NCBI GenBank assembly: GCA_945957135.1 | Contig: CAMFLK010000011.1 | Location: 1-34,178 of the forward strand | Direction of reading: 5' to 3' | Source: an uncultured Rhodospirillales bacterium | Lineage (GTDB): Bacteria; Pseudomonadota; Alphaproteobacteria; Acetobacterales; Acetobacteraceae | DNA: 34,178 nt | Shown: positions 1 through 34,178 of the stretch, piece by piece | Layout: the number at the start of each line of letters is the position of its first letter | How positions within the stretch are numbered: the stretch's first letter is position 1 | The notes under the pieces: model-generated | The model's input: the letters and a program-made list of their open reading frames with translations, nothing else | Told to the model about the DNA's origin: nothing | The model's database searches: none | Program-made: the position numbers and the translations under genes

Positions 1-46
1 TACACCCTAGAGTTCGTCGGCAGCGTCAGATGTGTATAAGAGACAG
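1..46 (+). other. Illumina Nextera i5/Read-1 adapter (assembly artefact)
   Basis: Bases 28-46 read AGATGTGTATAAGAGACAG, the 19-bp Tn5 mosaic end used in Nextera libraries. Bases 14-27 (TCGTCGGCAGCGTC) are the Read-1 overhang. Bases 1-5 (TACAC) match the end of the P5 primer, which leaves an 8-nt i5 index, CCTAGAGT, at 6-13; from memory this is Nextera XT S516. The order P5 tail, index, Read-1 overhang, mosaic end is exactly that of a library molecule, so these bases are synthetic and genomic DNA starts at 47. Confidence 0.97.
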
Positions 47-1461
<1,415 letters not shown>

Positions 1462-1496
1462 GTTTCGCTCCGCGTTTTCTTATCGACAGAAGAAGA

Positions 1497-1634
1497 AAGG
1501 AAGGGCCTTCTTTTTCTGAAGAAAAAGAAGCAAAAAGACTTTATCCGTTGTCCTTCCGGCGGCGATCACCGCGGCATGTCTTCAACGAATAAAAGTTTTT
1601 TGGTTCTTTTTTTCAAAAAAGAACATTCTTCCTT
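1497..1634. repeat. Long imperfect palindrome between Rieske gene and acsA
   Basis: The left arm 1497-1550 and the right arm 1583-1634 are imperfect inverted copies of each other (both read AAGGAAG at the outer edge and end with TCCGTTG or TTCGTTG at the inner edge), separated by about 32 nt. Each arm folds into its own perfect hairpin: 1507-1530, a 10-bp stem with a TGAA loop, and 1603-1624, a 10-bp stem of GTTCTTTTTT with its complement. The segment is A/T-rich in a very GC-rich genome and reaches into the Rieske stop codon. It could be a bidirectional terminator, or a REP/MITE-type interspersed repeat; the paired-arm architecture favours the latter. Confidence 0.75.
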
Positions 1635-1989
1635 ACAGGCCAGCATCCTGCGCCACCAGGATCGCGCCGTCCCTGATCTCGATCATAACCCGTTCCAGGT
1701 GCGCGCCAAGGCAGGGGCCTTCGACGCAGGCGCCGGTTTCGGGGATGAACTGCGCGCCGTGCATGGCGCAGACGATGCGGGTGCCGTCGCTGGACAGGAA
1801 GCGGTCCGGTGCCCAGTCGAGCGGCACGCCGAGATGGGGGCAGGCGTTGACATAGACCATCACCTCCGTCCCGCGCCGCAGGGCGAACAGGCCGGTGAAC
1901 CCGCCCGGTGGTGGGGGGAAGGATTTGGTGTCGCCGTCGGCGATGTCGTCGAGGGCGCAGAGGCGGCGGGTGAGGGCGGCGAGGGTCAT
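1633..1989 (-). CDS. Small Rieske [2Fe-2S] protein
   Basis: 118-residue soluble protein that is essentially one Rieske domain. Cluster ligands are visible as C50-P-H52 (in NACPHLGVPLDW) and C74-A-M-H77 (in CAMHGAQF), followed by the GACVEGPCLG stretch typical of the fold. No signal peptide or membrane segment is seen, which fits a cytoplasmic ferredoxin-like electron carrier or the small ferredoxin part of an oxygenase, but no oxygenase gene is near. The ATG overlaps the stop of the EVE-domain gene (ATGA), so the two are probably co-translated. The TAA stop lies at the edge of the palindromic repeat. The electron partner cannot be told from the sequence. Confidence 0.88.
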   Translation of the reverse strand: MTLAALTRRLCALDDIADGDTKSFPPPPGGFTGLFALRRGTEVMVYVNACPHLGVPLDWAPDRFLSSDGTRIVCAMHGAQFIPETGACVEGPCLGAHLERVMIEIRDGAILVAQDAGL

Positions 1990-2402
1990 TTGCCCTTCCA
2001 GCCGCCCAGCTTGCAGATGGCTTTCCAGTGAGGGTCGGAGATGGGCATGACGGAGAGGCGGGACTGGCGGATGAGCGCCAGCTCCGCGAAATCCGGGTCG
2101 GCTTTCAGTTCGGCCAGCGTCACGGGGCGCGGCATCGGACCGACCGCCTTCATATCGACGCAGGACCAGTCGCCGCTCTCGGCGGTGGGATCGGGGTAGG
2201 CTTCGCGCACCACCTCGACCACCCCGACGATCTCCTTGCCCTCGTTGGAATGGTAGAAGAAGGCGCGGTCGCCCTTCTTCATGGCGCGCAGATTGTTGCG
2301 GGCCATGAAGTTGCGCACGCCGGTCCAGGGCTCCACGCCGTTGGCCACCTGCTGGTCCCAGCTGAACGCGTCGGGTTCGGATTTGACCAGCCAATGGGCC
2401 AT
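1986..2402 (-). CDS. EVE domain-containing protein
   Basis: 138-residue protein matching the EVE family (PUA-like fold, related to human THYN1), whose members bind modified bases in DNA or RNA. Diagnostic features are the N-terminal MAHWLVKSEPDAFSWDQ, the WTGVRNFMARNNLRAMKKGD segment at 26-45, FYHSNEGKEIVGVVEV at 49-64, and the C-terminal LSVMPI motif. The start ATG at 2402 has GGGAGAG upstream. It overlaps the Rieske start by 4 nt. Its coupling to a Rieske gene has no obvious functional meaning. It is divergent from ccmC across an 85-bp gap, which must contain both promoters. Confidence 0.92.
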   Translation of the reverse strand: MAHWLVKSEPDAFSWDQQVANGVEPWTGVRNFMARNNLRAMKKGDRAFFYHSNEGKEIVGVVEVVREAYPDPTAESGDWSCVDMKAVGPMPRPVTLAELKADPDFAELALIRQSRLSVMPISDPHWKAICKLGGWKGK

Positions 2403-2487
2403 GGCGCTCTCCCTGTCGTGACGCGCCAGGATAGGGCCGGGGGCCGCGCCTTCAAAATCGGGCCGGCCCGGCGTATGTTGGGGCATC

Positions 2488-3270
2488 GTGGATGCCTCAG
2501 CCACCCTCGTTCCGCCGCAAGGCCGCGCGCTGCACCGTTTCGCCAATCCCGGCCGTTTCCTGCGGCTGTCCGGGCGTGTGCTGCCGTATCTGTCGGCGGC
2601 CGGGCTGGTCGCCACGCTGGCCGGGCTGGGCTGGGGGCTGTTCCTGGCGCCGGCGGACTGGCAGCAGGGCGATGCGGTGCGGATCATGTATGTGCATGTG
2701 CCCGCGGCCTGGCTGGCGAGCGGGGGGTATCTGGCGCTGGCGGTGTGTTCGGTGCTGTCGCTGGTCTGGCGCCATCCGCTGGCCGATCTCGCGGCGGTGG
2801 AGATCGGGCCGGTGGGGGCCGGGGCCACGGCGCTGTGCCTGGCGACGGGGGCGATCTGGGGCAAGCCGATGTGGGGCGCCTGGTGGGTGTGGGACGCGCG
2901 GCTGACCTCGGTGCTGGTGCTGTTCTTCCTCTATCTCGGCCATATCGCCCTGGTGCGCGCCTTCGACGACCCGACCCGCGGCCATCGCGCCGGCGCGATC
3001 CTGGCGCTGGTGGGGGTGGTGAACCTGCCGGTGATCAAGTTCTCGGTGGATTGGTGGAACACGCTGCACCAGCCCTCCTCCATCACGCTCACCGGCGCGC
3101 CGGCGATGGCGGCGGAGATGCTGTGGCCGCTGCTGCTCTGCGCGGTCGGCTTCACGCTCGGCTTCGCGGCGATCGTCACGGCGCGGCTGCGGGCGGCGGT
3201 GATGGAGCGGCGCATCCGGGCGCTGCTGCTGGCCCAGGCCCAGGCCCAGGCCCAGGGAAGCGCGGCGTGA
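2488..3270 (+). CDS. ccmC: Cytochrome c maturation protein CcmC (haem handling)
   Basis: Polytopic inner-membrane protein that presents haem to CcmE in system I cytochrome c biogenesis. It has about six hydrophobic spans, the tryptophan-rich WWVWDARLTS motif at 132-141, and the two conserved haem-ligand histidines H70 (MYVHVP) and H194 (TLHQPS). It is 260 residues, slightly longer than usual because of an N-terminal extension and an AQAQAQ tail encoded by a 6-bp tandem repeat at about 3232-3255. The start is GTG with TTGGGG upstream; the nearby ATGs are out of frame. It is the first gene of a chain of overlapping ccm genes. Partners CcmA and CcmB are not in this window. Confidence 0.95.
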   Translation: MDASATLVPPQGRALHRFANPGRFLRLSGRVLPYLSAAGLVATLAGLGWGLFLAPADWQQGDAVRIMYVHVPAAWLASGGYLALAVCSVLSLVWRHPLADLAAVEIGPVGAGATALCLATGAIWGKPMWGAWWVWDARLTSVLVLFFLYLGHIALVRAFDDPTRGHRAGAILALVGVVNLPVIKFSVDWWNTLHQPSSITLTGAPAMAAEMLWPLLLCAVGFTLGFAAIVTARLRAAVMERRIRALLLAQAQAQAQGSAA

Positions 3271-3422
3271 CGCACCTGTCCTATGTCATTGCGAGCTACG
3301 CGCTGGCGGTGTTGATCGGCGGCGGTTTCGGCTGCGCGGCGTGGCGGCGGATGGCGCGCGCCACCGCCCGGCTGGCCGCCATCGATCCCCGGGGGACGGC
3401 AACAGGCCGGGAGCGCGCATGA
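3267..3422 (+). CDS. ccmD: Haem exporter subunit CcmD
   Basis: 51-residue protein with one membrane span (roughly residues 4-22, YVIASYALAVLIGGGFGCAA) followed by a basic cytoplasmic tail, WRRMARATARL. This is the layout of CcmD, the small subunit that helps release holo-CcmE from CcmC/CcmA/CcmB. Its GTG start overlaps the ccmC stop as GTGA, and its own TGA overlaps the ccmE ATG. The assignment rests on size, topology and position between ccmC and ccmE, because CcmD sequences are poorly conserved. Confidence 0.85.
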   Translation: MTHLSYVIASYALAVLIGGGFGCAAWRRMARATARLAAIDPRGTATGRERA

Positions 3423-3922
3423 CCCGCAAGCATCGTCGCCTCGCCGTGCTGCTGGCCTGCGGCCTCGGCCTGGGTTCGGCCGCCGGGCTGACCTTCTGGG
3501 CGCTGCGCGACAGCATGGTGTTCTTCCTGCCGCCCTCGGAAGTGGCGGCCAAGGCGCCGCCGCCCGGCCGCAGCTTCCGGCTGGGCGGGCTGGTGCAGGC
3601 CGGCAGCGTGGTGCGCACCAGCGCCGGCAGCAAGCCGGTGGCGCGCTTCGTGGTGACGGATGGCGCCGGGCAGGTGACGGTGGAATATGGCGGCATCCTG
3701 CCCGATCTGTTCCGCGAGGGGCAGGGCGTGGTGACGCTCGGCGCGATGCGGCCGGACGGGGTGTTCGCCGCCAGCGAGGTGCTGGCCAAGCACGACGAGA
3801 CCTACATGCCGCGCGAGGTGGCGGACGCGCTGAAGAAATCCGGCCACTGGAACCCGGCCAGCGGCTCCCCGCCCCCGGCCGCGCTGTGGACGGCGCCCAA
3901 ATCGGGCCAGGCCGGCGGATGA
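3419..3922 (+). CDS. ccmE: Haem chaperone CcmE
   Basis: 167-residue periplasmic, membrane-anchored haem chaperone. An N-terminal signal anchor (LAVLLACGLGLGSAAGLTFWAL) is followed by the OB-fold domain with FRLGGLVQAGS and VEYGGILPDLFREGQGVV. The covalent haem-binding histidine and following tyrosine are visible as H125-DET-Y129 (LAKHDETYMP). The C-terminal tail is flexible and proline-rich. The start ATG overlaps the ccmD stop and the stop overlaps the ccmF start, both as ATGA. All key residues are present, so it should be functional. Confidence 0.96.
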   Translation: MTRKHRRLAVLLACGLGLGSAAGLTFWALRDSMVFFLPPSEVAAKAPPPGRSFRLGGLVQAGSVVRTSAGSKPVARFVVTDGAGQVTVEYGGILPDLFREGQGVVTLGAMRPDGVFAASEVLAKHDETYMPREVADALKKSGHWNPASGSPPPAALWTAPKSGQAGG

Positions 3923-5904
3923 TTCCGGAGACCGGGCATTTCGCGCTGGCGCTGGCGGTGGCGCTGGCCTTCGCCCAGGCGGTGCTGCCGCTATGGGGCG
4001 CCTGGCGGCGCGACGCGCGGCTGATGCAGGCGGCCCCTGCCCTGGCGCTGGGCCAGTTCCTCGCCCTCGCCGTGTCCTATGCCGCGCTGGTCTGGGTGAA
4101 CGTGGGCGACGATTTCTCGGTGCTCAACGTCGCCGAGAACAGCCACACGCTGAAGCCGCTGCTCTACAAGATCAGCGGCAGCTGGGGCAATCACGAGGGC
4201 TCCATCCTGCTGTGGTGCCTGGTGCTGGCCGGCTGCGGCGGGGCGGTCGCGCTGTTCGGCGGGCGGCTGCCGGCCAGCCTGCGGGCGCGGGTGATCGGCG
4301 TGCTCGGCGCCACCGCCGCGGGGTTCGAACTCTTCGCGCTGCTGGAGAGCAACCCCTTCCTGCGCATCTGGCCGCCGCCGATGGACGGGCGGGACATGAA
4401 CCCGCTGCTGCAGGACCCCGGCCTCGCGATCCATCCGCCCATGCTCTATGCCGGCTATGTCGGCTTCGCCATTCCCTTCGCCTTCGCCGTCGCCGCCCTG
4501 CTGGAGGGGCGGGTGGACGCCGCCTGGGGCCGCTGGGTGCGGCCATGGACGCTGGCCGCCTGGATCTGCCTGACGCTGGGCATCGCGCTCGGCTCCTGGT
4601 GGGCCTATTACGAGCTGGGCTGGGGCGGGTTCTGGTTCTGGGACCCGGTGGAGAACGCCTCGCTGCTGCCCTGGCTGACCGGCACGGCGCTGCTGCATTC
4701 CGCCGTGGTGGTGGAGAAGCGCGAGAGCCTGAAGGCGTGGACCGTGCTGCTGGCCATCGGCACCTTCTCGTTCAGCCTGTCCGGCACCTTCCTGGTGCGC
4801 TCGGGCATCCTCAACTCCGTGCACTCCTTCGCCAACGACCCCGCGCGCGGCGTGTTCATCCTCGGCCTGCTGGCGCTGGTGATCGGCACCTCGCTGGTGC
4901 TGTTCGCGGTGCGCGGCGCGGCCTTGGCCAGCACCGGCATCTTCGCGCCGATCTCGCGCGAGGGCGGGCTGGTGCTGAACAACATCCTGCTGTGCTCGAT
5001 CGCCGCGGTGGTGGTGAGCGGCACGCTGTTCCCGCTGTTCGCCGATCTGCTGTTCGGCGAGAAATTCAGCGTCGGCGCGCCGTTCTTCAACGCCACCGTG
5101 CTGCCGCTGGCGGTGCCGGTGTTCGCGGCGATGAGCGTGGGGCCGATGCTGTCGTGGAAGCGGGCGCGGCTGGCCCCGGCGCTGGCCAAGCTGTGGTGGG
5201 CGGCGCTGGGCGCGCTGGCGGCCGGGCTGATCGCCGCCCTGCACACCACCGCCCTGCCGGTGCTGGTGTTCGCCGCCGCGGCCTGGCTGGTGCTGGGCGC
5301 CGCGACCGACATCGTGGAGCGCATCCGCCTGTTCCGCCTGCCGATCGCCGACAGCCTCGCCCGGCTCGCCGCGCTGAAGCCCGCGGTGTTCGGCGCGGCG
5401 CTGGCCCATGCCGGGCTGGGGGTGAGCATCGCGGGCATCGCCGGCGCCGCGCTGGCCGAGGACGCCATCGTGCTGGCGCGGGTCGGTGAGACCGTTCAGG
5501 TCGGCGGCTACGATTTCACGCTGGAACGGTTGCGCGACGCGCCCGGCCCGAATTACGCCGCCCGCGTCGCGGATATCCGCGTCAGCCGGAATGGGCATGT
5601 GGTCACCACCCTGTCGCCCGAGCGGCGGTCCTTCCCGGTGCAGCGCATGACGACGACGGAGGCCAAGATCCGCACCGACGGACTCACCGATCTCTACGTG
5701 GTGCTGGGCGAGGAGCGCGACGGCGGCGCCGTGCTGCGCCTGCACCACAACCCGTTCGCGCCATGGATATGGATCGGCGCCGCCATCATGGCCTTCGGCG
5801 GCCTGCTCTCGCTGGCCGACCGCCGGTTGCGGGTGGGCGCGCCGCTGCGCCAGCCCCGCCCGGCCGGGCTGCGGACCCCCTCTGAAGGAACGCCGGCCGA
5901 ATGA
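3919..5904 (+). CDS. ccmF: Cytochrome c haem lyase subunit CcmF
   Basis: 661-residue multi-spanning inner-membrane protein, the normal length for CcmF, which attaches haem from CcmE to apocytochrome c CXXCH sites. The tryptophan-rich signature WGGFWFWDPVEN is at 235-246, preceded by LGSWWAYYELG. Other conserved stretches are KPLLYKISGSWGNHEGS, IHPPMLYAGYVG and TFSFSLSGTFLVRSGILNSVHSF. A large periplasmic loop lies near the C-terminus before a last span (WIWIGAAIMAFGGLLSLADRR). ATG chosen at 3919 because it overlaps the ccmE stop (ATGA) and gives the normal MIPETGHFAL N-terminus. Confidence 0.97.
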   Translation: MIPETGHFALALAVALAFAQAVLPLWGAWRRDARLMQAAPALALGQFLALAVSYAALVWVNVGDDFSVLNVAENSHTLKPLLYKISGSWGNHEGSILLWCLVLAGCGGAVALFGGRLPASLRARVIGVLGATAAGFELFALLESNPFLRIWPPPMDGRDMNPLLQDPGLAIHPPMLYAGYVGFAIPFAFAVAALLEGRVDAAWGRWVRPWTLAAWICLTLGIALGSWWAYYELGWGGFWFWDPVENASLLPWLTGTALLHSAVVVEKRESLKAWTVLLAIGTFSFSLSGTFLVRSGILNSVHSFANDPARGVFILGLLALVIGTSLVLFAVRGAALASTGIFAPISREGGLVLNNILLCSIAAVVVSGTLFPLFADLLFGEKFSVGAPFFNATVLPLAVPVFAAMSVGPMLSWKRARLAPALAKLWWAALGALAAGLIAALHTTALPVLVFAAAAWLVLGAATDIVERIRLFRLPIADSLARLAALKPAVFGAALAHAGLGVSIAGIAGAALAEDAIVLARVGETVQVGGYDFTLERLRDAPGPNYAARVADIRVSRNGHVVTTLSPERRSFPVQRMTTTEAKIRTDGLTDLYVVLGEERDGGAVLRLHHNPFAPWIWIGAAIMAFGGLLSLADRRLRVGAPLRQPRPAGLRTPSEGTPAE

Positions 5905-6452
5905 AGACCCGTCGTGTCCTGCTGTTCGCCGTGCCGCTGGGCGTGGCCGCGGCCGCCGGCGGCGGCTTCTGGGTGATGCTGCAGCGCATGCGCAGCGGCA
6001 GCTTCAATCCGCGTGGCGTGCCCAGCGTGCTCGACAACAAGCGGGTGCCCGGCTTCAACCTGCCCGGCCTGATCGGCCCCGGCTTCTCCGGCCCCGACCT
6101 CTACGACCGCCACCGTCCGGTGCTGATCAATTTCTGGGCGAGCTGGTGCCCGCCCTGCCGGGAGGAGCACCCGGTGCTGATGGCGCTGAAGCAGGACGGC
6201 GTGCCGATCTGGGGCATCGCCTACAAGGACGCCAAGAAGGCCTCGCTCGCCTATCTCGACACGTACGGCAACCCGTTCGAGCGCGTCGCCGCCGATGCCG
6301 GCGGGCGGGTGGCGATCGACTGGGGGCTGACCGGCGTGCCCGAGACCTTCCTGGTGGATGGCGACGGCTATGTGCGCTGGCACATGGTGGGGCCATTGAC
6401 GCATGCGATGATCCCCACCGTGAAATCGCTGATGGAACTCTACGCCGGGTGA
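5901..6452 (+). CDS. ccmG: Thiol:disulfide interchange protein CcmG/DsbE
   Basis: 183-residue periplasmic thioredoxin-fold protein with an N-terminal membrane anchor (VLLFAVPLGVAAAAGGGFWVML). The redox-active site is C83-P-P-C86 in FWASWCPPCREEHP, with the family's GVPETFLVDGDG cis-proline region near 147-158. It reduces the apocytochrome c or CcmH disulfide before haem attachment. ATG overlaps the ccmF stop and the TGA overlaps the start of ccmH by one base. Confidence 0.95.
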   Translation: MKTRRVLLFAVPLGVAAAAGGGFWVMLQRMRSGSFNPRGVPSVLDNKRVPGFNLPGLIGPGFSGPDLYDRHRPVLINFWASWCPPCREEHPVLMALKQDGVPIWGIAYKDAKKASLAYLDTYGNPFERVAADAGGRVAIDWGLTGVPETFLVDGDGYVRWHMVGPLTHAMIPTVKSLMELYAG

Positions 6453-6895
6453 TGCGCGCGCTGCTTCTCGCCCTGGCCCTGCTGCTGCCGGCCGGCATCG
6501 CCCACGCGATTTCCGACCCGGCGGAAATGCTGCCGGACAAGGCGCAGGAGGCGCGGGCCGAGGCGGTGGGCCGCCAGCTGCGCTGCCTCGTCTGCCAGAA
6601 CGAGAGCATCGAGGACAGCGGCGCGGACCTGGCGCGCGACCTGCGCGCCATCGTGCGCCAGCGCGTGACCGCCGGCGACAGCGACGCCGAGATCATCGAC
6701 TGGATGGTGGCGCGCTACGGCGATTTCGTGCGGCTACGCCCGCCCTTCACGCCGCTCACCGCCATCCTGTGGGCGACCCCCGTGCTGGCGCTGGCCGCCG
6801 GCTTCGCCGCCGTGGCGCTGCGCCGCCGCCCCGCCCCGCCCGCGCCGCTCGATGCCCAGGAGCAGGCGCGGCTGAAGGCGTTGCTCGACCGGTGA
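6452..6895 (+). CDS. ccmH: Cytochrome c maturation protein CcmH (CcmH/CycL N-domain type)
   Basis: 147-residue protein with a cleavable signal peptide (MRALLLALALLLPAGIAHA), the LRCLVCQNESIEDS motif holding the redox pair C45-x-x-C48, a helical domain ending in YGDFVRLRPPF, and one C-terminal span (ILWATPVLALAAGFAAVAL). It reduces or holds the apocytochrome CXXCH site in concert with CcmG and CcmF. This is the short CcmH; the TPR half is the separate ccmI gene that follows. A GTG directly precedes the ATG in frame, so the start could be one codon earlier. Confidence 0.94.
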   Translation: MRALLLALALLLPAGIAHAISDPAEMLPDKAQEARAEAVGRQLRCLVCQNESIEDSGADLARDLRAIVRQRVTAGDSDAEIIDWMVARYGDFVRLRPPFTPLTAILWATPVLALAAGFAAVALRRRPAPPAPLDAQEQARLKALLDR

Positions 6896-7605
6896 TCATC
6901 GGCAACACGCTCTGGCTGGCGCTGGCCGCGCTGGCCGCCGCCGCGCTGCTGCCGCTGGTCCTGGCGCTGCGCCGCCCCGCCGCCCCGCGCGGCGCGGAGG
7001 AGGCGGCGCTGGCGCTGCATCGCGCCCAGCTCGCGGAGATCGACCGCGACCTCGCCGACGGAAGGCTGGAACCGGCCGAGCATGCGGCGGCCACGCTGGA
7101 AATCCAGCGCCGCCTGCTCGCCGCCGACGCGGCGGGGTGCCAGGACTCGCGCGTCAGCGGACGCGGAGCGGTGATCACCGTGCTGCTGCTGGTGCCCGTC
7201 GCGGCGTTCGGCCTGTACCTGCTGGGCGGCCAGCCGGAGCTGGCGGGCACGCCGCTGGCCGCGCGCATCGCCGAGGAGCGGGACGCGGACACGCTGATCG
7301 CCGCCCTGCGCGGCCGGCTCGCGGCGATGAATCCGGCCGACGAGAAGGTGCGCCAGGGCTACATCCTGCTCGGCAACGCCGAGGCCTCGCGCGGCCGTAT
7401 GGCGGACGCCGCCCAGGCTTGGCGCACCGCGCTGGCCGCGCGGTTCGACGCCGGGCTGGCGGTGCAGGTGGCCGAGGCGCAGTCGCGCGTGGAGGGCAAG
7501 GTGAGTGCCGATTCCGCCGCGCTGTTCCGCCGCGCCCTGGCCGAGGCCCCGCCCGACGCGCCCTGGCGCGGCTGGGTGCAACGCCGGCTGGAGGAAGCGC
7601 CGTGA
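6892..7605 (+). CDS. ccmI: Cytochrome c biogenesis protein CcmI (apocytochrome chaperone)
   Basis: 237-residue protein starting with GTG that overlaps the ccmH stop as GTGA. A first span (WLALAALAAAALLPLVLAL) is followed by a cytoplasmic loop with a leucine-zipper-like helix (RAQLAEIDRDLADGRLEPAEHAAATLEIQRRLL, shown here only as key positions 39-71), a second span (VITVLLLVPVAAFGLYLLG) and a periplasmic TPR-like helical domain (GYILLGNAEASRGRMADAAQAW). CcmI presents apocytochrome c to CcmF/CcmH. It is shorter than enteric CcmH-CcmI fusions but similar to alphaproteobacterial CcmI/CycH, with a reduced TPR part. Confidence 0.88.
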   Translation: MIIGNTLWLALAALAAAALLPLVLALRRPAAPRGAEEAALALHRAQLAEIDRDLADGRLEPAEHAAATLEIQRRLLAADAAGCQDSRVSGRGAVITVLLLVPVAAFGLYLLGGQPELAGTPLAARIAEERDADTLIAALRGRLAAMNPADEKVRQGYILLGNAEASRGRMADAAQAWRTALAARFDAGLAVQVAEAQSRVEGKVSADSAALFRRALAEAPPDAPWRGWVQRRLEEAP

Positions 7606-8786
7606 GCGACGAACCGCGGGACAAGCCGCCCGCCCTGCCGATCACCCTGCTGGCCGCTTCCGGCTTCCTCTCCGCCGCCTGTGCCCGGGTGATCGACCCG
7701 CTGCTGCACGTGATCGCGGTGAATTTCTCCACCACCATCAGCCGCGTCTCCATCGTGGTGGCGGCGTTCACCCTGCCCTACGGCCTGCTGCAGATCGTGC
7801 TCGGCCCGCTCGGCGACCGGTTCGGCAAGCTGCGCGTGATCCTCGTCGCGCTCACCGCCTTCGCCGTCGCCACGGCGCTGTGCGCGCTGGCCCGCAGCCT
7901 GCCGATGCTCGCTCTGCTGCGGGTGGGCGCGGGGGCGGCGAGTGCGGCGATCATCCCGATCGGCATGGCCTATATCGGCGACGCCGTGCCCTATGCCCGC
8001 CGGCAGGTGACGCTGAGCCGCTTCCTCAACGGCGTGGTGCTGGCCCAGCTGCTGGCCGGGCCGATCGGCGGCGTGTTCGGCGAATATCTCGGCTGGCGCG
8101 GCGTGTTCCTGCTGCTCTCCGCCGGCGCGCTGGCCGTCGCCGCCGTGCTGGCCCTGCGCATCCGCCATCTGCCCGACCGCCGCAACGCCCGCGCAGGCCT
8201 GTCGCTCGCCCCCTACGCGGCCCTGGCGCGCCACCCCTTCGCCCGGCTGCTGCTGCTCGGCACGCTGTTCGACGGCATGCTGCTGGTGGGCTGCTTCCCC
8301 TTCCTCGCGCCCTACATGCACGAGCGGTTCTTCATCTCCTACGCCCATGTCGGCCTGGTGCTGGCCTGCTTCGGCCTGGGCGCCCTGGCCTACACGCGCC
8401 TGGCCGCGCGCCTGGTGCCGCTGCTCGGCGAGGCCAACATGGTGACCATCGGCGGCCTGATGATGGCGGCCGCCCTGCTGCTGGCCATGGCGAGCGGGCG
8501 GTGGGAGCCGTTCATCCTGGTGCAGGCGATGCTGGGCATGGGGTTCTACCTGCTGCACGGGGTGATGCAGGCCCGCGCCACGGAGCTGCTGCCCAACGCC
8601 CGCGCCACCGCCGTCTCCACCTTCGCCTTCGCCCTGTTCATCGGCCAGAGCCTGGGCGCGCTGGGCATGGGCCAGCTGATCGGCCAGCTGGGTTATCGCA
8701 CCGCGTTCCAGCTCAACGCCGCCGCCATCGTGGTGCTGGCCTTCGCGCTGCGCTGGCTGATGGGGCGGCGGGAACGGGCGGGATGA
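7602..8786 (+). CDS. MFS transporter
   Basis: 394-residue protein with about 12 hydrophobic spans and the MFS loop 2-3 motif GPLGDRFGKLRVI near residue 67-80. It resembles drug/proton antiporters of the DHA family, but the substrate cannot be read from the sequence. GTG start overlaps the ccmI stop (GTGA), so it is co-transcribed with the ccm genes, although no role in cytochrome assembly is known. Its stop lies 5 nt from the left attachment site of the island; before integration this gene would have faced the 3' end of tRNA-Phe. An ATG overlaps its stop (ATGA at 8783) and opens a frame into the island. Confidence 0.9.
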   Translation: MSDEPRDKPPALPITLLAASGFLSAACARVIDPLLHVIAVNFSTTISRVSIVVAAFTLPYGLLQIVLGPLGDRFGKLRVILVALTAFAVATALCALARSLPMLALLRVGAGAASAAIIPIGMAYIGDAVPYARRQVTLSRFLNGVVLAQLLAGPIGGVFGEYLGWRGVFLLLSAGALAVAAVLALRIRHLPDRRNARAGLSLAPYAALARHPFARLLLLGTLFDGMLLVGCFPFLAPYMHERFFISYAHVGLVLACFGLGALAYTRLAARLVPLLGEANMVTIGGLMMAAALLLAMASGRWEPFILVQAMLGMGFYLLHGVMQARATELLPNARATAVSTFAFALFIGQSLGALGMGQLIGQLGYRTAFQLNAAAIVVLAFALRWLMGRRERAG

Positions 8787-8791
8787 GGAAA

Positions 8792-8809
8792 GATGGTGCC
8801 CAGGGGCGG
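8792..8809. repeat. attL core (18-bp direct repeat)
   Basis: GATGGTGCCCAGGGGCGG is identical to 19064-19081. It carries the last 16 nt of tRNA-Phe (read on the minus strand) as the fragment left by site-specific integration. It lies 5 nt after the MFS stop codon. Confidence 0.93.
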
Positions 8810-8849
8810 CCTCAAGAAAAGACCGTAAATTCCAGGGCTTTAGGCACGT

Positions 8850-8905
8850 GTGGGACTGCCGAAAGCCGGAGCAAATCCAGTGCTTTTTTACAGGCAAAGT
8901 CCCAC
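8850..8905. promoter_or_regulatory. Inverted pair of GTCCCAC sites near attL (candidate integrase arm or Xis sites)
   Basis: GTGGGACT at 8850-8857 and AGTCCCAC at 8898-8905 form an inverted pair 41-96 nt inside attL. The same 7-mer occurs as an inverted pair about the same distance inside attR. Symmetric arms around the core are expected of attP sites for lambda-type integrases, so these are candidate binding sites for the integrase or the AlpA-like protein. Confidence 0.5.
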
Positions 8906-9025
8906 TCTCGGCAAGCCGTAGCGGCCGCTTCGGCGCGCGGGGATGAAGCGGATCGAGCTGCTCGCCTGCGCATCGCGCACGGATTTGCCTCTGCAATTGA
9001 TGGCGATTGGGCAGCGCTCCGCGCC

Positions 9026-9421
9026 ATGGGGAAGCCTCTCGACGATCCTGCGGCGGATCGGTTCAACCGAGGGGTGACGCGGCTGCTCGCGGGCTCGGCG
9101 CGCATTACGGGCGAATGGGGCGGCTGGGCTGAGGCGCAGTGGCATCTGCCGTCTAGCTCTTGGCGGGCAGCCTGCCGTGAATTTCAGTCGCGGGTGGCAG
9201 CCTGGGCAACCCCGTCGCGCCCGGCTCCGGAGACGCCCAGGCGCCAACTTGCGCGCCTGGCCATCCGCCTGCTGCGCACCGGCACCACCGCCGGCGAGCT
9301 CTTGCGCCAGCTCGATGCCGCCAACGCCACGCTGCATGAACCTGTCACATCCTCGACCGTGGGCGAGGTCGCCATCTGGGCGGCCAGCGCCGTGCGCGAG
9401 GATCGGCGCCATGCCCGATGA
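9026..9421 (+). CDS. Island protein of unknown function, first gene
   Basis: 131 residues from the ATG at 9026 (MGKPLDDPAADRFNRGVTRL...), mostly alpha-helical by appearance, with no family I recognise. Protein-like sequence extends upstream of this ATG to about 8910 (RLRIAHGFASAIDGDWAALRAM), where there is no in-frame ATG, GTG or TTG until 8783. That ATG lies outside the island and overlaps the MFS stop. In the excised circle the same frame would instead begin at the ATG now at 19061. The 3' end overlaps the helicase start by 11 nt, so it is translated with the replication gene and may be a replication accessory factor. Confidence 0.55.
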   Translation: MGKPLDDPAADRFNRGVTRLLAGSARITGEWGGWAEAQWHLPSSSWRAACREFQSRVAAWATPSRPAPETPRRQLARLAIRLLRTGTTAGELLRQLDAANATLHEPVTSSTVGEVAIWAASAVREDRRHAR

Positions 9422-10715
9422 TCTGCGTGACGAAGCCGCGATCCTCGGTCAGCTCACCGCCGCCGGCGTGCCACCCGACGCGCCAGACGCCCGCATCTCG
9501 ATAGGACAGGCCTGGCTGGCCGAGTGCCAGCTGAACGACAGGCAGCAACCCCTATCCAATCTGGCCAATGCCATGACGGCGCTCGAGTCGGCCCCCGAGC
9601 TCGCCGACATGTTCGCTCGGGATGAGATGGCCACAGCGGAGCTGCTCATGCGGCCGGTGCCGGGAACCGAGGAAGCCCGCGAGCCGGACCAGTTTAGGCC
9701 GCGCCCAGTTTCCGACTCGGACGTGTCGGCGGCTCAGCGCTTGCTGCAGATCGCCGGCCTACGCGGGCTTACGCGCGAGACGACGCATCAGGCCATCGCC
9801 CTGCGAGCCGGACAGCGGCGGTTTCATCCGGTGCGCGACTATCTGGAAAGCCTCGAGTGGGACGGCATCCCGCGCCTGCCGAAATGGCTGTCCTACTACC
9901 TCGGCGCCGAGCAGACGCCCTACACGGCTGAGATCGGCCGCATGTTCCTGATCACCATGGTGGCCCGCATCTTCGAACCCGGCTGCAAAGCCGATTACAT
10001 GATGGTGCTGGAAGGCGAGCAGGGCATCGGCAAGTCCACGGCCTGCGCGGTGCTGGGAGGCGCCTGGTTTTCCGACGCGCTGCCAGACCTCACGCAGGCC
10101 AAGGATGCCTCGCAGCACCTGCGGGGGAAATGGCTGCTGGAAGTGCCCGAGATGCACTCGCTCGGCCGCGCCAACAGCGCCCTGCTCAAGAGCTTCATCA
10201 CGCGCACCGAGGAACGGTATCGGCCGCCCTACGGCCTGCGTGAAGTGCTCGAGCCCCGGCAATGCGTGTTCATCGCCACGCAGAACCTTGGGGAATATCT
10301 GCGCGACGAGACGGGCGCGCGGCGCTTCTGGCCGGTGCGCGTGTCGGCGGTGGATATCAGCGCGCTGCGCCACGATCGGGACCAGCTCTTCGCCGAGGCC
10401 GTCCACCGCTACCGCGAAGGCGAGCAGCGCTGGCCGGATCGGGATTTCGAGGCCTTGTATGTCAAGCCGCAGCAGGATGCCCGCTTCGAAACCGACGCCT
10501 GGGAAGAAGCTATCTCGCCCTGGCTGGCCCGCTTGGACCCGGCCCGCACCACCATCATGGACGTGGCACAAGGCGCGCTGAACCTCGCCGTCGAGCGCCT
10601 TGGCACACAGGATCAGCGGCGGATCACCGCTTGCCTGACGCGAGCCGGATGGCGGCAGCACAAAGCCACGGGTGGCAAGCGCATGTGGGTTCGCGCGCAG
10701 GAGTTGGGGATATGA
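9411..10715 (+). CDS. VapE-family replicative helicase (Rep)
   Basis: 434-residue P-loop ATPase of the virulence-associated protein E family (VapE/VirE domain), common as the replication helicase in prophages and phage satellites such as SaPIs. Walker A is GEQGIGKST at 202-210; downstream are WFSDALPDLTQAKDASQHLRGKW and LLEVPEM (Walker B-like), KSFITRTEERYRPPYG, and a motif CVFIATQN that fits sensor 1. A KWLSYYLGAE region precedes the ATPase, and the 160 N-terminal residues do not show a primase that I recognise. ATG 9411 chosen because the N-terminus from there looks helical and coding, while the longer frame does not. It is followed at once by iteron-like repeats, as rep is followed by ori in SaPIs. 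Confidence 0.85.
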   Translation: MPDDLRDEAAILGQLTAAGVPPDAPDARISIGQAWLAECQLNDRQQPLSNLANAMTALESAPELADMFARDEMATAELLMRPVPGTEEAREPDQFRPRPVSDSDVSAAQRLLQIAGLRGLTRETTHQAIALRAGQRRFHPVRDYLESLEWDGIPRLPKWLSYYLGAEQTPYTAEIGRMFLITMVARIFEPGCKADYMMVLEGEQGIGKSTACAVLGGAWFSDALPDLTQAKDASQHLRGKWLLEVPEMHSLGRANSALLKSFITRTEERYRPPYGLREVLEPRQCVFIATQNLGEYLRDETGARRFWPVRVSAVDISALRHDRDQLFAEAVHRYREGEQRWPDRDFEALYVKPQQDARFETDAWEEAISPWLARLDPARTTIMDVAQGALNLAVERLGTQDQRRITACLTRAGWRQHKATGGKRMWVRAQELGI

Positions 10716-10993
10716 GCCGTCAATTCGCGTATGGCGCTCATCGGAGTGGCACCAGTGGCACCAGTGGCACCAGTTTCCCTATATTACCCATGCGCGTAGG
10801 CGCGCGCAGAGAAGGACAATATAAGAAAACTGATGCCACTGGTGCCACTCCCGACGCTCTCGAGGCTCTTGCTGACGCCGTGCGTCGCCTTGCGCCATCC
10901 CATCGTGACCCCGAGCGCTTCCATCTGGACAAGCACGCCATCGCCGGCGAGCTGCGCGCCTTGGCGGCCACCCTGCGGAGCGCGAGCCGATGA
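10712..10993 (+). CDS. Small protein of unknown function overlapping ori-like repeats
   Basis: 93 residues; the start ATG overlaps the helicase stop and the stop overlaps the HNH start, both as ATGA, which supports real translation. The N-terminal part (SGTSGTSGTS) is dictated by a DNA repeat; the conserved-looking part is the C-terminal helical region DALEALADAVRRLAPSHRDPERFHLDKHAIAGELRAL. A second in-frame ATG at 10790 would skip the repeat-encoded residues. No known family. Position just before HNH and terL is where a small terminase often sits, but it does not resemble one. Confidence 0.6.
   Translation: MSRQFAYGAHRSGTSGTSGTSFPILPMRVGARREGQYKKTDATGATPDALEALADAVRRLAPSHRDPERFHLDKHAIAGELRALAATLRSASR
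10745..10849. other. Inverted iteron array flanking an AT-richer core (candidate replication origin)
   Basis: Three exact tandem copies of AGTGGCACC at 10745-10771 face two inverted copies, GATGCCACT at 10832-10840 and GGTGCCACT at 10841-10849. Extended arms (GGAGTGGCACCAGTGGCA and then CAGTTT) pair over more than 24 nt with one mismatch. The 60 nt between them include CTATATTA and ACAATATAAGAAAA, AT-rich against a GC-rich background. Position directly after the VapE-type rep gene matches the SaPI ori layout, where iterons flank an AT-rich stretch. Alternatives are an operator or an RNA hairpin within the mRNA. Confidence 0.55.
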
Positions 10994-11370
10994 GCCGTTA
11001 CTATGGCACCGCCGCATGGAAGCGGCTTCGCGCCCAGGTGCTGGCCAGGCAGCCGATCTGCGAGACGGCGGGCTGCGGCCGGCGCTCCGTGCACGTGGAC
11101 CACATCATCCCGCGCAGCCGGGGAGGCACGGACACCCTCGGCAACCTGCGCGGCCTCTGCCCTGAGTGCCACAACGCCCGCCGCCTGGGCCGCGAGCCCA
11201 TCGCCAAGGGCTGCAACGAAGCCGGCACTCCGCGCGACCCCGGCCATTGGTGGCATCAGCCCGCGCCTGAAAATCTCTCCCAGCTGCGGGCCATCGACCG
11301 CGTTGAACCTGCGCGCAGAATTAGTTCGGGCCGGAGTTTCCTCGGCGACCCCGATTCGGACGCCAGCTGA
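10990..11370 (+). CDS. HNH endonuclease (phage packaging type)
   Basis: 126-residue HNH nuclease. The core VHVDHIIPRSRGG places the D37-H38 pair; N52 (LGNLRGLC) and H61 complete the motif, with zinc cysteines C24/C29 and C57/C60. The N-terminal YYGTAAWKRLRAQVLAR is typical of the small HNH proteins next to terminase genes in HK97-type phages and satellites, where they work with the terminase in cos cleavage. Its TGA overlaps the terL ATG by one base. The C-terminal 50 residues look unstructured. Confidence 0.9.
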   Translation: MSRYYGTAAWKRLRAQVLARQPICETAGCGRRSVHVDHIIPRSRGGTDTLGNLRGLCPECHNARRLGREPIAKGCNEAGTPRDPGHWWHQPAPENLSQLRAIDRVEPARRISSGRSFLGDPDSDAS

Positions 11371-13016
11371 TGGGGCAGCGAGGACCAGGCGCAAAGCCGG
11401 TTCGCATCGCCCGCGAACCTGCGCCCATGCCCCTCTTCGATCGATCGGCCCGAACGCCGCCCAAGCCTCGCCGGCCATCGGCGCGCCGCCTCGCCGGCGG
11501 CAAGCGCGCGGAGCTGCTCATCCGCTGGATCGAGCAGCTGACGATCACCTCCGGCATGCATGCCGGCCGCAAATTCAAGCTGCGAGACTGGCAGAAGGAC
11601 ATCATCCGCGACGTTTACCGCACCGATGCCGCCGGCCACCGCCAGGTGCGCCAAGCCCTCATCACCATGCCGCGCAAGAACGGCAAGTCGGGCCTCGCCG
11701 CCGCCCTGGCCCTCGCCCACCTCGCCGGCCCGGAGGCCGAGCGGCGCGGGCAGGTCTATTCGGCCGCCGCGGACCGCAACCAGGCCGCTCTGATCTTCGC
11801 GGAGATGAAGAGCTTCATCCTCGCCGACGCCGCGCTGTCCGCCCGCATCATCGTCCGCGAGTTCCGCAAGGAGCTCGAGGACGCCGAGACGGGCAGCATC
11901 TACCAGGCCCTCAGCTCCGACGCCCGCAAGGCGCATGGCCTGTCGCCCAGCTTCTACATCGCCGACGAGCTGGCGCAGTGGCCAAGCCGCGATCTGCTGG
12001 ACAACCTGGCCACCGGCACCGGCGCGCGCGCGGAGCCGCTGGGCATCGTCATCTCCACCCAATCCGCCGACCCGTTCAGCGCCATGTCGGAGCTGGTGCA
12101 TTATGGCGAGCAGGTGAATGCCGGCATCGTCGCCGACCCGTCCTTCTCCGCCCATATCTTCGCCGCACGGGCCGACGCAGATCCCTGGGACCCTGCGACT
12201 TGGGCCGCCTGCAACCCCGCCCTGGGCGACTTCCTGAGCCTGGATGACATGCGCACGGCCGCCGAGCAGGCGCAGCGCATCCCCGCCCGCGAGGCCGTGT
12301 TCCGCAACCTGCGCCTCAACCAGGCCGTGGAGCCCGACGAGCGCTTCATCCACTCGCGCGACTGGGACGCCCTGGCCGATCCGTTCGACCCGGCCGAGCT
12401 GGCGGGCCATCGCTGCATCGCCGGCCTCGACCTGGGCAGCGCCAGCGACCTCTGCGGCCTCGCCCTCTGGTTTCCCGATGACGATCGCCTGCTCGCCTGG
12501 GGCTTCATCCCCGATGCCCAGCTCGCCGCCAAGGCGCACACCGACCGCGCGCCCTATCCCGCCTGGCGCGAGGCGGGCACGCTGATCGCCACGCCAGGCC
12601 GGGCCATCGACAAGGCATGGATCGCCCACAAGCTGCGCGACCTCGCCGGCGCCTATGACCTCCAGGCCGTGGCCTTCGACCGCTGGGCCTTCAAGGACCT
12701 CGAGGTGATCTGCGACGCCCAGGGCATCAGCCTTCCCTTCGTGCCGCACGGCCAGGGCTTCAAGGACATGGGGCCGAGCGTGGAGGAGTTCGAACGCCTG
12801 GTGCTCGATTCCCGGCTGCACCACGCCGGCAACCCACTGCTGCGCTGGTGCCTGTCCAACGTGACGGTGGTCACCGACCCCGCCGGCGCCCGCAAGCTGG
12901 ACAAAAGCCGCAGCCGTGGCCGCATCGACCCGCTCATTGCCGCCGTGATGGCCGTGGGCCTCGCCGCACGCCAGCCCGCGCCCCCGAGCTTCGCCTTCAC
13001 CGGCGTGCTGGTGTGA
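11370..13016 (+). CDS. terL: Phage terminase large subunit
   Basis: 548-residue packaging motor. The ATPase domain shows a Walker A variant PRKNGKS at 101-107 and Walker B FYIADE at 195-200, followed by the VISTQS coupling motif. The C-terminal nuclease domain begins with AGLDLGSASD (D354) and continues through the AFDRWAFKD segment. This layout belongs to the P27-associated Terminase_1 family. The N-terminus MGQRGPGAKP is basic and resembles the start of P27-type small terminases. No separate small terminase is recognised upstream. It is the only full-length motor in the island. Confidence 0.93.
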   Translation: MGQRGPGAKPVRIAREPAPMPLFDRSARTPPKPRRPSARRLAGGKRAELLIRWIEQLTITSGMHAGRKFKLRDWQKDIIRDVYRTDAAGHRQVRQALITMPRKNGKSGLAAALALAHLAGPEAERRGQVYSAAADRNQAALIFAEMKSFILADAALSARIIVREFRKELEDAETGSIYQALSSDARKAHGLSPSFYIADELAQWPSRDLLDNLATGTGARAEPLGIVISTQSADPFSAMSELVHYGEQVNAGIVADPSFSAHIFAARADADPWDPATWAACNPALGDFLSLDDMRTAAEQAQRIPAREAVFRNLRLNQAVEPDERFIHSRDWDALADPFDPAELAGHRCIAGLDLGSASDLCGLALWFPDDDRLLAWGFIPDAQLAAKAHTDRAPYPAWREAGTLIATPGRAIDKAWIAHKLRDLAGAYDLQAVAFDRWAFKDLEVICDAQGISLPFVPHGQGFKDMGPSVEEFERLVLDSRLHHAGNPLLRWCLSNVTVVTDPAGARKLDKSRSRGRIDPLIAAVMAVGLAARQPAPPSFAFTGVLV

Positions 13017-13249
13017 CGACGCTTGACCGCATGCGCAGCGATCGCGCATCGTTGGCGCGGAGCTTGAAACCTCCAGCCGATAGCGTCCCGATGCACGATA
13101 GACGGGTTCCCATGCCATCCGGGGGCCATGCGCGAATGTCCAAGGCGGGAAACCGCCCAAAGGCGCATGGGCGCGACTACGGCCGCGGTTTCAACCCCCG
13201 GAGTCGTGGCGACTTGAAACCCGCCCAGCTCCGGCAACTCGAGCCGTAG
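13013..13249 (+). CDS. Possible small protein after terL
   Basis: 78-residue frame starting with GTG that overlaps the terL stop as GTGA and ending 9 nt before the next gene's ATG, so it fills the gap exactly. The product is basic and low in hydrophobic residues, rich in R, S and P, with no family. The same DNA contains TTGAAACC at 13064-13071 and 13214-13221 and its inverse GGTTTCAA at 13187-13194, so the region may be regulatory instead of coding. Confidence 0.3.
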   Translation: MTTLDRMRSDRASLARSLKPPADSVPMHDRRVPMPSGGHARMSKAGNRPKAHGRDYGRGFNPRSRGDLKPAQLRQLEP

Positions 13250-13258
13250 GAGCCACCC

Positions 13259-13735
13259 ATGGGCAGAAAATCCCCGCCCCCTCGTCCGGACCACCAGGAA
13301 GCCATCGCCCTGCTGCGTGCGATCACCACCTTTGATCCCCGCGACACGATGGCCAGAAAGCCACAACAGGCCGTGCCCCCCAAGCTGGCGCATCCCGATG
13401 CCAAGCTGCTGCAACTTTGCACCGCTGCCAGCGAGTCGCTGGTTCAGCGGGCAATTGCGCTGGCCGAGTGGCGACGCGGGCCGTCTCCCCACGGCATGGA
13501 GGGCGAACGCCGCCTCTGCGACCAATTTTCGGGTCTCCATCGCGAGGCGATGGCCCACGTGCGCGCGGCAAGCAAACTGCGCGCTGCGACCCCGGCGGGC
13601 ATCTATGCCAAAGCGCTGGTGATCAGAAGCACCCTGACCGGCGCGGCAAAACTCGGCCTGTCGCTGGCGGAAGACCTGCTCGACAACCCGAAACTGCGCT
13701 CCGTGCTGTGGGAGGCGGAGGCGGAGAAGCCGTAG
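13259..13735 (+). CDS. Island protein of unknown function
   Basis: 158 residues starting at ATG 13259 behind a good GTAGGAG site. No family recognised. A disordered basic N-terminus (MGRKSPPPRPDH) leads into predicted helices such as LLQLCTAASESLVQRAIALAEWRRG and ANCALRAA-like segments, ending with LAEDLLDNPKLRSVLWEAE. The size and all-helical look would be compatible with a small terminase or scaffold-like factor placed after terL, but no motif supports either. Confidence 0.7.
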   Translation: MGRKSPPPRPDHQEAIALLRAITTFDPRDTMARKPQQAVPPKLAHPDAKLLQLCTAASESLVQRAIALAEWRRGPSPHGMEGERRLCDQFSGLHREAMAHVRAASKLRAATPAGIYAKALVIRSTLTGAAKLGLSLAEDLLDNPKLRSVLWEAEAEKP

Positions 13736-13778
13736 CGGGCGGATCGCTGCTCCACGACGACAATTTAATCCTATTTAT

Positions 13779-13836
13779 GGAGTTTCCCTTTTCTCTTGAC
13801 CGGTTCAAACTGCCCGGACTAGAAAGGGGAAACTCC
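13779..13836 (+). promoter_or_regulatory. Inverted repeat around a promoter-like sequence
   Basis: GGAGTTTCCCTTTTCT (13779-13794) and AGAAAGGGGAAACTCC (13821-13836) are inverted copies with one mismatch. Between them sits TTGACC (13796-13801); TAGAAA at 13820-13825 is an 18-nt-spaced -10 candidate, so the right arm would overlap the -10. The near-palindrome TTGACCGGTTCAA lies in the centre. The region is AT-rich for this genome and directly precedes the gene at 13854. It is either an operator-controlled promoter or a stem-loop that separates the terL transcript from what follows. Confidence 0.5.
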
Positions 13837-13853
13837 CCGGATAGGTGCCCATC

Positions 13854-14444
13854 ATGAAATATCGTGCGTTTCTCCTGACCTTTTCGCACCTGCTCGGCAT
13901 GACCGAGACCCAGGCCGTCGAGCTCAGCAAAGTGCTCCAAGCGGACCCGGAATATGGGCAGGACTTCAAGGCCGACCGCCGTGGGCCTGGTGGTGGTCCC
14001 GACGCAACGCCCTATAACGTTACGAAATTGCTGATCGCCACCCTCGCCGGCGGCCCGCAGACGCGTGCCCGCTTGATGGTTCCCACAGTCTATTCTCTCC
14101 AGCCGGAGGGGTCCGATTCTGGCGTCGCCGAAATCGTGCCGGACGGCGCTCCGGTGGACATCACCAACCCGAGCCTCCCGTGCGAGATCACCGGCGCGCG
14201 GTTCTTCGGGGACGCCATCCAGGCCATCCTGAAAAGCCCCCGTCTCGCGGAACGGATTCGCCAAATCGACGTGGTCCGTGGTGGCGCCGTTGCGCGGATC
14301 GTGACAACCGACGCCCGCGAGCAATGGTTCGGAGATGACGTGAGCCTGTCGGATTTTCGTGCAGGCCGGTCCCCCCAGCTCATCTCCAGCCTTGTCGGCT
14401 CCGTTTTGGCCGACATGGCGCGCGATATCGCATCGGCCGATTGA
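13854..14444 (+). CDS. Island protein of unknown function with its own promoter-like region
   Basis: 196 residues from ATG 13854; an in-frame GTG at 13845 could add three residues. N-terminal part MKYRAFLLTFSHLLGMTETQAVELSKVL followed by GPGGGPDATPYNVTKLLIATLAGG suggests a small helical, perhaps DNA-binding, domain; the rest (VPTVYSLQPEG, ARIVTTDAREQWFGDD) looks alpha/beta. I do not recognise the family. It is set apart from neighbours by a 118-nt gap with a promoter-like inverted repeat upstream and 244 nt downstream, unlike the overlapping genes around it. That is how cargo or regulatory genes often sit in satellites. Confidence 0.7.
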   Translation: MKYRAFLLTFSHLLGMTETQAVELSKVLQADPEYGQDFKADRRGPGGGPDATPYNVTKLLIATLAGGPQTRARLMVPTVYSLQPEGSDSGVAEIVPDGAPVDITNPSLPCEITGARFFGDAIQAILKSPRLAERIRQIDVVRGGAVARIVTTDAREQWFGDDVSLSDFRAGRSPQLISSLVGSVLADMARDIASAD

Positions 14445-14688
14445 CCGATGCGTTACCCCATGACGGCGGGCAGCCTGACCCCCGCGCGCTGTGAAGCGCC
14501 CGCTCCCTCCGATGGAGCCCGCCGTCACATCTATTCCGCCTGCGATCTGCACGGCCAGCGGGCCGGCCGGGGAGCGAAGGGCACCTCGGGCAGCCGGCGG
14601 ATATTGGGTGGACATAAGAAAGGTGCCCAGGCCCGCACCCCTCAACGACCGCCGGGACGGCGGCCGATTCCCTCAGAAGGAGCTATCG
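14445..14688 (+). other. Non-coding or weakly coding gap before the capsid gene
   Basis: 244 nt without a convincing gene. Two short frames cross it (14448-14702, and an upstream extension of the capsid frame from 14491) but both read as arginine/proline-rich low-complexity sequence. A GC hairpin with a 6-bp stem, CCGCCG/CGGCGG, lies at 14649-14663, followed by the capsid ribosome site AGAAGGA at 14676-14682. It may be an mRNA leader of the head genes. Confidence 0.5.
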
Positions 14689-15981
14689 ATGACTCTCCGT
14701 GAAATGCTGGAGCGTCGCACCGCGATCGCGGGCGAGATGCGCCAGGTGAACGAATCCGCAGCGGACGGCGCGCTTGCGCCGGAAGCGCAGGCCCGATGGG
14801 ACGCGCTGCGCACCGATCTGGACCAGCTCGAGGCGCGTATCGATCGACAGGCCGCACTGGACGATCTGGACAGACGCGCCGCCGGCCAGCCCCTCGGCGG
14901 CAACCGGGCCGATCGCAATTTCGAGCGCGAATGCCAGGAATTTTCCGTTCTGCGCGCCCTTGCGGCGCAGTTGCCCGGCAGCACCGTGGACGCTGGGCGG
15001 GAGCGCGAGCTGTCCACCGAGATCGCCCGCCGCGCCGGCCGCAGCTTCGAGGGTATCGCCGTTCCGATGGCGATTTTCCAGCGACCGGCCGAACAGCGCG
15101 TGTTCACCACCGCCAATCCCGTCGCCGGGCCAGGGTCCAACCTGATCGCCACGCAGCTGGATGCTGGGCAATATATCGACCTGCTCCGCGCGAACATGGC
15201 CGTCCGCAGCCGGGGTGCGCGGGTGCTGGCCGGCCTGGTCGGCAATCTCGCCATCCCGCGCTTGAAGGCGGACGCAACCGCCGCCTGGGCGGCGGAAAAC
15301 AACGCCATCTCCGCCAGCGATCCGCAGACCGACCAGGTTTCGCTCACGCCCAAGCATGCCGGCGCCATCGTCGAATTCTCGCGCAACATGCTGCTTCAGA
15401 GCTCGGCGGACGTGGAGCAGCTGCTGCGCGCCGACCTCGCGATGGTTCTGGCTCAGGCGCTCGACCAGGCCGCCATTTCCGGCCTAGGCAGCAGTAACCA
15501 GCCGCGTGGCATCCTCAACACCAGCGGCATCGGCAGCGTCGCCATGGGCACCAACGGCGCCGCCATCACCACCGACGCGGTGGCCGATCTGATCGGCCAG
15601 GTGGCGGACGTGAACGCCGAGATGGGCGCGCTGGGCTTCCTGACCAACACCAAGGTTCGGCGCTCCGCCTCGAAGCTGAAAGACACGACGAACAGGCCGC
15701 TCGGCCTCGACACCGTGTTTCAGAGCCTGCCTCGCACGTTCAGCAACAACGTGCCCAGCAACCTGACCAAGGGCACCTCCAGCGGCGTTTGCTCGGCGCT
15801 GATCTATGGCAATTGGTCGGACCTGCTGATCGGCCTCTGGTCGGAACTCGATATCCTGGTGAACCCCTACGAAAGCACGGCCTATTCGAAGGGGAACGTG
15901 CAGATCCGCGCGATGATGACGGTGGATATCTCCGTGCGTCACCCGCAGAGCTTCGCGGCGATCCAGGACATCCTGGCATGA
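14689..15981 (+). CDS. HK97-family major capsid protein
   Basis: 430 residues. An N-terminal coiled, charged delta-type region (MTLREMLERRTAIAGEMRQ through about 100) is expected to be cut by the prohead protease. The HK97 fold follows: VPMAIFQRP, AGLVGNLAIPRLKADATAAWAAEN, ISASDPQTDQVSLTPKHAGAIVEFSRNML, DQAAISGLGSSNQPRGILNTSG and the C-terminal VDISVRHPQSFAAIQDIL. It forms the icosahedral shell. The ATG at 14689 with AGAAGGA upstream gives a standard N-terminus. The stop overlaps the protease start (ATGA). The gene comes before protease and portal, the reverse of the usual HK97 phage order. Confidence 0.95.
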   Translation: MTLREMLERRTAIAGEMRQVNESAADGALAPEAQARWDALRTDLDQLEARIDRQAALDDLDRRAAGQPLGGNRADRNFERECQEFSVLRALAAQLPGSTVDAGRERELSTEIARRAGRSFEGIAVPMAIFQRPAEQRVFTTANPVAGPGSNLIATQLDAGQYIDLLRANMAVRSRGARVLAGLVGNLAIPRLKADATAAWAAENNAISASDPQTDQVSLTPKHAGAIVEFSRNMLLQSSADVEQLLRADLAMVLAQALDQAAISGLGSSNQPRGILNTSGIGSVAMGTNGAAITTDAVADLIGQVADVNAEMGALGFLTNTKVRRSASKLKDTTNRPLGLDTVFQSLPRTFSNNVPSNLTKGTSSGVCSALIYGNWSDLLIGLWSELDILVNPYESTAYSKGNVQIRAMMTVDISVRHPQSFAAIQDILA

Positions 15982-16514
15982 CGGGCGCGGCCGGCCCCGT
16001 GGAGCGGCGCTTCGCAGCGTGCGAGCTGCGCGGCGCCGGCCGCCGTCTGGAAGGCTATGCGGCCACCTTCCGCACCCCCGCGCGCATCGGCGGGTTCACT
16101 GAGACAATCCAGCCGGGCGCCTTCCGCGCCTCGCTGGAAGGGCGGGCGGATATCCTCGCCCTGGTGGACCATGATCCCTCGCGCCTGCTCGCGCGCACCG
16201 CCTCCGGCACGTTGCGGCTCGCCGAGGACGCGCGCGGCCTGCATTTCAATATCGACCTTCCGGACACCCAGCTCGGCCGCGACGTGCTGGCGTTAGCGGA
16301 GCGGCGTGACCTGGGCGGAATGTCGTTTGGTTTCCAGGCGACGGACGAAGCATGGCCGACGACGACAACGCGCGAGCTGCGCAGTGTCCACCTGGTGGAA
16401 ATCAGCATCGTGCACGCGCATCCGGCCTATTCGGGCACCACGATCGCCGCGCGAGCGGCGCAGGAGTCTCTGTCGGCCGCCCGTCGCCGGCGCTTCCTGG
16501 AGATGCTGCCATGA
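15978..16514 (+). CDS. HK97-family prohead protease
   Basis: 178-residue serine protease of the U35/HK97 prohead type that matures the capsid and removes its delta domain. Family blocks are LEGYAATFRTPARIGGFTE, the catalytic histidine in ALVDHDPSRLLART, the serine in LGGMSFGFQ and the conserved HLVEISIVHAHPAYSGT. Start overlaps the capsid stop and end overlaps the portal start, each as ATGA. All catalytic positions appear intact, which argues against decay of the head module. Confidence 0.94.
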   Translation: MTGAAGPVERRFAACELRGAGRRLEGYAATFRTPARIGGFTETIQPGAFRASLEGRADILALVDHDPSRLLARTASGTLRLAEDARGLHFNIDLPDTQLGRDVLALAERRDLGGMSFGFQATDEAWPTTTTRELRSVHLVEISIVHAHPAYSGTTIAARAAQESLSAARRRRFLEMLP

Positions 16515-17695
16515 GCATGCTCGGCCGCCTTCGCACCCTATTTGCTGGCCCCGTGGAGAAGCGCAGCGCATTGGGCGGGTGGGAAGGCGCCTTCCTGCCC
16601 ATGGCGACAGCCTCCGGCATGCCGGTCAACCCGACCATGGCGGAAAACCTGTCGGCGAGCCTCGCATGTATCAGCGTGATCGCCACGGGCATGGCCAGCC
16701 TTCCAGCCTATGTCTATCGCCGTGCCGGTGGGGTCCGCACCGAGGCGCCCACCCATCCCGTGACGCGCCTAATTCGCGCACCGAACCCGCATCAGACCTG
16801 GCCCGATATGGTGGAGTGGATGATGGGCCAGGTGCTGCTGCGGGGGAACGCCTTGCTCGCCATCGATTCGGATGGTGCTGGCCGCCCGGTCGCCCTGTGG
16901 CCGATCCCTTGGCAGAACGTGCAGCCGATGCTGCTGGCCAGCGGGCGCCTCGCGTATGACGTGGTGGCCTACACCAATCCTTGGGGCGGGGCGGGCCAAC
17001 CGCGCCGCCTGCTCTCCGGCGAGGTGTTCCACCTGAAGGATCGCAGCGATGACGGGCTGATCGGCCGGTCGCGCATCAGCCGAGCCCCGGAGACGATAGG
17101 CAACGCCCTGGCCCTGCAAAACTGGACCGGCAGCATGTGGCTGAACGGCGCCACCCCGGCCGGCGTTCTGAGCTTCGCCAACTCGCTGAACCCGGAGCAA
17201 TACAACCGTATCCGGGAAAGCTTCACCGAGAAGTTCACCGGCACGTGGAACGCCCGCCGCCCCCTCATCCTCGAGCAGGGCGCGCAGTGGCAAAGCGTGT
17301 CTGTCAGCCCGGAGGATGCGGAGGTGCTGGCATCTCGCCGTTTCACCGTGGAGGAGCTGGCCCGCCTCTTCCAGGTGCCCCCGCCGCTGATCCAGGACTA
17401 CAGCCGCAACACCTTCACCAACGCGGCCACGGCGGGCTTGTGGTTCGCGCAGTTCACCCTGGCACCCTGGGCAACGAAGATCGAAGCCGAATTTCGGCGA
17501 GCCCTGTTCTCCAGCGGCACCTATGAGCTGGAGATCGACCTGTCAGGCCTGATGCGGGGAGACTACACCGCCAGGTGGGCCGCCTATGCCGTGGCGATCG
17601 ACAAGGGCATCCTGACGCCCGACGAAATCCGCGAGGCTGAGGGTTACAACCCTCGTGGCACGGTGCCAGCACCCGGCGAGGCTGAGGCGGCCTGA
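16511..17695 (+). CDS. HK97-type phage portal protein
   Basis: 394 residues, normal for the HK97 gp3-like portal that forms the dodecameric DNA entry ring. Typical stretches are LSASLACISVIATGMASLPAYVYRR, the PNPHQTWPDMVEWMMGQVLLRGNAL block, LKDRSDDGLIGRSRI, and FTVEELARLFQVPPPLIQD with NTFTNAATAGLWFAQFTLAPW near the C-terminus. TGATG overlap with the AlpA-like gene means the head module is directly joined to the integration module, with no head-tail connector, tail completion or tail genes between. Confidence 0.95.
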   Translation: MSMLGRLRTLFAGPVEKRSALGGWEGAFLPMATASGMPVNPTMAENLSASLACISVIATGMASLPAYVYRRAGGVRTEAPTHPVTRLIRAPNPHQTWPDMVEWMMGQVLLRGNALLAIDSDGAGRPVALWPIPWQNVQPMLLASGRLAYDVVAYTNPWGGAGQPRRLLSGEVFHLKDRSDDGLIGRSRISRAPETIGNALALQNWTGSMWLNGATPAGVLSFANSLNPEQYNRIRESFTEKFTGTWNARRPLILEQGAQWQSVSVSPEDAEVLASRRFTVEELARLFQVPPPLIQDYSRNTFTNAATAGLWFAQFTLAPWATKIEAEFRRALFSSGTYELEIDLSGLMRGDYTARWAAYAVAIDKGILTPDEIREAEGYNPRGTVPAPGEAEAA

Positions 17696-17928
17696 TGCGC
17701 GACAAGAGCACCCTTCCCGGCTGGCCGCTGATCCTGCGTCGGGAAGATGCCGCGGCCTATCTCAGCCTTTCGCCTTCGACGCTGGACGCGGAGGTGAAGG
17801 CCGGGCGCATCCCCGGCCCGGTCAGGATCACCGAAAGCCTCAAGGGCTGGCATCGCCGCATGCTGGACGCCTGGGCGGACGATCGCGGCGCCGACGCGGA
17901 TCGCAGCGATTGGCGCGATCTAGAATGA
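17695..17928 (+). CDS. AlpA-like / excisionase-type DNA-binding protein
   Basis: 77-residue protein with a MerR/AlpA-type winged helix: LRREDAAAYLSLSPSTLDAEVKAGRIPGPV, a helix-turn-helix at about 15-40. AlpA-like proteins control integration and excision and act as master activators in Gram-negative PICIs. It overlaps both the portal stop (TGATG) and the integrase start (ATGA). It could act as a recombination directionality factor at the GTCCCAC sites beside the att cores. Excisionase versus activator cannot be decided from sequence. Confidence 0.85.
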   Translation: MRDKSTLPGWPLILRREDAAAYLSLSPSTLDAEVKAGRIPGPVRITESLKGWHRRMLDAWADDRGADADRSDWRDLE

Positions 17929-19130
17929 TCACCGTGCCGGTCCGCTACCCGCACGTGGTCCGCGACACTGACCGTCACGGCAATGTGCGCGTTTACCTCC
18001 GGCTGCCTGGCCAGGTGAAAATCCGCCTGCGCGAATTGCCGGGCACGGCCGCCTTCGATGCGGAGTATCGCCGCGCGATCGCGGTCGGGGCGCCGGTGAA
18101 GGCACCAGCAAAAGGCGAGGTGCGGCCCGGCAGCATCAATGCGCTCTGCGTCGCCTACTTTGCCAGTGCCGAATTCAAACGGATGACGCCACGCTCCCAA
18201 CGGGTTCGCCGGCTTATCTTGGACAAGTTCCGCGCCGACTACGGCAACAGGTCCGCTGCCCAGCTCCAACCGTCTCACCTTCGCCGGATCATGGATGCAA
18301 AGGTGGACACGCCGGAAGCTGCCAACGGGTTGCTCAAGGCGCTTCGGGCGGTGTTTGCCGCAGCCATCGTGCGCGACCTTCTTTCCGACAACCCCGCGCT
18401 GCGCGTGCCCTATCTGCCGCCGAAGCGGCCCGACGGCTTTCACGCCTGGACCGTGGAAGAGGTGGCCAAATTCGAGGCACGCTGGCCGATCGGCAGCGTG
18501 CCGCGTCTCGCTCTTGCTTTGCTGCTCTTCACCGGCCAGCGCCGCAGCGATGTGGTGCAGTTGGGCAAGCAGCACGAACGGAACGGCTGGTTGCATTTCA
18601 CCCAGACGAAGAACCGGACCCGCAAGCCGGTTCGGCTTGAGCTGCCCATCGTGGCGGAGCTGCGCCGCATCATTGACGCGACCCCCTCGGGTGACCTCGC
18701 GTATCTGACCAGCGAGCGCGGGACGCCCTATTCGGCCGAAACGTTTGGCAACGCCTTCCGCAAATGGTGCCGCCAAGCTGGGCTGCCTCAGTGCTCACCC
18801 CATGGCCTGAGAAAGGCGGCCGCTTCGCGCCTGGCGGAGAGCGGCGCCAGCGCCATGGAAATCGCCGCCGTCACCGGCCACCGCACGCTTAAGGAAGTGG
18901 CCCGCTACACCCAAGCGGCGCAACAGCGCGTGATGGCCGAGGCCGCTCTTACGCGCCTATCCGGCCCGCTGCCGGAACAAGAAAAGTCCCACCAAAGCGC
19001 GGCAACGCTCGGGTGGGACGAAAATGCACGTCAACCCATTGAAACCAAAGGACCAGTCAAATGGATGGTGCCCAGGGGCGGAATCGAACCACCGACACTG
19101 CGATTTTCAGTCGCATGCTCTACCAACTGA
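17925..19130 (+). CDS. int: Tyrosine integrase, C-terminus running into attR and antisense tRNA-Phe
   Basis: 401-residue phage integrase. An N-terminal arm-binding region is followed by a SAM-like core-binding domain (INALCVAYFASAEFKRMTP to VRRLILDKF) and the catalytic domain with R206 (TGQRRSD), H293-x-x-R296 (HGLRK), H319 (TGHRT) and nucleophile Y328 (ARYTQ). The last 21 codons (from MVPRGGIEPP) cross the att core and read the complement of tRNA-Phe. In the excised circle the frame would instead end shortly after the core with LKKRP and a TAA (8826-8828). ATG overlaps the AlpA-like stop. It integrates the island into tRNA-Phe. Confidence 0.95.
   Translation: MITVPVRYPHVVRDTDRHGNVRVYLRLPGQVKIRLRELPGTAAFDAEYRRAIAVGAPVKAPAKGEVRPGSINALCVAYFASAEFKRMTPRSQRVRRLILDKFRADYGNRSAAQLQPSHLRRIMDAKVDTPEAANGLLKALRAVFAAAIVRDLLSDNPALRVPYLPPKRPDGFHAWTVEEVAKFEARWPIGSVPRLALALLLFTGQRRSDVVQLGKQHERNGWLHFTQTKNRTRKPVRLELPIVAELRRIIDATPSGDLAYLTSERGTPYSAETFGNAFRKWCRQAGLPQCSPHGLRKAAASRLAESGASAMEIAAVTGHRTLKEVARYTQAAQQRVMAEAALTRLSGPLPEQEKSHQSAATLGWDENARQPIETKGPVKWMVPRGGIEPPTLRFSVACSTN
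18985..19019. promoter_or_regulatory. Inverted pair of GTCCCACC sites near attR
   Basis: GTCCCACC at 18986-18993 and GGTGGGAC at 19012-19019 form an 8-bp inverted repeat with an 18-nt spacer, 45 nt inside the attR core and within the integrase 3' coding end. They share the 7-mer GTCCCAC with the pair beside attL. Candidate integrase arm sites or AlpA/Xis sites; an RNA hairpin at the end of int mRNA is an alternative. Confidence 0.5.
19064..19081. repeat. attR core (18-bp direct repeat, tRNA 3' end)
   Basis: Identical to 8792-8809. It contains the CCA end, discriminator and 3' acceptor strand of tRNA-Phe, so the tRNA gene is restored intact after integration. Confidence 0.93.
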
Positions 19131-19141
19131 GCTACCTGGGC
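19066..19141 (-). tRNA. tRNA-Phe (GAA)
   Basis: 76 nt with encoded CCA. The acceptor stem GCCCAGG/CCTGGGC is fully paired, the D stem is GCTC/GAGC, the anticodon stem TGCGA/TCGCA encloses loop CTGAAAA with anticodon GAA, and the T stem GGTGG/CCGCC carries loop TTCGATT. It is the attachment site of the island; all cloverleaf positions remain intact. Confidence 0.98.
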
Positions 19142-19195
19142 ATCGCGGGACGGGCCCGGTTGGGTGCGCGGATGTAGCCCAGAGGCGGCGGCGGA

Positions 19196-19372
19196 TCAAC
19201 CCGGCAAATTGCCCTCGTCCTCGTCCGGCGGCGGCGTGGCGGGGATGGCGTAGCCTTCGGTCAGCCAGCGGCCGAGATCGATGTCGGCACAACGGGCGGA
19301 GCAGAAGGGGCGGAAGCGGGCGGTTGGCGGCTTGCCGCAGATCGGGCACGGGCGGGCCATGGGATCAGCCAT
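19196..19372 (-). CDS. yacG: DNA gyrase inhibitor YacG-type zinc protein
   Basis: 58-residue zinc-ribbon protein with C9-x-x-C12 (CPICGKP) and C24-x-x-x-C28 ([15 protein letters not shown]), the YacG signature, and an acidic tail. YacG of E. coli binds GyrB and inhibits gyrase. The ATG at 19372 overlaps the RNase gene stop by 8 nt and has GGAG upstream; a second ATG at 19360 would give 54 residues. It follows the maf-rng pair, a common arrangement in alphaproteobacteria. Confidence 0.9.
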
Positions 19373-20462
19373 GCGGGGGTGTCTCCAGCCGCCACGCGCC
19401 AAGCGGCAGGGCGGGGTCCAGATGGATCGGCAGGGAGCGGCCGGCGCGGGCGGCGATGGCGGCAAGCGCGGTTGGGTCGGCCTGCAGGGCGGCGGTGACA
19501 TCGGCGGCGGCGCGAAGATGCGGCAGCACGGCGGGGGTGGCGGCGATGGCGTCGGCCGCTTCGCGCAGGGCGCGCAGCCCGGCGGCGTGGGGGCCGGCGA
19601 GCAGCTCATGCAGCGGGGCGTGGCCGCGCGGACGCAGGATTTCGGCGAGGCCGAGGGCGGAAAAGCCGAGGAAGCGGGCAGCCACGGGGTCGGCGGCGAG
19701 GGCCTGGGCCAGTTCGGGGCCGAGCGCCTGGCGCCGCTTCGCCGACAGCCCGGCGAAATCGACCACGATGGCGCCGGCCAGGTTGCGCAGGCGGATCTGG
19801 CGGGCGAGTTCGGGGATGATCGCGCGGTTGCCGGCGAGATGCGCGCCGGTCTTGCCGCGCCGCGCCGCCGCGCCGCCGGCGAGGTCGATGTCGATGGCGG
19901 TCAGCGCGGGGGTGGGATGAACGGAGAGCCGCGCGCCGCCGGGCAGTTCGGCCTCCGGCGCGGCGAGGGCGGCGAGCTGGTCCTCCAGCGCGTCGTCGAA
20001 GGCACGGCGCACCAGGGCGAGTCGCGCGCCGAGATGGGGGCGAAGCGTGGCGAGGTGGGCCGCGTCGTCGATGGCGATGGGTGCCTCGGGATGCAGGGCG
20101 GCGAGGCGTTCCACCGCGTCCGGCCCGCGCCGCACCAGCCCGACGGGGCCGGCGGCAACGCCTTCCGTCGCCGCGGTCAGCCGCGGCCCCTTGCCGCCCT
20201 GGGCGGCGCGGGTGATGCGGAGCGCGAGCACCTGCCCCTCGCTGGCCCCGGCGCCGCCGGCGCTGTCCGGCAGGAAGCCCTCCGCCCCGGCCAAGGCCAC
20301 GAAACACCCCGCCAGCGCCGGCACGCGCGCGGTGACGCGGCCGCGATGCAGGTCGCCCACGTCGTCGGCGCCGGGGCGGGAGAGGGCGAAATCCACCAGC
20401 CGGCCGCCTTCCACCGCCGCCGCCCGGACCTCACCGGGACTGACGGAAGCCCATATCTTCAC
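19365..20462 (-). CDS. Short RNase E/G-family ribonuclease
   Basis: 365 residues, clearly shorter than RNase G (about 490). An S1-like N-terminal part ([21 protein letters not shown]) is followed by the DNase I-like catalytic domain with the two metal-binding aspartates D191 ([11 protein letters not shown]) and D235 ([10 protein letters not shown]), 44 residues apart as against 43 in E. coli RNase E. The zinc-link CPxC and small domain that mediate tetramers are absent. The GTG start overlaps the maf stop (GTGA). It probably acts in rRNA or mRNA processing as a monomer or dimer. Confidence 0.82.
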
Positions 20463-21031
20463 GGCAGCCCATACCCGAGGCCGCGCAGCAGCTGCGCCGT
20501 CTCGAACAGCGGCAGGCCGACCACGTTGGAATGGCTGCCGGAGAGGAAGCGCACATGCGCCGCCGCGCGGCCCTGGATGGCGTAGCCACCGGCCTTGCCG
20601 CGCCACTCACCGCTGGCGAGATAAGCGTCGATCTGCGCCGCGGTCAGCCGCGCGAAGGTGACGGCGCTGACGCAGACCCGCTCCGCCACCCGCCCATCCG
20701 GCCCCGCCACCACCACGGCGGTGATCACGCTGTGCCGGCGGCCGGAGAGCAGCGTGAGGCAGGCGCGGGCCTGCTCGAGCGTTTCCGCCTTGGGCAGCAC
20801 GCGCCGGCCGCAGCCCACCACCGTGTCCGCGGCGAGAACGAAGGCGCCGGGCACCCGGGCAGCGGCGCATTTCGCCCGCGCCAGGCGCTGGGCGAGCGGA
20901 CGGGGCAGTTCATCGGTGCCGGGCGTTTCATCGATATCGGTGGCGACCACCTGATCGGGGGTCACGCCGATCTGCGCGAGCAGGGCCAGCCGCCGCGGGC
21001 TGGCGGAGGCGAGAATCAGGCGAGGCGTCAC
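20459..21031 (-). CDS. maf: Maf-family nucleotide pyrophosphatase
   Basis: 190-residue house-cleaning enzyme that hydrolyses non-canonical or modified nucleoside triphosphates to monophosphates. Motifs are ASASPRR at 8-14, the catalytic AADTVV with D69, and the GKAGGYAIQGRA block near 145-157. GTG start 16 nt after the infA stop. Whether it is of the dTTP/UTP (YhdE) or m7GTP (YceF) type is not settled by these motifs. Confidence 0.92.
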   Translation of the reverse strand: MTPRLILASASPRRLALLAQIGVTPDQVVATDIDETPGTDELPRPLAQRLARAKCAAARVPGAFVLAADTVVGCGRRVLPKAETLEQARACLTLLSGRRHSVITAVVVAGPDGRVAERVCVSAVTFARLTAAQIDAYLASGEWRGKAGGYAIQGRAAAHVRFLSGSHSNVVGLPLFETAQLLRGLGYGLP

Positions 21032-21047
21032 TTGAACCGGCCAAGGC

Positions 21048-21266
21048 TTACTTGAATCGAAACGTGATCCGGCCCTTGGTGAGGTCGTACGGCGTCATTT
21101 CCACGTTCACCCGGTCGCCGGCGAGAACGCGGATGCGGTTCTTGCGCATCTTGCCGCTGGTATGGGCGAGGATGCTGTGCTCGTTGTCCAGCTTCACCCG
21201 GAACATGGCGTTGGGGAGCAACTCCATCACCGTTCCGCTGAATTCGATCATGTCTTCTTTGGACAT
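21048..21266 (-). CDS. infA: Translation initiation factor IF-1
   Basis: 72-residue OB-fold protein, [20 protein letters not shown] through [14 protein letters not shown], nearly invariant among bacteria. It binds the ribosomal A site during initiation. It sits between hisD and maf on the same strand; the 58-nt gap to hisD may hold its own promoter, but nothing clear is seen. Confidence 0.98.
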
Positions 21267-21324
21267 CAGGTTCCTGTGTCGGTTGGCGGATGCGGCCGAA
21301 CCATGGGCATCGGCCGCCCCGAGG

Positions 21325-22638
21325 TCAAGAAATCCCGCGATCGCCCCGGCTGTTGCCGAGGCGGATCGCGATGCTGCGGCCATGCGCGTCCAGCCCCTCC
21401 GCCCCGGCCAGCGCGATGGCGGCGGGGCCGACCCGGGCCAGGGCGGCTTCGTCGGCCTGCACCCAGGTGGTGCGCTTGAGGAAGTCGAACACCGACAGGC
21501 CGGAGGCGAAGCGCGCCGTGCGGCCGGTGGGCAGCACATGGTTCGGGCCCGCCACATAATCCCCCAGCGCCTCCGGCGCAAACGCGCCGAGGAAGGCGGC
21601 CCCGGCGTGGCGGATGCGGGCGAAGATGCGCTCGGGCTCAGGCAGCATGATTTCCAGGTGCTCCGGAGCCAGCCGGTCCACCAGCACCACCGCCTCGTCC
21701 CAGTCGCGCACCAGGACGATCGCGCCATGCGCCCGCCAGGAGGCGCCGGCGATGGCGGCGCGCGGCAGGGTGGGGATTTCCGCGGCCACGGCCGCCGCCA
21801 CGGCACCGGCGAACGAAGCCGAATCGGTGATCAGGATGGCCTGCGCCGCCTCGTCGTGCTCGGCCTGGGCCAGCAGGTCGATGGCGACGTGGCGCGGGTC
21901 GTTGGCGGCGTCGGCCAGGATCACCACCTCGGACGGGCCGGCGATGGAATCGATGCCCACCCGGCCGAACACCTGGCGCTTGGCCTCCGCCACATAGGCG
22001 TTGCCCGGCCCGACGATGCGATCGACCGGGGCGATGCTCGCCGTGCCCCAGGCCAGCGCGGCCACCGCCTGCGCGCCGCCGACGCGGTAGATTTCCGCCA
22101 CCCCGGCCCGGCGCGCGGCGGCCAGCACCAGCGGGTTCAGCACGCCATCCGGCGCCGGCACGCACATCGCCACCCGCTCCACCCCGGCGGCGCGCGCCGG
22201 CAGCGCGTTCATCAGCACGGAGGAGGGATAGGCCGCCTTGCCGCCGGGCACGTACAGCCCCACCGCGTCGAGCGGCGACCAGCGCATGCCCGTGGTGACC
22301 CCCTCGGCATCGGTCATCCGCAAATCCCGCGGCAGTTGCGCGCGATGGAACGCCTCGATGCGCGCGGCGGCCGAATCGAGCGCCGCCATCAACGAAGGCG
22401 GGATGGACTCCACCGCCGCGTCGATCTCGTCGGCGCCGATGCGCAGCTGGGCGGGCGCGAGCCGCACCCGGTCGAACCGGTCGGTGTAGTCGCACAGCGC
22501 CGCATCGCCACGCGCCCGTACTTCCGCGATGATCTCCGCCACCGCCGTGTCCACGCGCGCGGTGGTCTCGCGGGCCTGGTCGAGCAGCGCGGTGAAATCC
22601 CGCTCGAAATCCGGCGACCCCGTATCGAGCCGCTTCAT
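21325..22638 (-). CDS. hisD: Histidinol dehydrogenase
   Basis: 437-residue zinc- and NAD-dependent enzyme for the last two oxidation steps of histidine synthesis. Conserved segments: [77 protein letters not shown], the catalytic PEHLEIM, and [18 protein letters not shown] 22638 chosen, leaving 7 nt after the hisG stop; an in-frame TTG at 22656 would overlap hisG by 11 nt and add six residues. Confidence 0.97.
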
Positions 22639-22645
22639 CCCGTCT

Positions 22646-23341
22646 TCACGCTTCAAGGAGGGCCGCGCGGAAGCGGGCGATCCAGGCGCCGATCTGCTCG
22701 GGCCGCGTCTTCAGCGCCGTGCGGTTGACGATCAGCCGGCTGGTAATCGGCGCGATCACCTCCGTCTCCACCAGCCCGTTGGCCTTCAGCGTGGAGCCGG
22801 TGGCGACGAGGTCGATGATCTGCCGGGTCAGCCCCAGCCCGGGCGCCAGCTCCATCGCGCCGTTCAGATGCACCACGTCGGCATGCACGCCGCGCGCGGC
22901 GTAGTGGCGGCGGGCGATGTTGGGGTATTTCGTCGCCACCCGCACGCGCGACCAGGTGCGCGGATCGTCGGTGCCCGCCGTGGCCGCCGGCTCGGCGATG
23001 GACACCCGGCAGGCGCCGATGCCGAGGTCGAGCGGCGCGTAGATTTCCGGATAGTCGAACTCCATCAGCACGTCGGCCCCGCAGATGCCCAGCTGGGCGG
23101 CGCCGAAGGCCACGAAGGTCGCCACGTCGAACGGGCGCACGCGCACCACGTCCAGGTCGGGGTCCTCGGTGGGGAAGCGCAGCAGGCGGCTGTCCTCGTC
23201 GGCATAGTCCGGATGCGGCGTGATGCCCGCGCGCGCCAGCAAGGGCCCGCATTCCCCGAGGATGCGGCCCTTGGGCAAGGCGAGGATCAGCTTGCCGTCG
23301 AGCTCCGGCTCGAGGGCGGCGGCCCGTGCGTGGGCGGTCAT
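22646..23341 (-). CDS. hisG: ATP phosphoribosyltransferase, short form
   Basis: 231 residues, catalytic subunit of the first committed step of histidine synthesis. Blocks: [12 protein letters not shown], the [26 protein letters not shown] region, and the phosphate-binding [14 protein letters not shown] near 185. It lacks the C-terminal regulatory ACT-like domain of the long form, so it should need HisZ, which is not in this window. ATG at 23341 with GGAG upstream; an earlier ATG at 23371 looks spurious. Confidence 0.96.
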
Positions 23342-23399
23342 CGGCACTCCGGCGTTGCAGTGGGCAGCCACTACACCGCGCGGGCCGGCGGCGGAAGGC

Positions 23400-24671
23400 T
23401 CAGCCGGGCAGACGTTCTATGTCGGCGCCGCAGGCGGCCAGCTTCTCCTCCACCGCCTCGTAGCCGCGGTCGAGGTGATAGACGCGGTTCACCACCGTCT
23501 CGCCGCGCGCCGCCAGCCCGGCCAGCACCAGCGAGACGGAGGCGCGCAGGTCGGTCGCCATCACCGGCGCGCCCGAAAGCTGCGGCACGCCGCGCACGAT
23601 GGCCGACGAGCCGTGCACGTTGATGCGCGCGCCCATGCGGTTCAGCTCCGGCACGTGCATGAACCGGTTCTCGAAGATCGTCTCGGTCAGCATCGCCGCG
23701 CCGTCGGAGACCGACATCAGCGCCATGAACTGGGCCTGCATGTCCGTGGGGAAGCCGGGATAGGGCTCGGTCATCACATCCGCGCCGTGCAGGCCGTTGA
23801 GGCGTCGGACGGTGATGCCGTCCTCCTGCTCGGTCATTTCCACGCCGGCTTCGGCCAGGCTCTGCGCCACCGCGCCGAGATGGGCCAGCCGCCCGCCGCG
23901 CAGATGCACGCTGCCGCCGGTGATGGCGGCGGCGCAGGCATAGGTGCCGGTCTCGATCCGGTCGGCGACGATCGGGTGGGTGGTGCCGTGCAGCCGGTCC
24001 ACCCCCTCGATGGTCAGCCGATCGGTGCCGATGCCGGCGATGCGGGCACCCATGGAGACCAGGCAGGCGGCGAGGTCGGAAATCTCCGGCTCGCGCGCGG
24101 CATTGGCGATCACCGTCTGCCCGTTGGCCAGGCACGCCGCCATCATCAGGTTCTCGGTGGCGCCGACGCTGGGGAACGGCATCAGGATGGTGGCCCCGCG
24201 CAGCCCGGCGGGCGCGGTGGCGGTGATGTAGCCGCCGTCGAGCGAGACGACGGCGCCCATCTGCTCCAGCCCCTTCAGGTGCAGATCGACCGGCCGCGTG
24301 CCGATGGAGCAGCCGCCGGGCAGCGACACCCGCGCCTCCCCCACTCGTGCCACCAGCGGGCCGAGCACCAGGATGGAGGCGCGCATCTTGCGCACGATGT
24401 CGTAGGGCGCCTCGGTGTTGGTGATGGGGCCGCCGATCGACAGCACCCGCCCGGCCTCGCCCTCGTTGTTCGGCTTCTCCACCGCCAGGCCGTGCTGCCG
24501 CAGCAGCGCCGTCATGGTGCGGATGTCCTCGAGCAGGGGCACGTTGGTGAGCACCACCCGCTCGTCCGTCAGCAGCCCCGCCGCCATCAGCGGCAGGCCG
24601 GCGTTCTTGGCGCCGCGGATGATGATCTCGCCGTGGAGCGGCCGGCCGCCGCGGATGCGAATCTTGTCCAT
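23400..24671 (-). CDS. murA: UDP-N-acetylglucosamine 1-carboxyvinyltransferase
   Basis: 423-residue enzyme for the first step of peptidoglycan precursor synthesis, transferring enolpyruvate from PEP to UDP-GlcNAc. Visible are K22-N23 near the substrate site, the catalytic cysteine C121 in [12 protein letters not shown] (hence fosfomycin-sensitive type), [15 protein letters not shown], and [14 protein letters not shown] near 305. It lies 18 nt downstream of dcd on the same strand, likely one transcript. Confidence 0.98.
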
Positions 24672-24689
24672 GTATCTTCTTACTCTACT

Positions 24690-25247
24690 TTAACCGAGCC
24701 GTGGAAGTGCCACACCACGTTGGCCCATGTATTTCCCGGCCTTGTCCGCGTAGCTGGTCTCGCAGGGCTGCTCGCCTTGCAGGAACAGGAACTGGCAAAT
24801 GCCCTCGAAGGCGTAGATCTTGGCTGGCAGCGGGGTGGTGTTGCTGATCTCGATGGTCACCTGCCCCTCCCATTCCGGCTCCAGCGGCGTCACATTCACG
24901 ATGATGCCGCAGCGCGCGTAGGTTGACTTGCCCAGGCACACCACCAGCACGTCGCGCGGAATGCGGAAATACTCGACCGTATGGGCCAGCGCGAAGCTGT
25001 TGGGCGGCACGATGCACACCGGCTGCTGGCGATCGACGAAGCTGTCGGGGCTGAACGCCTTGGGGTCCACCACCGCGGAATCGACATTGGTGAACACCTT
25101 GAACTGGTCGGACACCCGGGCGTCGTAGCCGTAGCTGGACAGGCCGTAGCTGATGACCCCCGCCCGCTTCTGCGTCTCCACGAACGGCTCGATCATGCCG
25201 CGCTCCAGCGCCATGCGCCGGATCCAGATGTCGGACATCACGGGCAT
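24690..25247 (-). CDS. dcd: dCTP deaminase
   Basis: 185-residue enzyme that converts dCTP to dUTP for dTMP synthesis. Signatures: [28 protein letters not shown] with the nucleotide-binding KSTYAR, and the catalytic glutamate region [18 protein letters not shown]; the C-terminus [14 protein letters not shown] closes over the triphosphate. ATG 25247 with AGGAAGG upstream; an internal ATG at 25238 is possible. A deaminase-like gene of a different superfamily lies close by, but the two are not homologous. Confidence 0.96.
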
Positions 25248-25314
25248 GGCCGGGACCTTCCTGCTTTCCGTCGCGGCGGGGTCTAGCGGAGCGGGGCGGT
25301 GGCGTAAACAGGGG

Positions 25315-25491
25315 CTAGTCCGGGTCTTTTTCCTCGGCAGGTGAAGATTCGTCCTTCTCCTCCCGCGCCCGCACCTGCGCCTTGCGCCGCCGCAGGTTCT
25401 CGCGCAGCGCCGCGGCCTCACGCGCCAGCCGCGCCGCGTGCTCGGCCTCGGCACGCGCGCTCATCCGGGGCTTGGGCGGTTTGAGGTCCAT
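25315..25491 (-). CDS. Small charged hypothetical protein
   Basis: 58 residues, highly charged, with a predicted coiled helix rich in A, R and E ([27 protein letters not shown]) and an acidic C-terminal tail. No family with a known function. An in-frame TTG at 25503 lies directly after the upstream gene's stop (TGATTG), so a coupled start there is possible. Codon use matches the neighbourhood. Confidence 0.6.
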
Positions 25492-25503
25492 GGCCGAGAT
25501 CAA

Positions 25504-26211
25504 TCAGAGATTGCCCACCGTGACCAGCCCCTGATGCACGCTGCCGGGTCCCGGCCGGGCGTCGGCCGGGCTGAGCAACCGCCATCCGGCGCGGCTCAGC
25601 TCCAGCAGCGCGGCCCAATTCGTCGCCTGCGGGCCGCCGGCATGCAGCGCCTGCCAGCGCAGGGTCGCGGGAACCGGCGCGGCGCTGGGGGAGGAAAACA
25701 CCTTGCGCCCGCCCATCATCCGTACCGGCGCGGCCACCGCCGGCCGCGCGGCGCGGATGCGGTTCAGCAGGCCGCACAGGGAATCCGCGCAGGCCGTGCA
25801 GGGGCTGCGGTTGATGTCGATCTCGATCGAGACGATGGAGCCGAAAAACCCCGGCGCCGCCGCCTCCATCGCCTTGAGATATTCCACCATCTGCCGCTCG
25901 GCATGGGTGCGATTGCCGGTGAAATTCAAGCTCTGCGGCTCGCCGATATTCCAGCATGCCAGCTCCAGCACGTTGGATTGGTCGTGCGTGCCGGCACGAA
26001 CCAGCCCGCCGCTCGCCGCATCGGGGGCGGGATTGGCCGCGCTGGCGCGCACCCGCACGGACTCGTCCACGGCCGGAACCACCAGGCTGCCGCGCGGAAT
26101 GGCGCAGCTGGCCATGATGCGCGCCGCCAGCACCACCACCCGCCCGGCCGGAACCGACCCGCGCGGCACGGCCTGCAACAGCGTGAGCCGGGAGTCGAAC
26201 CGCCCTGCCAT
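25504..26211 (-). CDS. Putative cytidine deaminase-superfamily protein (HAE / PCxxC)
   Basis: 235 residues from an ATG with a strong AGGAGG site. A deaminase-like zinc centre is visible: H103-A-E105 (NRTHAERQMVEYLKAM) and P137-C138-T-A-C141 (IEIDINRSPCTACADSLC), spaced like the two motifs of the fold, with E105 as proton shuttle. C-terminal RWQALHAGG...LLELSRAGWRL fits later strands and helix. The stand-alone protein has no signal peptide and about 70 N-terminal residues of unclear fold. The PCxxC spacing and surrounding strands resemble bacterial toxin-type deaminases more than housekeeping CDA or TadA. Substrate unknown; no immunity or secretion gene is seen beside it. Confidence 0.65.
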   Translation of the reverse strand: MAGRFDSRLTLLQAVPRGSVPAGRVVVLAARIMASCAIPRGSLVVPAVDESVRVRASAANPAPDAASGGLVRAGTHDQSNVLELACWNIGEPQSLNFTGNRTHAERQMVEYLKAMEAAAPGFFGSIVSIEIDINRSPCTACADSLCGLLNRIRAARPAVAAPVRMMGGRKVFSSPSAAPVPATLRWQALHAGGPQATNWAALLELSRAGWRLLSPADARPGPGSVHQGLVTVGNL

Positions 26212-26390
26212 GAAGCCTCCTGCATTCAGGCCCGAAACTTTAGCAGAGCGGGGCGCAACGCGATCGCGCCATGCCGTGAAAGTCATAGCCCGGCCGCGCT
26301 GTGCGCGAAGTTTGCGCCCACACGAGACCGTGATAAGGGCAGGGCCAAGCCGGTATTCCGGCCCCCAACAACAACCCGGGAGACGAAACG

Positions 26391-27599
26391 ATGCGCATCG
26401 CGCGACGCATGCTGGCCCTGGCCGCCTTCACCATGCTGGCCGGCACCGCCCAGGCGCAGCAGCCCATCAAGATCGGCCTGTCCGGCCCGTTCACCGGGGG
26501 CTCGGCCTCCATGGGCGTGTCGATGCGCGACGGCGTGAAGCTCGCGGTGGCCGAGATCAACAAGGCCGGCGGCGTGCTCGGCCGGCCGCTGGTGCTGGTG
26601 GAACGCGACGACGAGGCGCGCAATGAGGTGGGTGTGCAGATCGCCCAGGAACTCATCAACAAGGAGCAGGTGATCGCCACCCTCGGCTACATCAACACCG
26701 GCGTGGCGCTGGCCTCCCAGCGCTTCTACCAGGAAGCCGAAATCCCCGTGCTGAACAACGTGGCCACGGGCACGCTGATCACCCAGCAATTCGTAGCCCC
26801 GAAATTCAAGAACAACTACGTGTTCCGCTTCTCGGCCAACGACGTGATCCAGAGCGGCATGATCGTGGACGAGGCGATCGGCCGGCGCGGCTTCAAGAAG
26901 CCGGCGATCCTGGCCGATAGCACCAACTACGGCCAGCTCGGCCGCGAGGATTTGGAACGCGCGCTGGCCGCCAAAAACGTCAAACCCGTCGCCATCGAGA
27001 AATTCAACATCGGCGACACCGACATGACCGCGCAGCTGCTGCGCGCCAAGGAAGCCGGGGCGGACGTGATCCTGACCTACGGCATCGGCCCCGAACTGGC
27101 GCAGATCGCCAACGGCATGGCCAAGCTGGGCTGGAAAGTGCCGCTGGTGGGCAGCTGGACCCTGTCGATGTCCACCTTCATCGACAATGCCGGTGCCAAC
27201 GGCGACGGCGCGGTGATGCCGCAGACCTTCATCCAGGCGCCGACCACGCCCAAGCGCAAGGCGTTCATCGAAGCCTACCAGCAGGCCTACAAGGTGGACC
27301 GCATCCCCTCGCCGATCTCCGCCGCCCAGGGCTATGACAGCGTGCTGCTGCTCGCCGCCGCCATCACCCAGGCGAAATCGACCGACGGGCGCAAGATCCG
27401 CGAGGCGCTGGAGAACCTGACCACGAAAGTGGAAGGCGTGGTCACCATCTACGACAAGCCGTTCAGCACCACCGACCACGAGGCGATCACCGCCAACATC
27501 CCCGTCTTCGGCCTGGTGAAGAACGGCCGCGTGGTCGCCGAACGCGACGAGGACATCGCCGGCGCCAACGCCGTGCGCACCAAGCCGCGCGCGAACTGA
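26391..27599 (+). CDS. Branched-chain amino acid-type ABC transporter substrate-binding protein
   Basis: 402-residue periplasmic binding protein with a signal peptide (RRMLALAAFTMLAGTAQAQ). The mature part starts PIKIGLSGPFTGGSASMGVSMRDGVKLAV, typical of the LivJ/LivK Peripla_BP_6 family, with VGVQIAQELI, GAKDVILTYG-like repeats (ADVILTYGIGPELAQIANGM) and AAQGYDSVLLLAAAI. The ligand may be an amino acid, amide or aromatic compound; sequence alone does not tell. ATG 26391 with GGGAGAC upstream. First gene of the transporter operon, divergent from the deaminase-like gene across 179 nt that must hold both promoters. Confidence 0.95.
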   Translation: MRIARRMLALAAFTMLAGTAQAQQPIKIGLSGPFTGGSASMGVSMRDGVKLAVAEINKAGGVLGRPLVLVERDDEARNEVGVQIAQELINKEQVIATLGYINTGVALASQRFYQEAEIPVLNNVATGTLITQQFVAPKFKNNYVFRFSANDVIQSGMIVDEAIGRRGFKKPAILADSTNYGQLGREDLERALAAKNVKPVAIEKFNIGDTDMTAQLLRAKEAGADVILTYGIGPELAQIANGMAKLGWKVPLVGSWTLSMSTFIDNAGANGDGAVMPQTFIQAPTTPKRKAFIEAYQQAYKVDRIPSPISAAQGYDSVLLLAAAITQAKSTDGRKIREALENLTTKVEGVVTIYDKPFSTTDHEAITANIPVFGLVKNGRVVAERDEDIAGANAVRTKPRAN

Positions 27600-27612
27600 A
27601 GGCCGCGAACCG

Positions 27613-28485
27613 ATGCTGATCCTCGCCCAGCTCATCGCCAGCGGCATCGCCGTGGGCATGATCTACGGCGTGATCGCCTTCGGCTACCAGCTCACCTTCG
27701 CCACCTCGAAAACCCTCAATTTCGGGCAGGGCGAAGCGCTCATGCTGGGCTCGCTGGTGGGGCTGACCACGGTCAGCCTCACCGGCTACTGGCTGATGCT
27801 GCCCATCGTGCTCGCCTTCGGATTGCTGCAAGGCGCGGTGGTGGAACGGCTCGGCGTGCGCCAGGCCATCCGCACCAATTCCGAAGCCGGATGGATCATG
27901 GCCACCATCGCGCTGGGCATCATCTTCCGCAACCTCGCCGAGAACATCTGGGGCCGCGACGCCCTCAAATTCCCCTCGCCCCTGCCGGAAACCCCGCTCA
28001 GCCTGGCCGGCGTGCGCGTGCTGCCGATGGAAATCGCCATCGTCGTCGGCGCGCTCGCCATGATGCTCGCCGTCGAAACCTTCAACCGCCGCTCCATCTA
28101 CGGCAAAGCCGTCGTCGCCACCGCCAACGATCGCGACGCGGCCGGGCTGATGGGCATCAACACCTCCCTCGTCATCACCTTCTCCTACGCCCTCTCCTCC
28201 ATGACCGCCGCCTTCGCCGGCGTGCTCATCGCCCCGGTCACGCTCACAGGCGCCGCCATGGGCGGCGTGCTCGGCCTGAAAGCCTTCGCCGTCGCCATCA
28301 TCGGCGGCCTCAACAGCGGCCTCGGCGTCATCGTCGGCGGATTGATCCTGGGCGTGACGGAGACTTTGACGGGCTTCTATTTGTCCACCGGCTACAAAGA
28401 CGTTCCTGGCTTGGTACTGCTGCTGCTGGTGCTCTCCATCAAACCATCGGGCCTGTTCGGGACGATGGCGATCAAGAAAGTCTGA
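27613..28485 (+). CDS. livH: ABC transporter permease, LivH type
   Basis: 290-residue inner-membrane permease with about eight spans. LivH features: IASGIAVGMIYGVIAFGYQLTFATSKTLNFGQGE at the N-terminus, the VVATANDRDAAGLMGIN cytoplasmic coupling loop (near residue 168-184) and GAAMGGVLGLKAFAVAIIGGLNSGLG. Starts 13 nt after the binding-protein stop. It pairs with the LivM part of the downstream fusion. Confidence 0.95.
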   Translation: MLILAQLIASGIAVGMIYGVIAFGYQLTFATSKTLNFGQGEALMLGSLVGLTTVSLTGYWLMLPIVLAFGLLQGAVVERLGVRQAIRTNSEAGWIMATIALGIIFRNLAENIWGRDALKFPSPLPETPLSLAGVRVLPMEIAIVVGALAMMLAVETFNRRSIYGKAVVATANDRDAAGLMGINTSLVITFSYALSSMTAAFAGVLIAPVTLTGAAMGGVLGLKAFAVAIIGGLNSGLGVIVGGLILGVTETLTGFYLSTGYKDVPGLVLLLLVLSIKPSGLFGTMAIKKV

Positions 28486-28504
28486 AGGATGGAGGAGAAG
28501 AAGA

Positions 28505-28735
28505 AAGGCCAGGGCTCTGCCCTGGACCGCAGCCGCGACAAGAGGTCGCGGCGGGGGCCTCAGGCCCCAGACCCCACTACTTTTTCTTCGGGCCGAAGGC
28601 CCAATCAATACCGCTGGCCCGCGAAGATGCTTGGCTTCGCCCGGGAAATGGCAAAGGCCGTACCGCTTCAAACGAATGGGGTCTGGGGCCTAAGGCCCCA
28701 GCGGGGTCGAGGGGCAGCGCCCCTCGCCTTCCTTT
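28505..28735. repeat. Hairpin-rich inverted-repeat cassette inside the liv operon
   Basis: Five strong hairpins: 28509-28525 (CCAGGGC/GCCCTGG), 28532-28552 (GCCGCGAC/GTCGCGGC), 28554-28568 (GGGGCCT/AGGCCCC), 28684-28700 (TGGGGCCT/AGGCCCCA) and 28708-28726 (CGAGGGGC/GCCCCTCG). The left part, hairpin then GGGGCCTCAGGCCCCAGACC, is mirrored at the right end as GGTCTGGGGCCTAAGGCCCC then hairpin, so the cassette has terminal inverted repeats around about 110 nt. It looks like a non-autonomous MITE/REP composite and fills the livH-livM gap almost completely. An 87-codon open frame through it is not convincing. Confidence 0.75.
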
Positions 28736-28748
28736 CCCGAGCCACATC

Positions 28749-30722
28749 ATGAAACCCGCAGCCACGATCATCGCGCTCGCGGCGGCGCTGGTGTTTCCGT
28801 TCGTGGTGGGCAGTCCGTATTACCTGCATCTGGTGATGGTGATCGCGATCTATTCGATCGTGACGTTGGGGCTGGACATTGTGTTCGGCTACACGGGCGA
28901 GGTGTCCTTGGGGCATTCCGCCTTGTTCGGGGTGGGAGCTTACACGGCGGGGGTTTTGGCGTTTCAGCTGGATGTGGGGTTCGGCTGGGCGGTGCCGGCG
29001 GGGATTGTGGTGGCGTGCGTGTTCGGGGCGGTGTTGGCTTTGCCGGCGCTCAGGGTCACCGGGCCGTATCTGGCGATGGTGACCTTGGCGTTCGCGACGG
29101 TGGTGCAGATCCTCATCAACGAGATGACGTTTCTCACCAATGGCCCGCAGGGAATTTCGCTCAACACGCCGTTGTTCGTGGATGTGCGGGACTGGGCGGA
29201 GAGTTTGCCGTTCCTGGACATGTCCGTGCGCACGATGCGGCAGGTCGAGTTCTATTATGTCGCGGTGCTGGCGCTGGTTTTGACGCTGGTGGTGATCAAC
29301 CGGCTGCTGGCCTCGCGGTTCGGCCGGGCGTTCGAGGCGTTGCGCGACAGCCCGATCGCGGCGGATTGCATGGCGGTCAGCGTGTATCGCAACAAGGTGC
29401 TGGCCTTCGTGCTGAGTGCCGGGTTCGCGGGGCTGGCGGGGGTGCTGTTCGCCTATTCGGAGCAGTATATCGCGCCGAACAATTTCACCTTCGAGCTGTC
29501 GATCCAGTTTCTGTTGGCCGTGACGATGGGCGGGCGCAAGTCGCGCGTGGGCCCGATCATCGGGGCGGCGATCGTGGTGTATCTGCCGAACCTGCTGGCG
29601 GATATCGAGCAGTTCCGCATTGCCGCGGGGATCATCGCCCTGGTGGCGGTGGTGGCCGGCGGGATCGCGATGGCGCGGGCGCCGGAGCGGCGGGTGCGGA
29701 TTGCCGTGCCCGTGGGGCTGTGCGTGGCGTTCTTCGTGTTCGCGCTGCTGCTGCAGCAGATCACCGACTACAAGAACACGGTCTTCGGCATGATGATCCT
29801 GTTCGTCGTCTATTACCTGCCGGAGGGCATCTGGGGGTTCCTGCGTCAGGCGGCGGGGCGGCTGCATCCGGCGCTGCGGCGGGGCCATGTGGCGATCGCC
29901 GCGCATGGCGACGACGCGCATGTCTGGGGCGAGGCGGCGAAGGCGGGCAGCGGGCCGCTGCTCGATGTGCGCCGCGTGGTGATGCAGTTCGGCGGGCTGC
30001 GGGCGCTGAACGAGGTCGATCTGCGGGTGGACACGGGCACGGTGCATGGGCTGATCGGCCCCAACGGTTCCGGCAAGAGCACGATGATGAACGTGCTGAC
30101 CGGCATCTACGTGCCCACCGGCGGAGACATCGTGTTTTCCGGCGCGTCGGTGATCGGGCGCAAATCGCCGGCGATCGCGGCCGCGGGCATCGCGCGCACC
30201 TTCCAGAACGTGCAGCTGTTCGGCGAGCTGACGGTGATCGAGAACGTGCTGGTCGGACTGAATCACACCTACCGCGCCACGGTGGCCGACGTGGCGCTGG
30301 CCACGCCGCGGGCGCGGCGGGAGGAGGCGGCGGCGCGGCTGCGGGCGGCGAGCCTGCTGCGCTTCGTGGGGCTGGAGGCGCTGGCCAATGAGGAGGCGCG
30401 CAACCTGCCCTATGGCAAGCAGCGCCTGCTGGAGATCGCCCGCGCGCTGGCGCTCGACCCGCTGCTGCTGCTGCTCGACGAGCCGGCGGCGGGGCTGACG
30501 GCGCCGGATATCGCGGAGCTGATGACCATCATTCGCAAGGTGCGCGACCACGGTGTGACCATCGTGCTGATCGAGCACCACATGGACGTGGTGATGCAGC
30601 TGTCGGACCGGGTGACGGTGCTGGATTTCGGCCAGAAGATCGCCGAGGGCAAGCCGGCGGAGGTGCAGGCCGACCCCAAGGTGATCGCCGCCTATCTCGG
30701 CGGCGCGGCGGAGGCGGCCTGA
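28749..30722 (+). CDS. LivM-LivG fusion: ABC permease joined to ATP-binding domain
   Basis: 657 residues. Residues 1 to about 390 are a LivM-type permease (LGLDIVFGYTGEVSLGHSALFGVGAY, FEALRDSPIAADCMAVSVYRNK, FLLAVTMGGRKSRVGPIIGAA). A linker leads into a LivG ATPase from about 405 (LLDVRRVVMQFGGLRAL): Walker A GPNGSGKST at 437-445, FQNVQLF Q-loop, signature LPYGKQRLLEIARAL from 553, Walker B LLDEPAAGL with D577-E578, and switch IEHHMDVV. Single uninterrupted frame, so permease and ATPase are one chain. The upstream ribosome site is weak and lies just behind the hairpin cassette. Confidence 0.93.
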   Translation: MKPAATIIALAAALVFPFVVGSPYYLHLVMVIAIYSIVTLGLDIVFGYTGEVSLGHSALFGVGAYTAGVLAFQLDVGFGWAVPAGIVVACVFGAVLALPALRVTGPYLAMVTLAFATVVQILINEMTFLTNGPQGISLNTPLFVDVRDWAESLPFLDMSVRTMRQVEFYYVAVLALVLTLVVINRLLASRFGRAFEALRDSPIAADCMAVSVYRNKVLAFVLSAGFAGLAGVLFAYSEQYIAPNNFTFELSIQFLLAVTMGGRKSRVGPIIGAAIVVYLPNLLADIEQFRIAAGIIALVAVVAGGIAMARAPERRVRIAVPVGLCVAFFVFALLLQQITDYKNTVFGMMILFVVYYLPEGIWGFLRQAAGRLHPALRRGHVAIAAHGDDAHVWGEAAKAGSGPLLDVRRVVMQFGGLRALNEVDLRVDTGTVHGLIGPNGSGKSTMMNVLTGIYVPTGGDIVFSGASVIGRKSPAIAAAGIARTFQNVQLFGELTVIENVLVGLNHTYRATVADVALATPRARREEAAARLRAASLLRFVGLEALANEEARNLPYGKQRLLEIARALALDPLLLLLDEPAAGLTAPDIAELMTIIRKVRDHGVTIVLIEHHMDVVMQLSDRVTVLDFGQKIAEGKPAEVQADPKVIAAYLGGAAEAA

Positions 30723-30723
30723 C

Positions 30724-31446
30724 ATGCTGGAGGTCGATCGCCTCGTCGCCGGCTACGGAAAGGTGCAGGTGCTGCAAGGGATTTCCCTGAACGTGCCGGA
30801 AGGCAGGCTGGTCACGCTGATCGGCTCCAACGGCGCGGGCAAGACCACCACGCTGCGCGCCCTGTCCGGCATGATCCGCCCGCAGGCGGGCGCGGTGCGG
30901 CTGGGCGGCGCGGACATCACGGGCCTGCCCGCCTTCGAGATCAGCCGGCGGGGGCTCGCGCATTCGCCGGAGGGGCGGCGGGTGTTCCCGGCGCTGTCGG
31001 TGCAGGACAACGTGCTGCTTGGCGCCTTCGCGCGCATCACCGGCAGCCGGGCGCGCGGGGACGTGAAGCGCGACCTGGAAACCCAGCTCGAGCTGTTTCC
31101 CCGCCTCGCCGAACGCCGCACCCAGCTGGCCGGCACGCTCTCCGGCGGCGAGCAGCAGATGCTCGCCATGGCCCGCGCGCTGATGCTGAACCCCGAGGTG
31201 CTGCTGCTGGACGAACCCTCGATGGGCCTGGCCCCGCGCCTGGTGGAGGAGGTGTTCGCCATCATCGCGCGGCTGAAGACACGGCGCGTGACCATGCTGC
31301 TGGTGGAGCAGTTCGCCGCCGCCGCGCTGGACGTGGCCGACTACGCCTATGTTCTCGAGAACGGGCGCGTGACCGCCGAGGGCGAGGCGCACGCGCTGAA
31401 GAACGATCCCGCCGTGCGCGCCGCCTATCTCGGCGCCGCGCATTAG
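30724..31446 (+). CDS. livF: ABC transporter ATP-binding protein LivF
   Basis: 240-residue ATPase, second nucleotide-binding subunit of the transporter. Walker A GSNGAGKTTT at 34-43, LAHSPEGRRVFPALSVQDNV after the Q-loop, signature TLSGGEQQMLAMARAL, Walker B LLLDEPSMGLAP and the LVEQ switch. Starts 1 nt after the LivM-LivG stop. Last gene of the operon, followed by inverted repeats. Confidence 0.96.
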   Translation: MLEVDRLVAGYGKVQVLQGISLNVPEGRLVTLIGSNGAGKTTTLRALSGMIRPQAGAVRLGGADITGLPAFEISRRGLAHSPEGRRVFPALSVQDNVLLGAFARITGSRARGDVKRDLETQLELFPRLAERRTQLAGTLSGGEQQMLAMARALMLNPEVLLLDEPSMGLAPRLVEEVFAIIARLKTRRVTMLLVEQFAAAALDVADYAYVLENGRVTAEGEAHALKNDPAVRAAYLGAAH

Positions 31447-31544
31447 AGCGGGATGACATCGCTTGCGCTCAGCCATCCCGCTCTATGCCTTTGTTCGATC
31501 GCGTGATTCAGACTTTTTGGCGATTCTGCCAAACGTCATCACGC
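31445..31544. terminator. Two consecutive stem-loops between convergent genes
   Basis: AGAGCGGGATG (31445-31455) pairs perfectly with CATCCCGCTCT (31474-31484). A second structure pairs GCGTGAT (31501-31507) with ATCACGC (31538-31544) and encloses an inner stem TTTGGC/GCCAAA (31516-31533). They lie between livF (plus) and the acetyltransferase gene (minus) and could stop transcription from both sides. T-tracts are weak, so they may be interspersed repeats that also serve as terminators. Confidence 0.55.
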
Positions 31545-31552
31545 TCCAGGTT

Positions 31553-32053
31553 TCAGGGCGGCAGGTCCAGCCGCATCGCGACGGACACGCCGCCCACCCG
31601 GTTGGGGATCGCCACCCCCTCGACCAGCCGGAACCCGGCGCGGGCATAGAGGCGGCGGGCCGGGTTGCTGTCGCGCACGTTCAGGCACAGCCCGGCGCAG
31701 CGGCGCGCCCGCGCCATCTCCGTCAGGCGGTGCAGCAGGGCCAAGCCCACGCCCTGGCCGCGCGCCGCGGGCGCCACGCCGATGGAAATTTCCGGCATGT
31801 CCGGCCCGGCGAACCAGGACGGTTCTTCCGCCGGCAGGAATTGCCGCGCCCAGGCGGCGCCGATCGCGTCCCCCGCGCGTTCGGCGACGACCCCGAAATC
31901 CCCCTTCCGGGGCCAGCCGGCCAGATGCGCGGCGACGACCTGCGTGGCCCGTGCCGCCGCCTCATCGGGCTCGTGGGCGGCGATGGCGAGAAAGCGCCAC
32001 AGCACCGAAGCGTCTTCGGCGCCGGCGGGCCGGAAGGCAATGGGTAAGGTCAG
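31553..32053 (-). CDS. GNAT-family N-acetyltransferase, probable CTG start
   Basis: GCN5-related acetyltransferase. The acetyl-CoA-binding motif A is IGVAPAARGQGVGLALLHRL, followed by LNVRDSNPARRLYARAGFRLV. The first ordinary in-frame start is GTG at 32005 (150 residues), but that removes the first beta strand. Reading upstream gives LTLPIAFRPAGAEDASVLW, a normal GNAT N-terminus, back to a CTG at 32053 that overlaps the stop of the preceding gene as CTGA; no ATG, GTG or TTG is available in that interval. I therefore extend it to CTG (166 residues). ATT at 32041 is another option. Substrate unknown. Confidence 0.8.
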   Translation of the reverse strand: MTLPIAFRPAGAEDASVLWRFLAIAAHEPDEAAARATQVVAAHLAGWPRKGDFGVVAERAGDAIGAAWARQFLPAEEPSWFAGPDMPEISIGVAPAARGQGVGLALLHRLTEMARARRCAGLCLNVRDSNPARRLYARAGFRLVEGVAIPNRVGGVSVAMRLDLPP

Positions 32054-32619
32054 GCTGCCGCCATCTTCAGGGCGGCATCCAGCGTGGCGGTGATGCGCGG
32101 GCCGGACGGCTCATCCGAGGAGCCGTAGCAGGCCACCGGCTGGCCGTTGCGGCCGATGACCACCTTGCCGAAATTCCACGCCGGTTCCCAGTTCTTGCGC
32201 GCCTTCACCCAGCGGTAGAACGGGTGCGCCTGCGCCCCCTTCACGTGCGACAGGCCGGCCAGCGGGAAGTCGATGCCGTAGGAGACCTCGCAGAACTTCT
32301 TGACCTGGGCATTGCTGTCCGATTCCTGGTCGAAATCCTGGGTCGGCACCCCGATGACGGTCAGGCCCTGGCCGTTGAGCCGCTTGTGCAGCGCCTCAAG
32401 CGCCTCGTACTGATAGGTGAAGCCGCAGAAGCTGGCCGTGTTCACCACCATCAGCACCCGGCCGCGATAGGCGCCCAGGTCCAGCTTGCCGCCGTCGATG
32501 TCCTGGAAGGAGAAGTCCCAGGCCGTCTGTTCGGCGGCCGGGCCGGTGGCGGCGATCACGGGCCGCGCGAGGGCCGTTCCGGCCGCGCCCAGCAACAATG
32601 TCCGACGGGGAACATCCAT
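32050..32619 (-). CDS. Exported glutathione peroxidase-like thiol peroxidase
   Basis: 189 residues. N-terminus MDVPRRTLLLGAAGTALARPVIAA has twin arginines and a hydrophobic core, so a Tat-type signal is likely. The GPx fold follows with catalytic C65 in VNTASFCGFTYQYEAL, Q94 in VIGVPTQDF and W148-N149 in WNFGKVVIG. It uses cysteine, not selenocysteine, and probably takes electrons from a thioredoxin-like donor to reduce peroxides in the periplasm. It precedes the acetyltransferase gene in one overlapping unit. Confidence 0.9.
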   Translation of the reverse strand: MDVPRRTLLLGAAGTALARPVIAATGPAAEQTAWDFSFQDIDGGKLDLGAYRGRVLMVVNTASFCGFTYQYEALEALHKRLNGQGLTVIGVPTQDFDQESDSNAQVKKFCEVSYGIDFPLAGLSHVKGAQAHPFYRWVKARKNWEPAWNFGKVVIGRNGQPVACYGSSDEPSGPRITATLDAALKMAAA

Positions 32620-32938
32620 CGTCTGTCTCCTGGCCGCCCGCGCCCGCCTGCCGGCGCGGAAACTCTGGCCTTGACGCGTTTATATAGGCAGGCGCATCTC
32701 ATGGGGAAAGACATTCGTGCGCGGCGGGCGTTACGCGGCCCAGCAATGCCTTTCTTACAGGAATGCAATTGCGACCCCGGCTTGAACGACATGCGCATTG
32801 GACCACATCTGCGCCATGGTCCTGTAATGTGGACTGTCGTAGAAACAGTTCGAGCGCAGGTGGCCGACCGGTAAGGCGGGCCGCAGGCAACCCAATTCGG
32901 GCCACGAGCTGTGTGCCCCAACTGAGAGAGCAAGTGTC
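32620..32938. other. Divergent intergenic region
   Basis: 319 nt between the peroxidase (minus) and the repeat lipoprotein (plus), which must contain promoters for both. A TATATAAA-type -10 candidate for the peroxidase lies at about 32679-32686 read on the minus strand. A 57-codon frame 32701-32874 exists but has no ribosome site and no recognisable product. No RNA gene or clear operator is seen. Confidence 0.5.
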
Positions 32939-34033
32939 ATGACCAAGTCCCGTCTGTTGTCCGCCACCGCCGCGGCGGCCCTGCTCGTCGGCCTGGCTGC
33001 CTGTGCGACCAACCCGCCGCAGACCGCCGCCGTCGCCCCTGCGCCGGCCCCTGCCGGCACCGTGACGACCGCCGCCGGTGAGGGCGGCGCGATGCGCACC
33101 GCCGCTGGTGAGGGTGGCGCCATGCGCGTCGCCGCTGGTGAAGGTGGGGCCATGCGCACCGCCGCTGGTGAGGGTGGCGCCATGCGCACCGCCGCCGGTG
33201 AGGGTGGCGCCATGCGCGTCGCCGCCGGTGAAGGTGGGGCCATGCGCACCGCCGCCGGTGAGGGTGGCGCCATGCGCGTCGCCGCTGGCGAAGGTGGCGC
33301 CATGCGCACCGCCGCCGGTGAGGGTGGTGCGATGCGCGTCGCCGCTGGCGAAGGTGGCGCCATGCGCACCGCCGCCGGTGAAGGTGGCGCCATGCGCACC
33401 GCCGCCGGTGAAGGTGGCGCCATGCGCACCGCCGCTGGCGAAGGTGGCGCCATGCGCGTCGCCGCTGGCGAAGGTGGGGCCATGCGCACCGCCGCCGGTG
33501 AGGGTGGTGCCATGCGCACCGCCGCCGGTGAGGGTGGTGCCATGCGCACCGCCGCCGGTGAAGGTGGGGCCATGCGCACCGCCGCCGGTGAGGGTGGCGC
33601 GATGCGTGTCGCCGCTGGCGAAGGTGGGGCCATGCGCACCGCCGCCGGTGAAGGTGGCGCCATGCGTGTCGCCGCCGGTGAGGGTGGCGCCATGCGCACC
33701 GCCGCCGGTGAGGGTGGCGCGATGCGTGTCGCCGCTGGCGAAGGTGGGGCCATGCGCACCGCCGCCGGTGAAGGTGGCGCCATGCGTGTCGCCGCCGGTG
33801 AGGGTGGCGCCATGCGCGTCGCAGCCGGTGAAGGTGGCGCGGTCCGCACCGCCGCCGGTGAGGGTGGCGCCATGCGCGTCGCCGCCGGTGAAGGTGGCGC
33901 GGTTCGCACCGCCGCCGGTGAGGGTGGCGCCATGCGCGTCGCCTCCGCCAAGGGCCGTCCCGCGCGCATGTCCGCCACCGACATGCTCAACCAGAAGGAG
34001 CTGGACCGGGTGCACGGCCAGCCCGCGCAGTAA
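32939..34033 (+). CDS. Lipoprotein with 29 tandem decapeptide repeats
   Basis: 364 residues. A lipoprotein signal peptide ends in lipobox LAAC with C22 (MTKSRLLSATAAAALLVGLAAC), then a proline/alanine-rich linker to residue 43. Residues 44-333 are 29 perfect-length repeats of [T/V]AAGEGGA[M/V]R; M changes to V in two late copies. A 31-residue unique tail (ASAKGRPARMSATDMLNQKELDRVHG) ends the protein. Each unit carries one Glu and one Arg, so the array is net neutral with regular charge alternation. No known family; likely an outer-membrane-anchored, extended or peptidoglycan-spanning protein. GAGAGAGC lies upstream of the ATG. Confidence 0.88.
   Translation: MTKSRLLSATAAAALLVGLAACATNPPQTAAVAPAPAPAGTVTTAAGEGGAMRTAAGEGGAMRVAAGEGGAMRTAAGEGGAMRTAAGEGGAMRVAAGEGGAMRTAAGEGGAMRVAAGEGGAMRTAAGEGGAMRVAAGEGGAMRTAAGEGGAMRTAAGEGGAMRTAAGEGGAMRVAAGEGGAMRTAAGEGGAMRTAAGEGGAMRTAAGEGGAMRTAAGEGGAMRVAAGEGGAMRTAAGEGGAMRVAAGEGGAMRTAAGEGGAMRVAAGEGGAMRTAAGEGGAMRVAAGEGGAMRVAAGEGGAVRTAAGEGGAMRVAAGEGGAVRTAAGEGGAMRVASAKGRPARMSATDMLNQKELDRVHGQPAQ
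33068..33937 (+). repeat. 29 x 30-bp tandem repeat
   Basis: Units start at each ACC or GTC codon and are exactly 30 bp. Synonymous variants (GGT/GGC, GAG/GAA, GCG/GCC) mark higher-order duplications: 33571-33696 is identical to 33691-33816 (period 120 bp, four units), and 33841 onward repeats at 33901 with a 60-bp period. This indicates growth by slippage or unequal recombination, in frame. Confidence 0.96.
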
Positions 34034-34058
34034 CCCGGTCAGCTTGGCTTTTTCGATC

Positions 34059-34094
34059 GCGGCCGGCGGGACTTCCCGCCGGCCGCTTTCGTTT
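34059..34094 (+). terminator. Rho-independent terminator of the repeat lipoprotein gene
   Basis: Perfect 12-bp stem GCGGCCGGCGGG (34059-34070) / CCCGCCGGCCGC (34075-34086), ACTT tetraloop, followed by TTTCGTTT. It is 26 nt after the lipoprotein stop. Confidence 0.9.
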
Positions 34095-34121
34095 CGGGGA
34101 ACCGGCTGCTAGACCGCCGGG

Positions 34122-34178
34122 ATGACGCCGCACGATCTCGCCGCCGCCATCCTTCTGGGTCAGCTGGAAGGGCTTACC
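34122..34178 (+). CDS. Start of a possible gene cut by the window end
   Basis: ATG at 34122 opens a frame, MTPHDLAAAILLGQLEGLT, that runs to the last base (19 codons). It follows a strong terminator, which fits a new transcription unit. Too short to identify. Confidence 0.35.
   Translation, partial: MTPHDLAAAILLGQLEGLT

Follow-up and report, generated by a model that had tools for sequence, protein, structure and literature searches.

Introduction

Short repeats are already known as the building material of some lipoproteins and of membrane-anchored antigens able to vary in length in frame, exemplified by neisserial Lip and the multiple-banded antigen (MBA) of Ureaplasma. Lip (the H.8 antigen) and the N-terminal domain of Laz carry AAEAP repeats, the amino-terminal part of these lipoproteins being rich in short Ala/Glu repeats (PMC9239064). 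MBA, from a host-associated, wall-less bacterium, carries a variable number of uniform short repeats (QPAGKE) behind its signal peptide and membrane anchor, and its size variation has been shown (PMC3047005). A further point of comparison is provided by the Gly-rich passengers of the autotransporters AIDA, TibA and Ag43, which are secreted by the type V route and accompanied by a beta-barrel. The repeats of these passengers are ~19 residues long.

Here we analyse a repeat lipoprotein gene on the forward strand of a 34,178-nt contig (C11, hereafter the window) from an uncultured Rhodospirillales bacterium. Like Lip and Laz, the predicted product is a lipoprotein rich in short Ala- and Glu-containing repeats. 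However, its unit is a Gly-rich decapeptide, [T/V]AAGEGGA[M/V]R, present 29 times and followed by a C-terminal helix, whereas the neisserial unit is a Pro-containing pentapeptide of different sequence. AAEAP is absent and membership of the Lip/H.8 group was rejected; the neisserial array is also much shorter. As in MBA, uniform in-frame repeats follow a predicted membrane anchor, with no sequence similarity claimed, although size variation was shown in Ureaplasma and the host genus is represented here by one genome. Likeness to the autotransporters lies in the Gly-rich nature of the repeats and in weak matches by tblastn (28-29% identity) and by fold but, unlike them, this protein is a predicted lipoprotein with no barrel. 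Indeed, an AIDA-type autotransporter was rejected because no Pfam barrel model matched and the protein ends 21 residues after a degenerate unit. Judged by its sequence, the protein is a new family, unrelated to Lip or MBA, and ordinary as a kind, the repeat-built lipoprotein.

The gene and its product

The open reading frame (32939-34033, + strand) encodes 364 amino acids and begins at an ATG with a purine-rich GAGAGAG ~10 nt upstream. The N-terminus reads MTKSR-LLSATAAAALLVG-LAAC, with the lipobox and Cys of a bacterial lipoprotein (an Lgt/LspA substrate). The signal peptide MTKSRLLSATAAAALLVGLAAC, with its lipobox LAAC, occupies 32939-33004, and Cys22 (codon 33002-33004) is the predicted lipidated residue. 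LspA was found in the source genome, and these features together bear out, at sequence level, the lipoprotein reading made in a preliminary description of this DNA. An Ala/Pro-rich linker ATNPPQTAAVAPAPAPAGTVT (residues 23-43; 33005-33067) leads into the 29 in-frame 30-bp units (residues 44-333; 33068-33937), after which VASAKGRPAR (residues 334-343; 33938-33967) looks like a decayed 30th unit. The protein ends in a 21-amino-acid tail, MSATDMLNQKELDRVHGQPAQ (33968-34030), with a helix predicted at residues 346-359. Downstream, on the same strand, lies a strong intrinsic terminator hairpin of 12 G-C pairs followed by TTTCGTTT (34059-34086), and the contig stops 145 bp past the gene. A simple scan found no sigma-70-like promoter for the gene, a result that says little in a GC-rich alphaproteobacterium. 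The mature protein would be ~31.4 kDa, with Ala and Gly contributing more than half of its residues and each unit supplying roughly one Glu and one Arg. Taken together, 32939-34033 is probably a genuine protein-coding gene for a predicted exported lipoprotein.

The repeat array

Tandem Repeats Finder placed the array at 33068-33937 with a period of 30, 29.0 copies, 0% indels and a score of 1208, far exceeding chance. Read one by one, the units comprise 18 TAAGEGGAMR, nine VAAGEGGAMR and two VAAGEGGAVR, accounting for 290 of the 364 residues (80%). The earlier account of 29 decapeptides of equal length, filling about 80% of the protein and preserving the frame through a 30-bp unit, is upheld by this result and by the reading of the frame and array together.

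The units carry distinguishing synonymous markers, and at offsets other than 120 bp all exact runs within the array are shorter than 60 bp. At 120 bp, units 18-21 (33578-33697) and units 22-25 (33698-33817) are identical at 120/120 bp, forming an exact four-unit tandem duplication (33578-33817). The exact repeat at this offset measures 129 bp (33569-33697 = 33689-33817), reaching 9 bp upstream of the duplicated block; the block duplication and its 120-bp period were thus described correctly at the outset, but the length then given for the identical stretch, 126 bp, was not. T and V units also alternate more than expected by chance (p 0.008; p 0.037 after collapsing the recent duplication). The duplication is seen in the assembled sequence, and its reality in the cell hinges on a fragmented assembly of 422 contigs. 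This assembly resembles one from short reads; arrays of this kind may be collapsed or broken in it, and the count of 29 units is not firm, with error possible in either direction.

A second gene copy on contig C335

A search of the source genome revealed a second copy at bases 1-243 of contig C335 (L038; G000:C335). Its five assembled units, VAAGEGGA[M/T]R, are all of the V type, the first being incomplete, and T and M alternate save for a final M-M. Since C335 starts inside the array, the five units represent the assembled part only and the N-terminus is cut off by the contig end; the own-genome search found no other N-terminal piece for this copy. The array gives way to VASAKGKPVR and then to the tail MSATDMLNQKELERVTGRPAQ, which matches that of the window gene at 18/21 residues, and what had at first been called a 'conserved-looking tail' is conserved between the two copies. 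By reading, an inverted repeat like the terminator of the window gene lies 3' of the second copy. The genes further downstream, a LysR-type regulator (by sequence) and two PEP-CTERM proteins, are unlike the flanks of the window gene, and the C335 copy is therefore a separate locus. Two features of the assembled arrays show that they get remodelled: the 120-bp duplication in the window gene, and the M/T alternation of the exclusively V-type units in the second copy.

The sense frame is the coding frame

Comparison of the units in the sense frame gave pS 0.31 and pN 0.055, with nearly all of pN coming from the T/V codon; without this codon the values were 0.35 and 0.010. Variation is almost wholly synonymous, and the decapeptide has therefore been held constant. 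Frames out of phase with the sense frame gave pN/pS ~2 over the array. However, the wobble-aligned antisense frame, the third positions of which coincide with those of the sense frame, also gave a pN/pS of 0.27 within the array, so that the array alone is a weaker proof of coding and does not fully settle the strand. The second copy does so: comparing the tails copy with copy in the sense frame gave pS 0.40 and pN 0.11 (pN/pS ~0.27), which favours sense, and the wobble-aligned antisense frame meets a stop codon inside the second copy. The signal peptide and terminator are both consistent with the sense frame.

Long open frames also overlap the array at 32699-34015 (-), 32755-33990 (-) and 33078-34112 (+) of the window. 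Such frames are a mechanical by-product of a stop-free 30-bp period and are liable to be mis-annotated as genes; because the tails speak for the sense frame, the antisense and shifted frames were rejected as genes.

Distribution

Pfam returned no accepted match, for the tail included, and NCBIfam returned nothing. A match to the histone H1-like HC2 family (PF07382) was rejected as low-complexity, at 25.2 bits against a gathering cut-off of 40, as was a pentapeptide repeat protein, the Pfam pentapeptide models being unmatched at E <= 1. A sequence search of the PDB yielded designed propellers, matched through repetitiveness at E 0.0003 or worse, and a literature search for decapeptide-repeat lipoproteins turned up nothing relevant.

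Outside its own genome, a search for relatives gave weak low-complexity matches only, and a contig scan across genomes found no homologue. A two-unit pattern run against 397 genomes of the family hit three of them, once each and with 2 mismatches, a rarity equal to that of a reversed-pattern control. For the tail, 150 genomes of the family and 385 of the class were searched, yielding a pair of borderline matches (E 0.04 and 0.009), which is chance level for such a number of genomes; array plus tail, in the 385 class genomes, matched its own genome alone. Plasmids, phages and viral contigs produced low-identity Gly-rich or low-complexity matches only. With no accepted Pfam or NCBIfam match and no homologue found outside the source genome, the initial impression that the protein belongs to no described family was borne out.

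The repeat lipoprotein gene is adjoined by a peroxidase-like gene, the relatives of which occur in uncultured Acetobacteraceae and Rhodospirillales and therefore place the host there. At 17 loci carrying a relative of this gene (Acetobacteraceae, Rhodospirillales and one unclassified alphaproteobacterium), no array of more than 4 copies was found nearby and no similar lipoprotein was seen. Among the genomes searched, in which the host genus is represented by a single species and genome, the repeat lipoprotein is apparently restricted to the lineage of its host, a member of the Acetobacteraceae; close relatives outside this sample may carry it.

A spacer model and its alternatives

These results are consistent with a model, which we hold to be the likely one, whereby the protein acts as a lipid-anchored, extended Gly/Ala spacer that could change length in frame, ending in a short helix. 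Lgt and LspA would process Cys22, and the processed protein would be sorted to the outer membrane because residue +2 is Ala, not Asp. The Gly/Ala-rich array, in which each unit contributes a single Glu and a single Arg, would then stretch out as a low-complexity stalk ~300 residues long, either flexible or rich in beta structure, and keep the C-terminal helix off the membrane. The length of the stalk would alter, with the frame intact, through slippage or unequal recombination between the 30-bp units. We infer that the role is most likely structural rather than enzymatic, the protein serving the cell envelope as a spacer or a coat.

A more ordered array, namely a true beta-solenoid, possibly with two decapeptides per coil, that forms a stiff fibre at the surface or a stalk resembling an adhesin, comparable to the TibA/AIDA or curli repeats, is possible but doubtful. 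AlphaFold2, run on the single sequence, did build a beta-solenoid of 30 strands (strands AMR[T/V]AA, turns GEGG), with an array pLDDT of ~90 and a best-model pTM of 0.73, and the T/V alternation described above is favoured by a 20-residue coil. Against this, the five models ranged in mean pLDDT from 81.7 down to 31.5, and when given perfect random repeats AlphaFold2 is documented to return beta-solenoids that are confident yet unrealistic (Pratt et al, 2025; PMC11795689). A control model of the array translated from the antisense strand was also beta-rich but reached a pLDDT of only ~60, a contrast that leans towards a true solenoid; because the control repeats are less regular than those of the sense protein, the contrast is suggestive rather than decisive. 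Foldseek found nothing in the PDB at E <= 0.001, the nearest solved folds being the solenoids of TibA, Ag43 and CsgA, and matched the antisense control to other beta-helices, more weakly still. In a viral structure library, several matches were to solenoid models of collagen-like proteins; such proteins probably do not form solenoids in reality, which points to the same artefact. The structure prediction called for in the preliminary description thus returned a confident solenoid, but one of a type documented as an artefact for near-perfect repeats. The 'anchored ruler or surface filament' proposed there goes beyond these results, which do not locate the protein at the outer face, and the solenoid is of the kind that AlphaFold2 invents for near-perfect repeats (PMC11795689). 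A fuller version of the ordered reading, in which two genes of a lineage-restricted family encode lipid-anchored beta-solenoid rods of 10-residue repeats, with two decapeptides per coil and a length tuned by in-frame gain or loss of 30-bp units, seems distinctly improbable.

We also think it unlikely that the protein is a periplasmic tether or ruler, the C-terminal helix of which contacts peptidoglycan or a protein partner while the repeat number sets the envelope distance. The tail is indeed the conserved non-repeat part between the copies and is predicted to be helical, but it matches no Pfam family and the protein ends in PAQ, lacking the terminal Lys for a Braun-type linkage. Equally, an expansion of little function, with slippage enlarging GC-rich repeats inside a short lipoprotein gene and the growth tolerated for staying in frame, would fit the exact recent block duplication and the lineage-restricted distribution; the accumulation of synonymous differences while the peptide stayed constant in both copies, and the retention of two copies, make such a minisatellite expansion a poor candidate. 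That the array was created or misjudged by the assembler, as the 422 contigs, the C335 start inside the array, the proximity of the gene to the end of C11 and the sequence CTGTCTCTTATACACATCTGACGCTGCCGACGA at the C335 end (L038 about 4146-4183), which we take to be a Nextera adapter left uncut in the assembly, might suggest, is very improbable given the distinct synonymous markers of the units, exact runs below 60 bp except at the 120-bp offset, and a second locus of the same architecture with different flanks.

The gene is a compact, clearly coding case of a lineage-restricted repeat lipoprotein, and the presence of two arrays in one genome lets unit turnover and selection in one copy be set against those in the other. 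Should the solenoid be real, the protein would be an unusually simple natural rod; if not, it would be a clean natural example of the AlphaFold2 repeat artefact. Finally, we noted that the PEP-CTERM genes adjoining the second copy (L038 1469-2071 and 2236-2817) are not isolated, there being 22 PEP-CTERM matches above cut-off in the whole genome, which suggests an exosortase-type surface or biofilm system.
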